Source: an uncultured bacterium
Lineage (GTDB): Bacteria > Cyanobacteriota > Vampirovibrionia > Gastranaerophilales > Gastranaerophilaceae
Direction of reading: 5' to 3'
Length of the DNA: 64,000 nt
NCBI GenBank assembly: GCA_950022495.1
Contig: CATLLJ010000004.1
Span: 111,830 to 175,829, forward strand
Below are positions 1 to 64,000 of the stretch, one piece after another; the stretch's first letter is position 1; each line of letters opens with the position of its first letter. The translations under genes were made by a program, and so were the position numbers. The notes beneath the pieces are model-generated. The model did not search any database, had not been told where the DNA came from, and saw only the letters and a list, made by a program, of their open reading frames with translations.

Positions 1-326
1 GCATCTTTCGGCAGTTTAATTGGCGGGTGTCCTTCACCGCCTTCTTCGCCAACAGCCATAGTTGTTAGCTTTGCATTATTTTTTGTCTGTTTTTTCTTTG
101 GAGCATTTGTCATTGCACCATCATTAAAGTTAACAAATGTGTTATCATCCGGATTAGATTCGATACTTAATCCTTTTACTTTAAATTCAGCATTTGTTTT
201 TTCTGTTTTTTGAGCTTTTTCAGATTTTTCAAATGAAATATTAGCAATTTTTTTTGCTGCATTCTTAATACTTTTAAGTTCTGAATTCTTTTTAGGGGAC
301 ATACCATTGCCGTCTACTCTTACCAT
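1..326 (-). CDS. Probable graspetide precursor, 3' end outside the window
   Basis: The reading frame opens at the ATG complementary to 324-326, preceded by an AAGGAGC ribosome site, and runs off the window after 108 codons without a stop. The first ~85 residues are Lys/Asn/Ser-rich and polar, without signal peptide or membrane segment. Residues 88-97 read TTMAVGEEGG, followed by EGHPPIKLP. A T-T-x4-E-E core is the hallmark of plesiocin-type (group 2) graspetides, in which an ATP-grasp ligase joins Thr hydroxyls to Glu carboxylates. An ATP-grasp gene starts 129 bases away on the opposite strand, which supports this reading. Further core repeats may lie to the left of the window. Alternative: an unrelated small lineage protein with a chance motif. 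Confidence 0.55.
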   Translation of the reverse strand, partial: MVRVDGNGMSPKKNSELKSIKNAAKKIANISFEKSEKAQKTEKTNAEFKVKGLSIESNPDDNTFVNFNDGAMTNAPKKKQTKNNAKLTTMAVGEEGGEGHPPIKLPKD

Positions 327-409
327 TCAGTGCTCCTTTCAATTTATACATTGATATATTACGGAATGTTTTTTCAAAAACTTTAATATTATGATTTTTT
401 TGTTACAAT

Positions 410-437
410 TTGAAAAATTTTAATAGTGGCGTATATT
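410..437 (+). promoter_or_regulatory. Candidate sigma-70 promoter of the ATP-grasp gene
   Basis: TTGAAA (410-415) and TATATT (432-437) are separated by 16 bases. The predicted start of transcription would be only about 11 bases before the start codon, so the ribosome site AGAGGTGAG (443-451) would sit at the very 5' end of the message. Confidence 0.4.
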
Positions 438-454
438 AAAAAAGAGGTGAGAAC

Positions 455-1330
455 ATGATAATAATTATAGGTAGTGATGAAGATTTTCACGCAAAATATG
501 TTTTAGAAAATCTAATAGAACAAGGTCACAATGCAAAATATTTAGATACCAGAGATTATCCATTAATTAAATGGTCTCCGGAGAGAGAAAATGATTATAT
601 AGTACTTGATAATGAAAAAGTTTATATTAATGATGTTCAAGGTCTTTACTGGAGATGGTATTATGGTATAAATTATGGGACTTCTGATATTGTTTATAGA
701 GAAAAATTATCTGCTCTTGAAAGTTTTTTGACTTCAATTGAAGATATTAGTTATAACTCTATGCAAGCTGTTGAACTTCATTATAAAAAAGGTCTTCAAA
801 GCAAAATTATGCAAAATAATGGAATAAGAATTCCAAGAACAATTGTTACAAATGACAAAGATGTAGTTGCAGATTTTTATATAAGTAATAATAAAAGTAT
901 AATTTATAAACCTGTCAGGGGTGGTGCTTATACCCAAAAATTTAAAGAGGAAGACTTATTACGTACAGATTCTCTAATTAACTGTCCTGCACAATTTCAA
1001 GAATTTGTTGATGGGGTTGATATTAGAGTTTATGCATTTGACAGCGGAGAGACTTTTGCGGGTGAGATTATTGCTGAAAATGTTGATTTTAGACAAGATG
1101 AAGACGCAATAATAAATAAAGTTGAATTACCGGTCAAAATTCAAGAAGATTGTTTGAAAATTCTTAAATTATTAGGACTTAAGTATTCCGGAATAGATGT
1201 AAGGTTAAGTAAGGATGGAGAATATGTCTTTATTGAAGCAAATCCCGCACCGATGTTTTACTATTTTGAAAAAGTTACCGGACATCCAATCACGCAAACT
1301 CTTATAAATAATCTTATTAAAGAAAAATAA
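455..1330 (+). CDS. ATP-grasp ligase, MvdD/PsnB-like graspetide maturase candidate
   Basis: This 291-residue protein has the two-part layout of ATP-grasp peptide maturases. The N-terminal ~100 residues look like a pre-ATP-grasp domain ending in VQGLYWRWYYG, comparable to the WYRR-type segment of this family. The ATP-grasp domain follows, with the nucleotide-binding lysine in YKPVRGGAYT (~residues 150-159), the central strand QFQEFVDGVDIRVYAF and the metal-binding motif DVRLSKDGEYVFIEANPAP. Family members use ATP to activate side-chain carboxylates and form ester or amide links in a ribosomal peptide. Strong Shine-Dalgarno AGAGGTGAG. The divergent neighbour carries a T-T-x4-E-E core, which fits a precursor. 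A RimK-like glutamate ligase is the alternative. The family assignment is firm; the substrate is inferred. Confidence 0.75.
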   Translation: MIIIIGSDEDFHAKYVLENLIEQGHNAKYLDTRDYPLIKWSPERENDYIVLDNEKVYINDVQGLYWRWYYGINYGTSDIVYREKLSALESFLTSIEDISYNSMQAVELHYKKGLQSKIMQNNGIRIPRTIVTNDKDVVADFYISNNKSIIYKPVRGGAYTQKFKEEDLLRTDSLINCPAQFQEFVDGVDIRVYAFDSGETFAGEIIAENVDFRQDEDAIINKVELPVKIQEDCLKILKLLGLKYSGIDVRLSKDGEYVFIEANPAPMFYYFEKVTGHPITQTLINNLIKEK

Positions 1331-1331
1331 C

Positions 1332-1363
1332 AAAAAGGACGGATTAAAAAATCCGCCCTTTTT
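1332..1363. terminator. Bidirectional intrinsic terminator
   Basis: A-tract/GGACGGATT, short A-rich loop, AATCCGCCC/T-tract. It lies between the convergent ATP-grasp gene and pckA and can serve both strands. Confidence 0.85.
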
Positions 1364-1379
1364 TGAGAGATTTTGGGGA

Positions 1380-3041
1380 TTAAACTGAAGCGAAAGATGT
1401 TGCCTGGCTAACAACTGATTCTAATGCTTCTAAAGCATCAGCAGGAAGTTTGTCAATACCAGCTTTTTCAGTTTCTCTAGATTTAACGAAATTAATTCTG
1501 TCGTTCATACGAGCAACGAATTGTTGAGCATATTCTTTGTTAGAGAATGATGCGTCAAAACCTTCGATATCCATAATTTCGATATCAGAGAAGTTTTCCC
1601 ATTTATGGAAATTAGCAGTTCCTTCAACGATAGCTTCGATGATACCTAAAGTGTGTTTAGGCTGAACTTTTGTTCCCATGAATTCGCCTGTGTTCAAGAT
1701 ATAGCAATCAACGCCATCAGCGATTAATTCTTTGAATCTTTCGTAATCCATTGATAGAGGGTAAACTCTGAATGGGTTAGCGTAAGGTTCAACAACTAAT
1801 GCGTTAGGGTCAACACCTGCAGCAAGTCTTTCTGCTGAAGAACGTTTTGTAGCTAATGTAGCACCCATAGCAGAACCTAATGAAGCACCTGACAATTTCA
1901 ATACAGGAGGAATTGTAGGGTCTTTCATTAACCAGAAAATAGCATTGATTGGTTCGTTGATTCTGTCAACTCTGTTTGGTGACCAAAGTTTAGATTTAAC
2001 AGCACGTCCGTTGCCGTTTCTGATATCTTCTGTAACTGAAACAACTTTACCGTCAGCTAAAGCGATAGCACCGGCATTTTGTTGAGTTAAGATATATTTG
2101 TTATCTTCACATCCGATTGGATAATCTGCAGTTTTATCGAAGTAAGCAGGTTCCAAAGCGATTGTGTATTTGTCTTGCATGTTAATAACGAATGCATCAT
2201 CGTGTAAAACAGTGATGTTGTATTTGTTGTTGTGTTTTGCGTGAGTAATAGTTGATTTACCTGAACCAGATAGACCGAATACAGCAACTTGGAAAGATTT
2301 TCCACCTTCTAAGTTGTAACGTTTCATACCACCGTGGCAAGAAGCGAAACCGTTACGAGCAGCACAACCCCAGGCAAGAGTTAATGTACCTTTTTTGTGT
2401 TCGCCGAAGTATCTCATACCTAAGATACAAGCACAGTTGTGTTCTGGATCAAAGAATGTCAAACCATAAGGGAAGTCAGGGTGTGACCAATCAGGATCAG
2501 AGAATACAAAGATATCTCCTTCCGGATATTCTTTAGATTCAGCATACATTTCAGCATAAGCTTCGCTGATGTATTGGAAGTTTAACATCCAAGAATACAT
2601 AATGTTTTCAAATCCTTCAGGAATCATCAAGTGAGCTTTAATCATGAAATCATTATCCAAACCAACAACTGCTTCAGTTTTGTACATTAATTTATCACGA
2701 GTACCATAAATAGCTTCACGGATAATTGGTAATAAATATTTCATATCGCAGTTTGGTTCGCCAACGATTTTTCTAGCTGCTGCACAACGTCCAACAACAG
2801 TACCATCGTTGAATAATAATTGGTTAGCACCTTGAGGTAAACCTAATTTTTCAGGTTTGTAAACAGGCATGCCTGTTAATTCAATTGTACCTGAAGATGT
2901 TTTAGCTAACTTGTAAGCTTCTGATACAGATTTAACTTCTTCAACATTGTTGCCGAAGAATGGAGCTGTAATAGTAGCACGAGCAGCAGACATCAATTTT
3001 TTCAATTCTTCTGAATTTGTAAAGAATTCTTTTGTTGTCAT
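1380..3041 (-). CDS. pckA: Phosphoenolpyruvate carboxykinase (ATP type)
   Basis: Encodes 553 residues, the usual length of ATP-dependent PEPCK, which converts oxaloacetate and ATP to phosphoenolpyruvate, CO2 and ADP in gluconeogenesis, or runs in reverse in fermenters. The kinase-1a P-loop GLSGSGKST lies at about residue 256, followed by a metal-binding LHDDAF segment, and KLSGASLGSAMG and NTGEFMGTKV segments further on. The sequence is somewhat divergent from the E. coli enzyme. The start is chosen because a clear AAAGGAGAAAG site precedes it. It is transcribed alone, facing the ATP-grasp gene across a shared terminator. Like other highly expressed genes here it uses more G/C-containing codons than its neighbours. 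Confidence 0.92.
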   Translation of the reverse strand: MTTKEFFTNSEELKKLMSAARATITAPFFGNNVEEVKSVSEAYKLAKTSSGTIELTGMPVYKPEKLGLPQGANQLLFNDGTVVGRCAAARKIVGEPNCDMKYLLPIIREAIYGTRDKLMYKTEAVVGLDNDFMIKAHLMIPEGFENIMYSWMLNFQYISEAYAEMYAESKEYPEGDIFVFSDPDWSHPDFPYGLTFFDPEHNCACILGMRYFGEHKKGTLTLAWGCAARNGFASCHGGMKRYNLEGGKSFQVAVFGLSGSGKSTITHAKHNNKYNITVLHDDAFVINMQDKYTIALEPAYFDKTADYPIGCEDNKYILTQQNAGAIALADGKVVSVTEDIRNGNGRAVKSKLWSPNRVDRINEPINAIFWLMKDPTIPPVLKLSGASLGSAMGATLATKRSSAERLAAGVDPNALVVEPYANPFRVYPLSMDYERFKELIADGVDCYILNTGEFMGTKVQPKHTLGIIEAIVEGTANFHKWENFSDIEIMDIEGFDASFSNKEYAQQFVARMNDRINFVKSRETEKAGIDKLPADALEALESVVSQATSFASV

Positions 3042-3160
3042 AATCTTTCTCCTTTTTGTACCGAATTAATATATTAAGTGTAAAAATTACATTTAACCTA
3101 TATATAGTCAGTGTACTACAAATAAAAAAAGTAAACAAGTGGGTTAAACGGGGGAGATAA

Positions 3161-3199
3161 AAAAGAGCCATTCAAGAAATTTTCTTGAATGGCTCTTTC
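3161..3199 (-). terminator. Intrinsic terminator after tpiA
   Basis: An 18-bp near-perfect stem, AAAGAGCCATTCAAGAAA with its complement, and almost no loop, followed on the minus strand by a T run. It ends the tpiA message about 30 bases after its stop codon. Confidence 0.85.
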
Positions 3200-3227
3200 A
3201 ATTCGACTGTCAATCAAATTTGTTTAA

Positions 3228-4028
3228 TTAAGAAGCAACAGCAACTTTCATAGTTTTTTCAATGATTTCGTTGAAGCTGTCAGCTTTTAATGAAGCACCG
3301 CCGATTAAAGCACCGTCGATATCAGATTTAGCCATTTGTTCTTCGATTGTAGAAGGTTTTACAGAACCGCCATAAAGAATTCTGATAGAATCAGCAGCAG
3401 ATGAACCTGCAACTTCTGAAACAACGCTTCTAATCATTTTGATGACTCTGTTAGCTTCTTCAGCGTCGCAAGATTTACCTGTACCGATAGCCCAGATTGG
3501 TTCGTAAGCGATAACTGATTTAGCAACATCTTCTGATGAAATACCTTCTAAAGCTGCTCTAATTTGAGACGCGATATGAGAATCTGTAACACCAGCTTCT
3601 CTTTGTTCTAAAGTTTCACCACAGCAGATGATAGGGATTAAACCGCCGGCTAAGATAGCTTTTGCTTTTTTGTTAATCATTTCATCTGTTTCTGAGAAAT
3701 ATTGTCTTCTTTCAGAGTGTCCGATGATAACAAATGAACATCCTGCATCTTTTAACATTTCAACAGAAATTTCGCCGGTGTAAGCACCAGATGATTCCCA
3801 GTGGCAGTTTTGACCTGCAACATAAAGTTTAGAACCATTGCATCCGCATCCGCAAGGGATTTCAGAAACTTGATTTAAAGATGTGAAAACAGGTGCGATT
3901 ACAACTGTAGGAAGTTGAGGTGCATCGAATTTTGAAACGAAAGATGAAATTCCTTCATATAAAGCTTTAGCATCGCTTTGAAGAAGGTTCATTTTCCAGT
4001 TACCTGCGATAATAGGTTTTCTTGACAT
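3228..4028 (-). CDS. tpiA: Triosephosphate isomerase
   Basis: Interconverts dihydroxyacetone phosphate and glyceraldehyde 3-phosphate in glycolysis and gluconeogenesis. The start at 4028 gives a 266-residue protein beginning MSRKPIIAGNWKMN, with catalytic Asn10 and Lys12; the frame is open further upstream, but only this ATG has a good AAAAGGAG site and matches the family N-terminus. The catalytic His lies in FVIIGHSERR, the catalytic Glu in AYEPIWAIGTGK, and the phosphate-binding loop is ILYGGSVKP. A short Cys/Gly insertion, CGCGCNGSK, near residue 60 is slightly unusual. Single-gene transcript with its own terminator. Confidence 0.97.
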   Translation of the reverse strand: MSRKPIIAGNWKMNLLQSDAKALYEGISSFVSKFDAPQLPTVVIAPVFTSLNQVSEIPCGCGCNGSKLYVAGQNCHWESSGAYTGEISVEMLKDAGCSFVIIGHSERRQYFSETDEMINKKAKAILAGGLIPIICCGETLEQREAGVTDSHIASQIRAALEGISSEDVAKSVIAYEPIWAIGTGKSCDAEEANRVIKMIRSVVSEVAGSSAADSIRILYGGSVKPSTIEEQMAKSDIDGALIGGASLKADSFNEIIEKTMKVAVAS

Positions 4029-4170
4029 AATAAAAATCTCCTTTTTAAATACCACATTTATACAGTTGCATTCTATATTAAACAAGATTTTAGTGCAACT
4101 CCTCGCTGGAGTGGGTATTCTGCTACCAATATTGGTATAAGGTATCAAATTGATTTAATATATTTACCCC

Positions 4171-4290
4171 GTCATCTTGAGCTGGCACGAGCAGGGGGCA
4201 AGAACGTAGTGGAGTCGCGTTTAATGCGAGTGCCAATAACGAAAGATCTCATAATTTTTGAGATTCTTCGGCTATAACCTCAGAATGACT
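4171..4290. repeat. REP-like imperfect palindrome (GTCATCTTGAG...CTCAGAATGAC)
   Basis: Within the 420-base gap between tpiA and the HEAT-repeat gene, the ends GTCATCTTGAG and CTCAGAATGAC are inverted copies with two mismatches, and an inner hairpin AGATCTCA...TGAGATTCT lies at 4243-4269. Related GTCA-type palindromes occur at 16278, 39366 and 53464. The rest of the gap is AT-rich with no gene that I can support. Confidence 0.6.
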
Positions 4291-4392
4291 GCTCTTACGG
4301 GCACCCTCCCCTTTATTTCCCATCCCATCAAGGGCGGGGAATAATCATGCAGGTTGGAGTAGAAACCCAAATAAAATTTCTATTAAATAACA

Positions 4393-4418
4393 GGGCGGAT
4401 TCTTTTAAGAATCCGCCC
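4393..4418. terminator. Stable hairpin, probable terminator of the HEAT-repeat gene
   Basis: A perfect GGGCGGATTCTT/AAGAATCCGCCC inverted repeat. The following T-richness is weak on the minus strand, where the HEAT-repeat gene ends 31 bases upstream, so termination efficiency is uncertain. Confidence 0.6.
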
Positions 4419-4448
4419 ATGTTATAGTTTTATATTTTTAATCTTTTA

Positions 4449-5306
4449 TTAAAAAGTTCCTGCTGGTTTTTTCTGAGGAGTTGCACCTGGAATTGATTGC
4501 CAGTTTGCTGCCATGATTTTTTTGAATGATTTTAAAGCTGTATCTTCAAGTTCGCCTAACTCTTCAGCTTCCATAATCAATTCTCTTAATGGCATCAACG
4601 CTCTAGGGTCTCTTAAAACACCTAATGCAGCGGCTGCACCAGCTCTAACTAATTCGTTTTCTGAACGGTTTTTCATAACATCAATCAATGCAGGAACTGC
4701 TTTTGTGTCATTTAATTTACCTAATGAAGTTACTGCATAAATTCTTACGTTAACCCATTCGTCATATAACATATTGATGATTTTATCAACAGCTTTTTTG
4801 TTGCCGATTTCACCTAATGCTCTTGTTGCATCACATCTTACGTTAACTTTTTCGTGATCTAATGATTCGATTAAAGCATCAGTTGCAACGTCACCGATTT
4901 CGATTAAAGCATCAGTTGCAGTGATACAAACTTGAGGGTTTTCATCGTTTAAAGATTCAACAAGCGGTTCAACAACGATAGCACCGCCTAAACGACCCAA
5001 TGCACGAGCTGCACGAACTCTAACGTCAACGTTACGATCTTCACGTAAAGATTCTATTAAGTGAGTTGTAGCTGCAGAATCACCAAGTTCACCCAATGCT
5101 CTTGCTGCGTATAATCTAACTGAACCGTTTTTGTCATGTTTTAATACATCGATTAATGGTTCAACGGCTTTAGAGTCACCCATTTCGCCTAAAATACGAG
5201 CAGCATTGTATCTGACTTTTTCTGAATTACTTGTTCTTAAGTCATTCAATAATTCGTCAAATGATTTTTTTACCTGTTTTTTCTTACTGTTCACACTAAT
5301 TGTCAT
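4449..5306 (-). CDS. HEAT-repeat (PBS-lyase-type) protein
   Basis: A 285-residue soluble protein built almost entirely of ~31-residue HEAT-like repeats, each with a variant of VRYNAARILGEMGDSKAVEPL; about seven repeats span residues 25-250. Such alpha-solenoids are protein-binding scaffolds. In Cyanobacteria related repeats form CpcE/F-type bilin lyases, but no phycobilisome gene is present here and the fold is used widely in other roles, so a lyase function should not be assumed. The start is preceded by GGAGG (5312-5317). Single gene, followed by a GC-rich hairpin. The partner and pathway are unknown. Confidence 0.85.
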   Translation of the reverse strand: MTISVNSKKKQVKKSFDELLNDLRTSNSEKVRYNAARILGEMGDSKAVEPLIDVLKHDKNGSVRLYAARALGELGDSAATTHLIESLREDRNVDVRVRAARALGRLGGAIVVEPLVESLNDENPQVCITATDALIEIGDVATDALIESLDHEKVNVRCDATRALGEIGNKKAVDKIINMLYDEWVNVRIYAVTSLGKLNDTKAVPALIDVMKNRSENELVRAGAAAALGVLRDPRALMPLRELIMEAEELGELEDTALKSFKKIMAANWQSIPGATPQKKPAGTF

Positions 5307-5642
5307 TATTTTCCTCCGACACTACAATAAAATATTCACACCTTACTTTTATATAAAAACATTTTTGCGAATATTATTGCCTTTTTTGTGATATCTTAGT
5401 TAACATTGTTTACAATTCATAAATGTTATTGAAATTTTCCTACTAGTTGTACCTTCAAGTGCCAGAGATTTGATTAAGGGTAATACTGACACTTATTTAT
5501 ATTGTACTACTATAATAACACATTTTTCGTCTTATTTCATCAATTTTATAAAAAATTTTAAAAAGTTTTATAATTGTTTTTTTAAATATAAATGCAATTT
5601 AGTAATAAATAAAAATAATGTGTAACAAAACTTAATATTGTA
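5307..5642. other. AT-rich intergenic region, no gene seen
   Basis: This 336-base gap holds the promoter region of the HEAT-repeat gene and the 3' flank of the histidine kinase gene. The 13-mer ATATTGTACTACT occurs twice (near 5500 and 5634). I found no open frame with a ribosome site and no convincing terminator. Confidence 0.5.
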
Positions 5643-7304
5643 CTACTCTCCTTTGATAGTAATAATAAATTCTGTTCCAACCCCAATCTGGCTGTATACC
5701 TGGATTTTACCGTTATGTTTGTCTATAATCTTCTGGCTGATTGCCAATCCCAATCCGGTACCTACTCCTACACCTTTTGTAGTATATCCTGCGGTAAAAA
5801 TTTTATTTAGATTTTCTGCAGGTATTCCGGAACCGTTGTCTTTAAAGTGTACGATTAGGTTTCCGTCAATATATTCAGTTGTAATGATAATTTTACCCTG
5901 TTCGGTAATTGCCTGACATGCATTTACAAGTATGTTTGTAAAAACCTGATTTAACATATTCGGGTAACATTTTATTGGCGGTATTTCTCCGTAAATTTTT
6001 TCTATTTCAATTTTGTTTTTAAGTTCATGTCTTATCAAATCTAATGTTAAGTCGATTTCTTTATTTATGTCTGCTTCTTGAAGTTCTGCTTCATCAAGAC
6101 GTACAAATTTTTTGAGTGAAACGACAATATTACTTATACGCTGAATGGCTTCTTTATCAATAGAATTGATTTCATTAAACATTTCTTTCAAATCTTCCTG
6201 TTCGATTTTTGAAATAAGTTTAGTGATTATTTCGTTATTTGATTTAATGGACGCTACAGGCGTGTTGATTTCATGGGCTACTCCGGCGACTAATTGACCG
6301 AGAGATGCCATTTTTTCAGAATTTATTAACTGAAGCTGTGTTTCTTTTAATTCTTCCAGTGCGACTTTTAAATCGCGGACGTTTTTAGCATTTTTTTGAT
6401 ATAGTTCAGCTCTTATAATGGCGTTTCCAAGCTGGGATGATACAGCATCAAGAATTTCTATTTCTTCATTAAGTTCTCTTTTTTGATAACTGAGTAAAAT
6501 CAGTACGCCAATCATTTTTTGCAAATGATATACAGGTACAATAATACGTAATACGGAATTTTTAAAAGGCTCGGCGTTTAAGTGTTCTTTTAAAGAATAG
6601 CTTATTGAGATATTATTTGATTTTAACTTATTTATTACGTGTTCATCAAAAGAAATTTCGCTATTTTTTGAGCTAATATTATTTTCGCCGTACATTTCTT
6701 TGATTATGAAATTATTGTTGTTGTATGAGGCATAATAAGCTTTAAAGCAGCCAAACATCATTGCAAGTTCTTTCAATGCAGAATTTAAAATCATAGAAAT
6801 GTCCATGGATTCTCTTATGATATTTGAAACTTTGTTAATAAGTGCTATTCTGAAAGCTTGAGATTGTGCCTGCTGGCGGATTTTTTGTAATTCATCGTTT
6901 TCTTCTTCAAGTTTTGAAAGTTTATCTTTATAAATTTCCTGTTTTTTCTTATTGTCGTTCAGCAGGATTTCGGAACTAACATCACGCAGTACGATTATTG
7001 TATAAGCTTTGCGTTTAATTGCTATTAAATCGTAGTAACAAGTTTCTGAATTTGAGGAGGTGTATGTAGTTCTTGCAAAAAAGTTTTCTTTAGAAACGAT
7101 AGCTTGAAATACAGGTGAAAACAAATCAATATTTTCACTATCCATCGGACACATTTCAAATGTCATTTTATGTGCGAATTTTCTTATATCACCAAAGTTC
7201 CGGAAAACATTACAAAACACATTGTTTTTAAAAACAACTTCTTCATAATTCCTGATGATTATAACCGGATCCCTGTATTGATTAAAAAAATCAAACTTTT
7301 TCAT
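5643..7304 (-). CDS. Soluble sensor histidine kinase with GAF domain
   Basis: A 553-residue cytoplasmic kinase without membrane segments. Residues ~1-110 resemble a PAS-like sensor, followed by a coiled coil (~115-145), a GAF-like domain (~150-305), a second short coiled coil and the transmitter. The phosphoacceptor is His344 in VAGVAHEINTP. The ATPase domain shows the N box (QVFTNILVNACQAI), the G1 box (DNGSGIP) and the G2 box (GVGTGLGLAIS). It should autophosphorylate in response to an intracellular cue. No response regulator is adjacent; the NarL-type orphan regulator at 22878 is a possible but unproven partner. It is followed upstream by an XRE repressor and two WYL regulators on the same strand. 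Confidence 0.92.
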   Translation of the reverse strand: MKKFDFFNQYRDPVIIIRNYEEVVFKNNVFCNVFRNFGDIRKFAHKMTFEMCPMDSENIDLFSPVFQAIVSKENFFARTTYTSSNSETCYYDLIAIKRKAYTIIVLRDVSSEILLNDNKKKQEIYKDKLSKLEEENDELQKIRQQAQSQAFRIALINKVSNIIRESMDISMILNSALKELAMMFGCFKAYYASYNNNNFIIKEMYGENNISSKNSEISFDEHVINKLKSNNISISYSLKEHLNAEPFKNSVLRIIVPVYHLQKMIGVLILLSYQKRELNEEIEILDAVSSQLGNAIIRAELYQKNAKNVRDLKVALEELKETQLQLINSEKMASLGQLVAGVAHEINTPVASIKSNNEIITKLISKIEQEDLKEMFNEINSIDKEAIQRISNIVVSLKKFVRLDEAELQEADINKEIDLTLDLIRHELKNKIEIEKIYGEIPPIKCYPNMLNQVFTNILVNACQAITEQGKIIITTEYIDGNLIVHFKDNGSGIPAENLNKIFTAGYTTKGVGVGTGLGLAISQKIIDKHNGKIQVYSQIGVGTEFIITIKGE

Positions 7305-7365
7305 AATAAAATTATAATTTGTTTCTTTATTACGGGCAATTTGTAAATCAATATGCTACATTATG

Positions 7366-7602
7366 CTATTCATTTTCATGAAATAAATTTTCAACTTTTG
7401 TATTTAGAGTGTCTGCAATCGCAAAAATTATTCCAAGGCTTGGAGCTTTCTCTGCTCTTTCAATGCAGCCGATATAATTTCTAGCACTGGAAATTCTGAA
7501 TGCAAGTTCTTCTTGTGAAATATTATGTTTCTTTCTTGTTTTTCTAATATTATTGCCTAAGTTTTTGTATAAATGATAATATTTATTTTTGTTTTCACTC
7601 AT
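7366..7602 (-). CDS. XRE-family helix-turn-helix regulator
   Basis: A 78-residue protein that is essentially one Cro/CI-type HTH domain (residues ~12-70): LGNNIRKTRKKHNISQEELA...ARNYIGCIERAEKAPSL. It probably binds DNA as a dimer. It lies 62 bases upstream of the histidine kinase and 54 bases downstream of a WYL regulator, all on the minus strand, so the block may be co-transcribed. No clear Shine-Dalgarno precedes the ATG. Target unknown. Confidence 0.85.
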   Translation of the reverse strand: MSENKNKYYHLYKNLGNNIRKTRKKHNISQEELAFRISSARNYIGCIERAEKAPSLGIIFAIADTLNTKVENLFHENE

Positions 7603-7655
7603 ACAAACTATTGTTAAATATTTTATTAAAGGTATCTACCACCTGTTTAGGTGCA

Positions 7656-8573
7656 TTAATGGCGATTATAAAGACTAAGAGTTTCATCTATCAACTTTAC
7701 CATTTCATTTCTGAGTGATTTTGGAGATATTATTTCACAATTGTATGAATATCTCATAAGTCTTTTTAGTAGTTTGTCAAATGGTTCGTTTTTATTGATA
7801 ATTGTCAGATTGCCGTTTTTATCATATCCGTCTGAGTATTCATTTTCTTTAACTTTGTATGTTTTAGCAAGTCTGTTTTTTAATTTGTAAACAACAGTTG
7901 TGGTTAATTCTGTCGAATTTGCTATTTGAGGTTGCTTAATAATAGATAAAATATTTGAAATAGGAATATCTACATTTTCTCTTTTAACTATGTCATATAT
8001 TCGTAGATATACTTCCTGCGGTTCATATAGAATCTCTTTAGGTGTGCATTTGCATCTAACTTCCTGACTGTTATGTATATAAAAAACTTCTGTTATATAT
8101 TTGTCCTGACATATTTGCTGGCAATGTTTAATTTTTTCTTTCAAATCAGAATAGAAAAATGAAAAATCATAATCTTTTTTGAGACTATTCAATTTATTTT
8201 TGTCGTTAATGTTCATTCTCTGCATAAGAATTTTCAAAAAGTCTTCTAAATTTTTTGTAATTTCGTTATCAGGAAAATTGTTTATTGATTTACTTAAAAT
8301 ATTAATTGATTTCAAATCATCGGATGAAAATTGCATTGAATATAGGCTGTTTTCAAGTGTGAATTTATGATTTTGTTTGGTTATTTGAACACCAAAAATC
8401 TTTAAAGTATTTATATATTTATTTAAAATTACCTGAATATTATTAGTAGATTGGTCTATACCATCATTGAAAATTTCAATAACATTTTTATAATTTGCCT
8501 CGTCTTTGTATAAAAGATCAATTAATTTAAAAATTTTGAGACAACCATCATTTAATTTTGTACTAATTTTCAA
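7656..8573 (-). CDS. WYL-type transcriptional regulator, second of a tandem pair
   Basis: A 305-residue protein with an N-terminal DeoR-like winged helix (~residues 8-75), a helical linker, a WYL-like beta domain (~155-225; the signature region reads PQEVYLRIYD, so the canonical tryptophan is replaced) and a C-terminal extension resembling WCX (~240-305). WYL domains usually sense nucleic acid or nucleotide ligands. Its start overlaps the end of the upstream paralogue by 11 bases, implying translational coupling. The paired arrangement recalls PafB-PafC, but sequence divergence and the lack of DNA-repair neighbours leave the role open. Confidence 0.7.
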   Translation of the reverse strand: MKISTKLNDGCLKIFKLIDLLYKDEANYKNVIEIFNDGIDQSTNNIQVILNKYINTLKIFGVQITKQNHKFTLENSLYSMQFSSDDLKSINILSKSINNFPDNEITKNLEDFLKILMQRMNINDKNKLNSLKKDYDFSFFYSDLKEKIKHCQQICQDKYITEVFYIHNSQEVRCKCTPKEILYEPQEVYLRIYDIVKRENVDIPISNILSIIKQPQIANSTELTTTVVYKLKNRLAKTYKVKENEYSDGYDKNGNLTIINKNEPFDKLLKRLMRYSYNCEIISPKSLRNEMVKLIDETLSLYNRH

Positions 8574-9543
8574 AATTATAACCTTCTTTCATCTGCATTA
8601 AATGATTAATAATTTCTTCCTTAAAGTTTTGTGGTTCAAGAACTTTACTATGGTTTGTCAGTGATAAAATTCTTTGAGTAATTTCAAATTTATTTTGTGA
8701 TTTTATTTCAACAATTAGTTTATTTTTATTTTCGTCAATAATTTTTTCACAGTTTAAAAGTTCAAAATTTGAAAAATCTTTTTTATAAAGTTCGTATTCT
8801 ACAGTAATTGTCGGGACATTTAATTTTGTTTCTTTAATATTTACTCCGATGATTTTTATTATTCGTGAAACAAGCAGGCTGTAGTAGTTGTTATATTCTG
8901 AATTTATTCCGCAGACATATAGTTTGCCGTTAGTTATTTCAAGTTTATCTACAAGTATAGTTATATTTTTTTTGCCTGAATTTAGAGAATTATATAAAAT
9001 TATTATTTCCGTATGATTTTTCTCATAATGTAATAAATCATTGATTATTTCAGGTTGAATATTATTGAGCGGTGATATGTTTTTTAATTTAATTTTTAAA
9101 TCTTCGTTGGTGATATATTTAGAAAATTTTTCAAAAAAGTTTTGTAAACATATTAAATCTGAAATTTCAATTGATTTTGAAATAGCTGTATAAATTTTCA
9201 GAATACTATTAGCTTGATTTTCGTTAATTTTAAGTTCAAATGGGTGTGTATCTATTGAGTAGTAAGTGATTCCGTCTATGGATTTTCTGCTTATTTTACA
9301 GCCGATTTTTCTCAATGAATTAAGGTAAACTCTAAGTGTATCAATAGAAACAGACTCATGCAGATATTCATGATTTTCAATTGCATACTTGAGTTGTTCA
9401 TAAGATTTTGGACCTTCTAATAGCAGCGTAAATATGAGTATGGACTTAAATCCGGTAAAAGACATGAGATTATATGTTATTTTTTTATTTTTCATAAATT
9501 CTTTCATCGTCTTTTCTCTCATTCTTAAAATCCAATCTATCAC
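8563..9543 (-). CDS. WYL-type transcriptional regulator, first of a tandem pair
   Basis: Up to 326 residues. Residues ~20-85 look like a winged helix (LLEGPKSYEQLKYAIE...LRVYLNSLRKIGCKISR), then a helical linker, a WYL-like domain (~175-240, GKLYVCGINSEYNNYYSLLV) and a C-terminal domain. The longest frame starts with GTG at 9543; ATGs at 9522 and 9507 are alternatives and none has a strong ribosome site, so the N-terminus is uncertain. It overlaps the downstream homologue by 11 bases. Very Asn/Lys/Ile-rich, with stronger AT bias than the metabolic genes. Confidence 0.65.
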   Translation of the reverse strand: MIDWILRMREKTMKEFMKNKKITYNLMSFTGFKSILIFTLLLEGPKSYEQLKYAIENHEYLHESVSIDTLRVYLNSLRKIGCKISRKSIDGITYYSIDTHPFELKINENQANSILKIYTAISKSIEISDLICLQNFFEKFSKYITNEDLKIKLKNISPLNNIQPEIINDLLHYEKNHTEIIILYNSLNSGKKNITILVDKLEITNGKLYVCGINSEYNNYYSLLVSRIIKIIGVNIKETKLNVPTITVEYELYKKDFSNFELLNCEKIIDENKNKLIVEIKSQNKFEITQRILSLTNHSKVLEPQNFKEEIINHLMQMKEGYNFEN

Positions 9544-9758
9544 AAACTTTCAGTAATTTCTAATCTTTAACATTCCATGCCGCATTTTTTTTATGTAATT
9601 TATAAAAGTCAAACAAAAAATGTATAAATTTTTACATGTATTCATTAAGTTTTCTTCATTAAGATTTTATAACACGAATTTTTTCTTAGAGTTTCAAGGG
9701 GCATGGTCAAATGTAAAAATTTAATAATATTTTTTTACTTGTAATCGTTAAAATTTAG

Positions 9759-10085
9759 GACTACAGTAAAAGACATAAAGAAAGCCGAATTAAAATCAAA
9801 GGTTGCCAGACAAGCGGAAGGAATAATTACTGAAAAGTAATTAAAGAATAGAAAAGAATAATTGGACAGTAGAAACAGAGGTGATGGTGAAGTAGTCCAA
9901 AAGGGAAAAGAGATTATTGAGGTACAGTATTTTAAAACTGTGTGATTAGGGATATTTTTTAGTTTACAATATGAATTATTTGTATATCTAATTTGGGAGT
10001 TTAAGTAAAAAGCTTAGAGAGAGTGATGGATAGTTGTAAACTTTTTAATTAGTTCGTGCTTGCATAAGTACGGGCTTTTTTATAT
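9759..10085 (+). ncRNA. Candidate structured transcript upstream of anmK
   Basis: The 550-base gap 9544-10094 has no supported gene but has unusual pairing: GGACTAC (from 9759) with GTAGTCC (near 9893); TAATTACT-GAAA-AGTAATTA, a hairpin with a GNRA loop, near 9826-9845; and AGTTTACAA (9961-9969) with TTGTAAACT (10034-10042). It ends in an intrinsic terminator at 10052-10081. I do not recognise it as tmRNA, RNase P RNA, SRP RNA or a common riboswitch. A short open stretch near 9770-9840 reading VKDIKKAELKSKVARQAEG could instead be a decayed gene. The upstream 9544-9758 is AT-rich and featureless. Confidence 0.3.
10052..10081 (+). terminator. Intrinsic terminator directly before anmK
   Basis: GTTCGTGCTT-GCAT-AAGTACGGGC (stem with two G-T pairs) followed by six Ts. 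It ends 13 bases before the anmK start codon, so it must end an upstream transcript or act as an attenuator. Confidence 0.65.
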
Positions 10086-10094
10086 GATGGTTTT

Positions 10095-11231
10095 ATGGAA
10101 GAGTTAGAAGTTAAAAGAGTTATTGCATTAATGTCAGGTACTTCTTGTGACAGTATTGATGCAGGTTTGTGCGAAGTTTATCCTGATATGTCTGTTAAAC
10201 TTATCAGCGGTATTAATTATAAATATTCTGAACATATTCGTTCTAAAATATTTCAAATTTTTAGAGGGGAAGCGTCAGTAAAAGATTTATGCCAGATGAA
10301 TTTTGCAATAGGAGAATGTTTTGCAAATGCGGCAAATGTTTTAATTCAAGAGTTTGGAAAACCTGATTTTATATCAAGTCATGGTCAAACGGTTTATCAT
10401 TATCCTTTTGATGAAAAAATTGATAATGTTAGTTTAAAAAGTACTTTGCAAATTGGTGAAAGTTCGGTTATATCACAGCTTACAGGTTGTATGACAGTTT
10501 CTAATTTCAGGGAAGCTGATATTGCACAAGGCGGTCAGGGTGCACCGTTAGTTTGTTTTGCAGATGAAAAATGGTTTAAAAACAGTAAATGTAAGGGTAA
10601 GAATTTTGCAATACAAAATATTGGTGGAATTTCAAATGTAACAGTTGTCTCTCAAGATTTTGATACATTCGGGTTTGATACCGGTCTTGGTAATATTATG
10701 ATTGATTATTGCATGAATAAATATTTCTCACTTCCTTATGATAAAGACGGAGAAGTTGCAAAATCCGGTATAGTTTCTTACTCATGGTTGGATTGCTTAA
10801 TGCAGGATGAATACTATTTTATGGAACCTCCAAAATCTACCGGAAGAGAATATTTTTCTCCTGAATATATTGAGAAGGCTCTTAAATTTGCACCGGAAGA
10901 TCCGAAAGATATTATTGCAACAGTTACTGCTTTAACAGCCAAAACTATTGCATCTGCCTATGAAAGATTTATTTATCCTCAAGTGGGAATTCATGAGGCT
11001 GTTGTTTGCGGCGGAGGTGCTTATAATCCAACTTTAATGAAGTTTTTAAGAACATATTTACCATCTTATATAGATTTAAAAACTTGTGAAGATTACGGTA
11101 TTTCTAATAACTTCAAAGAAGTCATGGCATTTGCACTATTAGGATATTGTACATATTATGGTATTCCTAACAATCTTCCTTGTTGTACAGGTGCAAAAAA
11201 ACGTGTTGTTATGGGTAAAATATCTTATTAA
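10095..11231 (+). CDS. anmK: Anhydro-N-acetylmuramic acid kinase
   Basis: A 378-residue member of the AnmK family, which phosphorylates and opens 1,6-anhydro-MurNAc to MurNAc-6-phosphate in peptidoglycan recycling. Diagnostic segments are ALMSGTSCDSIDAGL (ATP-binding loop), SSHGQTVYHYP, NFREADIAQGGQGAPLV with the catalytic Asp, FDTGLGN, and VCGGGAYNPTLM near the C-terminus. Length matches the family. There is no Shine-Dalgarno; a TATAT-like element ends about ten bases before the ATG, so a leaderless or very short-leader message is possible. No other recycling gene is adjacent. It converges tail to tail with mntP. Confidence 0.95.
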   Translation: MEELEVKRVIALMSGTSCDSIDAGLCEVYPDMSVKLISGINYKYSEHIRSKIFQIFRGEASVKDLCQMNFAIGECFANAANVLIQEFGKPDFISSHGQTVYHYPFDEKIDNVSLKSTLQIGESSVISQLTGCMTVSNFREADIAQGGQGAPLVCFADEKWFKNSKCKGKNFAIQNIGGISNVTVVSQDFDTFGFDTGLGNIMIDYCMNKYFSLPYDKDGEVAKSGIVSYSWLDCLMQDEYYFMEPPKSTGREYFSPEYIEKALKFAPEDPKDIIATVTALTAKTIASAYERFIYPQVGIHEAVVCGGGAYNPTLMKFLRTYLPSYIDLKTCEDYGISNNFKEVMAFALLGYCTYYGIPNNLPCCTGAKKRVVMGKISY

Positions 11232-11771
11232 TTAGATTAATGATTTAACAGCCAGTCCTATTAATATTATGCCGCCTGTTATTTCAAGATATTTTGATGG
11301 AAATTTTTTAACGAAATTTCCAGTCCAAAATCCTGTTAATGACATTATGAAAGAGGCAATCCCTATTATAAGTGTTGAAATTAAAAGACTTGTATGTGTA
11401 AGTTTTATTGTTGCACCGGAAACAAGTGCATCAATACTTGTTGCAATTCCTAAGCTTATCAAACATTTCAAACCTATGCACTGTATTTCTTCCTGTTTTT
11501 GCTGGAATGATTCAAGGATAAATTTTGCTCCGAGTATAAAGAATATTCCAAAGACAATCCATTTGCTGAAAGGTACAATTAATTTGTATAAAGATTCTGT
11601 GCCGATGTACCCTATTACCGGCATGAGCCCTTGAAATAATCCCATAATTAATGCAAGGTTTATTGAATTTTTTGTTCTATTGCATTTAAAAATAATGCCC
11701 TGTGAAAAAGAAACTACAAGACAATCAATCCCCAATGCTACTGCAAGTAATATTATATCAATTAAGTTCAA
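11232..11771 (-). CDS. mntP: Manganese efflux pump MntP-like
   Basis: A 179-residue, six-helix membrane protein of the MntP (DUF204) family, which exports Mn2+. The two internal half-repeats are visible: AVALGIDCLVVSFSQG near the N-terminus and IATSIDALVSGATI near residue 110, each with the conserved Asp in the membrane. It starts inside the end of the DUF4127 gene (14-base overlap), so translation is probably coupled. I saw no yybP-ykoY manganese riboswitch, because no leader exists at this position. Confidence 0.9.
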   Translation of the reverse strand: MNLIDIILLAVALGIDCLVVSFSQGIIFKCNRTKNSINLALIMGLFQGLMPVIGYIGTESLYKLIVPFSKWIVFGIFFILGAKFILESFQQKQEEIQCIGLKCLISLGIATSIDALVSGATIKLTHTSLLISTLIIGIASFIMSLTGFWTGNFVKKFPSKYLEITGGIILIGLAVKSLI

Positions 11772-13101
11772 TTTCTACCTCAAATAATCTTTCCCAGGGG
11801 TAAGTGTATTTTGCATTTATCTCTGTATTCAAAACTTCACTAACAATTTTTTCATAATCTTTCATTTTGTCTGAAAGATTTTCAATGTTCGGAGTTGTTA
11901 ATGATTGGCGAATATTTGCCTGATATGCCCAGTCATCCAAAAATCTTGTAATCTGGAGTTTTTTAAAAGCATCAGTGTTATATTTTTTAGCAAGATATTT
12001 AACCTTCGCACCGCAGATAAGACTTCCTAAGGTATTTGCAGATGTATTCCATGCTGAATAACCGTAGAAATTCTTATCATCAATTTTGTTTTTAAATAAT
12101 TCTTTTACAAAATTATTATCCGCTCCATTTGCAAATCGAACATCAGCAATCATATAAGGTTTATCAGGTGAGCAGAAAGTTTTTGAAAAACTTTCTGTGT
12201 TTACTTTCATGACAATTTCACCCTGTTTTTCGCGGAAATTATTAATATATATAATAATATCAGCTTTCTCTGGCTCTGTAACTATTCCTCCTGCAAGTTC
12301 AATTTGTCCAAGAACGGATTTTTCTATTGAAACATCTTCGTAGTTAGAGATTAAATCTTTTTCATCCGGTTCTAAAAATATCGGGCAAATTTTGATTTCG
12401 CCTTCAATAGCACGAGAAAGAAGACTCAGTGGAATTTCGTCTGCACCTGTTTTTGTAAATCCGCCCATTTGTTCAAGAAGTTTTGCTTCCTGAACATTAA
12501 ATCCGAATTCTGCACAGTCATCTTTTGAGAATATTAATGTGTCAAATAAGCCTTGTTTTTGCCATTCCAGATAAATTTTGTTTATTTCAAAATTACGTTT
12601 TCGTGTTTCTATATAATCGTCAAGAATATCTGAAGGAATTATATTTGTTATGCAGCTTTCGCAGCCGAGTTTGTGGGTCTGGTATGAGTAATCAAAAATC
12701 TTTTTGCCCCATTTTGACCAGTATTCTTTTTCCTCTTCGTTATAGTTATTGTTAGAAATTCTCATAATACTTGAGAATGCATATATTTTACATTTTTTTT
12801 CTAAAAGAATATTTTTTAAAGTTTCTATTCTGGATTTGATTTCTTCAAATGTTTCAGGGCATCGTCTTGACGGAATTAATCCGCCGTATGCAAGTGTATC
12901 GAGCGATAAAACAATTGCATCAAGTTCGGGAAGTGATTTTAACCATTCAAAAAGTTTATTAATATCAGCACACTTTTTTAAATCGCCTAAAAACTTTCGG
13001 TCAGGGATATAGAATTCAATTTCCTCATCTATTCCTGCAATAATTTCAGGCAGTGTGTAACATACCGGTCTGTTATCTATTGGTACAAATCCTATTTTCA
13101 T
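11758..13101 (-). CDS. DUF4127 family protein
   Basis: A 447-residue protein starting MKIGFVPIDNRPVCY, a typical DUF4127 opening, with the family segments LSLDTLAYGGLIPSRR (~residues 65-80), ISNNNYNEEEKEYW, and SAWNTSANTLGS near residue 350. No signal peptide or membrane helix. The biochemical role of the family is not known to me. It is the first gene of a two-gene unit with mntP and is divergent from menG, with 47 bases between their starts. Confidence 0.85.
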   Translation of the reverse strand: MKIGFVPIDNRPVCYTLPEIIAGIDEEIEFYIPDRKFLGDLKKCADINKLFEWLKSLPELDAIVLSLDTLAYGGLIPSRRCPETFEEIKSRIETLKNILLEKKCKIYAFSSIMRISNNNYNEEEKEYWSKWGKKIFDYSYQTHKLGCESCITNIIPSDILDDYIETRKRNFEINKIYLEWQKQGLFDTLIFSKDDCAEFGFNVQEAKLLEQMGGFTKTGADEIPLSLLSRAIEGEIKICPIFLEPDEKDLISNYEDVSIEKSVLGQIELAGGIVTEPEKADIIIYINNFREKQGEIVMKVNTESFSKTFCSPDKPYMIADVRFANGADNNFVKELFKNKIDDKNFYGYSAWNTSANTLGSLICGAKVKYLAKKYNTDAFKKLQITRFLDDWAYQANIRQSLTTPNIENLSDKMKDYEKIVSEVLNTEINAKYTYPWERLFEVEIELN

Positions 13102-13148
13102 AATATAATTGTAGTCTAAATTTTAATTTAGGCAAAGGAGTTTACATT

Positions 13149-13817
13149 ATGGAATGCGATAAAAATCCTAAAAAGATAAAGTCTATGTTTGATGAGATTT
13201 CCGGATATTATGATTTCATGAATAATTTTATTTCTTTAGGAACGCATTATTTATTAAAGTTTCTGGCAATAAGAGAACTTGATATTAAGCCCAGAACTAT
13301 GATTTTGGATTTGTGCTGCGGAACAGGTGATTTTACAAAAATCATATCTAAATTTTATCCCAGAGCAAAAATTATCGGCTTGGATTTTTCAGAAGAAATG
13401 TTGAAGTTAGCAAAAAAGAAAAATCCAAACGGGGTTTTTGTTAATGGCGACTGTACAAATATTCCTTTTGGAGATGAGGAATTTGATTATATAACAATGG
13501 GATTTGGATTGAGAAATATTCAAGACAGACAAAAAGCTCTATCTGAAGCCTATAGAGTTTTGAATAAAGGTGGAAAATTTCTGCATCTGGATTTTGGATT
13601 GCACAATAATGCAGGTAAAATTTTTAATATAATCGTTCCGGTTATCGTAAGAATTTTTAAAGGTAATTTTAAACATTATGAATATTTATTAGCCTCAAAG
13701 GATTCATTCCCTGAGCCGTTGGACTTATGTAAAGAGTTTGAAACCGCAGGATTTAAATACGTTAAAAGCTGCGGTTATCTGTTTAATTCAATTTCGGTTT
13801 TAATTGTGGAAAAATAA
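13149..13817 (+). CDS. menG: Demethylmenaquinone/ubiquinone-type C-methyltransferase
   Basis: A 222-residue class I SAM methyltransferase of the UbiE/MenG family, catalysing the C-methylation of a quinone precursor. The family N-terminus FDEISGYYDFMNNFISLG is present; the SAM-binding motif is ILDLCCGTGDF (~residues 57-67), followed by GLDFSEEML, and the family-specific FGLRNIQDRQKAL. Start ATG follows AAAGGAG at good spacing. It stands alone; no other menaquinone gene is in the window, so the quinone identity (menaquinone or plastoquinone-like) is not shown. Confidence 0.9.
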   Translation: MECDKNPKKIKSMFDEISGYYDFMNNFISLGTHYLLKFLAIRELDIKPRTMILDLCCGTGDFTKIISKFYPRAKIIGLDFSEEMLKLAKKKNPNGVFVNGDCTNIPFGDEEFDYITMGFGLRNIQDRQKALSEAYRVLNKGGKFLHLDFGLHNNAGKIFNIIVPVIVRIFKGNFKHYEYLLASKDSFPEPLDLCKEFETAGFKYVKSCGYLFNSISVLIVEK

Positions 13818-13822
13818 ACAGG

Positions 13823-14848
13823 TTAAAATACCCTGAATTTATTCCCGCCGCATAGAAAATCGCTTAATCCTTCAAATGTTTTTTCAAGAATAAATTCAAC
13901 TGATTCTTGTGTATCATAAGCCATGTGCGGTGTAATAATGACGTTAGGTAATTTGTTTAGCTCCTGTACAACTTTTGATTCTTCAAGGCACATGAGTGAG
14001 CTGCGTTCTAGTTGTTTTACGTGTTCTAAACAATTAGGATCTACACAGGCAACAACATCAAGTGCTGCACCGTTGATTTTTCCAATTTTAATATATTTCA
14101 AAAGTTCTTCAAGATTTACAAGTTCACCTCTTGATACATTTATAAAATATGAATTATCTTTCATTTTTTTTAGTTGATTACCTGATATCATGTGATAATT
14201 GTCTTCAGTAAACGGTGTGTGCAAAGAAATTATATCGGCATTTTCTAAAACTTTATCAAGATCAAGATATTCAACATTATATTTTTGTTCAAGTTCTTTT
14301 TTAGGATACGGGTCATGGGCAAGAATTTTCATACCAAACCCATGAGCGATAGCACAAACTCCTGCTCCGATAGCTCCGGTTCCAATGATTCCGAGGGTTA
14401 AGGTGTTAATGTCTCTCCCTGTGTAATTTTTCTGAATGCAGGAGCCGCTTTTAATAGCCTGTATCGCAGGGAATAATTGTCTTATTAGTGCAAGGATTAA
14501 TGTATAAGTAAACTGTGCAACAGAAGTATTCCCGTATTTTTCAACGTTAATTAAAGCAATATTATTTTTTGTACAAGGTTCAATCATGATATGGTCATAT
14601 CCGGTTGAACGTGTAGAAATAATTCGTAAATTTTTAAATTTTTCCAGTACTTTATCAGTAATATCCGAGGTTATAAAAATGCTGATAATTGTTGTATTTT
14701 CTAAATCTTCTTCTGATAGGTTATTTACTGTTTCTTCATTAAGACTTTCTGTAAAAAATTTTATATTAAATTTGTCGAGATTTTTATTTTTTTCAAAGAA
14801 TGGTTTTTCGGATTCTCTTAAATCAAAAAACAACATTTTGCATGACAT
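13823..14848 (-). CDS. D-isomer-specific 2-hydroxyacid dehydrogenase (D-lactate dehydrogenase-like)
   Basis: A 341-residue NAD-dependent dehydrogenase. The nucleotide-binding loop is GIIGTGAIGAGVCAIAHGFG (~residues 149-168) with an acidic residue 20 residues later (AHDPYP), which favours NAD. The catalytic Arg lies in INVSRGELV, the Glu region follows, and the catalytic His is in ITPHMAYDTQESV. The substrate is probably pyruvate/D-lactate or a similar 2-oxoacid, consistent with fermentation. ATG preceded by AAGGAGAAA. It converges with menG with only a 5-base gap. Confidence 0.85.
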   Translation of the reverse strand: MSCKMLFFDLRESEKPFFEKNKNLDKFNIKFFTESLNEETVNNLSEEDLENTTIISIFITSDITDKVLEKFKNLRIISTRSTGYDHIMIEPCTKNNIALINVEKYGNTSVAQFTYTLILALIRQLFPAIQAIKSGSCIQKNYTGRDINTLTLGIIGTGAIGAGVCAIAHGFGMKILAHDPYPKKELEQKYNVEYLDLDKVLENADIISLHTPFTEDNYHMISGNQLKKMKDNSYFINVSRGELVNLEELLKYIKIGKINGAALDVVACVDPNCLEHVKQLERSSLMCLEESKVVQELNKLPNVIITPHMAYDTQESVEFILEKTFEGLSDFLCGGNKFRVF

Positions 14849-15001
14849 AATTATTTCTCCTTGTTTATTTAACTATTATTTTTTTTCAATGTTAAAAATC
14901 TATTGTACAAAGGTATAGGGTTCTTGTTTTGAAAGATTAACCAAAACTCTAATGTTAACTTAAACAAAAACATTTATCTTTAAATAGAAAGGAGTTTATA
15001 C

Positions 15002-15487
15002 ATGAATCATGATTTAATTGTGCGAGAGCCTGAGTTATATTTTGATAGTATACATCAGGAATTAGATAATTTTTTAAGAGATACCTTTTTTACACATTCT
15101 TTTGGTCATCCTTTAAATATAATTAAAAATTCTATAATGCGTCCGGCAGTAGAGGTTATACAGAATAAAGATAATTACAAAGTTAGGGTACAGCTTCCGG
15201 GTGTTAAAAAAGATAATATCGAAGTTGAACTGGATAACGACTTTATGACAATTACTGCAGTTACTCAAGAAGAAAAAGAAGAAAAACAAGAAGCAGAACA
15301 TAATGCCAGATACCACACTTCAGAATTCCGTTATGGTAAATACCAGAGAACTATTTCTTTCGATCAGCCGATAAAGACCGAAGAAGCAAAAGCTAAATAT
15401 AAAGATGGTGTTTTATGTATTACTATTCCAAAGCAGAATATTGAAGCTACAAAACCGAAAAAATTAGCTATCGAAACTCATGAATAA
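15002..15487 (+). CDS. hsp20: Small heat-shock protein, Hsp20 family
   Basis: A 161-residue ATP-independent holdase chaperone. The alpha-crystallin domain spans ~residues 45-140: MRPAVEVIQNKDNYKVRVQL and KDNIEVELDNDFMTITA, followed by the conserved FRYGKYQRTISF strand and YKDGVLCITIPK, the family's C-terminal signature A-x-x-x-G-V-L. A short C-terminal tail with an incomplete I-x-I anchor follows. ATG preceded by AAAGGAG. I saw no CIRCE or ROSE element upstream. A structured RNA candidate and terminator follow directly. Confidence 0.95.
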   Translation: MNHDLIVREPELYFDSIHQELDNFLRDTFFTHSFGHPLNIIKNSIMRPAVEVIQNKDNYKVRVQLPGVKKDNIEVELDNDFMTITAVTQEEKEEKQEAEHNARYHTSEFRYGKYQRTISFDQPIKTEEAKAKYKDGVLCITIPKQNIEATKPKKLAIETHE

Positions 15488-15500
15488 GTTTTTGTATCCT

Positions 15501-15650
15501 AAAAGCCGAGTTCTCCCGCGACATTTGCGGGCATGCAATAGTGCGGCTGGATATGAAACGGTTGTTTTGCCGGGGAGCATGAACCGGTGAGTGCGACAAC
15601 CGATAACAGAAACTACAGACTGTGTATTATTTTCAGTCTGTAGTTTTTTT
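15501..15650 (+). ncRNA. Structured RNA candidate with intrinsic terminator, downstream of hsp20
   Basis: A GC-rich island in an AT-rich setting. Visible pairings: AGCCG (15504-15508)/CGGCT (15544-15548) enclosing CCCGC (15515-15519)/GCGGG (15527-15531); CGGTTGT (15559-15565)/ACAACCG (15596-15602) enclosing CCGG (15570)/CCGG (15584). CTCCC (15513) and GGGAG (15573) could form a pseudoknot between the two domains. A perfect 13-bp terminator follows. It may be a 3'-UTR-derived RNA of hsp20 or an independent ncRNA; I saw no clear promoter of its own. I do not recognise the class. The nearby raiA/hpf gene makes the raiA-motif RNA worth testing. Confidence 0.55.
15610..15650 (+). terminator. Intrinsic terminator of the structured RNA / hsp20
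   Basis: A perfect 13-bp stem AAACTACAGACTG/CAGTCTGTAGTTT with an 11-base loop and a run of seven Ts. Confidence 0.92.
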
Positions 15651-15663
15651 GATATTATTAGTC

Positions 15664-15852
15664 AGGTGGACAATCAATCAGGCTATATTAAAAATATTTT
15701 ACAAATCTTAATGCGGTTCAAAATCATGCAAAACCATGTCATATCATGGTTTACACGGGTTAGGAAATCTGTATACCATGTCAGGACATGGTTTCAGGGG
15801 GTGATTGACTCGCGAAATATAGGCTATAATTCAAGTATAGCTTGTTGTTACA
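15664..15852. other. Region of repeated ACCATGTCA hairpins
   Basis: ACCATGTCA occurs at 15733 and 15775, each forming a hairpin with a following CATGGTTT (stems 15731-15738/15745-15752 and 15775-15782/15785-15792). TCAATCA (15674-15680) can pair with TGATTGA (15802-15808) to enclose both. No ribosome site or credible open frame is present, so this is an RNA or DNA structure rather than a gene. Confidence 0.35.
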
Positions 15853-15878
15853 AAACTTCATAACAACATGTTCCGCCC

Positions 15879-15906
15879 TTGAAAAAAAACTCTTATTTTC
15901 TATAAT
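15879..15906 (+). promoter_or_regulatory. Sigma-70 promoter of the small Cys-rich protein gene
   Basis: TTGAAA (15879-15884), 16-base spacer, TATAAT (15901-15906). It gives a leader of about 100 bases containing two copies of ATATCGAT inside short palindromes. Confidence 0.65.
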
Positions 15907-16014
15907 GAGTATATGAAGTCGAAAGACATTGATATGACGGCTTTAGGGGAGATATATCGATATAGTTAGTTTGGGATATCGATTTGTTAATCAGATAAGT
16001 GGAGATTATATAAA

Positions 16015-16236
16015 TTGTTTAGAAGTAGGGATATGGGAAGAGCAGTTGCAGTAAGAAGATGGACGACTACTGCACTTGAATGTTATAAAAGAGGCTGTAA
16101 TTGTGAAGGTTGTTTCTATAGAGACTTTTTCAGCGGTTCATCTCAAAAATGTCAAATGAAAGCATCTGTTTTAGAATTAGTTAGAGTTATTGGAACTCCG
16201 GATGTAGAATTACCTCAATTTTTAGCAGATGAATAA
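16015..16236 (+). CDS. Small cysteine-rich protein, probable metal binder
   Basis: A 73-residue basic protein of unrecognised family. Five cysteines are arranged as CYKRGCNCEGC (C-x4-C-x-C-x2-C) followed by QKCQM, which suggests a small zinc or iron site. The C-terminal part (ASVLELVRVIGTPDVEL) could form a helix-turn-helix-like region, so a DNA- or RNA-binding role is possible but unproven. The longest frame starts at TTG 16015, 10 bases after GGAG; an ATG at 16033 with AGTAGGGAT before it is an equally good start (67 residues). A strong promoter lies upstream and raiA/hpf follows on its own promoter. Confidence 0.75.
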   Translation: MFRSRDMGRAVAVRRWTTTALECYKRGCNCEGCFYRDFFSGSSQKCQMKASVLELVRVIGTPDVELPQFLADE

Positions 16237-16277
16237 TTAACCGGAACTTTTTAAGTTTGTTTTAGAAATTTTAAGAA

Positions 16278-16305
16278 GTCACCCTGAACTTGTTTTAGGG
16301 TATCT
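16278..16305. repeat. Short REP-like hairpin (GTCACCCTGA type)
   Basis: GTCACCCTGAACTTG followed by TTTTAGGGTATCT; ACCCT/AGGGT form a short stem. Same type as the elements at 4171, 39366 and 53464. Confidence 0.5.
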
Positions 16306-16329
16306 TATATAAATAATGCTAATTTACCC

Positions 16330-16358
16330 TTTAAAAATTATTAAATCTGTGTTATACT
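16330..16358 (+). promoter_or_regulatory. Sigma-70 promoter of raiA/hpf
   Basis: TTTAAA (16330-16335), 17-base spacer, TATACT (16353-16358). Transcription should start near 16365, giving a ~25-base leader with GGAGG before the ATG. Confidence 0.65.
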
Positions 16359-16390
16359 GACAAAGCAGTATTGAAAATTGGAGGTTTTAA

Positions 16391-16771
16391 ATGCACATTC
16401 ATGTAAACGGTAGAAACATTGAAATTACAGAAGCTATTAAAGCGTATGTAAAAGAAAAAATCGGTAAGGTAGCTACACGTTATGACCAAATTCAAGGAAT
16501 TGACGTTGTGTTATCTGTAATTAAAAATCCTTCTGCAGAAGGTAAACACATTGCTGAAGTTTCTTGTAAGATGAGCACAGGTGTTATTCGTTGTGAAGAA
16601 GCTGCTGAATCTATGTATGCAAGTATTGACCTTTTAGCTGACAAGCTTGCAAGACAAATTACAAAATTTAAAGACAAAAATATTTCTTCAGACAAAGCGT
16701 CTATCAGAACAGAAGTTCAAGCTGAAGATGAAGTTGAAGAAGTTGCTGAAGTAAAAGCAATGGAAGACTAG
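16391..16771 (+). CDS. hpf: Ribosome hibernation promoting factor, short type
   Basis: A 126-residue HPF/YfiA (RaiA) protein, which binds the 30S decoding region and inactivates ribosomes in stationary phase or stress. The family opening MHIHVNGRNIEITEAIKAYV is followed by KIGKVATRYDQ, a central beta strand region and the basic helix DLLADKLARQITKFKDK. It lacks the long C-terminal dimerisation domain found in long HPFs and ends in an acidic tail (EDEVEEVAEVKAMED). Good GGAGG site, own promoter and own terminator, so it is monocistronic. Confidence 0.93.
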   Translation: MHIHVNGRNIEITEAIKAYVKEKIGKVATRYDQIQGIDVVLSVIKNPSAEGKHIAEVSCKMSTGVIRCEEAAESMYASIDLLADKLARQITKFKDKNISSDKASIRTEVQAEDEVEEVAEVKAMED

Positions 16772-16792
16772 TTTTTACAAATCAATCTTAAT

Positions 16793-16825
16793 AAAAAACG
16801 GAATACTAGAAGGTATTCCGTTTTT
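16793..16825. terminator. Intrinsic terminator after raiA/hpf
   Basis: AAAAACGGAATAC/GTATTCCGTTTTT stem with a 6-base loop; A and T tracts on both sides allow bidirectional use with the convergent ACT-protein gene. Confidence 0.9.
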
Positions 16826-16866
16826 GTATACTTGTATTATGCCTAGGGCTGATAAGCGACTGAAGA

Positions 16867-17142
16867 TTAAATCTTATGCATATTGTCTACGATTTCTTTT
16901 TTCTGAACCCAGATTTCCATTCCCATTTCTTCGCCGCATTTGGTGAGAGATTCTTTGATTTCTTTGAATGAATACTGGGATTTTGATATGTTGCATAGCA
17001 TAAACATTACAAAGTGCCCTTGCATTAAAGTTTGTTTGATATCTTCAATATTAACGGTTAATTCTGCTAATGTTGCAGTTACTTTTGCAACAATACCAAC
17101 ATTATCTACGCCGTATACAGTAACGATTATCTGATCTGACAT
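16867..17142 (-). CDS. ACT-domain protein (UPF0237-like)
   Basis: A 91-residue protein consisting of one ACT domain: IIVTVYGVDNVGIVAKVTAT, with the ligand-loop glycine, then VNIEDIKQTLMQGHFVMFML. ACT domains bind amino acids or similar ligands and regulate partner proteins; stand-alone forms of this family have no proven role that I know of. Its start overlaps the symporter stop by one base (TAATG), so the two are co-translated, which suggests it may sense the amino acid carried by the symporter. That link is inference. Confidence 0.87.
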   Translation of the reverse strand: MSDQIIVTVYGVDNVGIVAKVTATLAELTVNIEDIKQTLMQGHFVMFMLCNISKSQYSFKEIKESLTKCGEEMGMEIWVQKKEIVDNMHKI

Positions 17143-18704
17143 TATTTATCCTCCTTAACAGTTTCAACGGCTTCTACTGCGGCAGGAACTGTTTCAGCTT
17201 GTCTAAATATAAGCTTGCCAACATTATGTTTTAAACAGTATGTTCTTAAATCTTTTAGGATTTCCGGAGCAAGAATGTATAGAACAATAATATTTGGTAC
17301 GCACATTGCAATCATCATTGCGTCAGTAATATTAATAACAGATTCAACATTCATTACTGAGCCGATTACAATAAATACACAATATAATATATTGAATGTT
17401 AAAACTCTTTTCTTACCTTCACCTAATAGGAATGTCCAGGCTTTCTGTCCGTAATATGCCCATGAAATTAATGTTGATAATGCAAATAAGATTGCGATTA
17501 TTGATAGGATAATCGGGAAGAAAGGAATAACTGATTGGAATGCATTAGATGCAAGCTCAATACCTGAAATTTTGCCGATTTGAGTGTTGTTAAGAACTCC
17601 TGAGAAAATAATTGCAAAAGATGTAAATAAGCATAAAATACCGGTTAAGAAAGTTTCTAATAAAGCAACAAAACCTTGAGAAACAGCTTCTTTAGTTTGT
17701 GCAGTTGCATAAACGATTGCCGCAGCACCTGTACCGGCTTCATTTGATTGTACAGAACGTCTCAAACCAATAATAATGGTTCCGAATACACCGCCTGCCA
17801 CAGCAGTTGGATGGAATGCTTCTTTTAATATTAATAAAATAGCACTCGGGATATTTGCAAAGTTTGCACATATAACAACAAGACCTGAAACAATATACAT
17901 TACACACATTGTAGGAACAAGAATTGTTGTAACTTTAGCTATACTTTTAATACCGCCTACAATAACCATACCGATTAGAATTGCTACAATTAAACCAAAT
18001 ATCCATGTATATCCATGTAGGAAACTGTTTGCACCGCCTGTAATAAATACTAACTGGTGTGCAGATTGGTTGATTTGAATCATGTTTCCGCCTGTGATAC
18101 CGCCGCCAATACAAAGAATTGCAAAGATTACAGATAACGGCTGTCCTAACCAACGCATATTTTTTCTGGTCAAACCGTGAGCAATATAGTGCATCGGTCC
18201 GCCTGATATTGAACCGTCTGTATTAAATCTTCTATATTTAACAGCAAGAGTTGCTTCCACGAATTTAATAGACATCCCAAGAAGTGCACCTGCAAAAATC
18301 CAGAATGCAGCACCCGGTCCGCCGATTGAGATAGAAATTGCAACACCTGCAATACTTCCTATTCCGATTGTTCCGGAAAGAGCTGTAGCTAGAGCCTGAA
18401 ATGATGAAACTTCACCGCTTCCGTCTTTGTTATCGGATGGTTTTGCAATAATATCAATGGCATGTTTTAATCCCCAGATAGAAATTCCTCTATAATATAT
18501 AGTAAAGAAAATACCTGCGATTAATATCCAGAAGATAATAATAGGGATTTTAGAGCCTGAAATTGAAATTGGAAAGAATATTAAACTGGCAACAAAGTCA
18601 GATATCGGTGCAATATGTTTGTCCATAAAAGCATCAATATTAACTGCATTTGCAGCCTGAATTGTGCTTAAAAATAACATTAAAAAAGTCATCAATTTTT
18701 TCAT
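17142..18704 (-). CDS. Sodium:alanine/glycine symporter, AGCS family
   Basis: A 520-residue membrane transporter with ~11 helices. AGCS signatures are SSFQALATALSGTIGIGSIAG (sodium and substrate region, ~residues 100-120), GPGAAFWIFAGALLGM, and SNEAGTGAAAIVYATAQ (~residue 315). It should import small neutral amino acids with sodium. The N-terminus, MKKLMTFLMLFLSTIQAANA, looks like a signal peptide or first helix; the C-terminal tail is charged. It heads a two-gene unit with the ACT-domain protein. Confidence 0.93.
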   Translation of the reverse strand: MKKLMTFLMLFLSTIQAANAVNIDAFMDKHIAPISDFVASLIFFPISISGSKIPIIIFWILIAGIFFTIYYRGISIWGLKHAIDIIAKPSDNKDGSGEVSSFQALATALSGTIGIGSIAGVAISISIGGPGAAFWIFAGALLGMSIKFVEATLAVKYRRFNTDGSISGGPMHYIAHGLTRKNMRWLGQPLSVIFAILCIGGGITGGNMIQINQSAHQLVFITGGANSFLHGYTWIFGLIVAILIGMVIVGGIKSIAKVTTILVPTMCVMYIVSGLVVICANFANIPSAILLILKEAFHPTAVAGGVFGTIIIGLRRSVQSNEAGTGAAAIVYATAQTKEAVSQGFVALLETFLTGILCLFTSFAIIFSGVLNNTQIGKISGIELASNAFQSVIPFFPIILSIIAILFALSTLISWAYYGQKAWTFLLGEGKKRVLTFNILYCVFIVIGSVMNVESVINITDAMMIAMCVPNIIVLYILAPEILKDLRTYCLKHNVGKLIFRQAETVPAAVEAVETVKEDK

Positions 18705-18938
18705 TTTTTATTTATTCCTTTCAACTGATTCCAGATAGGTTAAGTTCCCTAACAGGGGTAAATCCAACCACAATTACTAATATTATAGCAAAAACATTTT
18801 TATATGAACAAAGCTGAAAATAATTTGTTACACTTCTTTTAAAATAATTGTAAACAATTGTAACAAGTCTAAGAACATGTGAAATTAAGGGTTTTGCCAT
18901 GTTTTTATATATTCAAGAATACAAAATGAGAGAGCAAT

Positions 18939-20621
18939 ATGTCAGTAAACGCACTGCCAAAATTTAATAGAGGCGGCTTGTCTGGAACAACGTTCGGACA
19001 ACGTTCTTCTGCGAAGACCACAAGCGGTACTTCTAAGCAGAAGGCTCCAAATAGTATTTCTGTGTCTGCTAAACATTACTCATTAAAGAACAAAAAGAAT
19101 TCAAAATATACAGCGGGTACAGAAATTTCCAGAGGTCAAACTGCTGATTATACTGCACTAAGAAGACAAAACAGCACCAGAGGAGCAAGATTCTCCAGTG
19201 GTGTAGATAGTTCATTTATGACTAATGCTGCAATTAGAATGGGCATGATACAAGGTGCCTATGGTATGCAACAGGGCGGTATGACTACCGGAATGGCAAT
19301 ACTTAATAGTGTTGGTACAATTGCACAGGGTCTATTTGGCGGAGTACAACAATCTCGTTCTGTTGCACTTGATGCTAGCATGAACAGCCTCGGCGGCGGT
19401 AAGCTTGGTATTGGTGATATTGTAAATAATACAGAATTGAGTTCAGTTGCAAATGCAATGGTTCAAGCTAATGATTCTACTACATTGAGTAGTGCTATTG
19501 ATAAAGCTCAAACTGCATTAGATAAATTTAGTGAGGGCGGACCAAAATTGAAATCTGCCGCACAAGACGCAACCAGAAACCTATCTTCACTTGAAGGTGG
19601 TATGAAAACAGCTTCTAATGCTGTAGATACCGCAGGTAAAGCTGTTAGTGATGCTAAGACTGGTGTCACATCTGCTGAAACAAGTAGGACTAAAGCTCAA
19701 AGTACATTGAGTAATGCGACAAGCAAATATCAAGGAGCAACTAAAGCTTATGCTAATGCTAAAGCTAGTGTCGCAACTGCAACATCTGCTGATAATGCAG
19801 CTAAGGCTAATGTAAATACTGCAAAAGCTACGCTTAATAGTACTCCAAAGGAGATAACTATTACTAATGCTGATGGTTCAACTTCAACAAGACCAAATCC
19901 TGCTTATGCTCAGGCAGAACAAGCTCTAAAACAAGCTGAAGCTCAAGCTGATAAAACTGCTAAGGCATTAGATAAAGCAAACAAAGAATTAGCTGAAGCC
20001 GAAAAAAATGTTGATGCAGCAGAAAAAGCAAAAGTTGATGCAGATACAGATTTGAAAGAAGCTATTGAAGGATGCGAAAAAGCTGAAGAAGGCGTTGCCA
20101 AAGCTGAACAACAAGTTAGAGATGCAGAAGTAAAAGAAGCAAAAGTTAAAGATGAGTTTGAAACAGCAAAACAAGCATGTGAAGATGCCAAGAAAGCTAT
20201 TTCTGACTACAAAGATTTTGAACAAAATGCTACAGCTTTGAAAAATACAATTTCAGAACAAAGAGATAGGTTGAAAAAAATGTTGAAAGCTGAAAAGAAA
20301 CAAGGTTCTACTCCGGCTAACAATAACAAAGGAACACAAGGAGCATCCGACAATGGTCCTGTAATGACAGCTGAGCAATTTAAAAATAAATTGACTACAG
20401 GAGATGGAACTGGCATAACTGGCTTCAAAGATATCGGTACAGCTGTTTGTGGTCAAGGTCCTGATGGAAAGATGGCATATTATATGAAAGGTGGTTCTCC
20501 ATTAGATCAAGCAACATTTGAGAGCATGGAACGTATTGCTAATCAAAAAGGTGATGCTACCGGAGTTAATACCGGTCACGGCCAGTTTGGCGGTCGCGGA
20601 GCAGACTTAGTGGATGCTTAA
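18939..20621 (+). CDS. Alanine-rich coiled-coil protein of unknown function
   Basis: A 560-residue protein with three parts: a polar Gly/Ser/Thr-rich start (~1-95), a Gly/Met-rich middle with a weakly hydrophobic stretch (~95-150), and a long Ala/Lys/Glu coiled coil (~180-440) made of repeats such as KALDKANKELAEAEKN and AKAKVDAD. The end is Gly-rich (TGHGQFGGRGADLVDA). There is no signal peptide or clear membrane helix. I do not recognise the family; phage tail-like, cytoskeletal or surface roles are all possible. Codon use is richer in G/C than in the HTH genes. The next gene is driven by a separate promoter. Confidence 0.8.
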   Translation: MSVNALPKFNRGGLSGTTFGQRSSAKTTSGTSKQKAPNSISVSAKHYSLKNKKNSKYTAGTEISRGQTADYTALRRQNSTRGARFSSGVDSSFMTNAAIRMGMIQGAYGMQQGGMTTGMAILNSVGTIAQGLFGGVQQSRSVALDASMNSLGGGKLGIGDIVNNTELSSVANAMVQANDSTTLSSAIDKAQTALDKFSEGGPKLKSAAQDATRNLSSLEGGMKTASNAVDTAGKAVSDAKTGVTSAETSRTKAQSTLSNATSKYQGATKAYANAKASVATATSADNAAKANVNTAKATLNSTPKEITITNADGSTSTRPNPAYAQAEQALKQAEAQADKTAKALDKANKELAEAEKNVDAAEKAKVDADTDLKEAIEGCEKAEEGVAKAEQQVRDAEVKEAKVKDEFETAKQACEDAKKAISDYKDFEQNATALKNTISEQRDRLKKMLKAEKKQGSTPANNNKGTQGASDNGPVMTAEQFKNKLTTGDGTGITGFKDIGTAVCGQGPDGKMAYYMKGGSPLDQATFESMERIANQKGDATGVNTGHGQFGGRGADLVDA

Positions 20622-20639
20622 CGAACAGTTAACAAACTC

Positions 20640-20668
20640 TTTACATTTCATATAAACTATAGTAAAAT
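20640..20668 (+). promoter_or_regulatory. Promoter of the rimP-nusA unit
   Basis: TTTACA (20640-20645), 17-base spacer, TAAAAT (20663-20668). A terminator-like hairpin follows within 30 bases of the predicted start site. Confidence 0.6.
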
Positions 20669-20692
20669 GAAATCAACAAAGCAGTATTGCAT

Positions 20693-20724
20693 AAAAAAAG
20701 AACGGGTACCCCGTTCTTTTTTTC
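20693..20724 (+). terminator. Terminator hairpin inside the rimP leader
   Basis: A-tract/GAACGGG, loop TAC, CCCGTTC/T-tract. It can end the upstream coiled-coil gene message, and because it lies after the promoter at 20640-20668 it may also attenuate the rimP-nusA operon. A second hairpin, AATCCTTCG/CGGAGGATT, follows at 20742-20762. Confidence 0.85.
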
Positions 20725-20781
20725 ACTAATTAGGTTAGTAATCCTTCGTCGCGGAGGATTGGAAACTAAAGGCAGGTGTAG

Positions 20782-21264
20782 ATGAAACAAGATGTAAACA
20801 GGTTAGAAGTATTAGAGGCAATTACGCCTTTGATTGAAAATACGGCTATGCGTTTCAATCTTATTCCAATCGAAATCGATTTTTCTAAAGAAAACCACCG
20901 CTGGTATTTGAGAATTTATTTATACTCAAAAGACCACGGAATTACTCTTGATGATTGCGAAAATGTTACCCGCAGCCTTGAAGGTTTCTTAGAAGAACTT
21001 ATTCCTGTAAAATACTATTTGGAGGTTTCATCACCGGGTCTTGAGCGTAAATTCAAGTCTGAAAAAGAATTTATAATTTTTAAAGGCAGAAGAATTAGTT
21101 TGAAACTTAGAGAACCATTATTGGGTGAAACAGAAAAGATTTTTAAAGGTGAAATCATTGATTATGATTTAAACGAAGGTTTGACATTCTTTAGGTTTGA
21201 CGATGGTTCAGAACTTCAAATTCCTAAAGAAAACATACAGTCAGCAAAATTATATATAGATTAA
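20782..21264 (+). CDS. rimP: Ribosome maturation factor RimP
   Basis: A 160-residue RimP (YhbC) protein, needed for 30S subunit maturation. The N-terminal domain contains RWYLRIYLYSKDHGITLDDC and the family motif YYLEVSSPGLERKFKSEKEF (~residues 78-97); the C-terminal SH3-like domain contains FKGRRISLKLREPL and DDGSELQIPKENI. It has the standard position directly before nusA (21-base gap). ATG is preceded by AGGCAGGTG. Confidence 0.95.
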   Translation: MKQDVNRLEVLEAITPLIENTAMRFNLIPIEIDFSKENHRWYLRIYLYSKDHGITLDDCENVTRSLEGFLEELIPVKYYLEVSSPGLERKFKSEKEFIIFKGRRISLKLREPLLGETEKIFKGEIIDYDLNEGLTFFRFDDGSELQIPKENIQSAKLYID

Positions 21265-21285
21265 TATAAACGAAAGGAAAAGCAG

Positions 21286-22533
21286 ATGATTAAAATCGGT
21301 GCAGGAAACTTAAATGAAGTTTTCGAAGAGTTAGAAAGAGAAAAAGGAATTTCTAAAGAAGTTGTTATTTCTTCTTTGTGCGATGCAATGGTTGCAGCAT
21401 ACAAAAAACACTTGAGAATTAAAGAAATCGCTAATGTTGAAGCATTTTTGGATGAACAATCAGGCGAAATCGGTATTTTCAAAGGTAAAACTGTTGTTGA
21501 ATCTGTTGAAGATGAAGATAATGAAATTTCATTAGCAGAAGCTAAAGAAATCGACGAAGATGTTGAATTAGGCGACGAAGTTAAATTAGAAGTTACACCT
21601 GAACAATTTGGACGTATTGCTGCTCAGGCTGCAAATCAGGTTCTTACTCAAAGAATTAGAGAAGCTGAAAGAAACCTTGTTCTTAACGAATTCTTAGATA
21701 AAAAAGGAACATTGATTACAGGTATAATCCAAAAAGTTGATGATAGAAGAAACGTTATCGTTAACATTGGTAAAACTGATGCAGTTATGCCAAGAAAAGA
21801 ACAAATTCCTGGAGAGTACTACAAACCTGGTAACAGAATCAGAGTTTTTGTTCTTAACGTAAAAGAAACAACAAGATTACCTCAAGTAATTGTTTCTCAC
21901 GCACATTCTGAAATCGTTAGAGAATTATTTGAACTTGAAGTTCCTGAAATTGAAGACGGAATTGTTGAAATTAAATCAATTTCCCGTGAAGCAGGCTACA
22001 GAACAAAAATTGCTGTTTGGTCAAATGATCCGGAAGTAGATTCAGTAGGTGCTTGTATCGGACCTAGAGGAAGCAGAATTCAGACTATTGTCGGCGAATT
22101 GAAAAACGAAAAAATTGATATCGTAAGATATTCTGAAGATCCTGTTGAATATATTGTTAATGCACTATCACCGGCAAGAGTTGTATCTGTTGATATTATG
22201 GCTGATGATGAGTTTTCTCACGAAGCATTAGTAGTTGTTCCGGATGATCAATTGAGTTTAGCAATCGGCCGCGAAGGTCAAAACGTTAGACTTGCTCACA
22301 AGTTGACTAACTGGAAAATTGATATTAAATCAGTTTCTCAAATGGAACAGGCTGAAACTCAGAACGTAAGCAATTACGAATATGAAGAGGAAGTTGTTGA
22401 TGAATCAGTAGAAGATGCAGTTGATTCAGAAGAACTTCAAGCTGAGATTGAAGAAGAAATGAGCCAGCAAGAAATCGATGAAGAAGACATCGAAGAAGGC
22501 GGAATTTCTGAAGAATCAGAAGTTGAAGAATAA
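21286..22533 (+). CDS. nusA: Transcription termination/antitermination factor NusA
   Basis: A 415-residue NusA. Domain order: N-terminal RNA-polymerase-binding domain (~1-130), S1 domain (~135-200, with GIIQKVDDRRNVIVNIG), KH1 (~230-280, ACIGPRGSRIQ) and KH2 (~300-350, LAIGREGQNVRLAHKL). The C-terminus is a long acidic tail (from ~residue 365) instead of the AR repeats of Proteobacteria, as in many other phyla. In many bacteria ylxR and infB follow nusA; here a strong terminator and a MITE-like element follow, so the operon is short. Preceded by GAAAGGAAAAG. Confidence 0.96.
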   Translation: MIKIGAGNLNEVFEELEREKGISKEVVISSLCDAMVAAYKKHLRIKEIANVEAFLDEQSGEIGIFKGKTVVESVEDEDNEISLAEAKEIDEDVELGDEVKLEVTPEQFGRIAAQAANQVLTQRIREAERNLVLNEFLDKKGTLITGIIQKVDDRRNVIVNIGKTDAVMPRKEQIPGEYYKPGNRIRVFVLNVKETTRLPQVIVSHAHSEIVRELFELEVPEIEDGIVEIKSISREAGYRTKIAVWSNDPEVDSVGACIGPRGSRIQTIVGELKNEKIDIVRYSEDPVEYIVNALSPARVVSVDIMADDEFSHEALVVVPDDQLSLAIGREGQNVRLAHKLTNWKIDIKSVSQMEQAETQNVSNYEYEEEVVDESVEDAVDSEELQAEIEEEMSQQEIDEEDIEEGGISEESEVEE

Positions 22534-22552
22534 ATCATTTCATAAAATACTG

Positions 22553-22587
22553 AAAAAATGAAGCCATATTTTTGGCTTCATTTTTTT
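22553..22587 (+). terminator. Intrinsic terminator after nusA
   Basis: A-tract/ATGAAGCCA, 6-base loop, TGGCTTCAT/T-tract with seven Ts. Confidence 0.92.
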
Positions 22588-22590
22588 GAA

Positions 22591-22875
22591 ACATAAACAA
22601 TATTATTTCCAGTAGCCAATTTCTTTTCTTTTGATTGCGACGCAAAAGAAAAGAAATTGGCGGAAAGAAAAGAAAACACGCTTGATTAAATGGCTCGAGT
22701 TATCAGAAACTCCGTTTCCGAACCTTCCTTTAGCCTATGGGGGTTCGGGGGCTAAGCCCCTGATGACTCGTTTCATTTGGTCGCGTTTTTCTCTTTCTGG
22801 GTTTGGGCATCTTTCTCTTTTACTCGCAATAAAAGAGAAAGATGCCCAAGAATGTTCCAATAATATTGTTTATGT
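22591..22875. mobile_element. MITE-like palindromic element
   Basis: A 285-base element bounded by perfect 17-bp inverted repeats, ACATAAACAATATTATT at 22591-22607 and its complement at 22859-22875. Inside lie two further perfect palindromes: CCAATTTCTTTTCTTTTG (22616-22633/22643-22660, 18 bp) and TTGGGCATCTTTCTCTTTTA (22803-22822/22830-22849, 20 bp). The centre is GC-richer (~22740-22765, CTATGGGGGTTCGGGGGC) than the surroundings. The open frame across it has no ribosome site and is not a gene. I saw no clear target-site duplication. It sits between the convergent nusA and response-regulator genes. Confidence 0.6.
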
Positions 22876-22877
22876 AT

Positions 22878-23546
22878 TTACACTAATCCTTCTTTCAGGG
22901 CTTTGACGGCGGCTTGGGTTCGATCATCTACCAGAAGTTTTTGTATTATATTACACACATGGGCTTTGGCTGTGTGAGATGAAATTGTTAATTCTTCTGC
23001 GATTTCGTTGTTAGATTTCCCGTCAACTACAAGCTTTAAAACTTCATATTCTCTTTGTGTAAGGTTGGAATGCTGTTCGCGGAACATTGCACGTGACATT
23101 TGACGTTGAGGAACAATGCCGCGATTTTTGTCGCGTAAAATGGGCACTGCTAACGGATCAATCCACATTGCTCCTTCTTTAATTGTTTGGATAATCATTT
23201 TTAGAATATCTGTATTTATATCTTTCATTACGTAAGCACAAGCTCCGCATTCTAATGCGTCGATTACTTCCTGCTCACTGAGATGAGAGGTTAGTATAAT
23301 AATTTTTGCGTTTGTGTTTAATTCAAGGATTTTCTTTGTGGCTTCGATTCCGGATATATCGGGCAATCCTATATCCATCAGTGTTACATCCGGATGCGTT
23401 GTTTTGAATTTTTCTATCGCGTCTTTGCCGGACTGGGCTTCGGACGTGACTTCTAATCCTTCTTGTTCTTCAAATAATGATTTAAGTCCTACTCGCATTA
23501 ATTTATGATCTTCTACCAAAAGTATTTTTATCGAGGAATTTATCAT
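22878..23546 (-). CDS. NarL/FixJ-type response regulator
   Basis: A 222-residue two-domain regulator. The receiver domain (~residues 7-125) has the acidic pair in LLVEDHKLM, the phosphoacceptor Asp in HPDVTLMDIGLPDISG, and the conserved Thr and Lys (IILTSH, YVMKDI). A LuxR-type HTH (~155-220) reads LTQREYEVLKLVVDGKSNNEIAEEL. No kinase is adjacent; the soluble histidine kinase at 5643 is one candidate partner. ATG preceded by AGGAGCAG. Its stop codon lies 3 bases from the MITE-like element end. Confidence 0.95.
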   Translation of the reverse strand: MINSSIKILLVEDHKLMRVGLKSLFEEQEGLEVTSEAQSGKDAIEKFKTTHPDVTLMDIGLPDISGIEATKKILELNTNAKIIILTSHLSEQEVIDALECGACAYVMKDINTDILKMIIQTIKEGAMWIDPLAVPILRDKNRGIVPQRQMSRAMFREQHSNLTQREYEVLKLVVDGKSNNEIAEELTISSHTAKAHVCNIIQKLLVDDRTQAAVKALKEGLV

Positions 23547-23753
23547 AACTGCTCCTTTATTATTTTTTCTAATTATAGGAGTCTCAATTATTTTCTATAA
23601 ACCAGATAGTGTTCATGTGTTCGGGCTATTCTTTTAAATTTTTTATTTTGAGTTTTAATTTTATTTATTTTTATAAAATTTTTTGTATAGTTATTGGTTT
23701 TAAAAATGTGTTTGTTATAAAATTATTAGGATATAAAACACAGGGATAAATAT

Positions 23754-25367
23754 ATGAAATACTCCAAATATTCAGCAGTAATAGTAGGAAGCGGGATTGC
23801 AGGCTTGTATGCCGCGTTGAAAATTGAACAGCAATTAAATTTGCCTGACGGTATTCTAGTTGTTACTAAATCAAAACTCGGGGAAAGTAATTCTTATTAT
23901 GCTCAGGGTGGAATGGTTGCGGTATTAAAAGAAAATGAAAATGATTCTGTTGAATCTCATGTAACTGATACAATCAAAGCTGGTGCAGGTTTGAGTGAAT
24001 TAAACACAATAAAATTTATCAGTGAAAATTCAGATAAAGTTGTAAAAGATTTATTGACTTTTGGTGTAGAATTTGACCGTGATGAGGATGGTAATTTTAC
24101 ATTGACCAAGGAAGCCGCACACAGTGTTAACAGAATTCTTCATTCCGGCGGAGATGCAACAGGCAGAGAAATGGAAATTGCTCTTTGTCATACTTTGCAA
24201 AATAATAAAAATATAAATGTTTGCGAAAACACAATCGCTGTTGAACTTCTGGTTGATAATAATACCTGCGAAGGAGTTGTTCTGTATAATGAACAGACTA
24301 AAGAGTATGAAACTGTTTATTGCAAAACTTTGATTATGGCAACAGGCGGACTTGGTCAGTTGTACAAATACACAACAAATCCGGCAGGTGCAACAGGTGA
24401 CGGGTTTGCTCTGTGTTATAATGCCGGTGCAGTTTTGCAAGATATGGAATTTGTACAGTTTCACCCGACTGCTCTTGCATTTGACGGTGCCGAAAACAGA
24501 TTTTTGATTAGTGAAGCTGTTCGCGGCGAAGGTGCAAAATTGTGTGACGAATTCGGCATGCAGTTTATGGCAAAATATCATGAAAAACGTGAGCTTGCCC
24601 CGCGTGATATTGTTGCACGTTCTATCTATTGTGAAATGAATAATAATGGTGACCCATGTGTTTATCTTAATGCGACCGGAATTGGAGAAGAAAAACTTTT
24701 AAAAAGATTCCCGACGATTGCTAAAAAATGCAGCGAATACGGTATTGATATTACATCTGATTTTATACCAGTAGCTCCTGCAGCACATTATTTTATGGGT
24801 GGGGTGAAAACTAATTTGAAGGGCGAAACTTCAATCAAAGGACTTTATGCGATTGGAGAAGTTTCTTCAACAGGACTTCATGGCGGAAACAGACTTGCAA
24901 GTAATTCACTTTTAGAATGTGTTGTTTGTGCTTATGAAGTTGCATTATTCCTAAAAAATACTGACCTATCTTTTGATTTGCCGTCAGTTGAAAAGTTTAA
25001 AAATAATCTTGAAAAGTATGAACAAAAAATCTCGGAACCAGATTTTGATGTAAAAGAATTAAAATCAGAACTTCAGGATTTGATGTGGAATAATGTTGGT
25101 ATTTTCAGGAATGAAAAAACTTTGAATTTTGCCATAGAAGGGATTGAAAAACTTGAAGAAAAATTTGGCAGAAACGATGTTTGTTTGTCCAAAGATGAAT
25201 ATGAATTAAGAAATATGCTGATAACTGCAAAACTTATTGTACTTTCTGCTCTCAGAAGAAAAGAGTCCAGAGGTGCACATTATCGTGTTGATTATTTGAA
25301 CACGAATGAGGTTTGCGAACACAGTATGTTGAATAAAGTAAAAGGAGAACTGAATTTTGTTAAGTAA
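23754..25367 (+). CDS. nadB: L-aspartate oxidase
   Basis: A 537-residue flavoprotein oxidising L-aspartate to iminoaspartate, the first step of de novo NAD synthesis; in anaerobes fumarate is the likely electron acceptor. FAD-binding VGSGIAGLYAALK at the N-terminus, the conserved active-site region HSGGDATGREME (~residue 130), VQFHPTAL, EAVRGEGAKL, APAAHYFMGG (~residue 345) and GLHGGNRLASNSLLE. It overlaps nadC by 11 bases. nadA is not in the window. Confidence 0.96.
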   Translation: MKYSKYSAVIVGSGIAGLYAALKIEQQLNLPDGILVVTKSKLGESNSYYAQGGMVAVLKENENDSVESHVTDTIKAGAGLSELNTIKFISENSDKVVKDLLTFGVEFDRDEDGNFTLTKEAAHSVNRILHSGGDATGREMEIALCHTLQNNKNINVCENTIAVELLVDNNTCEGVVLYNEQTKEYETVYCKTLIMATGGLGQLYKYTTNPAGATGDGFALCYNAGAVLQDMEFVQFHPTALAFDGAENRFLISEAVRGEGAKLCDEFGMQFMAKYHEKRELAPRDIVARSIYCEMNNNGDPCVYLNATGIGEEKLLKRFPTIAKKCSEYGIDITSDFIPVAPAAHYFMGGVKTNLKGETSIKGLYAIGEVSSTGLHGGNRLASNSLLECVVCAYEVALFLKNTDLSFDLPSVEKFKNNLEKYEQKISEPDFDVKELKSELQDLMWNNVGIFRNEKTLNFAIEGIEKLEEKFGRNDVCLSKDEYELRNMLITAKLIVLSALRRKESRGAHYRVDYLNTNEVCEHSMLNKVKGELNFVK

Positions 25368-26187
25368 TTTTTATGTAGAAGATCATGTTAAAAACGCATT
25401 GATAGAAGATATCGGATTTGGTGATGTTACAACCGAAAGTATTGTAGGCGAAGATAAAATTTTTAACGCAAAGCTTGTATCAAGATGTGAAGGCGTGATT
25501 TGCGGTTTGGAAGTTTTTAAAACTGTATTTAAAGTTTTGTCAGACAAAGTGAAAGTTGAATTATTATTTAAAGACGGCGATAAAATCAAAAAAGGTGATG
25601 TTCTGGCAACTTTAACAGGGCCGGGAAAATATTTGCTTTTAGGTGAAAGAGTTTCATTAAATTATATTCAGCGTATGAGTGGAATTGCAACTGAAACTAA
25701 TAAATATGCTCAGGCTATAGGTGAATTGCCTGCAAAAATCGTAGATACAAGAAAAACTACACCGGGTTTCAGAGCATTTGAAAAATATTCTGTAAAAGTT
25801 GGCGGCGGAGCTTTACACAGATTTAATTTATCCGACTGTGCAATGATTAAAGATAATCATATTCAAGTTGCAGGTTCTGTGACTAATGCTGTGAAACTTG
25901 TGAAAGAAAACCTTTCCCATGCTCATAAAATCGAACTTGAATGTGATACATTGGAGCAGGTAAAAGAAGCACTTCCTTTAGGTGTTGATATTATTATGCT
26001 TGATAATATGTCATTTGAAAAGATGGAAGAAGCTGTTCAACTTATTGACGGCAAAGCTGTTGTAGAAGCAAGCGGAAATGTTAATTTGAACACTGTAAGA
26101 CAAATTGCAGAATGCGGAGTTGATATTATTTCATCCAGTGCAATTGTAGCAAAAGCACCAACACTTGATATTGCATTAGATATGTAG
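25357..26187 (+). CDS. nadC: Nicotinate-nucleotide pyrophosphorylase (carboxylating)
   Basis: A 276-residue quinolinate phosphoribosyltransferase, making nicotinate mononucleotide from quinolinate and PRPP. Family landmarks are ALIEDIGFGDVTTES near the N-terminus, ERVSLNYIQRMSGIAT, VDTRKTTPGFR (~residues 128-138, substrate binding), KVGGGALHRFNLSD, KDNHI and ELECDTLEQ. The start is TTG at 25357, supported by AAGGAG at 25341 and by alignment to the family N-terminus; it lies inside the nadB end, so the pair is translationally coupled. Confidence 0.95.
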   Translation: MLSNFYVEDHVKNALIEDIGFGDVTTESIVGEDKIFNAKLVSRCEGVICGLEVFKTVFKVLSDKVKVELLFKDGDKIKKGDVLATLTGPGKYLLLGERVSLNYIQRMSGIATETNKYAQAIGELPAKIVDTRKTTPGFRAFEKYSVKVGGGALHRFNLSDCAMIKDNHIQVAGSVTNAVKLVKENLSHAHKIELECDTLEQVKEALPLGVDIIMLDNMSFEKMEEAVQLIDGKAVVEASGNVNLNTVRQIAECGVDIISSSAIVAKAPTLDIALDM

Positions 26188-26212
26188 TTTGTGTTTTTAA
26201 GCAAAAAAATAT

Positions 26213-26250
26213 GAGCATTTACATTTTTTTGATGTAGATGCTCTGGTTTT
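26213..26250 (+). terminator. Probable terminator after nadC
   Basis: GAGCATTTACAT, T-rich loop, (A)TGTAGATGCTC with one G-T pair, followed by a short T run. Confidence 0.6.
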
Positions 26251-26286
26251 ATAAGAGTACAAAATGTATGAAGAATTTTATCCCTT

Positions 26287-26325
26287 CATTTTTTTCTTTT
26301 GATTGCAATCAAAAGAAAAAAAATG
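26287..26325. repeat. Pyrimidine-arm hairpin repeat
   Basis: CATTTTTTTCTTTTGATTG directly followed by its inverted copy, differing by one T/A. It matches in style the hairpins inside the MITE-like element at 22591 and at 39468: a T/C-rich arm, central TTGC, and an A/G-rich arm. Confidence 0.55.
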
Positions 26326-26362
26326 GGTTATTAGAAATAATATTTTTAATTAAACCAAAATA

Positions 26363-26394
26363 AAAAGGTTAGATTTTATACTCTCTAACCTTAA
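26363..26394 (-). terminator. Intrinsic terminator of the 821-residue protein gene
   Basis: AAGGTTAGA/TCTAACCTT stem with a 10-base loop; on the minus strand it is followed by a T run. Confidence 0.75.
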
Positions 26395-26435
26395 ATAAGT
26401 TCATTAACCGAATACATATAACCCCTTAAGTTTTT

Positions 26436-28901
26436 TTATTTCTGTTTAATGATTTGTTCTAATGTTCCTCCATTATTTCCTTGAAGTGTTGGGATTACAG
26501 CTGATGGAGTTGTTGTGTCTGTTGTTTGATTAACCGCAACTGTTTGTTCTGTGTTTACACCAGTGTTATTTCTTTGTGTAACTTCATAGGATTTAATTGA
26601 ACGTTTACCTGTTAACCTTTGCATAAAGTTATAATAAGCTTTCTTAAAGCCTGTTGAATTATTTTGTCTTGTTTCAATATCAATCAATTCGTCTCTTGTG
26701 TGAGCTTTTAGTGGTGTTCCAACTGATGATCTTGTTAACATTTCACCTAATGTTGTATTTGTTAATGTAATCCAGCTCATTCCAAGAAGTGATGCGTTAT
26801 ATTGATTTCTGAATGTTGAGTTGAACAGGTCGATTAACAATGTTTGGTAGAATAATCTTGAACCTTCCTGCACAAATCTTTCTTTGAATTTAGTGTTAGC
26901 ACCGTCTTTATCATTACCGTTTGATTTCAACATTACCATATTATAGTTATCTGTCATTAAGAACCAGATTGTAGCGATTGATGCTGCGGTTTTTGCTAGG
27001 TTTGATAATTCTGCATTTGATACGCTTGATAATGAATCTACGTTGAACGCTTTTAATAGATTTACTTGAATATAATCTTTAAATTGTTCTGGATTTAAGT
27101 TTTTCTTTAATGCCTGTTTTGAAATTTTTTCAAAACTATTTGCAAGTGCGGTAATATCTTTTGTTGGAGATTTTGGTTTTGCTTTTCTAAATACACTCAT
27201 TAGTTTTTCATCAATCATCCAGTATGGTAATGTAATGGTGTTCCAAATGAATTTGAATGGTGCAATTACGAAATTAACGAGAGGTTTAACTTTTTTATCT
27301 TTTTTACCTAAATCAATAATTCTCTTACCGTCTTCTGTTTTAAGTGCAGTTTTACCGACTTCGCTGTATTGATTTGCAAGTTTTTCAAAGCCGTTTTCTC
27401 TTAAAACTTTTACTACTGCATCAAATTCTTCTTCTGGTACGGTAAATCTTTGTGATGTTAATTTGTTATATAAATCTTTGAAAGGTTTAAAGATTACTTT
27501 TGATTGGAAATCTTCTACTGCATTTTCTAATTTTAATTCTTTTATTCCAAGTTTTTCAAATTGTTCAGGATTATTCGCTTTGATATTTTCAAAATATTTT
27601 AATGCTGCTTTTTTAACTGCAGGAATATTTTTGAAACCTTTAATTGAATATCCTATACCAAGAACTGCTGCTGAACCTTTCATCAAAGTATTGAATGATA
27701 ATAGGGGTTTTTGCTGTTCTTTTTGTTTTGGATTATTGTTAGTTCCTGTTGAAGAAACCTGTTGAGTTTTATTTTGAGTTTCAACTGGTTTAATTTTTGC
27801 TTCAGGAGCATGCAATTTTTCATTTTCTCTTCTTGCCTGTTCAGGACTTAATCTAAAAATATGTTTTCCGTTTGAGATACGTGAGAACATTTCTGTTACA
27901 AGAACTGTTATACCTGTTGTTAATACAATACCGGCTTTTGATTTGTTAATGAATTTTTGGAATGCACCCATTGTGATAAGTGTTAGATATCCGCTTGTTA
28001 AAATTCTGCTGACTTCTTGTTTAAATCTTGTTTTTCTTTCTTTTTCAGCAGCTTTTGAATCGTCATCCATCATTCTTGATAAGTTGTAAGCATCATTTGC
28101 TAAGAATATTGCAGGTGGAAGACCTGAAACTAATCTGTTTAATGATCTTTCGTGTTTGGTATCGTAGTTTCCGGATTTAGGATCGAACATTTTTAATTCA
28201 CTCTGGAATATGCTGGAACCCATTTTTGTATCAACTTCAGCTGTTATTTTTGCCATTTCTTCTGTTGATAAAGTGCTTACATCTCTTCCAGCAGATTTTG
28301 CAAATGCTTCAGCTGCACTCTGGATTTTCATATCTCTAAAGGTTATTAAACCTGTCAGAGAGTTTACTTTTGCTTCAATTTTTGAACGTTGTCTTATATT
28401 TTTGAAAAATGGTCTTTCTAATGTTCTTGCTGACCAATTTTTAAGTCCCGGAACTTTGCCTAATAATGCAACTGCACCTTCAAGCATGTCGCCCGGTAAT
28501 ATTTTGAAAGGATAAAGCATTCCATCTAAGGCTAAATGAGGAATTGTTTTTTTGCTTATTGTAATGTTATCTCCGTCAATTTTAATTAAGTTTGATGTAG
28601 TATCCCCATGTTTTACTGTGATATCCTCTAAAAGTTCTCTTCCCATTTTGCCTATATATTTGTCGGCGAATTCGAGGAATTCTTTTTTGCTGTAAATTTT
28701 TTCTAATTGTTTATAACCTAAAGAAAGACCTTTAAAACTTAAATCTTGATGATTAGTTTTTAAAGGTCTCTTAATATCTAAATTATTAAATTGTGAATTA
28801 ATTTTTGGAGAGGAGAGAAGGGTCTCTGAATTTGGAGACATGTACTCCTTTTTGTATCGTTGTTTGTCTATTCGAAAATTTGTTGCACTACTTACTATCA
28901 T
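26436..28901 (-). CDS. Large membrane-associated protein of unknown family
   Basis: An 821-residue protein I do not recognise. The first ~50 residues are polar and end in NHQDLSFKGLS. Several moderately hydrophobic stretches (~residues 130-150 and 320-345, and around 410-425 and 640-660) suggest re-entrant or amphipathic membrane association rather than a classic multi-pass protein. A Gln/Thr-rich linker lies at ~375-400 and the C-terminus is Thr/Asn-rich (~775-821). There is no signal peptide. The ATG is not preceded by a strong ribosome site, and later ATGs such as residue 21 are possible starts. Probably specific to this bacterial lineage. Confidence 0.75.
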   Translation of the reverse strand: MIVSSATNFRIDKQRYKKEYMSPNSETLLSSPKINSQFNNLDIKRPLKTNHQDLSFKGLSLGYKQLEKIYSKKEFLEFADKYIGKMGRELLEDITVKHGDTTSNLIKIDGDNITISKKTIPHLALDGMLYPFKILPGDMLEGAVALLGKVPGLKNWSARTLERPFFKNIRQRSKIEAKVNSLTGLITFRDMKIQSAAEAFAKSAGRDVSTLSTEEMAKITAEVDTKMGSSIFQSELKMFDPKSGNYDTKHERSLNRLVSGLPPAIFLANDAYNLSRMMDDDSKAAEKERKTRFKQEVSRILTSGYLTLITMGAFQKFINKSKAGIVLTTGITVLVTEMFSRISNGKHIFRLSPEQARRENEKLHAPEAKIKPVETQNKTQQVSSTGTNNNPKQKEQQKPLLSFNTLMKGSAAVLGIGYSIKGFKNIPAVKKAALKYFENIKANNPEQFEKLGIKELKLENAVEDFQSKVIFKPFKDLYNKLTSQRFTVPEEEFDAVVKVLRENGFEKLANQYSEVGKTALKTEDGKRIIDLGKKDKKVKPLVNFVIAPFKFIWNTITLPYWMIDEKLMSVFRKAKPKSPTKDITALANSFEKISKQALKKNLNPEQFKDYIQVNLLKAFNVDSLSSVSNAELSNLAKTAASIATIWFLMTDNYNMVMLKSNGNDKDGANTKFKERFVQEGSRLFYQTLLIDLFNSTFRNQYNASLLGMSWITLTNTTLGEMLTRSSVGTPLKAHTRDELIDIETRQNNSTGFKKAYYNFMQRLTGKRSIKSYEVTQRNNTGVNTEQTVAVNQTTDTTTPSAVIPTLQGNNGGTLEQIIKQK

Positions 28902-29022
28902 TTTTCACATCCGTTTTTTTGTATTTTCATTCATACTAAAACAAAAAGCAAGATTTTTTTGCTAAAATTTTACGTAATTTAACAATTGCTAAAATGTAAT
29001 GTTTTAATCAATATTTTCTTAG

Positions 29023-29235
29023 TTAAATTTTTTCAAAGGTTATATTATAACCTAATATTTCCGATATTTCTAATACTTCGTTAAAAGAAACGGTTCCGCG
29101 TTTCAACCTGTGTGACAAATTTTGCAGGGAATAATTTTTACCTGTTTTTTCCTGCATTTTCTCTGCCAAATCTTTCATTTTCATGTTTTCTTGAGCTAGT
29201 AATGCTTTTATTTGTTCTCTGACTAACATTTTCAT
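29023..29235 (-). CDS. Small HTH repressor, divergent from a small helical protein
   Basis: A 70-residue protein with a Cro/CI-like fold: MLVREQIKALLAQENMKMKDLAEKM, a loop with KTGKNYSLQNLSHRLKRGTV as recognition region, then FNEVLEISEILGYNITFEK. The end resembles the LLM-class phage-type HTH domains. Transcribed away from the small gene at 29367, with a 12-bp inverted repeat between them that is a natural operator candidate. A second ATG at 29229 could be used instead. Confidence 0.8.
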   Translation of the reverse strand: MKMLVREQIKALLAQENMKMKDLAEKMQEKTGKNYSLQNLSHRLKRGTVSFNEVLEISEILGYNITFEKI

Positions 29236-29256
29236 ATATTAATTATATTTTATAGT

Positions 29257-29317
29257 ATATTAGTTGACAATTAAATCGATTTTGATTATTATAATATCTA
29301 TATAAGTCAACTAATAT
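29257..29317. promoter_or_regulatory. Operator-like inverted repeat overlapping a promoter
   Basis: ATATTAGTTGAC (29257-29268) and GTCAACTAATAT (29306-29317) are perfect inverted copies, 49 bases centre to centre. The left arm contains TTGACA (29264-29269), with TATTAT at 29287-29292 (17-base spacer) and TATAAT at 29290-29295. The right arm falls just after the predicted start of transcription. This is the layout of a repressor binding two sites to silence the rightward promoter. Confidence 0.65.
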
Positions 29318-29366
29318 TTAATAAAGTATATTATTTAATAATAATTCTTAACAAAAAAGGAAATTT

Positions 29367-29606
29367 ATGAAAAATCTTTCAGAAAAAATTTTACATAGTA
29401 AAGCAGATGAAATTATGAGAAAGACATACAAAATCCAAAATATTATTCAAACAATACATGAGGCGTTGATTTACTGTTCTGATAATACAAATGAATGTGC
29501 TCATGTTCTGGATGTATTTGGGTATCTTAATCCTGAAATAGATTTATTGTTAGATATGCAGGATGAACTTTCGACGGATATTCTTTCATTATATGTAGAG
29601 GTCTAG
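29367..29606 (+). CDS. Small helical protein of unknown function
   Basis: A 79-residue acidic protein, predicted all-helical (KADEIMRKTYKIQNIIQTIHEAL; LLLDMQDELSTDILSLYVEV), with two cysteines and no membrane segment. RBS AAAAAGGAAA. It is divergent from the HTH gene at 29023 and controlled by the inverted repeat between them. A protein of similar size and character lies divergent from another HTH gene at 40151. Antitoxin, anti-repressor or signalling-helix roles are possible; none is shown. Confidence 0.7.
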   Translation: MKNLSEKILHSKADEIMRKTYKIQNIIQTIHEALIYCSDNTNECAHVLDVFGYLNPEIDLLLDMQDELSTDILSLYVEV

Positions 29607-30263
29607 TTACCGCACAGACGGGAAGAAATATCTTACTCCGTCATCTGATCTCCAGCGGATGTATCCGGTTTTTGGGGTTCTGTCTAAATCCATTACGCTA
29701 ACCAGTGCCCAGTTTCCGCGAATTACATTTAAATTTATTTTTTGTGGCATGTTCATGACAGATATTGTTTTTGCTAAATCTTCCGGAGATGATTTGATAT
29801 CTTTGCAGGTTTCAGGGGCACTTTTTAAAAGGTTAAGCCCGTATTTTTTCCCGTATGTATTGTAAAATCCAATCCATGTCATGAATTTATAAGGATCGTC
29901 TTTTTTTATCCAGCCGGTTTCGCCTGTTGATTGGTTATAAACAATTTCTACCCATTCGTCGATTACATCAACAACCTCAACAAGAGCAAGTTCTTTTTTA
30001 GGAATAAAGACTTCAAAAAATTTCTCCGCCCCTATTGTGTCAGGGAAAAATTCATCATTGTTCCAGCGAATCCTGTATAATATATGAGAATTTTCGTCGG
30101 GTTCTTTGTATATAGTAATATCATTACAAACCTGATATAAACCTACTGTTCGCACTGAAACTATATTCGGTCTTACAGGTACAATATCTTTAGAGTAAGC
30201 AATTTGTCCTGCTCCGAACAATAATGTGAATACAAATGCGAAAAATATCAAAAGTTTTTTCAT
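29607..30263 (-). CDS. Secreted SH3-like domain protein
   Basis: A 218-residue protein with a signal peptide (KKLLIFFAFVFTLLFGAGQ, cleavage near IAYS-KD). The mature part has an SH3b-like region (~residues 45-125): YQVCNDITIYKEPDENS, then VVDVIDEWVEIVYN and GETGWIKKDDPYKFMTW, typical of envelope proteins that bind peptidoglycan. The last segment (VIRGNWALVSVMDL...TGYIRWRSDDG) looks like a second SH3-like strand set. Stop codons of this gene and the small gene at 29367 abut. It lies 4 bases downstream of pheT on the same strand. Confidence 0.8.
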   Translation of the reverse strand: MKKLLIFFAFVFTLLFGAGQIAYSKDIVPVRPNIVSVRTVGLYQVCNDITIYKEPDENSHILYRIRWNNDEFFPDTIGAEKFFEVFIPKKELALVEVVDVIDEWVEIVYNQSTGETGWIKKDDPYKFMTWIGFYNTYGKKYGLNLLKSAPETCKDIKSSPEDLAKTISVMNMPQKINLNVIRGNWALVSVMDLDRTPKTGYIRWRSDDGVRYFFPSVR

Positions 30264-30267
30264 AAAA

Positions 30268-32748
30268 TTACTCCCTGAAAGTTATTTGAGCGTAAGTTTT
30301 TTGTAATTTTTCTCTAACTGAAGTCATTTGTTGTTCAATGATTTCATCTGTTAATGTTGCGTTTTCGTCTTGCATTTTAATTCTGAATGCAACACTTTTG
30401 AAGCCTTCTTCAACATGTTCTCCTTGATATACGTCAAAGATTTCAGAACCCTTGAAAATATTTTGTTTAACAGATCCTTTGATAACTTTCTGTATATCAT
30501 CAAAAGTTACATCATCATTAATAATAAACGCAATATCACGTCTAACTTCAGGGAACTGCGGAATATGTTTGAATCTTGGAACAGTTTCTTTCACCGCTCC
30601 GATAAGTTCTGTCAAATCAACTTTGAATAAGAAGGCATCCTGATTTAATTTTAATTTATCAATTAGAGTCGGATGTACCTGTCCGAAGTAACCGATAGGC
30701 TGCGGTCTTTTGCCTAAAAGCATAATAACAGCAGTTCTATACGGGTGAAGAACTTTGTGAGTTTTAGCAAGTTCAGTTTCTTCAATTGGAACAAGTTTGA
30801 TACGTCTTGAAACTTCCAAATCTTCAAACAGATTTTCAATAATACCTTTAACTGTATAGAAGTCTGTTGATGTTTTAACCTGCCATTTTGAGTTTTGAAC
30901 TTCGCCGGTCATAACACCTTGTAAAACTCTTGTTTCTTTAATTCCTGTTGTTTTTTCATCAGCTTCTCCGACTTTTAAGTAAGTTTTTCCGATTTCATAA
31001 CCCCAGAAAGTTTTTTGACCGTTATCGAAGTTGTATTTCATACAGTTTAGTACGCTTGCGGCTAAAGTCTGGCGAAGCATTGAATATTCTTCACTTGCAG
31101 CATTTGTAACTTTTACTGCGTTAGCATCATCATAAGTGATTTTGAACTTGTCTAGCAATGATTTACCAATAAGTGAACTTGTTTGGATTTCATTCAAGCC
31201 TGCTGAAAGCATAAGTTCATGAACTCTTTTTAGAACTCTTTCTTCTAAAGTAATCACAGGAGTTTGTGATTTTGAAGGAAGGGTCGGTGCGATTTTGTCG
31301 TAACCGTTAATTCTTGCGATTTCTTCAATTAAGTCAATTTCTCTTGTCACGTCGTATGCTCTGAAACTTGGAACTGCAAATTTAGCAGCAGCTGCATTTC
31401 CGCCAAGTTTTTCAAATCCTAAATTTTCAAGGATGTTATCGCATCTTTCAGGTGCAATTTCACAGCCTAAAATTCTTTTTACTTGCGGATAACGGAGAGT
31501 AATTTCCAATGGTTCAAGTTTGTTTTCACCGTCTTCCACAACTCCGATAACTTCTGCATCTGCATATTCAACAAGTAATTGCATTGCACGCATAAGAGCA
31601 GGTTTAACTGCTTCAATATCAATACCACGTTCAAATCTTGCACTCGCATCGCTTCTGTAACCTGCACTGCGTGAAGATTTTCTGTTGGATACAGGTGTAA
31701 AGTATGCTGCTTCTAAAGCGATTGCTGTTGTATTATTATCAATTTCAGAGTTTTCACCGCCAAATACGCCGCCTAAACAAACCCCTTCTTTTTCGGTTGC
31801 AATAAGAACAGAATCTGTTGTTAATGTTCTTTCAACACCATCTAATGTAATAAGTTTTTCGCCTTCTTCGGCACGTCTAACGCAAAGATAACCGTTTAAT
31901 TTGTTATAATCAAAAGCGTGAAGCGGACAGCCATATTCAAGCATAACGTAATTTGTGATATCAACAACATTATTTATTGCACGTATTCCAGATGCTACAA
32001 GCCTTTTTTGCATCCAGTCAGGAGACTGTTTTATTTTGATATTTTTCAATAAACCTAAAGAATAATATGTGCAGACATCTTTGTCTTTAATTTCGACTTT
32101 GAATATGTCTGTTGTTAAGTCTTTTGTGCATTCAATCGGATTAAATTTCAGAGGGGTGTTGAATAATGAGCTTAATTCTCTTGCAACACCGATAACAGAC
32201 ATCTGATCGCCTCTGTTTGCAGTTGGGGCAATATCAATAACCGTATCTTTTTCAAATCCTAAAACATCTTTAACGTCTTCGCCTAAGCCTACGTTAGGGA
32301 AAATTCTGTTCAAAATTAAAATCCCGTCTTCTTCTTGATATCCACGCTCAGATACCCCGAGTTCATCTGATGAGCAAAGCATACCCTGAGATTCTACCCC
32401 GCGAATAACAGCCGGTGTAAGTGTAAACATTTCGCCTGTTTTTCTGTCCAAAACCTGAGAACCAACGCTTGCGTATGGAACAACTTGACCTTCTGCAATA
32501 TTTTGAGCTCCGCAGACAACTGTTTTTAAACCTGAACCTGTATTAACAGTTACAAGGTGTAATCTGTCAGAATTCGGATGGTTATCTATTTTTTCAATTT
32601 TAACAGTTTTTATATTTGTAAACATTGGTTTAACTTCTTCAACCGCTTCGACTTCTAATCCGCTCATAGTAAGCTCGTGAGCAATTTGAGCCGGTTCAAT
32701 GTTTGATATATCAACGAATTCGTTTAACCAATTTAAAGATACTTGCAT
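30268..32748 (-). CDS. pheT: Phenylalanine-tRNA ligase beta subunit
   Basis: An 826-residue PheT, full length. Domains in order: B1 with the EMAP/tRNA-binding fold (~40-150, IKTVKIEKIDNHPNSDRLHL), the B3/B4 editing domain (~215-400, NNVVDITNYVMLEYGCPLHA), B5 (~405-475), the catalytic-like core B6/B7 (~485-690), and the C-terminal FDX-ACB anticodon-binding domain (~735-826, FPEVRRDIAFIINDDVT). It acts with PheS, which is not adjacent here; separate pheS and pheT loci are known in some phyla. A short gap separates it from the SH3-like gene downstream. Confidence 0.97.
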   Translation of the reverse strand: MQVSLNWLNEFVDISNIEPAQIAHELTMSGLEVEAVEEVKPMFTNIKTVKIEKIDNHPNSDRLHLVTVNTGSGLKTVVCGAQNIAEGQVVPYASVGSQVLDRKTGEMFTLTPAVIRGVESQGMLCSSDELGVSERGYQEEDGILILNRIFPNVGLGEDVKDVLGFEKDTVIDIAPTANRGDQMSVIGVARELSSLFNTPLKFNPIECTKDLTTDIFKVEIKDKDVCTYYSLGLLKNIKIKQSPDWMQKRLVASGIRAINNVVDITNYVMLEYGCPLHAFDYNKLNGYLCVRRAEEGEKLITLDGVERTLTTDSVLIATEKEGVCLGGVFGGENSEIDNNTTAIALEAAYFTPVSNRKSSRSAGYRSDASARFERGIDIEAVKPALMRAMQLLVEYADAEVIGVVEDGENKLEPLEITLRYPQVKRILGCEIAPERCDNILENLGFEKLGGNAAAAKFAVPSFRAYDVTREIDLIEEIARINGYDKIAPTLPSKSQTPVITLEERVLKRVHELMLSAGLNEIQTSSLIGKSLLDKFKITYDDANAVKVTNAASEEYSMLRQTLAASVLNCMKYNFDNGQKTFWGYEIGKTYLKVGEADEKTTGIKETRVLQGVMTGEVQNSKWQVKTSTDFYTVKGIIENLFEDLEVSRRIKLVPIEETELAKTHKVLHPYRTAVIMLLGKRPQPIGYFGQVHPTLIDKLKLNQDAFLFKVDLTELIGAVKETVPRFKHIPQFPEVRRDIAFIINDDVTFDDIQKVIKGSVKQNIFKGSEIFDVYQGEHVEEGFKSVAFRIKMQDENATLTDEIIEQQMTSVREKLQKTYAQITFRE

Positions 32749-32840
32749 TTATTTTTCCCTCTTAATTATTATTAATCCTATATGTAGCTATATTTTATTA
32801 CAAAAGTAATTGCTTGTAAAATATTTGTAAATTTTCCCTC

Positions 32841-32869
32841 TTGAAATTTAGGCAAAAGTGTAGTTTAAT
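32841..32869 (+). promoter_or_regulatory. Sigma-70 promoter of corA
   Basis: TTGAAA (32841-32846), 17-base spacer, TTTAAT (32864-32869), 32 bases before the corA start. Confidence 0.65.
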
Positions 32870-32900
32870 TAGTGTAGTCGGACACTTAGGAACGGTTATT

Positions 32901-33854
32901 ATGCTAGAAATTTCAAAAACACAGGACGATGGTTCTCTAAAAAGTTTAAGTTTAAATGAAGCGGTTTCCGGTTCCTGGTTCAACCTTGTTAATCCGACAA
33001 GAGAAGAAATTCAACAGGTATCACTTGTTCTTGGTCTGGATGAAAGTTTCCTGAACAACTCTCTGGACGCGGACGAGTTGTCACGTATGGATTTTGAAGA
33101 TGGTAATCTTTTAATCATTACCAATGTTCCTGTTATGGATGACGAAGGTAATTTTGATACTTTGCCTTTAGGTTTGATTTTTACACCTGAAAGTGTGATT
33201 ACTGTTTGTTCTCACGAAAATAAAATTATAAATTCATTTAACTCTGATACTGCTAAATTCTTTGATACCCGTCATAAAGCGAATTTTATGCTGAGTATCT
33301 TGTTTCGTGCAGCAAAATTTTATTTGAGATATTTGAATATAATTAACAAACAAACTGAAAACATTGAAGATTCATTGAAAAAAACTACTCATAACAAAGC
33401 TTTGTTTCAATTGATGGAAATTCAGAAATCTCTTGTTTACTTCACAACTGCATTGAAAGATAATCAACTTGTGCTGCAGAAGCTTTTAAGAATGGTTCAT
33501 ACCGAAAATTTACAGAGAATTTTGAAATTTACTGAAGATGACATTGATATGTTAGAAGATGTTATTATTGAAAATAAACAGGCTTCTGAGATGGTTGAAA
33601 TGCATAGAACAATTCTTGAAAGTATGATGGATTGTATGGCATCAATCATTAATAACAATTTGAACCTTGTTATGAAATTCCTTGCTGCAATTACAATTAT
33701 CATGTCTATACCGACAATGATTGGTAGTTTCTGGGGTATGAATGTCCCTATGCCGTTTGGTGAAAATCATTTTGGATTTTTGATTGTTATTACAATTTCT
33801 GTTATTGCAACATGTATTGCTGCATTCTTCTTTAACAGAAAAGGTATGATGTAG
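32901..33854 (+). CDS. corA: CorA-family divalent cation transporter
   Basis: A 317-residue Mg2+/Co2+ channel. The long N-terminal cytoplasmic domain is followed by an extended stalk helix and two C-terminal membrane helices, with the signature GMNVP directly after the first (SFWGMNVPMPF). The frame is open upstream to 32841, but that start would lie on the promoter; the ATG at 32901, preceded by TTAGGAACGG, matches the family N-terminus (MLEISKTQ). It is followed 4 bases later by an EamA permease, probably co-transcribed. Confidence 0.93.
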   Translation: MLEISKTQDDGSLKSLSLNEAVSGSWFNLVNPTREEIQQVSLVLGLDESFLNNSLDADELSRMDFEDGNLLIITNVPVMDDEGNFDTLPLGLIFTPESVITVCSHENKIINSFNSDTAKFFDTRHKANFMLSILFRAAKFYLRYLNIINKQTENIEDSLKKTTHNKALFQLMEIQKSLVYFTTALKDNQLVLQKLLRMVHTENLQRILKFTEDDIDMLEDVIIENKQASEMVEMHRTILESMMDCMASIINNNLNLVMKFLAAITIIMSIPTMIGSFWGMNVPMPFGENHFGFLIVITISVIATCIAAFFFNRKGMM

Positions 33855-33858
33855 CTAT

Positions 33859-34725
33859 ATGTTTTTAACCGTAAGTGCTTTGATTGCAAGGATTGTTTCT
33901 AATCCTGCGGCAAACGGAATTCAAAAATATCTGGCAAAAGATAATTCTGCCATAACCGTGAATTTTTATTCATTTTTATTTTTAAGTTTGTTTTGTTTGA
34001 TTATGATTTTGTGCGGTTTTGTGCCATGTAATTTTTTAAATTACAGTACAGAATATTATTTGTATGTTATTCTTGCCGGTATTTTATGTACTTTAGGCTC
34101 TGTTTGTTTAATTAAAGCCCTCCAGCTTGGCGAAATGTCAGTTTTAGGACCGATAAATTCTTATAAATGTGTCGTCGGACTTATTGCAGGTTTTTTATTT
34201 TTAAGTGAAGTTCCGACAATTTTTGGTCTAATAGGAATGCTATTAATTATACTTGGAAGCTGGTTTATTTTTGATACTGTACAAGAAGGCGGATTTTTCA
34301 AGATATTATTGAGAAAGGACATTGTTTTAAGATTTTGTGCTTTATTGTTAACCGGATGCGAAGCAGTGGTCTTAAAAAAGATTATTTTAATGTCTTCAGT
34401 TGCAGAATCCTTTATATTGTGGTGTTTTATGGGATGTATATTTTCACTTATTCTGATGTTTATATTTAGAACAAAATTATGGCTAAATTCTAAAAAATCA
34501 GTATTGTTATGTTCGGGTATTGCATTGTGTCTGGGGGTAATGCAGTATTCTACAAATATTGTTTTTGAAAAACTTAATGTTGGTTTGTCACTTGCATTAT
34601 TTCAATTGTCAGGCATAGTTGCAGTGATTTTAGGTTATAAGTTTTTTAATGAAGGGCAGCTTCTTAAAAAGATAATTGGTTCAATAATTATGATAGCCGG
34701 AAGTTGTTTAATTTTAATGAGGTAA
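33859..34725 (+). CDS. EamA-type drug/metabolite transporter
   Basis: A 288-residue membrane protein with ten predicted helices in two repeated halves, as in the EamA/DMT family. The segment ALQLGEMSVLGPINSYKCVV at the end of the first half and a similar arrangement near the C-terminus (LNVGLSLALFQLSGIVAVIL) mark the duplicated EamA motif. Substrate not predictable. It follows corA and converges with the TonB-like gene, overlapping it by 12 bases. Confidence 0.88.
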   Translation: MFLTVSALIARIVSNPAANGIQKYLAKDNSAITVNFYSFLFLSLFCLIMILCGFVPCNFLNYSTEYYLYVILAGILCTLGSVCLIKALQLGEMSVLGPINSYKCVVGLIAGFLFLSEVPTIFGLIGMLLIILGSWFIFDTVQEGGFFKILLRKDIVLRFCALLLTGCEAVVLKKIILMSSVAESFILWCFMGCIFSLILMFIFRTKLWLNSKKSVLLCSGIALCLGVMQYSTNIVFEKLNVGLSLALFQLSGIVAVILGYKFFNEGQLLKKIIGSIIMIAGSCLILMR

Positions 34726-35568
34726 CTTTACTTTAATGTGTTCTATATCATTAAAGTCAGAAGGTTTTGCTTTTTCTTCCTGTGGACCAAGCAGAACAAT
34801 TGATTCAACTTTTGCAGTTGCACGGCGGCTATTTTTAGGAAATTTCGTAATTGGAGTATGTGCATAATTTTTTATTAAGTTTGCCACTCTAATTTTGTCT
34901 TCAGTTGTTAGATTAAATGACTGAACTTTAACATTACGAATTTCGCCGGTTGAAGTTACAATAAATGAATAGTAAAACGTTGAACCTACTTCGTAATTAT
35001 CAAGACTTTTTATATACATACTGTCGTCAAGAATTTTGTTTAAAAAATTACTTTTCCATTGGTTCCAATTAATATTCTGGTAAACATATTTATCATAATC
35101 GTCTTTTGGTTTCGGGTTATTTATTTCGTCTTGAATTCGTCTTAATTCGTTTTGTTGATTTTGATACTTTATATAATTTGGATCAGATTCTGTTTGCTGG
35201 TTTTCATATCTCGTAGATTGGTTATTAAAAGATGAATTATTTGAAAACTCAGAATTGTTATTTGAGAATCTGGTGTCTTGATTACTAAATGAACCATTAT
35301 TATTAAATGAACCGCTATTGTTAATGTTAACCTGCTGGTTATTTATATTTGAAGAGTTTATATCTACTGATTGATTTGTTAATTTGGAATTAGCCATATT
35401 TATTGACATATTTTCGCTTTGTATTTCCGGATTTTCGTTATTAAGAACAACATTACGGTTAGTAATTCCGACTTTTTTTCGTGTAGACGTATCTGACGAC
35501 AATACCAGTATTGTCGTCAGTATGAAAATTAATAAACCACCTATTATGTATAAATATTTTTTATCCAT
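34714..35568 (-). CDS. Membrane-anchored protein with Asn-rich linker and TonB-like C-terminus
   Basis: A 284-residue protein: one N-terminal helix (~5-24, YIIGGLLIFILTTILVLSS), a long low-complexity linker (~40-130) of repeats such as FSNNNSEFSNNSSFNN, then a globular C-terminal domain (~165-284). The latter contains GSTFYYSFIVTSTGEIRNVK and RVANLIKNYAHTPITKFP, which resemble the beta-beta-alpha-beta TonB C-terminal fold. TonB-type proteins span the periplasm and energise outer-membrane receptors; no ExbB/D is adjacent. Third gene of a likely operon with the FHA-like and VWA genes. Confidence 0.65.
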   Translation of the reverse strand: MDKKYLYIIGGLLIFILTTILVLSSDTSTRKKVGITNRNVVLNNENPEIQSENMSINMANSKLTNQSVDINSSNINNQQVNINNSGSFNNNGSFSNQDTRFSNNNSEFSNNSSFNNQSTRYENQQTESDPNYIKYQNQQNELRRIQDEINNPKPKDDYDKYVYQNINWNQWKSNFLNKILDDSMYIKSLDNYEVGSTFYYSFIVTSTGEIRNVKVQSFNLTTEDKIRVANLIKNYAHTPITKFPKNSRRATAKVESIVLLGPQEEKAKPSDFNDIEHIKVKLPH

Positions 35569-35576
35569 TTGTGTTT

Positions 35577-37151
35577 CTAATCCAACATTTCTAATAATTT
35601 GTTGTAATTATTGATTTTGTACATTGTAGAACTTAACAAATTAGTTTCAGCAATAAGTAAAGCTGTAGGTACAAGTGCTGCAACAAAACTTATGAACATT
35701 CCCTGCAGGTCGCCGCCGATTTCAGTTACAAAATACGAAATGTTCATTGTAAACTCAATCAAGATAATAAAACATGCAATAAACATAAGTCTATTTTTTG
35801 TCCTTGTCATTTTTCTTATAGAGTCTATACCCAGAATAGTCACGCCGTGGCTGCTATAATCATGAAAACCATCTAATTTAATAATTTCTGAGCCTTTTAT
35901 TTGTTCTGAAATTGTAAATGCTGTTACAAATAAAAAGAAGGCACCTATAATTAAAAGAGTTGCAAGAACTAAGAATATAGGGCTAAATCTTATACCTGAA
36001 TATCTTACCCAGCCGGCTGCTTCGGAAAAGCATGCTGCCAATGTGTTTGAAACACCGTAAGCAAGGAAAGGTGCTGTTATTATACCTATAAATGCTTCTA
36101 CAATCATTTTTAATTGATTGTTCAGTAGATTTCCTTTAATATTATTTATTTTATTTTGACTTAATTTGTTAACGTAGGTATTTATCATTCCGCGATAGCT
36201 TTTCATTACAGATTCAAAATCTTCTCGGTATTCACAATTAGCTAACTGTGAATTGTATTCTTTCAACTGGTGGCTGAAATATCCGCTTGCAATTGAGACA
36301 ATTGTTAATGCTCCAACAAATAGCAATGATATAAATAATGATGCAACCATTAGTCCAGGAACATCTTTATAATAGAATAAGTTTAGTATATATACGATAA
36401 ACATTAGAAGTGAACCGGTTCCAATTATGAATTTAGGCATGAGGTTGCTTTCACCATATCTTTTTGTCTGATTAGAGTTCAATAAGGATGAAACCCCGTA
36501 TTTTAGTGCAAATGCAATCCCAAGGATAACTATTGAAAATCCAATCAAGCCATGGATGTTTGTAGTTAGGTTTAAAACAGATGATGAACTGTCAAATTTT
36601 AAACCCAATAGAAAATTTGTCATCCCAAATGCTGAAACTACTGACAAAATAAATATTGATGCATTTAATAACAATGATGCAATGTTCAGTGATCTGATTG
36701 AATTTTTCAATTCAGTAATTTTATATCCAATTTCTTTGATTATTGCAATTCTGTTGGTTTCAACATCATTATTAAAAATATCTTTCGCCGTTTCTTGTTT
36801 TTGTTTTGCACCAGATATTGTCTGCACATTTCCATTTTGTACCGGAGCATGTGAATGCTGTTTTGCTCCTTCTGTTTCCACATAAATATTGTCGGTTAAG
36901 TTTTTAACACTAACATTAAAGTTTCCTGAAACAAGTACTTTTGAGAAAGTTTTATTATTGTATGTGTAGTCGCTGTTGTTCATTGAATTAACAAGAACAT
37001 AGTTGTTATATTTTGAAGAATAAATCAATTTAATGATATCGTCAGATTCAAAATCGGAGATATTAACATCGCAGTTATTTTTTCCAATGGTAATTGTAGC
37101 TTTATCTTCAAAGTGCTGGATATTATCCAAATATTTTATAGTTACTTTCAT
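35577..37151 (-). CDS. FHA-like domain fused to an eight-helix membrane protein
   Basis: A 524-residue protein. Residues ~1-95 resemble a forkhead-associated fold (TITIGKNNCDVNISD; YVLVNSMNNSDYTYNNK; VLVSGNFNVSV), though the canonical Arg/Ser phosphopeptide residues are only partly evident. A polar linker follows (~95-145), then about eight membrane helices (~160-510), with a charged cytoplasmic or periplasmic loop at ~285-335. I do not recognise the membrane part. It lies 8 bases upstream of the TonB-like gene and 24 bases downstream of the VWA gene, so the three are probably one unit. Confidence 0.65.
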   Translation of the reverse strand: MKVTIKYLDNIQHFEDKATITIGKNNCDVNISDFESDDIIKLIYSSKYNNYVLVNSMNNSDYTYNNKTFSKVLVSGNFNVSVKNLTDNIYVETEGAKQHSHAPVQNGNVQTISGAKQKQETAKDIFNNDVETNRIAIIKEIGYKITELKNSIRSLNIASLLLNASIFILSVVSAFGMTNFLLGLKFDSSSSVLNLTTNIHGLIGFSIVILGIAFALKYGVSSLLNSNQTKRYGESNLMPKFIIGTGSLLMFIVYILNLFYYKDVPGLMVASLFISLLFVGALTIVSIASGYFSHQLKEYNSQLANCEYREDFESVMKSYRGMINTYVNKLSQNKINNIKGNLLNNQLKMIVEAFIGIITAPFLAYGVSNTLAACFSEAAGWVRYSGIRFSPIFLVLATLLIIGAFFLFVTAFTISEQIKGSEIIKLDGFHDYSSHGVTILGIDSIRKMTRTKNRLMFIACFIILIEFTMNISYFVTEIGGDLQGMFISFVAALVPTALLIAETNLLSSTMYKINNYNKLLEMLD

Positions 37152-37175
37152 GCTTTCTCTCCGGTTATTCTTATA

Positions 37176-37841
37176 TTATCTGCCAATGGCTGATAAGAAG
37201 TTTCTTAATGCTTTATCTGCTGTAATTTCAGTTCCAATAATTAAGTGGTCTTCACCTAATACAGGAGATAATTTTTCTTTAACCATATCCAATTTTTCAG
37301 GTGCAGCAAACAAAAACATCATAGAGAAGTTTCCTGTTTTATCTTTAATCTCTTGAACTTCATCAGGAAGAGTATCCCAATTAATCTGGTTTTCAACTTT
37401 TCCTTCGTTTTCAAGATCGCCGATTACAACAACTGCCGGAATATAACCTGCTTCTTTCATATTAATTGCATGGTTAAACGCTTTTTTTAGAGACAACCCG
37501 TAAGCTGTGCCGTATTCGTTTGAATCAAACTGGGTAAATTTCTCCATAGATTTTCTTATTTTAGAACCGGCTTGCGGAGTTCCTTCATAAATTAAATATG
37601 AATCTTCTGAAACTCGCAGCATCTTGATATTATCTTCAGGATCAAGCATTGAACATAATTGCTGGATTGTTTTTTTCTGTTCCGGAAGCATTTTTTGATT
37701 AGATGCTGAAGAGTCAACAATAAGTATTATTGATGCTTTATGAAATTCATCAAATTTAATTCTAGACAGTCCAAATACTGCTGCACATAACAATATAATA
37801 ACCAGTATTGAAAAAAGTATAATTTTTAATGTATTACTCAT
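37176..37841 (-). CDS. Membrane-anchored von Willebrand factor A domain protein
   Basis: A 221-residue protein with one N-terminal helix (IILFSILVIILLCAAVFG) and a VWA domain. The MIDAS metal site begins with D-S-S-A-S in IILIVDSSASNQ (~residue 35), the threonine region is GTAYGLSLKKA and the third element VVVIGDLENEG. VWA domains mediate metal-dependent protein contacts. The frame is open to 37880, but the ATG at 37841 puts the charged start before the helix in the usual way; neither has a strong ribosome site. First gene of the VWA / FHA-like / TonB-like set. Confidence 0.78.
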   Translation of the reverse strand: MSNTLKIILFSILVIILLCAAVFGLSRIKFDEFHKASIILIVDSSASNQKMLPEQKKTIQQLCSMLDPEDNIKMLRVSEDSYLIYEGTPQAGSKIRKSMEKFTQFDSNEYGTAYGLSLKKAFNHAINMKEAGYIPAVVVIGDLENEGKVENQINWDTLPDEVQEIKDKTGNFSMMFLFAAPEKLDMVKEKLSPVLGEDHLIIGTEITADKALRNFLSAIGR

Positions 37842-37900
37842 ACTATAAAAATAACATAAAAATACAAAAATCGTAATCATTTAAACAGTTGATACAATAG

Positions 37901-37937
37901 AAAAAACGTCCTGTATCTATAGATACAAGACGTTTTT
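37901..37937. terminator. Intrinsic terminator after rubrerythrin gene region
   Basis: A-tract/ACGTCCTGTATCT and AGATACAAGACGT/T-tract with a 2-base loop and one mismatch. It separates the rubrerythrin gene (ending 37961, minus strand) from the VWA operon. Confidence 0.85.
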
Positions 37938-37960
37938 TTAAGATAAATAATTTACAATTA

Positions 37961-38497
37961 TTAATTAAAATATCTTTTTAAAAGACCGTCAAAACCTTTT
38001 CCGTGACGAGCTTCATCTTTAGCCATTTCGTGAACTGTATCGTGAATAGCGTCATAGCCTAATTCTTTAGCTCTTTTTGCGATTGCAAGTTTGCCTTCAC
38101 AAGCACCGTGTTCTGCATCAGCTCTTAGTTCAAGGTTTTTCTTAGTTGAATTTGTAACAACTTCACCTAATAATTCAGCGAATTTTGCAGCGTGTTCAGC
38201 TTCTTCAAAAGCATATCTTTTGTAAGCTTCTGCAACTTCAGGATAACCTTCTCTTTCAGCAACTCTTGCCATTGCAAGATACATACCTACTTCTGTGCAT
38301 TCTCCGTTAAAGTTTGCTCTTAAACCTTCCATGATTTCAGCATCTTCAACTTTTCCGTCGCCTACATTATGTTCGCAAGCGTAAGTTTTTTCTCCGCCGC
38401 CGATTTCTTTAAATGTTGTTGCTCCGCATAAAGGGCATTTTTCTGGAGCTTTGTCAGCTTCTGTTGACCAACCGCATACTGTACATACGTATTTCAT
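37961..38497 (-). CDS. Reverse rubrerythrin
   Basis: A 178-residue iron protein with rubredoxin at the N-terminus (YVCTVCGW...KCPLCGA, two C-x2-C pairs) and the ferritin-like diiron domain after it, the order that defines reverse rubrerythrins. Diiron ligands lie in [23 protein letters not shown] and [13 protein letters not shown] (E-x-x-H motifs). Such proteins reduce hydrogen peroxide in anaerobes. Good AAGGTGG site. High expression is suggested by G/C-rich codon choice. Confidence 0.93.
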
Positions 38498-38581
38498 AAT
38501 CTAACCACCTTTCTTAATTTACTCATATTACACGAGTAATTATAGCAAAAAGATTTTACATTACAAGTCAAATTTTGTGCT

Positions 38582-39289
38582 TTAAATATTGGCACTTCCT
38601 TCATTTTTAATTTTGTCAATTACGTTTTTAGAACCGTCAATTTCTTTTGTGTAATTTAAAACAAAATCACTTGCTTCATTGTCTCTTGTAATTGCTTCTT
38701 TGATTGATATTATATCTTCCATTGACAATTTTGTTATTGCATCTTCAGAATCATCCAGAAATAATTTTTTAAATTTCTGCTGTACTTCATATTCAAACCC
38801 CGGAAGGTCGGATTTAAGCGAATACCAGCGGTAGAAATGATGCAGAAAATAGTATTTTTCAATCTCTCCGTGTCTTAAAACAAACATTGGCGGAGTTTGT
38901 AAGCGTGGCATTCTCCCTGTAATTATTGACAGATAAAGTGCTCGTATTCCTTTTTGTTCGCAGATTAAACCTTCTTCTTCCTGAAGAAATCTTAATAATT
39001 TATCTGCCCTGTTTATTCTGTAAACAGGAGTTTTTGTTGTTTCTATGTATCTTAAAAGCTCGTCAGGATTGCAGTTTGTTTTTTTGACAATTGAACTTAC
39101 ATTGGTTTTAACTTCTTCAATTTTTTTTAAGGTTTCAGTGTTGAAAGTTACGTCAGCAGCTTCCCCCAGAATGCGTTTGGAAGTTTTGTTAGTAAAGCTG
39201 CTTTTAGTTGTTCGTTTTAGTTTTTTTTGCAGATTTTTTTCTTTTTGTGCAAGAAGAAAATATTTGATTTTTTTAACAATATTTTTCAT
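38582..39289 (-). CDS. Conserved-looking protein of unknown function
   Basis: A 235-residue protein that I cannot place. The start region is very basic (MKNIVKKIKYFLLAQKEKNL QKKLKR), followed by a helical segment. The C-terminal ~150 residues contain TKTPVYRINRADKLLRFLQE and PPMFVLRHGEIEKYYFLHHF and end in an acidic helical part. No signal peptide. The frame is open to 39379, but the ATG at 39289 is a more natural start than a frame reaching into the intergenic repeat. Confidence 0.65.
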   Translation of the reverse strand: MKNIVKKIKYFLLAQKEKNLQKKLKRTTKSSFTNKTSKRILGEAADVTFNTETLKKIEEVKTNVSSIVKKTNCNPDELLRYIETTKTPVYRINRADKLLRFLQEEEGLICEQKGIRALYLSIITGRMPRLQTPPMFVLRHGEIEKYYFLHHFYRWYSLKSDLPGFEYEVQQKFKKLFLDDSEDAITKLSMEDIISIKEAITRDNEASDFVLNYTKEIDGSKNVIDKIKNEGSANI

Positions 39290-39365
39290 AGCAGAATTAT
39301 AAATTATATTTTCAATTATTGACACATCTAAATATATGATAAAGTAAAATGCATGATAAAATTCT

Positions 39366-39439
39366 GGATTGCTTCGCATTCGCTCGCAATGACGTACACA
39401 TGTATTGTCATTGCGAGGGCATTAGCCCGTGGCAATCCC
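39366..39439. repeat. REP-like palindrome (GGATTGC...GTCATTGCGAG type)
   Basis: GGATTGCTTCGCATTCGCTC-GCAATGAC (39366-39393) is mirrored by GTCATTGCGAGGGC...GTGGCAATCCC (39407-39439). It is the clearest member of the GTCA-type intergenic repeats in this window. Confidence 0.7.
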
Positions 39440-39467
39440 TTAGATAACAAATTATTTCTTTGCTTCT

Positions 39468-39505
39468 ATTTCTTTCTCTTTGCGTGGCAACAAAGAGAAA
39501 GAAAT
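39468..39505. repeat. Pyrimidine-arm hairpin repeat
   Basis: ATTTCTTTCTCTTTG (39468-39482) and its perfect inverted copy (39491-39505) around CGTGGCAA. Same style as the palindromes at 22616, 22803 and 26287. Confidence 0.6.
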
Positions 39506-39522
39506 GAAGGAACAATCATAAA

Positions 39523-39735
39523 CTAATGCTCTAATAAATTTATTACATCAACATCTAAAAATTTTGCAATATCTTCAAGCTTATCAATTGTAATATTAAC
39601 AGTTCCACGTTCAAGCTTGCTTATATATGAATTGTCAAAACCAAGCGTTAGAGAAAGCTCTTCTCTTTTCAAACCTTTTGCTATTCTATATTTTTTTACA
39701 TTTTTTGCAATGTATCTTCTTAAATCTTGACTCAT
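39523..39735 (-). CDS. XRE-family HTH repressor, copy A of a tandem duplication
   Basis: A 70-residue HTH protein starting MSQDLRRYIAKNVKKYRIAK and continuing ELSLTLGFDNSYISKLERG, a SinR/CI-type DNA-binding domain. The frame is open 15 codons further upstream (to 39780), but that extension covers the GGAATGACATTCC palindrome and differs in the two copies, so ATG 39735 is preferred. Copy B at 39844 is about 85 percent identical over the shared region, indicating a recent tandem duplication. Confidence 0.82.
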   Translation of the reverse strand: MSQDLRRYIAKNVKKYRIAKGLKREELSLTLGFDNSYISKLERGTVNITIDKLEDIAKFLDVDVINLLEH

Positions 39736-39770
39736 ATTCCAATTTTGTGATATTAATGAGATTATTAACA

Positions 39771-39783
39771 GGAATGACATTCC
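39771..39783. promoter_or_regulatory. Operator-like palindrome GGAATGACATTCC
   Basis: A perfect 13-base palindrome (odd centre) 36 bases upstream of HTH copy A, matched by GGAACGACATTCC upstream of copy B at 40092. Both are preceded by ACA. Likely autoregulatory sites. Confidence 0.6.
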
Positions 39784-39843
39784 ATAATTAAGGAGATACT
39801 CGTTGTTAAAAATTGCTAATACAAGCTAAATATATCCAAGTAT

Positions 39844-40056
39844 CTAGTGTTCTAATAATTTTACGATATCAACATCAAGATAATTTGCTATTTTTTCAAG
39901 TCTATCAATTGTAATATTAACAGTTTCACGCTCAAGTTTACTTATATATGAATTGTCAAAACCAAGCGTTAGAGAAAGCTCTTCTCTTTTCAAACCTTTT
40001 GCTATTCTATATTTTTTAACATTTTGTGCTATGTATTTTCTTGAATATTGACTCAT
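39844..40056 (-). CDS. XRE-family HTH repressor, copy B of a tandem duplication
   Basis: A 70-residue HTH protein starting MSQYSRKYIAQNVKKYRIAK, with the same ELSLTLGFDNSYISKLER recognition region as copy A, so both should bind the same site. The start at 40056 is chosen by comparison with copy A; the longer frame to 40101 runs over the operator-like palindrome at 40092. It is divergent from the small gene at 40151, the same layout as the HTH/small-protein pair at 29023-29606. Confidence 0.82.
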   Translation of the reverse strand: MSQYSRKYIAQNVKKYRIAKGLKREELSLTLGFDNSYISKLERETVNITIDRLEKIANYLDVDIVKLLEH

Positions 40057-40091
40057 ATTCCAATGATGTTGTATAAACAGAAAATTATACA

Positions 40092-40104
40092 GGAACGACA
40101 TTCC
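40092..40104. promoter_or_regulatory. Operator-like palindrome GGAACGACATTCC
   Basis: One mismatch from the perfect palindrome at 39771, at the same distance (36 bases) from the start of HTH copy B and between it and the divergent gene at 40151. Confidence 0.55.
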
Positions 40105-40150
40105 AGAAAAATGTTTATTATGATAATTTTAAAAATATGAAAGGAAAGTT

Positions 40151-40384
40151 ATGGAAGCAATTTTAAACGAAGAAAGATTAAAGGAAATGAGAACAGAAGA
40201 TGTACTTGCAAAAATATGCACCTATCTTTACTTTGCAGATTTAGCAATAAGCAACATGCCAGAACCGTTACAAAGTCAAATTTTACATCTTGGATTATTA
40301 ATTGATAATATGAACAATGAAATAAAAACACTAGCACCATACTATGAAGTGGTTAATACAGTGTGTAATGAAGAAATTTCATAA
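40151..40384 (+). CDS. Small helical protein of unknown function
   Basis: A 77-residue acidic helical protein (MEAILNEERLKEMRTEDVLA; YLYFADLAISNMPEPLQSQI; GLLIDNMNNEIKTL). Its ATG follows AAAGGAAAG at proper spacing. It is divergent from HTH copy B with an operator-like palindrome between. No family recognised; its context parallels the gene at 29367. Confidence 0.7.
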   Translation: MEAILNEERLKEMRTEDVLAKICTYLYFADLAISNMPEPLQSQILHLGLLIDNMNNEIKTLAPYYEVVNTVCNEEIS

Positions 40385-40395
40385 TATGTTGAGTT

Positions 40396-41046
40396 TTATG
40401 TGTTGAAAATCCTGTCGCCAGCATCTCCCATGCCTGGCACAATATAACCCTTTTCATTCAGGTGATCATCTATCGCTGCTGTTATTATTTCTATATCAGG
40501 ATAATGTTTTTGGATGTTTTCAATACCTTCCGGTGCCGCAATAATACATATACATTTGATGTTTTTTACAGGAATTCCTTTTTGTGCATACAAATCAATT
40601 GCCGCAAGAAGAGAATTTCCTGTCGCTAGCATCGGGTCAGTTATATAAATATAAAATTTCTCAGGATTTGGAGCGTCCATCGGAACTTTATTGTAGTACC
40701 AAACAGGTTTTAATGTTTTTTCATCCCTATACATCCCAATATGACGGATTGTTGCCTGCGGCAAAATATCGATTGCCTCGTCCGTAAAAATCAACCCTGC
40801 CCTGAGTATTGGTGAAATAATTAAATCTATATCAGGGTCAACAGTTTTTGCCTTGAATGTAGTCAAAGGAGTTGTGACATCACGCTCAACAAGCGGAAGG
40901 TTCTGGGCAGCTTCGTACAACAAACATCTTGTAATTTTTCTGGTTGCAATTCTTACACCCTGACTATCAGTGTTTTTATCTCTCATTGTGCACAAATTAA
41001 GAAGCACAACAGGATTATTAATTACCCTAACCTTACTCAAGTCCAT
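40396..41046 (-). CDS. upp: Uracil phosphoribosyltransferase
   Basis: A 216-residue pyrimidine salvage enzyme, making UMP from uracil and PRPP. The PRPP-binding motif is ITDPMLATGNSLLAAI (~residue 130), the uracil-binding region near the C-terminus is GYIVPGMGDAGDRIF, and the N-terminal RNIT-like region is TRKITRCLLYEAA. The ATG at 41046 is preceded by GGGGGA; a GTG one codon earlier is also possible. It overlaps the end of the MCE gene, so the two are co-transcribed. Confidence 0.96.
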   Translation of the reverse strand: MDLSKVRVINNPVVLLNLCTMRDKNTDSQGVRIATRKITRCLLYEAAQNLPLVERDVTTPLTTFKAKTVDPDIDLIISPILRAGLIFTDEAIDILPQATIRHIGMYRDEKTLKPVWYYNKVPMDAPNPEKFYIYITDPMLATGNSLLAAIDLYAQKGIPVKNIKCICIIAAPEGIENIQKHYPDIEIITAAIDDHLNEKGYIVPGMGDAGDRIFNT

Positions 41047-41680
41047 CACGTTTTCCCCCGTTTTTATTTATAAATTTTTGTTTAAATTTCTGTTTGGTAT
41101 CAAGAATTGCGTCAAGATTTTTTTCAATCATAATTAAACCTTCTGTTGCATCAGCAGGAGTAATCATATTATGTTTAACATCATTTTCAAAATCAAACTC
41201 TCTGCCGGCATGGTCCAGTGTTGTAATTATGGAATCAAGTTCTCTGAATATATCATCAAACAAACTCATAACCTTGCCAAGTCTGGTAGGATTTTTAGAA
41301 ATAATAATTTTATCTTTCGGGGCACCTTCAACAGGTGGGTAAATTTCAAGTGCCTTGGAACCGCCGAGTCCTGATGCTTCAACTGTTGCAATAGAACCGA
41401 CCGGAAGAGTTAATCCCTTCTGGGTTATGACAAATTTTATGTATACGTTTGAAGAAACAACTTGAATTTTTTTAATATGTCCAATCTGTACACCTAAAAA
41501 TTTAACCGGAGAACCAACAATAAGCCCGTCAACATCTTCCATAAAAATTTGATAGCTTTTATATTGCTTCTGCACTTTATAATGGTGATACCTAATTCCA
41601 AATACTGCAACGGCAACTATTACAAGCCATATTACAAATTCAATCCATGCATACACTCTGACATTATCAAGTTTCTTCAT
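41033..41680 (-). CDS. MCE/MlaD-domain protein
   Basis: A 215-residue protein with an N-terminal membrane helix (IEFVIWLVIVAVAVFG) and an MCE domain (~residues 38-115): SYQIFMEDVDGLIVGSPVKF, then GVQIGHIKKIQV and the conserved ATVEASGLGGSKALEIYPP. MCE proteins carry lipids between inner and outer membranes, with an ABC transporter (MlaE/MlaF) not seen here. Its presence supports a diderm envelope. The frame extends to 41704, but ATG 41680 gives the usual short cytoplasmic start. Confidence 0.88.
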   Translation of the reverse strand: MKKLDNVRVYAWIEFVIWLVIVAVAVFGIRYHHYKVQKQYKSYQIFMEDVDGLIVGSPVKFLGVQIGHIKKIQVVSSNVYIKFVITQKGLTLPVGSIATVEASGLGGSKALEIYPPVEGAPKDKIIISKNPTRLGKVMSLFDDIFRELDSIITTLDHAGREFDFENDVKHNMITPADATEGLIMIEKNLDAILDTKQKFKQKFINKNGGKRDGLE

Positions 41681-41759
41681 ACCTAATATTATACATAAAA
41701 GCATTTTATTTAGAAATTATGTTATTTAACTTTACGTATTTTTGTAATAAATTGATGGA

Positions 41760-42152
41760 ATGTTTAACCTGATAAAATCAATATTTTACGAAACACTTTC
41801 ATACTTTGTGCCTGAAAAAATGGTATACAAAGTCACCGGCGAATGCAAAAAATGCGGCAAATGCTGCAATTATATGTACAGTTATGACACTTATACAGAA
41901 GAAGAATTTAAAATAATGCAAAAAATCTTTCCTACGTATAAAAGATTTTATATAAAAGGAAAAGACGAAGAAGGAAACTTAATATTTGCCTGCAAATTGG
42001 TAACACCGGAGGGTTTATGCTCGGATTACAAACACCGTCCGCGAATGTGCAGAAGATATCCTGCAAAAAGAGTCGCCTACCCTGCAAAACTCCATGAAGG
42101 CTGCGGTTATAAAGTTAATATAAAGTCGTTCGATGACTATTTAGGAAAATAA
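41760..42152 (+). CDS. YkgJ-family cysteine cluster protein
   Basis: A 130-residue protein with the YkgJ/UPF0153 metal-chelating pattern: GECKKCGKCCNYMYS (C-x2-C-x2-CC, ~residues 29-38), CKLVTPEGLCSDYKHRPRMC and HEGCGY. The cysteines probably bind zinc or an iron-sulfur centre; the family's role is unclear. No strong ribosome site; a TAATAA element lies 10 bases before the ATG, so the leader may be very short. Confidence 0.9.
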   Translation: MFNLIKSIFYETLSYFVPEKMVYKVTGECKKCGKCCNYMYSYDTYTEEEFKIMQKIFPTYKRFYIKGKDEEGNLIFACKLVTPEGLCSDYKHRPRMCRRYPAKRVAYPAKLHEGCGYKVNIKSFDDYLGK

Positions 42153-42179
42153 AAAATTTTCAATATCTGCAGTTGTATA

Positions 42180-43142
42180 TTACAGCAGAGTTATGATTTC
42201 GCCGATTTTCTCGCCGTGGATTGTTTCTATATCGTGCGAAACTTCAATATTGCCCCAGTGCAAATTATTAATTAAATCTATTGTCAAAATTTCTCTTGCC
42301 TGCATATTTGAGTCACAGATTTTTACAATAAAACCTTCTTCAAGTTCAGTATTCACAACCACACAAAGTCCGCCGGCTCCAACTTTAGAAATTAAATTGT
42401 TTGATTTTTCTATGATTTTTGTGTCTGTTCTGTCTTCTCCGCCGATTGTGTAGGCATGTTTCAAAAACGCGTTTTTGATTTTTTCGTATTTAGGATTGCA
42501 GAATACATTCAAATATCCTTTTACGATATTTGCAAGCGGCATTGAATGGATTGGAACTCCGCAGCCGTCTTTTGTTATAGGATAATCTTTTTTTACATCG
42601 CATAATTCATAAATTTTGTTTTTAATTGCAATTTGAAGCGGATGATTAATATTATCATAATTATCCATATCCCAGTCGTTAAGCTTGCATAAACCGAGCA
42701 TCATTGCATGTTTTCCTGAACAATTGTTGTGAAGAGCGGTTGCTTTTTCGCCATGGATAAGCAGGTCATCCTGTGCTGTTCTTGATATTGGCTGGTGGTT
42801 TCCGCATTTAAGTTTGTCAGGACTGATTTCAAATTTGTCTAAAATTCCTTTAACAATATCAACATGAACTTGTTCGCCTGCGTGGGATGCTGCACAAATT
42901 GCGATTTCTTCTTCTGTCAGGTTAAATTTTTCATCCAGTCCGTAATCAATTAATAGTGCTGCTTGAAGCGGTTTTGCACATGATCTTAAATAAAACGGAT
43001 AATTTTTATCATCACCTACTGTTTCTAAAACTCTATCTTTATTTGTGCGGACAACATATCCGAAATGTTCTTGTTCTATAAGCCCGTCTCTGTTATATAC
43101 AACCAGTTTTGCAGGTTCTGTGTTGATATTATTCATTGTCAT
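42180..43142 (-). CDS. L-asparaginase, type II-like (ReAIV family)
   Basis: A 320-residue member of the asparaginase II family (Rhizobium etli type), unrelated to the E. coli AnsA/B fold and known to hydrolyse asparagine with a zinc site. Landmarks are YLRSCAKPLQAALLI (catalytic Ser-Lys region), CAASHAGEQVHV, HNNCSGKHAMML with the zinc-binding Cys and Lys, and TKDGCGVPIHSMPLA with the second Cys. GGTGAG precedes the ATG. It overlaps the upstream MshEN-like gene by 14 bases. Confidence 0.88.
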   Translation of the reverse strand: MTMNNINTEPAKLVVYNRDGLIEQEHFGYVVRTNKDRVLETVGDDKNYPFYLRSCAKPLQAALLIDYGLDEKFNLTEEEIAICAASHAGEQVHVDIVKGILDKFEISPDKLKCGNHQPISRTAQDDLLIHGEKATALHNNCSGKHAMMLGLCKLNDWDMDNYDNINHPLQIAIKNKIYELCDVKKDYPITKDGCGVPIHSMPLANIVKGYLNVFCNPKYEKIKNAFLKHAYTIGGEDRTDTKIIEKSNNLISKVGAGGLCVVVNTELEEGFIVKICDSNMQAREILTIDLINNLHWGNIEVSHDIETIHGEKIGEIITLL

Positions 43143-43854
43143 TATTTCTCACCATTGTTAGTAACTGATTTAATTTCATTTTTAACTGTTTGTTTTCATG
43201 TTCTAGCAAGTCGATTTTTTGTTTGTAATCATCTGATAATTTGCTGTAAACTTGTTTGATTACAGGGATTTCATTGTGGTCAAGTACAAATCTTTTCTTT
43301 GCTTCTTCTTTAAGTGCAAGGATTTTATCAAGTTGAGTTTTTGTGATTAAACCTGAATCGATTAGGATTTGACCGAATTTTTTATTATTTTTTTCTTTGT
43401 CAATATTATCAATTGCACCGTTTAATTGTTCTTCTGATATAGTGCCATTTTGAACAAAATACTCTCCGGTTCTGTATTTGCCGACTATAAATCCTGCAAT
43501 ATTTAGAATTTGAGAATTATCAGGGATTTCTATATAGCCTTCATCAACGCAGAATAGAAAATAGTTTGCAATTTCCTCCATTGACATATATGTATTTAAT
43601 ATAATTTCTGAAATGCTGTAGTCTTTGTCGCAATAATCTAATATATTGTAAATATTATTGTCAAAGTTGGATTTCTTAAAATCAAGTTCACATTTACCTT
43701 TGTAGGTCAAAACAGGTCTGTAAGTTGCAAAAATATATGTTACGTCGTCTTTTTCGTCAATTTCTTCTGACAACTTTGCGTATATGATTTCCTTAACCCA
43801 TTGTGGGAATTCTGATATTTTTGATAAAAACTGGCTTAAAAAACTTTTTCTCAT
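43129..43854 (-). CDS. Protein with MshEN-like (GspE/PilB N-terminal) domain
   Basis: A 241-residue protein. The first ~90 residues are unassigned. Residues ~135-185 read FGQILIDSGLITKTQLDKIL, closely resembling the N-terminal domain of type II secretion/type IV pilus ATPases, which in MshE binds c-di-GMP. A C-terminal coiled coil (LEHENKQLKMKLNQLLTMV) follows. The ATP-binding part is absent, so it could be a stand-alone regulator. ATG 43854 is preceded by GAGG at good spacing and is preferred over 43869. Confidence 0.65.
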   Translation of the reverse strand: MRKSFLSQFLSKISEFPQWVKEIIYAKLSEEIDEKDDVTYIFATYRPVLTYKGKCELDFKKSNFDNNIYNILDYCDKDYSISEIILNTYMSMEEIANYFLFCVDEGYIEIPDNSQILNIAGFIVGKYRTGEYFVQNGTISEEQLNGAIDNIDKEKNNKKFGQILIDSGLITKTQLDKILALKEEAKKRFVLDHNEIPVIKQVYSKLSDDYKQKIDLLEHENKQLKMKLNQLLTMVRNNDNE

Positions 43855-43950
43855 ATTCTGCCTCTGCAATTTAGTTTTATTTTATCATTAAATTACTTTT
43901 TCTTCAATATTTTTCAGGGTAAAAGTCGAATGTAATTTTAAAAATTTTTA

Positions 43951-44553
43951 TCAGGCATTTTGTTGTGTTATTTTGTCTAATAATTTTACTGCAGGTGCAT
44001 ACCCCGGAAGCATATTTAAGCAGCTTTCCAATGATTTTCTAGCTTTTGGAATATCTTTGTCATTGTAATAAATATATCCTAAAAGGTAATGTAATTCGGG
44101 ATCAGTGTAAAATTTATCTTTTGCCATCATTAAATAATACATGGAAGCATCCATCAGATGGTTTGCCCAGAAAACACGCCCCATGAATTTGTAACATTCA
44201 GGATTGTAGAATGCCATAAAGTCTGTATATTTCATTATGCGTTCAACGTAATTACCTTTGCAATAAAGGATTAATATATTGATATCAATTTCTAAGAAAT
44301 TTCTTATTTCAAAATAGGTTGGCTGTCTGGAAATTTCGCTTTTTAAAAGCTGTATAAGAAACAGTCCCCAGTGTGCCCTGATATCAAAATTTGCAGATTT
44401 TGCAAAGAGTTCCTGAGCTTTATCAAGTTTGTCTAAAATAATATAACAGTATGCAGCTTCGGTAAAATAACCATGACTTTCAAAAAATGTTTTGCAACCT
44501 TTTATTCTGCCGGATAAAAAATCTTTTTTTACTCTTTCATATTCTGTAGGCAT
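43951..44553 (-). CDS. TPR-like protein
   Basis: A 200-residue all-helical cytoplasmic protein. A C-terminal pair of tetratricopeptide repeats is visible (PELHYLLGYIYYNDKDIPKA; SLESCLNMLPGYAPAVKLL) and an earlier one near YCYIILDKLDKAQELFAKS. Likely a protein-protein interaction module. It lies between two other TPR/regulatory genes on the same strand, and the next gene upstream is the secreted TPR protein at 44608. Confidence 0.7.
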   Translation of the reverse strand: MPTEYERVKKDFLSGRIKGCKTFFESHGYFTEAAYCYIILDKLDKAQELFAKSANFDIRAHWGLFLIQLLKSEISRQPTYFEIRNFLEIDINILILYCKGNYVERIMKYTDFMAFYNPECYKFMGRVFWANHLMDASMYYLMMAKDKFYTDPELHYLLGYIYYNDKDIPKARKSLESCLNMLPGYAPAVKLLDKITQQNA

Positions 44554-44607
44554 AAGATTATTCTTAATTCTATCCTTATTCTGCTTTATTTAAGTCATAG
44601 TCAAAAT

Positions 44608-45906
44608 CTAGAAGTTTTGCATCATAGATTGAATCATCATTGTTTGAATAACTTCCGGAGATACTTTGCTTTCTGCATTTGAAAGTTCAGGAAGCAGATT
44701 TGTTAAATCATTTTCAGAACTTTTTTGGCTGTCGCTTCCTAACAGCATTCTCAATTCTTCGTATTCTTTTTGAGATTTAACATATTCAGGATCTTTTGAT
44801 AAAGCTTCCATGTCAGACGGAGTCATATATGCTAATTTGATGGTGTCAGAGTCTGATTTCTGATTATCAAAAAGTTTGATATTTTTAAGGTCGAAATTCT
44901 TAGAATCTTCACCTTCTTGAGCATTATTGATAGTCTGTTGAATTTTCTTCAATTGAAGTTGTTTGTATTCTTTGTTCAATTCAGGAGATAAACCGTTTCC
45001 GTATGGTGCATTGATAAAGTTATCAAGTTTTTCATCCTGATTACCAAACGGAAGATTAGGTTTTTTGTTTTTCTCTTGATTGTTAGGATCGGAGTTGTTG
45101 CCGCCGCCATTATTATTGTTGTTATTATCTTCTTTAACAACCGGTGAAAGTTTATTTTGAAGAGTTTTGATATTTCTGTTAACTAAAGTTTCAGGATCAA
45201 CCGGTGTTAAATCCATGCCTTTTGCCATTTCAGCATAAGGGTAGATAAGTTCCGGTTCATTAACGTTAGGGTAGCATTTTTCTTCATCTACACCCATAAC
45301 ACAGTTACGTCCGTTGGTTGCATATTTTACAATCATGGGATTGTCGTTAAGAGAAATAACTTTTTCGTATGCTTTAATTGCATTTTCTTTATCATTTACT
45401 TTTGTGTAACACATTGCAAGGTAGTAAAAACCAAGTGTATCATGAGGATTTAATCTTACATAGGCTTCACATTCTTGTAAGCAGCCTGCAAAGTTACTTT
45501 GTTTATATTTTTCTATAATACTTTCAAGAGTTGGATTTTGGTAGTAATAAGGACCTTTTAACCATGCTGCTGGAGTTTCTGGATTGGAATAGATTTTTCT
45601 TGCAGATTCACGTAACGCATCATTACGGCGTCTAGGAACTTCAACTCTTTGAGGATTTAGAGGATCATATTCTTCTAATGAGTCAGATGGAACATCTGAA
45701 ATATCAGAATTTGAAGATGACATTGAATTTTGATAGTATTCATCCATTACAGATTCACGGGTGCCGTCACTTCCGCTTGACACAGCCGGATGTGTATCTT
45801 CGTAAAGGTTATAGCTTTTTAATGGATTTGTAAATCCAAATGCTATTGAAGATGTGGTGTTTAGTACCATTACTGCTGCTAATAGTAAACCTATTTGTCT
45901 TTTCAT
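44608..45906 (-). CDS. Secreted TPR protein
   Basis: A 432-residue protein with a signal peptide (MKRQIGLLLAAVMVLNTTSS, cleavage near AFG). TPR repeats occupy ~130-190 (YKQSNFAGCLQECEAYVRLN; GFYYLAMCYTKVNDKENAIK). An Asn-rich stretch follows (~265-285), and the C-terminal ~150 residues are charged and poorly structured. Probably periplasmic or surface scaffolding. ATG preceded by AGAGGATAGATAT. Confidence 0.75.
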   Translation of the reverse strand: MKRQIGLLLAAVMVLNTTSSIAFGFTNPLKSYNLYEDTHPAVSSGSDGTRESVMDEYYQNSMSSSNSDISDVPSDSLEEYDPLNPQRVEVPRRRNDALRESARKIYSNPETPAAWLKGPYYYQNPTLESIIEKYKQSNFAGCLQECEAYVRLNPHDTLGFYYLAMCYTKVNDKENAIKAYEKVISLNDNPMIVKYATNGRNCVMGVDEEKCYPNVNEPELIYPYAEMAKGMDLTPVDPETLVNRNIKTLQNKLSPVVKEDNNNNNNGGGNNSDPNNQEKNKKPNLPFGNQDEKLDNFINAPYGNGLSPELNKEYKQLQLKKIQQTINNAQEGEDSKNFDLKNIKLFDNQKSDSDTIKLAYMTPSDMEALSKDPEYVKSQKEYEELRMLLGSDSQKSSENDLTNLLPELSNAESKVSPEVIQTMMIQSMMQNF

Positions 45907-46002
45907 TATATCTATCCTCTTTAGAAATTTTTTATATCTTCTGTGTCAAGGATATTATATGATATTATTTTTTTGACGTCATAGTCTAAATGAATGATAT
46001 TA

Positions 46003-46566
46003 TCAATTTCTCATTGCAAATTTACAGCCGCAATAATTCTGTCTGTACAAATTTAGTTCTTTAGAAATTTGATTTGTTTTTAAAAATCCGTCATTTTTTC
46101 TGAAATTTGTAGAAATGTAAGTTAAGTTCATTTCTGAAGCTATTTTTTCCCCGATTTGCGTAAGTTTATTATAATTTTTATGCGGACTTATTACCATTGA
46201 TGTTGTGAATTCATCTATGCCGAATTTTTTTGATATTTGTGCAGCTTTGGTTAGTCTGAGTTCAAAGCATTTGTCACATCGGGCACCTTTTTCGGGTTCA
46301 TTTTCTAAACCGGAAACATAATTATAATAAATTTCTGGTTCATACTCTCCTTCGATAAATTCAACATTAAAATGTCTGCACAAAGTTTTTTCTGCTTCTA
46401 ATCTTTTTTGATATTCGTCTTCGGGGAAAATATTCGGGTTATAAAAATAAACTACAACCGAATATCCCATATCTTGTAATAAAGATATGGGATAAGCTGA
46501 ACATATACCGCAGCATGCGTGTAATAATATTTTTTTATTAGAACAATTTGTTTGGTTTTGCACCAT
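46003..46566 (-). CDS. queH: Epoxyqueuosine reductase QueH
   Basis: A 187-residue QueH (DUF208) enzyme, the non-B12 replacement for QueG in the last step of queuosine synthesis. Family motifs are LLHACCGICSAYPISLL with the CC and C cysteines, ARCDKCFELRL, and the C-terminal YCGCKFA; the cysteines hold an iron-sulfur cluster and a second metal. ATG 46566 is chosen over a TTG at 46575. Its start lies inside the VKOR gene (29-base overlap), so expression is coupled to a disulfide-handling enzyme. Confidence 0.92.
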   Translation of the reverse strand: MVQNQTNCSNKKILLHACCGICSAYPISLLQDMGYSVVVYFYNPNIFPEDEYQKRLEAEKTLCRHFNVEFIEGEYEPEIYYNYVSGLENEPEKGARCDKCFELRLTKAAQISKKFGIDEFTTSMVISPHKNYNKLTQIGEKIASEMNLTYISTNFRKNDGFLKTNQISKELNLYRQNYCGCKFAMRN

Positions 46567-47767
46567 GTTTTTCAACCCATTTTTTCATTTCATGGTAGCC
46601 TTTTACACCCATGTCAAAATCGTCGTCGATTTTAAGAGCAGGTGTTCCTACCATTTTTTTATTCACGGCATAATCAATATCATCTTGAATAATTTTGTCT
46701 ACCTTTGAACTGTAAGCATCTTTTTTAAGTTTGTCCATATCAAGGTCGAAGCCTGAATTTTCTAATACTTCAAGAATTTCTTCTTCTGTTGTTGGTTTTT
46801 TGTCAAAGAATAATGAATTAACTTCCCAGAATTTACCTTGAAGCTGTGCAGCTTCTGCATAGTGTGCCATTTTGCAGGAACCGTGGTGGAATTCTTGTTG
46901 TAAGTATTTATTACACTCGGTATCTAAAGGCATTGCGTGGTGTTCAACACGTAAATTCTTATATTCGGTTGTTAATTTGTGAATCATAATGTTGCAGGCA
47001 TAGCACATCGGGCATTTGTAATCTGAAAACACATGAAGTACAACTGCATCTTTTGCATCACTGCCCAGAAGATTTCCTTTAACAGCATATTTGTTTGTTG
47101 TTGCTTTGGTGAATTCGCCGTATTCTCTATCAAATTTCAAAGCCGGAGAAAATTTTGCAGTGGTGAATGTCCAGCCTAAAAATCCGCAAGCACATAACAT
47201 AACAATTATAAAAGCAACTCTGTATGGAATTGGTTTTAGTGCATCAATAAAGTCTTTCCAGCTTTGTTTGATTGCTCCGATAAATCCGCCTTCAAGATCT
47301 GTTACTGCAACCAGACCTATACATAAGTTTATTACATAAGTCAGTGCACACATTACGCATAATTTGTGAATTCCAAATAAACTTACGCATAATAAAATCA
47401 TGGAAATTGTAAATGAAATCAAACCTAATGATGCAATATAATGGAATTTGTTTTTGAATACTTCTAAGAATTTTAGTCCCGGAATATTTTTTAACTTGTC
47501 TACACCTAAAAGCATTAGGATAAAGAAGTATAAAAACATTCCCCAGTAGGCTAATGGCACCCCGAAGAATTGTGATTCAGTTGTTCTTGCAACCCCGTCG
47601 CAGTCAACAAAGTCGCTGACCGAACAAAAACTCGGCAATGCATACTGGTTAAAATTAGCTTCATAATATATATATGCTAAATCAACAGTTATAATAAAAC
47701 CGATTAAAACCAGCATGATAATCATTATATTTTTTCTTGTATTCAAATCTTTTTTATCATTTTCCAT
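46538..47767 (-). CDS. Vitamin K epoxide reductase-thioredoxin (VKOR-DsbA) fusion
   Basis: A 409-residue protein: a VKOR domain of ~5 helices (~10-205) with the loop cysteine region FVDCDGVARTTES and the catalytic HKLCVMCALTYV (C-x2-C), fused to a periplasmic DsbA/thioredoxin-like domain (~225-409) with FSDYKCPMCYACN (C-x2-C) and the cis-Pro in VGTPALKID. Such fusions, common in Cyanobacteria, re-oxidise the thioredoxin partner with a quinone and make disulfides in the envelope. It supports the cyanobacterial affinity of the genome. Preceded by AAAAGGGAG. Confidence 0.93.
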   Translation of the reverse strand: MENDKKDLNTRKNIMIIMLVLIGFIITVDLAYIYYEANFNQYALPSFCSVSDFVDCDGVARTTESQFFGVPLAYWGMFLYFFILMLLGVDKLKNIPGLKFLEVFKNKFHYIASLGLISFTISMILLCVSLFGIHKLCVMCALTYVINLCIGLVAVTDLEGGFIGAIKQSWKDFIDALKPIPYRVAFIIVMLCACGFLGWTFTTAKFSPALKFDREYGEFTKATTNKYAVKGNLLGSDAKDAVVLHVFSDYKCPMCYACNIMIHKLTTEYKNLRVEHHAMPLDTECNKYLQQEFHHGSCKMAHYAEAAQLQGKFWEVNSLFFDKKPTTEEEILEVLENSGFDLDMDKLKKDAYSSKVDKIIQDDIDYAVNKKMVGTPALKIDDDFDMGVKGYHEMKKWVEKHGAKPNKLF

Positions 47768-47903
47768 TGTATATTCTCCCTTTTCTCTAAACCTATATTA
47801 CATTTATATAGATAATTAATCAACCAACTTAATATTAACTCAGGATTACTCCATTCGGGTATTATCACCAGTGTTCAAAATTTTAAGTGGAGTTCTTTTA
47901 TTT

Positions 47904-47931
47904 TTGCAAATTAAATTATCCATGATAAGAT
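47904..47931 (+). promoter_or_regulatory. Sigma-70 promoter of der
   Basis: TTGCAA (47904-47909), 16-base spacer, TAAGAT (47926-47931). The predicted start site falls on the ATG itself, and there is no Shine-Dalgarno, so der may be leaderless. Confidence 0.5.
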
Positions 47932-47937
47932 GGGTTT

Positions 47938-49266
47938 ATGAAAAGAAAACCAACAGTAGCAATAGTAGGAAGACCTAACGTAGGTAAATCAACATTTGTA
48001 AATCGTCTTGTGGGTGCAAGACATTCAATTGTCGACGATTTGCCGGGGGTTACCCGTGACAGAATTTATTTTGATGTTGAGTGGCAGAATAAAGGTTTTA
48101 CTGTTATTGATACAGGCGGAATTATTCCGGGTGATGATGATGATATTATGGTATCAATTTTTGATCAGGCTAAATTAGCTTGTGAAGAGGCTGATAAAAT
48201 CATTTTTCTTGTTGACGGGCAGGCTGGTATTAACCCTGTAGATTATGATATTGCTAATATTTTACGTCAATCAGGGAAACCAATATTTTTAACAGTTAAT
48301 AAATGCGACAATCCTGAATCTTTAATGATGACCAGTGATTTTTATGCATTATCTGTAGGTGATCCTATTGGTATTTCAGCACTTCACGGTTCAGGCGGTG
48401 TCGGCGATTTGTTAGAGTTAGTAACAGAAGATTTTGAAATAACAGAAGAAGAAGAGAAAGATAACCGTATTAAGATTGCGATTGTCGGACGTCCGAATGC
48501 AGGTAAATCTTCTATCGTAAATGCTCTTTTAAATACTGATAGAGTAATTGTTTCTGATGTATCAGGCACCACAAGAGACAGTATCGACAGTTATGTAACT
48601 TATAAAGATAAAGAATTTATTATCGTTGATACAGCAGGTATCAGAAAAAAATCCAAAGTTGATTATGGTGTTGAAAAGTTTGCAGTAGATAGAGCTATTC
48701 GTTCTATAAGAGAATGCGATGTTGCGTTGTTAGTAATTGATGCAAAAGAAGGTATTTCTGATCAGGATAAAAAGATTTCGTCTATCATTACCGAAGCCGG
48801 TAAAGGTATTATTGTTGCAATAAATAAGTGGGATTTGATTGAAGATAAAAAAGCAAATACAATCAATCAATTTGAAAAAGAACTTTCAATGCAGATTCCG
48901 TTTTTGAGTTACGCTCCAAAGATTTTTATCAGTGCTGTTACCAAGCAGCGTTTAGGACAGATTTTTGAAGAAAGTGAACGCGTTTATGAACAGTGCACTA
49001 AACGAATCTCAACAGGGCTGTTAAATAAAGTCATTAATGAAGCTTATGCACTTAATCCGCCGACAAGCTTTAAAGGTAAGAGATTGAAAATTTATTATAT
49101 GACTCAGGCTGCTGTTCAGCCTCCGACATTTGTATTGTTTGTTAATAATGAAGAATTACTGAAAGACAGCTACAAAAGATATTTGGAAAATAAGCTTCGC
49201 GAAGCTTTTGGCTTCTTTGGTACGCCTATAAGAATTTCTGTTCGTCAGCGTGGCGGCAAGGGTTAA
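47938..49266 (+). CDS. der: Ribosome biogenesis GTPase Der (EngA)
   Basis: A 442-residue tandem-GTPase protein needed for 50S assembly. First G domain: GRPNVGKSTF (G1), DTGG (G3) and NKCD (G4). Second G domain from ~residue 180: GRPNAGKSSI, DTAGIRKKSKVDYGVEKF and NKWD. The C-terminal KH-like domain contains the family-typical PPTFVLFVN and IRISVRQRGGK. Full length. No ribosome-binding site. Confidence 0.97.
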   Translation: MKRKPTVAIVGRPNVGKSTFVNRLVGARHSIVDDLPGVTRDRIYFDVEWQNKGFTVIDTGGIIPGDDDDIMVSIFDQAKLACEEADKIIFLVDGQAGINPVDYDIANILRQSGKPIFLTVNKCDNPESLMMTSDFYALSVGDPIGISALHGSGGVGDLLELVTEDFEITEEEEKDNRIKIAIVGRPNAGKSSIVNALLNTDRVIVSDVSGTTRDSIDSYVTYKDKEFIIVDTAGIRKKSKVDYGVEKFAVDRAIRSIRECDVALLVIDAKEGISDQDKKISSIITEAGKGIIVAINKWDLIEDKKANTINQFEKELSMQIPFLSYAPKIFISAVTKQRLGQIFEESERVYEQCTKRISTGLLNKVINEAYALNPPTSFKGKRLKIYYMTQAAVQPPTFVLFVNNEELLKDSYKRYLENKLREAFGFFGTPIRISVRQRGGKG

Positions 49267-49364
49267 GTTTTATACAATAAAATTTTGTGAATTTTATTTA
49301 TAACCTCTTGTCTATAATTATTTAAATGATACAATATAAGTAATAAAAGAGGTCAATTTTAGTT

Positions 49365-51635
49365 ATGATGAGTCAGTCGAAAAAATTATCCATAGCTTTT
49401 TACTGGCATATGCACCAGCCTGTATATCAGTTAACTCCGAATGGAGATTATTTAATGCCTTGGGTAAGACTTCATTGTGTAAAAGATTATCTTGATATGG
49501 CTTTATGGGTTGATAAGTTTCAGAATTTGAAGCTTAATTTCGACTTTGTGCCGGTACTGTTGGATTCTATTATTGACTATGCAGAAAAAGGAGCTCATGA
49601 TATCCATTCGAGATTGACTGTGACTCCCGATGAAGATTTAACTCATGAAGACAAAATTTTTATTTTAAATAATTTCTTTGACTCTAATTATCAAACAATG
49701 ATTTTGACTAACGAAGAATATCATAGACTTTATCAGATTATTCAGGTGAAGGGCACAAATGACACCGAAATTTTCACTAATCAGGAATACTCTGATATTA
49801 TGGCATTGTTTAACCTTGCCTGGATTGATTCGTCTTTTAAAACCTCTAACCGCGAGTTAAAAAGACTGGTTAAACAGGGCAAAAATTATACCTTTGAAGA
49901 TAGGGTTAAGATAATTGATATTCAGCGTCAAATTATCAAAAAAATTATTCCTACCTTGAAAAAATTTGTTAACGAAAACAAGATTGAAATAACTGCAAGC
50001 CCATACTATCACCCGATATTACCGATATTATTAGACTATAAAAATATCAAAAAAAATGCACCTGTGGATGATGAGATTTTTGGTCTGAAAACTGAACTTG
50101 ATGCAAAAATTCAGACAAAAATGGCACTTGACAGAGTGGAAGAAATTTTTGGCAAACGACCAAAGGGAGTTTGGCCTTCTGAACAGTGTGTTAACGGTAA
50201 AACTCTTGATATGCTCAGCAATTTAGGTGTTGAATGGACTATTTCTGATGAAGGTATTTTGTCAAATTCTATTAATTTTGAATTTGTGCATGATTTTAAA
50301 GGGTATTTGAAAGAACCTTATCATCTTTTAAAATCGTATCAATATAAAACAAAAAATTCTGATATCAAAATGATATTTAGAAATTCTACCTTCCATAATC
50401 TTATAAGTTTTGAATATTCTAATCACAATCCTATTGCAACAGCAAATGATTTATATGACAGAATTAAAGTTATTCAAAGTAAAATTTTGTCTTCCCCTGA
50501 CAAAGATCACCTTTTAACAATTGCATTGGACGGTGAAAATTGCTGGGAAAATTATATGGAAGATGGTGCATCTTTCTTGAAAACTCTGTATACATTGATT
50601 ACGCAGGATGAAACTTTAGAAACAGTTTTAATCAGTGATTATCTTGCAGAATCAAAAGAACATAAACCTCTAAATAAAGTTGCTTCTGGTTCGTGGTTTA
50701 ATAGAAATTTCAAATTATGGATTGATGAACCGGTTAAGGATCTGGCATGGACATACTTGAAACGTGTTCGTCAGGATTTTTCAGAATTCGTAAAACGAGA
50801 ACCGCTTAATCCTAATATTGAAATGGCTCGAAAAGAATTATTTATCTGTGAAGGCAGTGACTGGTTCTGGTGGTATGGAGAACCTAACGATTCCGGACGT
50901 GATAATATTTTTGACTTTATTTTTAGAACTCATTTGAAAAACATTTACAGATATCTTGATTTAGATGCCCCGAAATATTTGGATGAGCCAATTACCAGTA
51001 TTTCTCCTTCTAAACCGTCACGATATCCTCAATCTTTGATTACTCCTGTAATTGACGGTAAAAATATTCAGTCAGAAGATGATATCTGGAACAATGCCGG
51101 ATGTATTGATACTCCGGATGGTCCTGTATTAAGAGAATCAAAATTATTTGAGAAAATTAGATTTGGTAATGATGAAAATAATTTTTATTTAAAATTTCAT
51201 TTAAATAAATATATTAAAGATAATCCAAATTTATCAAAAAGAACATTCCAAATGTATATTTATTTGAGAAAATCAGGTAGAAAGCAAGCTCTTGCTCCTG
51301 TAAGATTGATTAATAAAACTCAAAATATACTGCCGATTTCTATGGAAAAATTCCACAATGAACTTCAAATTGCCATTAGAAAAGATGAACTGCAATTTAT
51401 GCGTTTGATTAAGGCAATTCCTGGTGACATGTGGGTTCTTGATAGTGATAAAACTATACAAACCGCTTATGATGAAGTGTTAGATTTAAAAATACCGTTT
51501 GATTTATTAGATATTAATAGCGGTGAAACACTTGAGTTCTTATTTGTAAATGCAAATTATGGTGTTAAAGATTTTTATATCCCGAATGAAATGGTTTTAT
51601 CTGTTACCCGTCCTGCATTTGCTGTAAAAAAATAA
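49365..51635 (+). CDS. Glycoside hydrolase family 57 protein with C-terminal domain
   Basis: A 756-residue protein. The GH57 start FYWHMHQPVYQ is followed by the catalytic module: ITASPYYHPILPIL, KGVWPSEQCVNG with the nucleophile Glu (~residue 270), and TIALDGENCWENYMEDG with the acid Asp. A helical region and a C-terminal beta-rich domain (~565-756, often annotated DUF1957/DOMON-like) follow. GH57 enzymes act on alpha-glucans such as glycogen. No signal peptide, so it is intracellular. GAGG site before the ATG at 49365; a second ATG follows one codon later. Confidence 0.92.
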   Translation: MMSQSKKLSIAFYWHMHQPVYQLTPNGDYLMPWVRLHCVKDYLDMALWVDKFQNLKLNFDFVPVLLDSIIDYAEKGAHDIHSRLTVTPDEDLTHEDKIFILNNFFDSNYQTMILTNEEYHRLYQIIQVKGTNDTEIFTNQEYSDIMALFNLAWIDSSFKTSNRELKRLVKQGKNYTFEDRVKIIDIQRQIIKKIIPTLKKFVNENKIEITASPYYHPILPILLDYKNIKKNAPVDDEIFGLKTELDAKIQTKMALDRVEEIFGKRPKGVWPSEQCVNGKTLDMLSNLGVEWTISDEGILSNSINFEFVHDFKGYLKEPYHLLKSYQYKTKNSDIKMIFRNSTFHNLISFEYSNHNPIATANDLYDRIKVIQSKILSSPDKDHLLTIALDGENCWENYMEDGASFLKTLYTLITQDETLETVLISDYLAESKEHKPLNKVASGSWFNRNFKLWIDEPVKDLAWTYLKRVRQDFSEFVKREPLNPNIEMARKELFICEGSDWFWWYGEPNDSGRDNIFDFIFRTHLKNIYRYLDLDAPKYLDEPITSISPSKPSRYPQSLITPVIDGKNIQSEDDIWNNAGCIDTPDGPVLRESKLFEKIRFGNDENNFYLKFHLNKYIKDNPNLSKRTFQMYIYLRKSGRKQALAPVRLINKTQNILPISMEKFHNELQIAIRKDELQFMRLIKAIPGDMWVLDSDKTIQTAYDEVLDLKIPFDLLDINSGETLEFLFVNANYGVKDFYIPNEMVLSVTRPAFAVKK

Positions 51636-51710
51636 TTAAGAGCGGCAAAGCAAGTCTTTTGATATAATGCCAATTGCAAAGATTTGTATTGCTCCAAATA
51701 AAATTTCCAT
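51636..51710 (-). CDS. 24-residue small membrane protein
   Basis: An ATG complementary to 51708-51710, preceded at 6-7 bases by the strong site CAAGGGG, opens a frame MEILFGAIQIFAIGIISKDL followed by four residues and TAA, which abuts the GH57 stop codon. The sequence is one hydrophobic helix with a short polar end, like many bacterial small membrane proteins. Evidence is the ribosome site, the clean helix and the lack of any other explanation for the interval. No family recognised. Confidence 0.5.
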   Translation of the reverse strand: MEILFGAIQIFAIGIISKDLLCRS

Positions 51711-51818
51711 TTTAATTCCCCTTGTTACATGATAATAAAGGTAATTTGTACACTAAAATTGCTTTCGTATTAAGTTATATTACATATTATAAACAATTGA
51801 TTTAAATAATTTGTCTAT

Positions 51819-51847
51819 TTTACAATAAGAATTTTTTAGTGTATAAT
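51819..51847 (+). promoter_or_regulatory. Sigma-70 promoter of fixC
   Basis: TTTACA (51819-51824), 17-base spacer, TATAAT (51842-51847), giving a short leader with AAGAGGGG before the ATG. Confidence 0.75.
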
Positions 51848-51866
51848 TGGGTTTAAGAGGGGTTTT

Positions 51867-53165
51867 ATGCTAAAAAGAGAGAATAAAACAGATGTAATAG
51901 TTGTTGGTGCAGGACCGGGTGGAATTTCTTGTGCAATTACTCTTGCCAGAGCAGGAAAAGAAGTCGTACTGATTGAACGAGGATTGTTTGCAGGAAGTAA
52001 GAATGTTTTTGGCGGTGCAATTTATACGCAGCCGACTAAAGAAATTTTTCCGAATTTTGAACAGGAAGCACCATTAGAGCGAAAAAATATCGAACATAAC
52101 TATATGATTCTTGGAAAGTCTGATTCGACAACTATTTCGTATAGAAAAAATGATAATGCCAGTTATTCTGTTATCCGCGGCAAATTTGACCGCTGGGCTG
52201 CTGAAGAAGCCAGAAAAGCAGGAGTAATTCTTGTTGAAGAAACTGTAGTTCGAGAGCTTATTAAAGAAAATAATAAAGTAATTGGTGTAAAAACAGAACT
52301 TGAAGAATATTATTCCGATATTGTTGTTCTGGCTGACGGTGTGAATTCTCTTCTTGCAAAACAAATTGGACTCAGAAAAGAGATTGAAACACGTGATGTT
52401 GCGTTGAGTGTAAAAGAAGTTCTTAAATTTGATAAAGAAACAATTAATCAACGATTTAATTTGAAAGATAATGAAGGTGCAATCGGCGAGATTTTTGGCG
52501 GACCTATGCTTGGTTCTCTGGGCTTAGGTTTTATGTATACAAATACTGATTCTGTAACAATCGGGTTAGGAATTACCCTGAATGACCTTGTAGAAAAGAA
52601 TTATAGACCTTTTGAAATTCTTGAACAATTAAAACAGCATCCTAAAATTGCACCGCTTATTGAAGGCGGAGTTTTGAAAGAGTATTCCGCACATTTAATT
52701 CCTGAAGGCGGTTATAAAAAAGTTCCTACACTTTGTGATAACGGGGTTATGGTAGTCGGTGATGCTGCTATGCTTGTTAATAACCTTCACTGGGAAGGCA
52801 CTAATCTTGCAATGATTAGCGGTAAAATTGCCGCAGAAGTTGCAATTGAAGCACTTCATAGTGGTGATTATTCTAAGAAAATGCTTTCAAATTACGAAAA
52901 AAGATTGAAAAATTCTTTTGTATTAAAGGATATGAAAACTTACCGTAACTTGATGGATATTGCACATCAAAGACAAATGGCATTTTTAAGCTATTATTTG
53001 CAGAAAATAAATGCATTTTTTGAAATGTTTACATCTGTTAATGGGGTTCCAAAAAGAGAAAATTACTGGAAATTTATCAAAAGTATTTTTACAGATAGAA
53101 AGATTTCCGAACTGTTTAAAGATATCTGGGCACTTTTAAGATTAATTTGGAGTATTTTAGTATGA
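51867..53165 (+). CDS. fixC: FixC-like electron-transfer flavoprotein:quinone oxidoreductase
   Basis: A 432-residue flavoprotein of the FixC/ETF-QO family. FAD-binding VVGAGPGGISCAITLARAG and the following ERG start the protein; the second FAD segment is DNGVMVVGDAAMLVNNLHWEGTN-like near residue 295. It lacks the C-terminal iron-sulfur domain, which is supplied by the separate FixX encoded next, the two overlapping as ATGA. FixC/X normally receive electrons from the FixAB flavoprotein; fixAB are not adjacent. Good AAGAGGGG site and promoter. Confidence 0.88.
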   Translation: MLKRENKTDVIVVGAGPGGISCAITLARAGKEVVLIERGLFAGSKNVFGGAIYTQPTKEIFPNFEQEAPLERKNIEHNYMILGKSDSTTISYRKNDNASYSVIRGKFDRWAAEEARKAGVILVEETVVRELIKENNKVIGVKTELEEYYSDIVVLADGVNSLLAKQIGLRKEIETRDVALSVKEVLKFDKETINQRFNLKDNEGAIGEIFGGPMLGSLGLGFMYTNTDSVTIGLGITLNDLVEKNYRPFEILEQLKQHPKIAPLIEGGVLKEYSAHLIPEGGYKKVPTLCDNGVMVVGDAAMLVNNLHWEGTNLAMISGKIAAEVAIEALHSGDYSKKMLSNYEKRLKNSFVLKDMKTYRNLMDIAHQRQMAFLSYYLQKINAFFEMFTSVNGVPKRENYWKFIKSIFTDRKISELFKDIWALLRLIWSILV

Positions 53166-53437
53166 ATATAGATAAAAAACTTTATACCTTGAAATATTCA
53201 CCTGATACAGAATCTCATTTGAAGCCTGACATGGAGCAGTGCAAATTGTGTATAAGCAGATGTTGTACTTATATTTGTCCAGCCGAGGTTTATGAATGGA
53301 ATGAAGAAACACAAGAGTTAATTGTTAATTATGAAAATTGTTTAGAGTGCGGAGCTTGTAGGATTGCCTGTGAGCGAAAATGTTTGGAATGGCAATATCC
53401 TAAAGGTACTAAAGGGGTTACGTTTAAACAAGGCTAG
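53162..53437 (+). CDS. fixX: FixX-like ferredoxin
   Basis: A 91-residue ferredoxin-like partner of FixC. Cysteines lie in MEQCKLCISRCCTYICPAEV and ENCLECGACRIAC, matching the FixX pattern that binds one [4Fe-4S] cluster; the C-terminus FKQG-type end is typical. The start ATG at 53162 overlaps the fixC stop (ATGA), with GGAG upstream; the frame is open a few codons earlier, but this overlap is the standard arrangement. Confidence 0.9.
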   Translation: MNIDKKLYTLKYSPDTESHLKPDMEQCKLCISRCCTYICPAEVYEWNEETQELIVNYENCLECGACRIACERKCLEWQYPKGTKGVTFKQG

Positions 53438-53463
53438 GGAGTAAGGGTAAATGTATTAAAGAT

Positions 53464-53521
53464 GTCATTCCGAATTTGTTTCGGAATCCATGCAAGAGTC
53501 CCTGTTTTGAGGGAGATTTCT
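53464..53521. repeat. REP-like palindrome (GTCATTCCGAA type)
   Basis: ATTCCGAA (53467-53474) and TTCGGAAT (53480-53487) form the first hairpin; TCCCTGTTTTGAGGGA follows with a second stem. Same type as the elements at 4171, 16278 and 39366. Confidence 0.6.
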
Positions 53522-53601
53522 TAGCTTATATTCTGAAAAAAATTTGCAATATTATTAAACAAATGTTATAAATAATTTAGGATTATAAAGGAGATGAGAA
53601 G

Positions 53602-53964
53602 ATGAAAGAAGAGTATTCACAAAACCACAGACGCTGGTATGACAAAGATCCTGTATTATCAGAAGCAGTTAGAACATTAGAAGAGACTGATGATCAAACT
53701 CAAATTAGAGTAGCATTAAATTTAATAAAAATTATTATTGAACACAACATTGAAGATGAAAAATTTGAAGCAGTTGATGATATTATTAACGCTGTAGGTT
53801 CAGGTCTTGACGACAATAGACGCGGACGCTGGTATGATATTGATACAACTCTTAGAACAGCAATGAATATGCTTCAAAATTGTCCTGAAGATACTCAGAA
53901 AGTTATTGCTAAAGAGATGGCAAATCTTGTTCTTGAGCAAATCAAAAAAGAGGATGAAGAGTAA
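53602..53964 (+). CDS. Small protein with internal duplication (RRWYD motif)
   Basis: A 120-residue acidic helical protein of two similar halves: HRRWYDKDPVLSEAVRTLEE (~residues 9-28) and RGRWYDIDTTLRTAMNML (~74-91), each followed by an amphipathic helix pair. The motif RWYD-x-D is strikingly conserved between halves. No membrane segment. I do not recognise the family. AAAGGAG precedes the ATG. The prepilin-like gene starts one base after its stop codon, so the two are probably co-transcribed. Confidence 0.8.
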   Translation: MKEEYSQNHRRWYDKDPVLSEAVRTLEETDDQTQIRVALNLIKIIIEHNIEDEKFEAVDDIINAVGSGLDDNRRGRWYDIDTTLRTAMNMLQNCPEDTQKVIAKEMANLVLEQIKKEDEE

Positions 53965-53965
53965 T

Positions 53966-54713
53966 ATGATGAAATTAGTCGTGGATGTAATTTCGGGGGG
54001 GGGGTAACCTTTTAAAGCCTGTTTTCGGGGGTTTTGGGCAGTTCTTTAAAGGACCGACCTTCAAAACATCCGGTTTTACATTAGCAGAGGTATTAATTAC
54101 ACTTGGTGTAATTGGTGTTGTCGCCGCAATGACAATGCCGGCTTTAATAACCAAGTGCGAAAAGATAAAAACGGAAACACGATTAAAAAAATTTTATTCT
54201 TTAATAAATCAAACAGTTAGGATGTCATCAGTTGATAATGGGGATCCTGACGGGTGGGGATTGTATGATGGCAAAGGTCATGATTATAATTTTCATCTAA
54301 ATGTTTTGAATCAGTATTTTTTTCCATATATGAAATACTCAAGAGTTGAAAATTGCAAAACTGATGCTGATAATAATAATACGGCTTGTGTCTATTTTTT
54401 TGACGGTAGTGCAATGAGAGTGAAGTTTGATCGTTTTGGTGGAACGTTTAATTATTTTATTGATGGAGATTCTTCTCATAAAACTGCAAAAAATTGGTTT
54501 TATTTTGAATTTCACATGGTTGGAGATGAGAATTCTTTTGTTGCACAGAACAAAAATTATATTGTTCCAAGAGGCTGGGTTCATGGTATGGGGAAGGTTC
54601 CAACAACAGTGCCTGAGTGTATGATTAAGGGATGTAATAAAACTAATATCAATTTTTGTACTAAATGTATTGAGTTGAATAATTGGAAAATTCCTGATGG
54701 TTATCCATGGTAA
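53966..54713 (+). CDS. Prepilin-like protein, out of frame at a G10 tract
   Basis: The frame starting at ATG 53966 (GAGGATGAAGAG upstream) reads ten codons plus three Gly and hits TAA at 54005. The long frame that resumes from 54006 encodes a 29-residue leader part, the prepilin peptidase site KTSG-FTLAEVLITLGVIGVV with Glu at +5, and a ~190-residue pilin body ending in CTKC...WKIPDGYPW. The two frames join if the G run had 9 or 12 Gs instead of 10. No start codon lies between the run and the leader. Either the gene is phase-off or the run was miscounted. Translation from the internal ATG 54129 would lose the helix start. Confidence 0.7.
53995..54004. repeat. G10 homopolymer at the start of the prepilin gene
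   Basis: Ten consecutive Gs in an AT-rich region, the longest G run I noticed in the window, located so that slippage by one or two bases switches the prepilin frame. Confidence 0.95.
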
Positions 54714-54773
54714 GTTTATAATGTCAACTAAATAAAGGATATCTTAAATATATGTTTTCGTTATCATATATGT

Positions 54774-55097
54774 ATGGATAGTTATAACCCAAACGAAGAA
54801 GACAAAGAATTAAAAACAGTGGGATTGGAATTGATGTTTCTCACCCCTGAAAAATGTTCGTCAGAAGACGGCATTACCGCTGTTGAGCTGGCAAAAATTG
54901 TTAATTTGCCGCTTGAAACCGTAAAAAAGAAATTAACAATACTAAAAGAAAAAGATATTGTCAGAGTTAAAGGTATCAATCCTAAATACTGGAAATTTAA
55001 TGAATATAATTTTCAGAGAATGGATGAAGATGATGAGATATTTTTACTTTTATGCAGTTTTGATGATGTTGATTTTGACAAATATTTTTCATACTAA
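54774..55097 (+). CDS. Small winged-helix DNA-binding protein
   Basis: A 107-residue protein with a MarR/ArsR-like winged helix: GITAVELAKIVNLPLETVKK (helix-turn-helix, ~residues 34-53), KLTILKEKDIVRVKG and wing residues NPKYWKFNEY. The C-terminus is strongly acidic (MDEDDEIFLLLCSFDDVDFD). It lies between the prepilin gene and lysA with no clear operon link. No ribosome site was evident. Confidence 0.75.
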   Translation: MDSYNPNEEDKELKTVGLELMFLTPEKCSSEDGITAVELAKIVNLPLETVKKKLTILKEKDIVRVKGINPKYWKFNEYNFQRMDEDDEIFLLLCSFDDVDFDKYFSY

Positions 55098-55174
55098 ATA
55101 CGAAAGAAAGAGTATGTATTTTCAAATTTAATATGATATTATAATATATAATAAGAGACAATTAAGGAGACAGA

Positions 55175-56503
55175 ATGCAAACCAGTACAAATCAATATAT
55201 TAAACCTCTTACAACTAAGATTAATTCTGCCGGAAATCTTGAAATCGGCGGATGTGATATGGTTGATTTGGCTGAAAAGTATTCAACACCTTTATATGTT
55301 ATAGACGAAGAAACTCTGAGAAGTATTTGCAGGGATTATAAAAAAGCATTTGAGAAATACCCGAAAACACGTATGATGTACGCGTCAAAAGCATTATGTA
55401 CATCTGCAATTTCAAAAATTCTGGCTGAAGAAGGTTTTGGATTTGATACAGTATCAGGCGGAGAAATTTACACTGTTTATAAAGCAGGAATTGATATGAA
55501 CAGTGTTTTATTTAACGGCAGTAATAAATCTTATGACGAATTGTCGCTTGCTGTTGAAGTTGGAGTCGGCAGGGTTTCTGTTGATAATTTCTTTGAACTT
55601 GCCCTGTTAAACGAAATTGCACAAAGCAAAAACAAAGTTGTTGATGTACTTTTGCGTATCACACCAGGGATTGAATGTCATACTCATGAATATATTCAAA
55701 CAGGTCATTTAGATTCAAAATTCGGTTTTGACCTGACACAGATTGATGAAGCCGTAGAACTTATTTTAAATGAATATAAAAATTTAAAGCTTCACGGGCT
55801 TCATGCTCATATTGGTTCGCAGATTTTTGAAACATCAATTTATGCTGATGAAATTGAAATTCTGGTTAAAGAACTTGTAAGGCTGGATGAAAAATTCGGC
55901 TTGAAACTTGATGAAATCAATATTGGCGGCGGCTTAGGCGTAAAATATACAGAAGCTGACGTTCCTCCATCAACATTTGAAATCGGTGAAATTATTATTA
56001 ATAAATTGAATGAAGTTATTGAAAAATATAACATTGAACCGCCGACTGTATTTTTAGAACCCGGTAGAAGTATAATTTCAACTTCCGGTGTGACATTATA
56101 TACTATAGGCAGTTCAAAACAGGTTCCTCATGGAACAAAGTATGTTGCAGTTGACGGCGGTATGGCTGACAATCCAAGACCTTCTATGTATCAGGCTGAA
56201 TATTATGCAGAAACTGCAAATAAAAAAGAAGATACTACAACTGAAAAAGTTACTATTGCCGGCAGATTTTGCGAATCAGGCGATATTTTGATTAAAAATA
56301 TTGAACTTCCAAAATTGGATGAAGGCGATATTTTATGTGTTTATAACTCAGGTGCTTATAACTATTCAATGGCATCAAACTATAATAGAGTTCAAAAACC
56401 TGCAATGGTTCTTGTGAATGATTGCAAATCTGATATTATCGTTCAACGAGAAACTTTAGATGATTTAATTTCGCACGATGTAATTCCTGATAGGTTAAAA
56501 TAA
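55175..56503 (+). CDS. lysA: Diaminopimelate decarboxylase
   Basis: A 442-residue PLP enzyme forming L-lysine from meso-diaminopimelate. The PLP lysine lies in MMYASKALCT (~residue 66); the glycine-rich phosphate loop is NIGGGLGVKY (~residue 250); FLEPGRSIIS, GRFCESGDIL (with the active-site Cys) and GAYNYSMASNYN complete the fold-type III signature. AAGGAG precedes the ATG. Its stop overlaps the cdaA start (TAATG), giving a lysA-cdaA-yitT unit. Confidence 0.95.
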   Translation: MQTSTNQYIKPLTTKINSAGNLEIGGCDMVDLAEKYSTPLYVIDEETLRSICRDYKKAFEKYPKTRMMYASKALCTSAISKILAEEGFGFDTVSGGEIYTVYKAGIDMNSVLFNGSNKSYDELSLAVEVGVGRVSVDNFFELALLNEIAQSKNKVVDVLLRITPGIECHTHEYIQTGHLDSKFGFDLTQIDEAVELILNEYKNLKLHGLHAHIGSQIFETSIYADEIEILVKELVRLDEKFGLKLDEINIGGGLGVKYTEADVPPSTFEIGEIIINKLNEVIEKYNIEPPTVFLEPGRSIISTSGVTLYTIGSSKQVPHGTKYVAVDGGMADNPRPSMYQAEYYAETANKKEDTTTEKVTIAGRFCESGDILIKNIELPKLDEGDILCVYNSGAYNYSMASNYNRVQKPAMVLVNDCKSDIIVQRETLDDLISHDVIPDRLK

Positions 56504-57408
56504 TGATAGAAAACTTCCTTACTTTATTTCAAAATTTAATAGGTAACTGGCACCTTTATATTAAGGACACTTTCGGATGGAAAAATATTTTGGAAGTTTG
56601 TATTATTGTTGGTGTTTTAATGATTTTTTATCAAAAATTTATTAAAAATACTCATTCCGAAAAGTTTGTAAAAGGTGCATTTGTTCTTGTATTTTTATGG
56701 ATAGGCAGTGAAATCCTTGTAGCATTAGATTTAGCTATTCTCGGCGGATTTATTCGTTCAATAGTAATATTTGTTGCCTTGAGTTTGATTGTTATATTCC
56801 AGCCTGAACTTAGAAGATTTTTGGGATATTTAGGTCAGATAGATTTCTTCAAGAGATTTTTTGAAAATGATAAAAAGAAGAAAGATGACAAATCTATTGA
56901 TGTAATAAAAGAGATTATTGAAGCGGTTAAATATCTGTCAAAATCTCACACAGGTGCATTAATAGTTTTCCAAAAAGATTTAAGCAATACTTACCATGAT
57001 GTTGGTACAATATTAAATGCTGATGTTTCAACAGAACTATTGTTAACAATTTTCCATGTGAATACACCTTTGCATGATGGTGCTGTTGTCATAAGCGGTC
57101 AAAAAATTATTTCAGCAGGGGTGCTGCTTCCGTTAACAGATGATCCAAAATTAAGCTGGAAGTACGGAACCCGACATAGAGCTGCAATTGGGATGACAGA
57201 ATCAAGTAATGCGGCATGTCTTGTTGTTTCAGAAGAAACAGGTGATGTATCAATAACTTTAGATGGTTCTTTGAAAAAATATGACGATATTCCGACATTA
57301 AAAGCTGATTTAGAAAATATTTTAGGCGTTAAAAATATCGAACAAGAAGAAAAGAAAACATTATTTAATTTAGAAAAATTGATTACAATCAAGAAAAATG
57401 GAAAGTAA
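56503..57408 (+). CDS. cdaA: Diadenylate cyclase CdaA
   Basis: A 301-residue membrane-bound cyclase making cyclic di-AMP from two ATP. Three N-terminal helices (~25-95) precede the DAC (DisA_N) domain, with the catalytic DGAVVI motif (~residue 192) and the RHRAAIG motif (~224). Cyclic di-AMP controls potassium and osmotic balance and envelope integrity in other bacteria. Located between lysA and a YitT-family gene, both translationally linked or nearly so; the usual partner cdaR is not adjacent. Confidence 0.93.
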   Translation: MIENFLTLFQNLIGNWHLYIKDTFGWKNILEVCIIVGVLMIFYQKFIKNTHSEKFVKGAFVLVFLWIGSEILVALDLAILGGFIRSIVIFVALSLIVIFQPELRRFLGYLGQIDFFKRFFENDKKKKDDKSIDVIKEIIEAVKYLSKSHTGALIVFQKDLSNTYHDVGTILNADVSTELLLTIFHVNTPLHDGAVVISGQKIISAGVLLPLTDDPKLSWKYGTRHRAAIGMTESSNAACLVVSEETGDVSITLDGSLKKYDDIPTLKADLENILGVKNIEQEEKKTLFNLEKLITIKKNGK

Positions 57409-57409
57409 A

Positions 57410-58285
57410 ATGGCACATAATACCGAAATTTCAAAAAAAGGATTATTCTTGAAATGGGTTAAGAACATATTGTTTTTAACTTTAGGTGCTATTGTAACCG
57501 CATTTGCCCTGGAAGCTTTTCTTGTTCCAAACAATATTATTGATGGCGGAATAATCGGTATTTCTATGATTATCAGTCATATTTCAAAATGGAATCTGGG
57601 TATTCTGGTTTTAATTTTGAATGCTCCGTTTATTCTTCTGGCATTCAAAAAAATGGGGAAAAAGTTTGTATTTCAAACAGCTTATGCAAACGTAATTCTT
57701 GCATTATCTATTAACTTTTTTCATCATTATAAAGTTACCGGTGATGTCCTTTTAGCAACAGTATTCGGTGGGATAATTCTCGGTGTCGGCGTAGGGCTTA
57801 TTCTGAAAAATGAAGGTTCTTTGGACGGTACTGAAATATTATCCTTATTAGTATCTAAGAGGTTTGGATGCTCGGTTGGTGAATTTATTATGGGCTTAAA
57901 CCTGTTTATTTACCTTGTTGCAGGAAAAGTTTTTGGCTGGGAAAGTGCAATGTATTCTATTATGACATATTTTATAGCTTCTAAAGTTATAGATATTGTT
58001 ATGGAAGGACTCAACAGTTCAAAATCAGTTAGAATTATTAGCGATGACTCCTGTGCGATCGGTCAGGCATTAATTGAAAAATTAGATATTAGTGTCACTT
58101 ATTTGCAGGGTATCGGCGGTTATACCGGTCAGGATAAAGATTTGATATACTGTGTAATTTCACGTCTGGAACTTCCAAAAATGCTTGAGATTATAAAAGA
58201 AATTGACCCGAAAGCTTTTGTATCAGTTGTTGATGTTCACGAAGTTTACGGCGGCAGATTTAGAAAAAGAATTGATAAAATTTAA
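57410..58285 (+). CDS. YitT-family membrane protein
   Basis: A 291-residue protein with five or six N-terminal helices (DUF161 repeats; FLVPNNIIDGGIIGISMIIS and GSLDGTEILSLLVSKRFG) and a C-terminal cytoplasmic DUF2179 domain (~215-285, TYLQGIGGYTGQDKDLIYCV). The role is not known; some relatives are linked to stress or transport. ATG 57410, preceded by GGAAAG, is favoured over 57398, which would lie within cdaA. Last gene of the lysA-cdaA unit. Confidence 0.88.
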   Translation: MAHNTEISKKGLFLKWVKNILFLTLGAIVTAFALEAFLVPNNIIDGGIIGISMIISHISKWNLGILVLILNAPFILLAFKKMGKKFVFQTAYANVILALSINFFHHYKVTGDVLLATVFGGIILGVGVGLILKNEGSLDGTEILSLLVSKRFGCSVGEFIMGLNLFIYLVAGKVFGWESAMYSIMTYFIASKVIDIVMEGLNSSKSVRIISDDSCAIGQALIEKLDISVTYLQGIGGYTGQDKDLIYCVISRLELPKMLEIIKEIDPKAFVSVVDVHEVYGGRFRKRIDKI

Positions 58286-58349
58286 CAGTATAGACAATTT
58301 AGAAAAAATATAATATACTAAATTTAAGAAGAGATAAAAGGAAAATAAG

Positions 58350-58697
58350 ATGGCAAAACATAGTGATACAGTTCCAATAGAGGTAACAATTTTAACTGCA
58401 GACCACGATATTAAAGGTGTGGTTCATGTTTCTAAATATACAAATACAAATAGAGAACTTACTGATTTGTTGAACGATAAAGAAAGAAGATTTCTTGCAG
58501 TAACTAATGCAGAAATTTATCCTCGTGTAGGAAATCAGTCTCCTAGAAGATATAATTTCTTAGAAATTCACATGGATTATGTTTTAATGGTTCATCCTAC
58601 AAGTCAGGCTGTATTTAGAGATTCAGGTAAAACTCAGGAAGATATTTCAAGATTTAGAGAATTAAGATTGAAATTAAATCAGACAAAACCGTTTTAA
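58350..58697 (+). CDS. Small conserved-looking protein of unknown function
   Basis: A 115-residue soluble protein, mixed alpha/beta: VPIEVTILTADHDIKGVVHV, RRFLAVTNAEIYPR and YNFLEIHMDYVLMVHPTSQA. The start suggests an RNA- or ligand-binding beta barrel (an OB- or Sm-like pattern), but I cannot assign a family. AAGGAAAAT lies before the ATG, and a terminator follows. Transcribed between yitT and secA. Confidence 0.8.
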   Translation: MAKHSDTVPIEVTILTADHDIKGVVHVSKYTNTNRELTDLLNDKERRFLAVTNAEIYPRVGNQSPRRYNFLEIHMDYVLMVHPTSQAVFRDSGKTQEDISRFRELRLKLNQTKPF

Positions 58698-58713
58698 GTT
58701 ATAAAATCTTTAA

Positions 58714-58750
58714 TAAAAAAGCACTCCAATAAATTTTGGGGTGTTTTTTA
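58714..58750 (+). terminator. Intrinsic terminator before secA
   Basis: A-tract/GCACTCC, 10-base loop, GGGGTG/T-tract with seven Ts (one wobble pair). Confidence 0.82.
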
Positions 58751-58870
58751 TTTTCTTTAATGTGTAAAATTCGCTGTTTATTTAATCCTTAATTTTTTAT
58801 TAAGATATCTTAAAATTTTTATGTTTATGTTAGACTGAAAATAATAATTAACTTGGAGAGGTATTCACTA

Positions 58871-61549
58871 ATGATAAAATGGTTGTTAAAACTTTTGGGC
58901 GATCCCAATGATAAAAAAGTCAAATCAATGATGGGGATTGTTGAGCATATAAATGCTCTTGAACCTGAATTTGCAAAAATGACAGATGACGAATTGAGAG
59001 CAAAAACTCAGGAATTTAAAGATATTCTTGCAAAACGACCAACCTCAAAGAACTTTAAAGAAGATTTAAAACTGGAAAAAGAAGCTCTGGATAAAATTTT
59101 GCCTGAAGCTTTTGCAACTGTTAGAGAAGCCGGAAAACGTGTATTGAATATGCGTCACTTTGATGTACAGTTAATCGGCGGATACTTTCTTCATAACGGT
59201 CATATTGCAGAAATGAGAACCGGTGAAGGTAAAACTCTTGTTGCAACTTTACCTGCATATCTTAATGCTTTAACCGGTAAAGGTGTTCACGTCATTACAG
59301 TTAACGATTACCTTGCAAAGCGTGACAGTGAATGGATGGGAAAAATCTATAGATTTTTAGGTTTAACTGTTGGTGTAATCCTTTCAAACGGAGACGGTGC
59401 AAGAAATTTTGAAAATAAAAAACATGCCTATGAATGTGATATTACTTATGGTACAAATAACGAATTCGGTTTTGACTACTTGAGGGATAATATGGCAAAC
59501 CATCCTCAAATGTTGGTTCAAAGACCATTTAATTATGCAATCATAGATGAGGTTGACAGTATTCTTATTGATGAAGCAAGAACACCGTTGATTATCAGTG
59601 GTCGTTTAGCTCAATCTGCTGAAACCTATCAAATGATGGCTAAAATTGCACCTCAATTGAAAAAAGAAGTTGATTACACAGTTGACGAAAAAAATAAAAA
59701 TGTTATTTTGACAGAAGAAGGTATTGATAGAGCACAAGAACTTATCGGTGTAAAAGACTTATTTGATATTCAAACCCAATATGCTCATCATCTTTTACAA
59801 GCATTAAAAGCAAAAGAATTATTTGTAAAAGATACTGATTATGTTGTTCGTAACGGCGAAGTTATGATTGTCGACGAGTTTACCGGTCGTTTAATGGAAG
59901 GCCGCCGCTGGTCAGATGGGCTGCATCAGGCTGTAGAAGCAAAAGAAGGTGTTGAAATTCAAGACGAAACACAAACTTTAGCTAGTATTACTTTCCAAAA
60001 TCTTTTCAGATTGTATCCAAAACTTTCAGGTATGACAGGTACTGCGATGACAGAAGAAGCAGAATTTGGTAAAATTTATAACCTTGAAGTTACATCAATA
60101 CCTACTAATAAACCTGATATTAGAATTAATTATCCTGATGTTATTTACAAATCAGAAGTCCAAAAATATTTAGCTGTAGTTAATGATATTATTGCACAGC
60201 ATAAAGAAGGCAGACCTGTACTTGTTGGTACAATTAGTATTGAAAAATCTGAATATGTTTCTGCTTTACTGAGACAAAAAGGTATTAAACACAACGTATT
60301 AAATGCGAAACATCATGAACGTGAAGCTCATATTATTGCACAGGCAGGACGCTGGGGTGCAGTTACAATTGCAACCAATATGGCAGGCCGCGGTACTGAT
60401 ATTTTGTTAGGTGGTAATGCTGAATATCTTGCAAAAGCTGATTTGGAAGACCACGGAATTGATGAAAGTACTCCGAATTATGAAACTTTTAAAAATGAAG
60501 CTTTAGAAAGAGCAAGAAAAATTACAGAAGAAGAACACGCCAAAGTTGTTGAAGCAGGCGGACTTCACGTTATTGGTACCGAACGTCATGAATCCCGTCG
60601 TATTGATAACCAGTTAAGAGGTCGTGCTGCACGTCAGGGTGACCCTGGTTCAACAAGATTTTTCTTGTCATTGGAAGATAATTTGATGAGAATATTCGGC
60701 GGTGAAAAAATTACCCAATTGATGACAGCTTTAAACGTTCCTGAAAATATGGCGATTGATTCTCCGTTGATTACAAAACGAATTCAGTCTGCACAGAAAA
60801 AAGTCGAAACTTTCCACTTTGATATGAGAAAATCAGTACTTGAATATGACGATGTTATGAATATTCAACGTGAAAAATTCTACCGTCAACGCAGAAAAGT
60901 TTTAGCAGGTGTCGGATTGTATGACGATATTTTATACATGATGGAACGCGAAGTTGATAGATTGATGAGAAGTTATATTTCTCCAGAACAAAAAGTTGAA
61001 GAATATGTATATGAAGATTTGCAGACGATGATTAAAGAACTTCATTCAACAGTTCCTCAATTGGCTTCAACTTTCGATGTTGCAGATATTCAAAATATGC
61101 GTTTTGAACCTATGTATAATAAAATTAAAGATTATGTAATTGAAGCATATAAAAATCATGAAATTGAAATAATTAATTTCTATAATCAGGTTGTAAGTGA
61201 TTATAACGCAGGAAATGAACTTCAAGAGGCATTTGCATCATCCAATATTGTCCGCAGTCTTGAAAAAGACGTACTGTTGAAAGTTGTTGACAGCAAATGG
61301 ATTGACCACCTGCATAACATTGATATGTTACGTGACGGTATTGGCTTAAGAGCTTACGGTCAAAAAGATCCGCTTATTGAATACAAAAAAGAAGCTTATG
61401 ATTTATTCAATAAAATGATGTATGAAATTCAAAGTGACACTGTAAAACACTTATTCCGTACAAGATTTGGAGTTCAAATTGTTCCTAATTCGTCATCTGT
61501 ACCCGAAGAAAGTGATTATGATGTCATAGAAGACTCTGATGCCGAGTAA
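58871..61549 (+). CDS. secA: Protein translocase ATPase SecA
   Basis: An 892-residue SecA, motor of the Sec export pathway. NBD1 with MRTGEGKTLVATL (Walker A, ~residue 105) and DEVDSILIDEARTPLIIS (Walker B/DEAD-like), the preprotein cross-linking domain (~230-370), NBD2 with TNMAGRGTDI and the arginine finger region QLRGRAARQGDPG, then helical scaffold and wing domains. The far C-terminus lacks the zinc-binding Cys motif found in many SecAs. ATG 58871 follows TTGGAGAGG and matches the family start MIKWLLKLLG; the frame reaches 18 bases further upstream. Confidence 0.96.
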   Translation: MIKWLLKLLGDPNDKKVKSMMGIVEHINALEPEFAKMTDDELRAKTQEFKDILAKRPTSKNFKEDLKLEKEALDKILPEAFATVREAGKRVLNMRHFDVQLIGGYFLHNGHIAEMRTGEGKTLVATLPAYLNALTGKGVHVITVNDYLAKRDSEWMGKIYRFLGLTVGVILSNGDGARNFENKKHAYECDITYGTNNEFGFDYLRDNMANHPQMLVQRPFNYAIIDEVDSILIDEARTPLIISGRLAQSAETYQMMAKIAPQLKKEVDYTVDEKNKNVILTEEGIDRAQELIGVKDLFDIQTQYAHHLLQALKAKELFVKDTDYVVRNGEVMIVDEFTGRLMEGRRWSDGLHQAVEAKEGVEIQDETQTLASITFQNLFRLYPKLSGMTGTAMTEEAEFGKIYNLEVTSIPTNKPDIRINYPDVIYKSEVQKYLAVVNDIIAQHKEGRPVLVGTISIEKSEYVSALLRQKGIKHNVLNAKHHEREAHIIAQAGRWGAVTIATNMAGRGTDILLGGNAEYLAKADLEDHGIDESTPNYETFKNEALERARKITEEEHAKVVEAGGLHVIGTERHESRRIDNQLRGRAARQGDPGSTRFFLSLEDNLMRIFGGEKITQLMTALNVPENMAIDSPLITKRIQSAQKKVETFHFDMRKSVLEYDDVMNIQREKFYRQRRKVLAGVGLYDDILYMMEREVDRLMRSYISPEQKVEEYVYEDLQTMIKELHSTVPQLASTFDVADIQNMRFEPMYNKIKDYVIEAYKNHEIEIINFYNQVVSDYNAGNELQEAFASSNIVRSLEKDVLLKVVDSKWIDHLHNIDMLRDGIGLRAYGQKDPLIEYKKEAYDLFNKMMYEIQSDTVKHLFRTRFGVQIVPNSSSVPEESDYDVIEDSDAE

Positions 61550-62980
61550 TTAGAATTTTTTAAGACGATAAATCAATTTACGCAAGTATTGTAAAGTCTG
61601 ATTAGCAATCTTTTTAAAATGGATTTTCTTACTTTCTTTTATGATTTCCTTTGTCGTGAGAATTCTATCTCTAATAGGAAATGACATTTGACTGATTTGA
61701 TCTTTATTGTTTAAATTCAAACAAATATCTGTCGGGAAAAAATCTGCCATGTCACTGGCATAAACTTTACCGTTGCAGTCTATTATTAACTGTCCGTATA
61801 TATTATTAACAATTACCCCTGTCGGATTTTTAGTATTTTTTAAGTGAGCTTTTTGTGCAATGATATATTCTTTATCATAAGGTTTGAAAAGTTTTTCCAT
61901 TCTTCCGTATGCTAAAACCCTATGTGTGGCAATTTGTGATGTCTTTTCATCAAATATTTCAAGATTTTTTCTGATATTTTCTTCACTCATGCCGCTAGAA
62001 ATATATCTTGCTTTCAATTTCTCTCTAATCTCGGAAATTAATTGCCTGTGAGCTTCCAGTTTATAATTCTCATTACAATTGGCATCAACAGGTAATGCTC
62101 TATTTAAAAATCGGAATTCCTTTTTCCCGAATAAAGGAGTGAAGGTATAAAATGCATTTGCCATTCTGTCTGTATATATATTACGGAATTTTTGAGCTTT
62201 AACTGGATCTGATTTTATATATTCTACATATTTTGAATTGATTTTGTGGAATGGATTTAATGAAAGGTTTATTCCTACAAATTCACTTTTTGCAGTTCCT
62301 GAATGAGAAAGCATGTACTGAACATATTTTTCTGCACGCTGTTGTAATTTTGTATTTTTCGGAGTCCATCCTGCAGTATCAAAAAGTACAGATCTATGCA
62401 TATCAGTGTTTATTTTATGAACGATTTCCATCATGTCATGTTCTACACCATGCTTATCTTTTATTGTTATTTCCATAGAATCCGCATCAATAAATGGAAC
62501 AATTATCGGTCTGTTGCTAATTGGATTTTTGTGTTTTTTAGTAAAGCCAAGTCTTTTATCAAGCTCTGCAAATCCTTTAGTTATCTGTTCAAAATCTTCC
62601 CAGCTCATTGCTTTAATGTGAGAAGGGTCAGAAGTTCTAATCGGCTTAGCATCTACGAAACAGTGTACACATCCGTTAGTGCAGCCATGAGAAGTTGCAA
62701 CAATTGCAAGATGTTTATACAACAAATATATCTGTTCAATATTTAACCCCTCAAAAACCTTTATTCCGTTTTGTATCCCTTCAAGTTTTTTTAGATTGCA
62801 CTTATCCAGATTTAAAATTTTGCCTTTATGTGTAATAGAATCAACATATTGTTGAGCTTTTTTTAATTGTTCTAACTGCTTACTTGGCGTAAACTCTTCT
62901 TTTTGTGACGTGAAAGTCGTTTGTCTAATAGAAGTTGAATTATGATAGTTATTATTAATTTTATCTATACGAATATCCAT
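61550..62980 (-). CDS. Radical-SAM-like protein with N-terminal extension
   Basis: A 476-residue protein with a C-x3-C-x2-C motif in SHGCTNGCVHCFVDAK (~residues 100-107), the iron-sulfur signature of radical SAM enzymes. The first ~95 residues are an extension with a polar start (MDIRIDKINNNYHNSTSIRQ, then TTFTSQ). Downstream segments FIDADSMEI and FVGINLSLNP fit barrel strands; NIYGQLIIDCNGKVYASDM near residue 400 resembles the SPASM-type C-terminal region but without a full cysteine set. I cannot name a subfamily or substrate. It converges with secA, ending one base after its stop codon. Confidence 0.72.
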   Translation of the reverse strand: MDIRIDKINNNYHNSTSIRQTTFTSQKEEFTPSKQLEQLKKAQQYVDSITHKGKILNLDKCNLKKLEGIQNGIKVFEGLNIEQIYLLYKHLAIVATSHGCTNGCVHCFVDAKPIRTSDPSHIKAMSWEDFEQITKGFAELDKRLGFTKKHKNPISNRPIIVPFIDADSMEITIKDKHGVEHDMMEIVHKINTDMHRSVLFDTAGWTPKNTKLQQRAEKYVQYMLSHSGTAKSEFVGINLSLNPFHKINSKYVEYIKSDPVKAQKFRNIYTDRMANAFYTFTPLFGKKEFRFLNRALPVDANCNENYKLEAHRQLISEIREKLKARYISSGMSEENIRKNLEIFDEKTSQIATHRVLAYGRMEKLFKPYDKEYIIAQKAHLKNTKNPTGVIVNNIYGQLIIDCNGKVYASDMADFFPTDICLNLNNKDQISQMSFPIRDRILTTKEIIKESKKIHFKKIANQTLQYLRKLIYRLKKF

Positions 62981-63373
62981 TAAATCCCTGAAACTTATGT
63001 TGCATGTAATAAAACTCCTGAAAAAGTTTTTTGCTATTATTGATATCTATAAGAAAAATGATTAATAACTAAATGAAAATATTTTATCGCCAATAAGTTT
63101 TTGTAGTATTTTTTTAAATATTTAGCATGGCATGTTCGAAAAAAATAAAAAAATATCAAAATATTTAAAAACTTTTTTTTAGATTATTTATTAGAATACT
63201 CCTAAATAGCCTGAAAATATTGGATTTGAGATAAAAATATAAAAAATAAAAAAATTTAAAGAAAATGCTTGCATTTTATTTTTTTTGATTTATGATAATA
63301 AATGTGCAAAGGCACTGATGAATTTTGAAAATATAAATAGCAAAAAGATTTTTAAAATTTATTAAAAAACTAC
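62981..63373. other. AT-rich intergenic region upstream of the rRNA promoter
   Basis: About 390 bases of A/T-rich sequence with runs of A and T near 63100-63200 and 63240-63300; some could act as UP elements for the rRNA promoter. No gene, terminator or repeat that I can support. Confidence 0.5.
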
Positions 63374-63401
63374 TTGACAATAAATTTTTAGGTAGTAAGA
63401 T
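63374..63401 (+). promoter_or_regulatory. rRNA operon promoter
   Basis: TTGACA (63374-63379), 16-base spacer, TAAGAT (63396-63401). The consensus -35 box and the upstream A/T tracts suit a strong rRNA promoter. Confidence 0.72.
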
Positions 63402-63681
63402 AAAGGAACCGCGAGAAAGCGGAACTGATTACCCCAATAACAAACACTTAAGTAATTAGAGTGAAGTGTTGGGAACTGAAAAAGAATCTAGAACATTGAA
63501 AACAGAATAGCTGAAAACGAGTGTGAGTAATATGAAAATATTACAAACAAAATAACTTGTTAATTTCGAAAAATGATTTCTAAAAAGACAACAAAACAAA
63601 ACGCAAAGCGAAAGCTAGCGAAAACGAAGTCGAGCAGATAGTATGCGAGCCGCATATCTATCGATGGACATAAACTTTCTG
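63402..63681 (+). other. rRNA leader with processing hairpin
   Basis: The leader starts near 63408 with a CCGC-GAGAAA-GCGG hairpin (63409-63422), followed by A-rich single-stranded sequence. Just before the 16S start, GATAGTATGCG and CGCATATCTATC (63637-63662) form a hairpin with one bulge. A BoxA-type NusB site was not clearly identified. Confidence 0.6.
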
Positions 63682-64000
63682 ACAATGGAGAGTTTGATCC
63701 TGGCTCAGGACGAACGCTGGCGGCGTGCTTCATACATGCAAGTCGAACGAGAAGCTTACTTCGGTAAGTGGAAAGTGGCGGACGGGTGAGTAATGTGTAG
63801 AGAATCTGCCCTTGAGAGGGGGACAACAGAGGGAAACTTCTGCTAATACCCCATATGAGCGTACCTGAAATGGTATTCTTGAAAACTCCGGTGCTCAAGG
63901 ATGAGTCTGCATCTGATTAGCTAGTTGGCGGGGTAATGGCCCACCAAGGCGACGATCAGTAGCTGGTTTGAGAGGATGATCAGCCACAATGGGACTGAGA
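63682..64000 (+). rRNA. rrs: 16S ribosomal RNA, 5' end (continues beyond the window)
   Basis: AGAGTTTGATCCTGGCTCAG, ACGAACGCTGGCGGCGTGC, GGCGGACGGGTGAGTAA and CAGCCACAATGGGACTGAGA are universal bacterial 16S segments. Aligning the AGAGTTTGAT start with E. coli positions 8-17 puts base 1 at about 63682. The sequence fits a Melainabacteria/Gastranaerophilales-type 16S by my reading, but this needs a database comparison. Confidence 0.97.

Follow-up and report, generated by a model that had tools for sequence, protein, structure and literature searches.

A probable plesiocin-type graspetide cassette with a multi-core precursor in Gastranaerophilales

A divergent gene pair at an assembly gap

The DNA considered here, hereafter the window, is a 64,000-nucleotide stretch (G000:C4:111830-175829) of a 1.93-Mb genome from the Gastranaerophilales, in the Vampirovibrionia, gut-dwelling non-photosynthetic relatives of the cyanobacteria. 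Its first 1.3 kb hold a divergent gene pair specifying an ATP-grasp ligase and a core-bearing precursor. The ligase gene (455..1330, + strand; 291 aa) encodes a PsnB-like graspetide enzyme, as judged by NCBIfam and PDB matches, predicted fold, and invariant residues. It is preceded by the Shine-Dalgarno-like sequence AGAGGTGA (443..450, +) and followed by a probable intrinsic terminator (1336..1365, +), in which GGACGGATT and AATCCGCC are followed by a T-run. On the opposite strand, the 5' part of the precursor gene (1..326, -) has the Shine-Dalgarno sequence AAAGGAG (333..339, -) and reaches the window edge. Its first core, TTMAVGEEGG (36..65, -), is predicted to carry two esters, T1-E8 and T2-E7. 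An earlier, sequence-only reading had already pointed out both frames and the core motif, and the two frames lie where it had placed them. Between the genes lies a divergent intergenic region (327..454). Alignment of six such regions from same-genus cassettes reveals a conserved stretch. The dyad TTGTTACAA (400-408, in 395-411) falls within this stretch, close to where the ligase gene probably has its -35 element, and is a possible operator.

The precursor frame was traced leftward in the extended locus L002, in which each coordinate equals the window position plus 10,000. A scaffold gap of exactly 100 N (L002 9901-10000) begins exactly at the window edge, inside a 69-bp core repeat. Because the gap flanks match the ends of one 69-bp tandem repeat unit and the codon phases join in one reading frame, the gap most likely hides whole 69-bp units. 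Beyond it, the frame reads LKVTYSPEENGGEGIKQAIPKDA-LKVTYSPEENGGEGIKQAPKDQKMTTYAVGEEGGSDTNQKMTTYALGEEGGDNGGSPTPTLY-stop, with the stop at L002 9642 and the protein ending in LKVTYSPEENGGEGIKQAIPKDALKVTYSPEENGGEGIKQAPKDQKMTTYAVGEEGGSDTNQKMTTYALGEEGGDNGGSPTPTLY. This segment contributes two VTYSPEENGG cores and two further TTx4EEGG units. Thus, the assembled gene specifies at least five cores, three of the form TT-x4-EE-GG and two of the form VT-x4-EN-GG, a count that is a lower bound since the gap may hold more repeats. The precursor frames of two other loci, L022 and L023, likewise run to contig ends. Together with the gap in L002, this suggests that repeats in the family often break assemblies.

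The sequence-only reading had proposed that the divergent neighbor of the ligase is a group 2 graspetide precursor with a TTx4EE core, and had suggested looking for further such cores to the left. They are there: TTx4EE cores recur past the window edge, alongside VTYSPEENGG, and the frame then stops without entering a large unrelated protein. On sequence grounds, the window gene is a multi-core graspetide precursor and not an unrelated protein. Neither it nor eight representative precursors significantly match any precursor family in Pfam or NCBIfam.

The leader is long, as the earlier reading had estimated (about 85 residues): 87 residues precede the first core. At the C-terminal end of this region lies the block NPDDNTFVNFNDGA (114..155, -). 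The leader is homologous to those of five same-genus precursors, and the columns of the block are kept in all six. Within the block, TFVNF (140-126, -) is an instance of the motif [TSP][FY][VIL]x[FY], which is present in nearly all Vampirovibrionian precursors examined, the exception being L026, and at greatly differing distances from the first core. A motif this short gives p values of 0.03 to 0.2 in shuffles of single sequences, so its weight rests on its recurrence. Conserved hydrophobic or aromatic motifs are known from graspetide leaders (PMC8939145), and by analogy the TFVxF-type block is a likely candidate for the ligase-binding site. A search of PDB sequences with the leader profile and two precursors returned no match, and no signal peptide or anchor was seen at the locus.

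A PsnB-like ligase and its relatives

The protein encoded at 455 had been taken, from its letters, for a graspetide ligase with a pre-ATP-grasp plus ATP-grasp layout, and family models, structure searches, and the predicted fold bear this out. In NCBIfam, it matches MvdD (TIGR04184; 2.6e-30, 105.7 bits), MvdC (TIGR04185; 3.6e-30, 105.2 bits), and GRASP_SAV_5884 (4.3e-29), all below the curated cut-offs. A score under the equivalog cut-offs for MvdC and MvdD is expected of an enzyme from another subgroup. The RimK family model (TIGR00768) reaches 5.6e-14 and 52.2 bits, against a cut-off of 143.4. Among PDB sequences, the plesiocin ligase PsnB (7drm) is the best match at 6.5e-35, with about 30% identity. 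The next matches lie near 6e-14, and PsnB leads CdnC, MdnB, and MdnC by 21 orders of magnitude. An AlphaFold model built from 30 homologs (pLDDT 92.5, pTM 0.88) likewise retrieves PsnB first in Foldseek, and VIA-align gives PsnB a Z of 29.8 (rmsd 2.2 over 279 residues) and RimK a Z of 24.9. The possible grouping with RimK or glutathione-type enzymes, raised in the sequence-only reading, is thus contradicted by both sequence and fold. Residues K152, R191, D248, E261, and N263 are invariant in the 30 homologs, so the catalytic site looks intact. A 49-row tree places the ligase inside a Vampirovibrionian clade (support 100/98) and the microviridin-type (Mdn/Cdn) ligases in a separate clade (100/99). 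The position of PsnB itself in this tree is weakly supported.

Homologs of the ligase are present in 6 of 46 genomes of the same genus, 15 of 239 of the same family, and 24 of 335 of the same order. Named relatives that carry the ligase belong to Gastranaerophilales, Ca. Galligastranaerophilus, Vampirovibrio, and Ca. Melainabacteria, and photosynthetic Cyanobacteria also possess homologs at 33-40% identity. The divergent pair that the earlier reading had suggested seeking in related genomes is present. Specifically, an adjacent core-bearing ORF accompanies 18 of the 21 ligases of the window-type clade, in divergent orientation in 14 cases and convergent in 4. The ligases at L035, L036, and L037 have no recognizable core-bearing ORF nearby. 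Within the genus, the leader profile matches all six ligase-bearing genomes and one genome, G034, in which no ligase was found. In G034, a short precursor remnant with two decayed cores (L069 810-1133, +) adjoins threonine synthase, an apparent case of cassette decay.

The cassette is flanked by different housekeeping genes in different species. In the window it adjoins what we take, from reading the sequence, to be PEP carboxykinase. In four relatives it presumably lies between an RNA-polymerase-like gene and threonine synthase, by the same kind of reading, and in one it is found elsewhere. At the six same-genus loci, no protease, peptidase, exporter, or transporter, including the NHLM type, lies beside the pair. 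The genome of the window encodes a single C39 peptidase domain, away from the cassette, and the five other same-genus ligase-bearing genomes encode none. This absence suggests that leader and cores may stay together.

Other graspetide-like loci were noticed along the way. In genus g33, a second PsnB-like ligase subfamily (39-40% identical) pairs with precursors whose T[TLK]AYPSDDA-type cores are microviridin-like in the PSDD part and occur several per chain. Such repeated cores are found at L027 894-1373 (-), L028 2571-3092 (+), L029 2574-3095 (+), and L031 2572-3093 (+). In the Vampirovibrio/Melainabacteria precursors at L012 7084-8319 (-) and L013 1045-1821 (-), the cores follow SYLNF close to the N-terminus, and a domain of roughly 130-150 aa that looks conserved comes after them. 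In genus g36 (L021 212-1363, -; L020 206-1363, -), precursors combine degenerate cores with CDKPSW repeats and His/Trp-rich ones (WGHHHWGHHHWG). Next to distant MvdD-like ligases (27-29% identical) sit small precursors (L030 2442-2729, -; L039 2443-2715, -) that bear LDTMT..SDSGDE motifs and are another graspetide type within the same family. At L072 4743-8352 (+) and L073 1-2787 (+), a third ATP-grasp type (33-35% identical) belongs to a conserved gene row: upstream of it is a protein of 290 aa, and downstream are one of 361-376 aa and a small ORF. Finally, in cyanobacterium G441, a 600-aa frame beside a ligase (L077 6824-8623, -) has an HPFEL-type leader start, then Calx-beta domains (Pfam 6.6e-18), then about eight TTLALGEEGG-type cores. 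Because L077 joins these three elements, cores can be parts of large proteins.

Core repeats, paired losses, and a variable loop

Chance does not account for the core motif, and we rejected that explanation from counts that lie far above composition shuffles. Within the 108-109 aa visible in the window, composition shuffling yields TTx4EE in 0.2% of trials. The assembled frame contains three such motifs against 0.012 expected. Precursors of same-genus relatives carry 7-13 strict TTx4EE motifs each, where shuffles average at most 0.1, and close relatives reach up to about fifteen hairpins per protein.

Loss of the outer residues is paired. Among 91 unique cores from 28 precursors, collected with a permissive finder that in part builds in the invariance of T2, E7, and G9, 53 keep both T1 and E8, 24 lack both, and 14 are mixed (Fisher p 4.9e-10). 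A second finder, anchored on loop and tail residues only and blind to the four ring residues, returned 50 unique cores, 38 of them intact. In this set, T1 and E8 are lost together in 8 cores against 1.8 expected, while T1 is lost alone in 2, E8 in 1, T2 in 1, and E7 in none. Cores from one relative or from several cannot count as independent observations, and the p values for covariation are therefore indicative only. The co-loss supports a Thr1-Glu8 outer ester, and the overall pattern fits nested Thr1-Glu8 and Thr2-Glu7 esters. The inner pair gives no covariation signal of its own because T2 and E7 hardly vary.

When the outer pair is lost, TT....EE becomes VT or GT....EN or ES. The cores VTYALGENGD, GTYALGENGD, VTTAIGESGD, and the VTYSPEENGG of the window gene suggest that natural one-ester cores exist. 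In other graspetides, substitutions at the inner linkage abolished later esters, and the fuscimiditide ligase ThfB still forms the inner ring in variants with a substituted outer pair, Val and Asn in the case of ThfA46 (PMC12291112). Loss of T1 and E8 with T2 and E7 retained agrees with both findings.

Position 3 is the most variable core site (3.3 bits), with K, L, Y, Q, R, and M common, and K, M, Y, Q, and E are mixed there within single precursors. Across 50 same-genus TT..EE cores, 98% of differences at position 3 are non-synonymous, compared with 41% at position 4. The Thr codons of same-genus TT..EE cores differ widely and synonymously, a pattern partly set by the filter. Such hypervariability at position 3 would, by analogy, be expected of a multi-specific protease inhibitor.

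Proposed product and competing explanations

Plesiocin, a group 2 graspetide made from PsnA2 by PsnB in Plesiocystis pacifica, is the nearest known system. It shares tandem TTxxxxEE cores and a single ATP-grasp ligase with the window type, and PsnB is the closest solved relative of the window ligase by sequence and fold. Plesiocin has four repeats (PMC12291112), and group 2 clusters often carry an NHLM-type transporter (PMC13097080). The window type differs in its phylum, its leader of about 87 aa, its divergent gene order, the lack of an adjacent transporter, its 7-13 strict cores in same-genus relatives, and its natural cores without T1 and E8. Cyanobacterial TTLALGEEGG precursors (L041-L051) share the core, and their ligase, also PsnB-like, is 33-40% identical to that of the window. 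These precursors are mostly small and have M.HPFDL...GG double-glycine leaders, whereas Vampirovibrionian leaders carry the TFVxF-type block and lack the GG, and the cores that follow are often much more numerous. Microviridins and the multi-core class II AMdnA (MdnB, MdnC) share the ATP-grasp ester chemistry, and AMdnA has several cores per chain that are processed distributively (PMC5934393). The window locus does not fit the microviridins. Microviridins have a TxKxPSD core, a PFFARFL leader, and two ligases with a lactam step, whereas the core and leader here differ and the single ligase falls outside the Mdn/Cdn clade. Finally, the engineered fuscimiditide variants ThfA11 and ThfA46 (ThfB) offer a parallel, as ThfA46 combines outer Thr-to-Val and Asp-to-Asn changes, the logic of VT....EN (PMC12291112). 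ThfA46 is a laboratory construct on an unrelated core, whereas the VT....EN cores of the window type appear natural.

The locus very probably is a stand-alone two-gene cassette for a plesiocin-type (group 2) graspetide. The sequences themselves show the family of the ligase, the precursor and its cores, their co-occurrence, and the joint loss of T1 and E8; we infer that the ligase recognizes the leader, that esters form and how they connect, and that the product is exported and inhibitory. The precursor would consist of a leader of about 87 aa followed by a string of cores. The PsnB-like ligase would bind the leader, probably at the NTFVNF block, phosphorylate Glu side chains with ATP, and close Glu-to-Thr esters. 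TT..EE cores would acquire an inner T2-E7 and an outer T1-E8 ester, and VT..EN cores T2-E7 only, so that at least eight esters (-144 Da) are predicted for the assembled part. The most likely product would be an extended series of rigid hairpins that differ in their loop residues and together act as a multi-headed serine-protease inhibitor. Analogy and loop variability make protease inhibition about an even prospect. A broader proposal, which we advance tentatively, is that giant graspetide proteins with multiple specificities form a natural family in gut and predatory non-photosynthetic cyanobacteria. The notion is that the intact chain, with up to about 15 hairpins and with two-ester and one-ester cores bearing different loop residues, may itself be the active form, able to inhibit several host or prey proteases through its many heads, and that two genes suffice to make it.

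Other fates for the same chemistry deserve consideration. Cleavage by host or cellular proteases at sites between the cores could set free numerous small peptides, bicyclic or monocyclic, that serve as antimicrobials or signals. That every core ends in GG, that spacers are often short and charged, and that the window's genome does encode one C39 peptidase domain all speak for release; yet the same-genus cassettes lack a peptidase or exporter, C39 is missing from the other five genomes, many spacers are long, helix-like, and not cleavage-like, and the L077 cores hang on a Calx-beta protein, so we regard this outcome as rather doubtful. Alternatively, the ester hairpins could be structural, stiffening a surface, matrix, or intracellular repeat protein, with protease inhibition not their function. 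The great length of the repeat proteins, their helix-like spacers, and the folded Calx-beta domains that precede the cores in L077 would suit such a role. However, neither signal peptide nor anchor was seen, and the combination of fixed frame residues with a hypervariable position 3 is more in keeping with target recognition, so we consider the structural role unlikely.

A more radical objection takes the ATP-grasp protein for an amino-acid ligase of the RimK/LysX type and the TT..EE motif next to it for a coincidence. The RimK model does match and the fold is shared, but the match lies far under the cut-off at half the MvdD score, sequence and fold searches both rank PsnB first, most ligases of the clade have cores beside them, and leader and ligase co-occur. 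These results, together with the repeats beyond the window, led us to reject a RimK or glutathione-type enzyme as highly improbable.

Our literature search found no paper joining graspetides with Gastranaerophilales or Vampirovibrionia, and the mining surveys of Lee 2020 and Ramesh 2021 may already list such loci. Tens of core variants occur naturally in the family, apparent one-ester cores included, so that natural substrates can be used to test in what order, and how independently, graspetide rings close. If the products of these cassettes are inhibitory, chains of 7-13 strict cores that differ in their loop residues would represent multi-headed protease inhibitors of natural origin from gut bacteria, with a bearing on digestion by the host and on competition within the gut.
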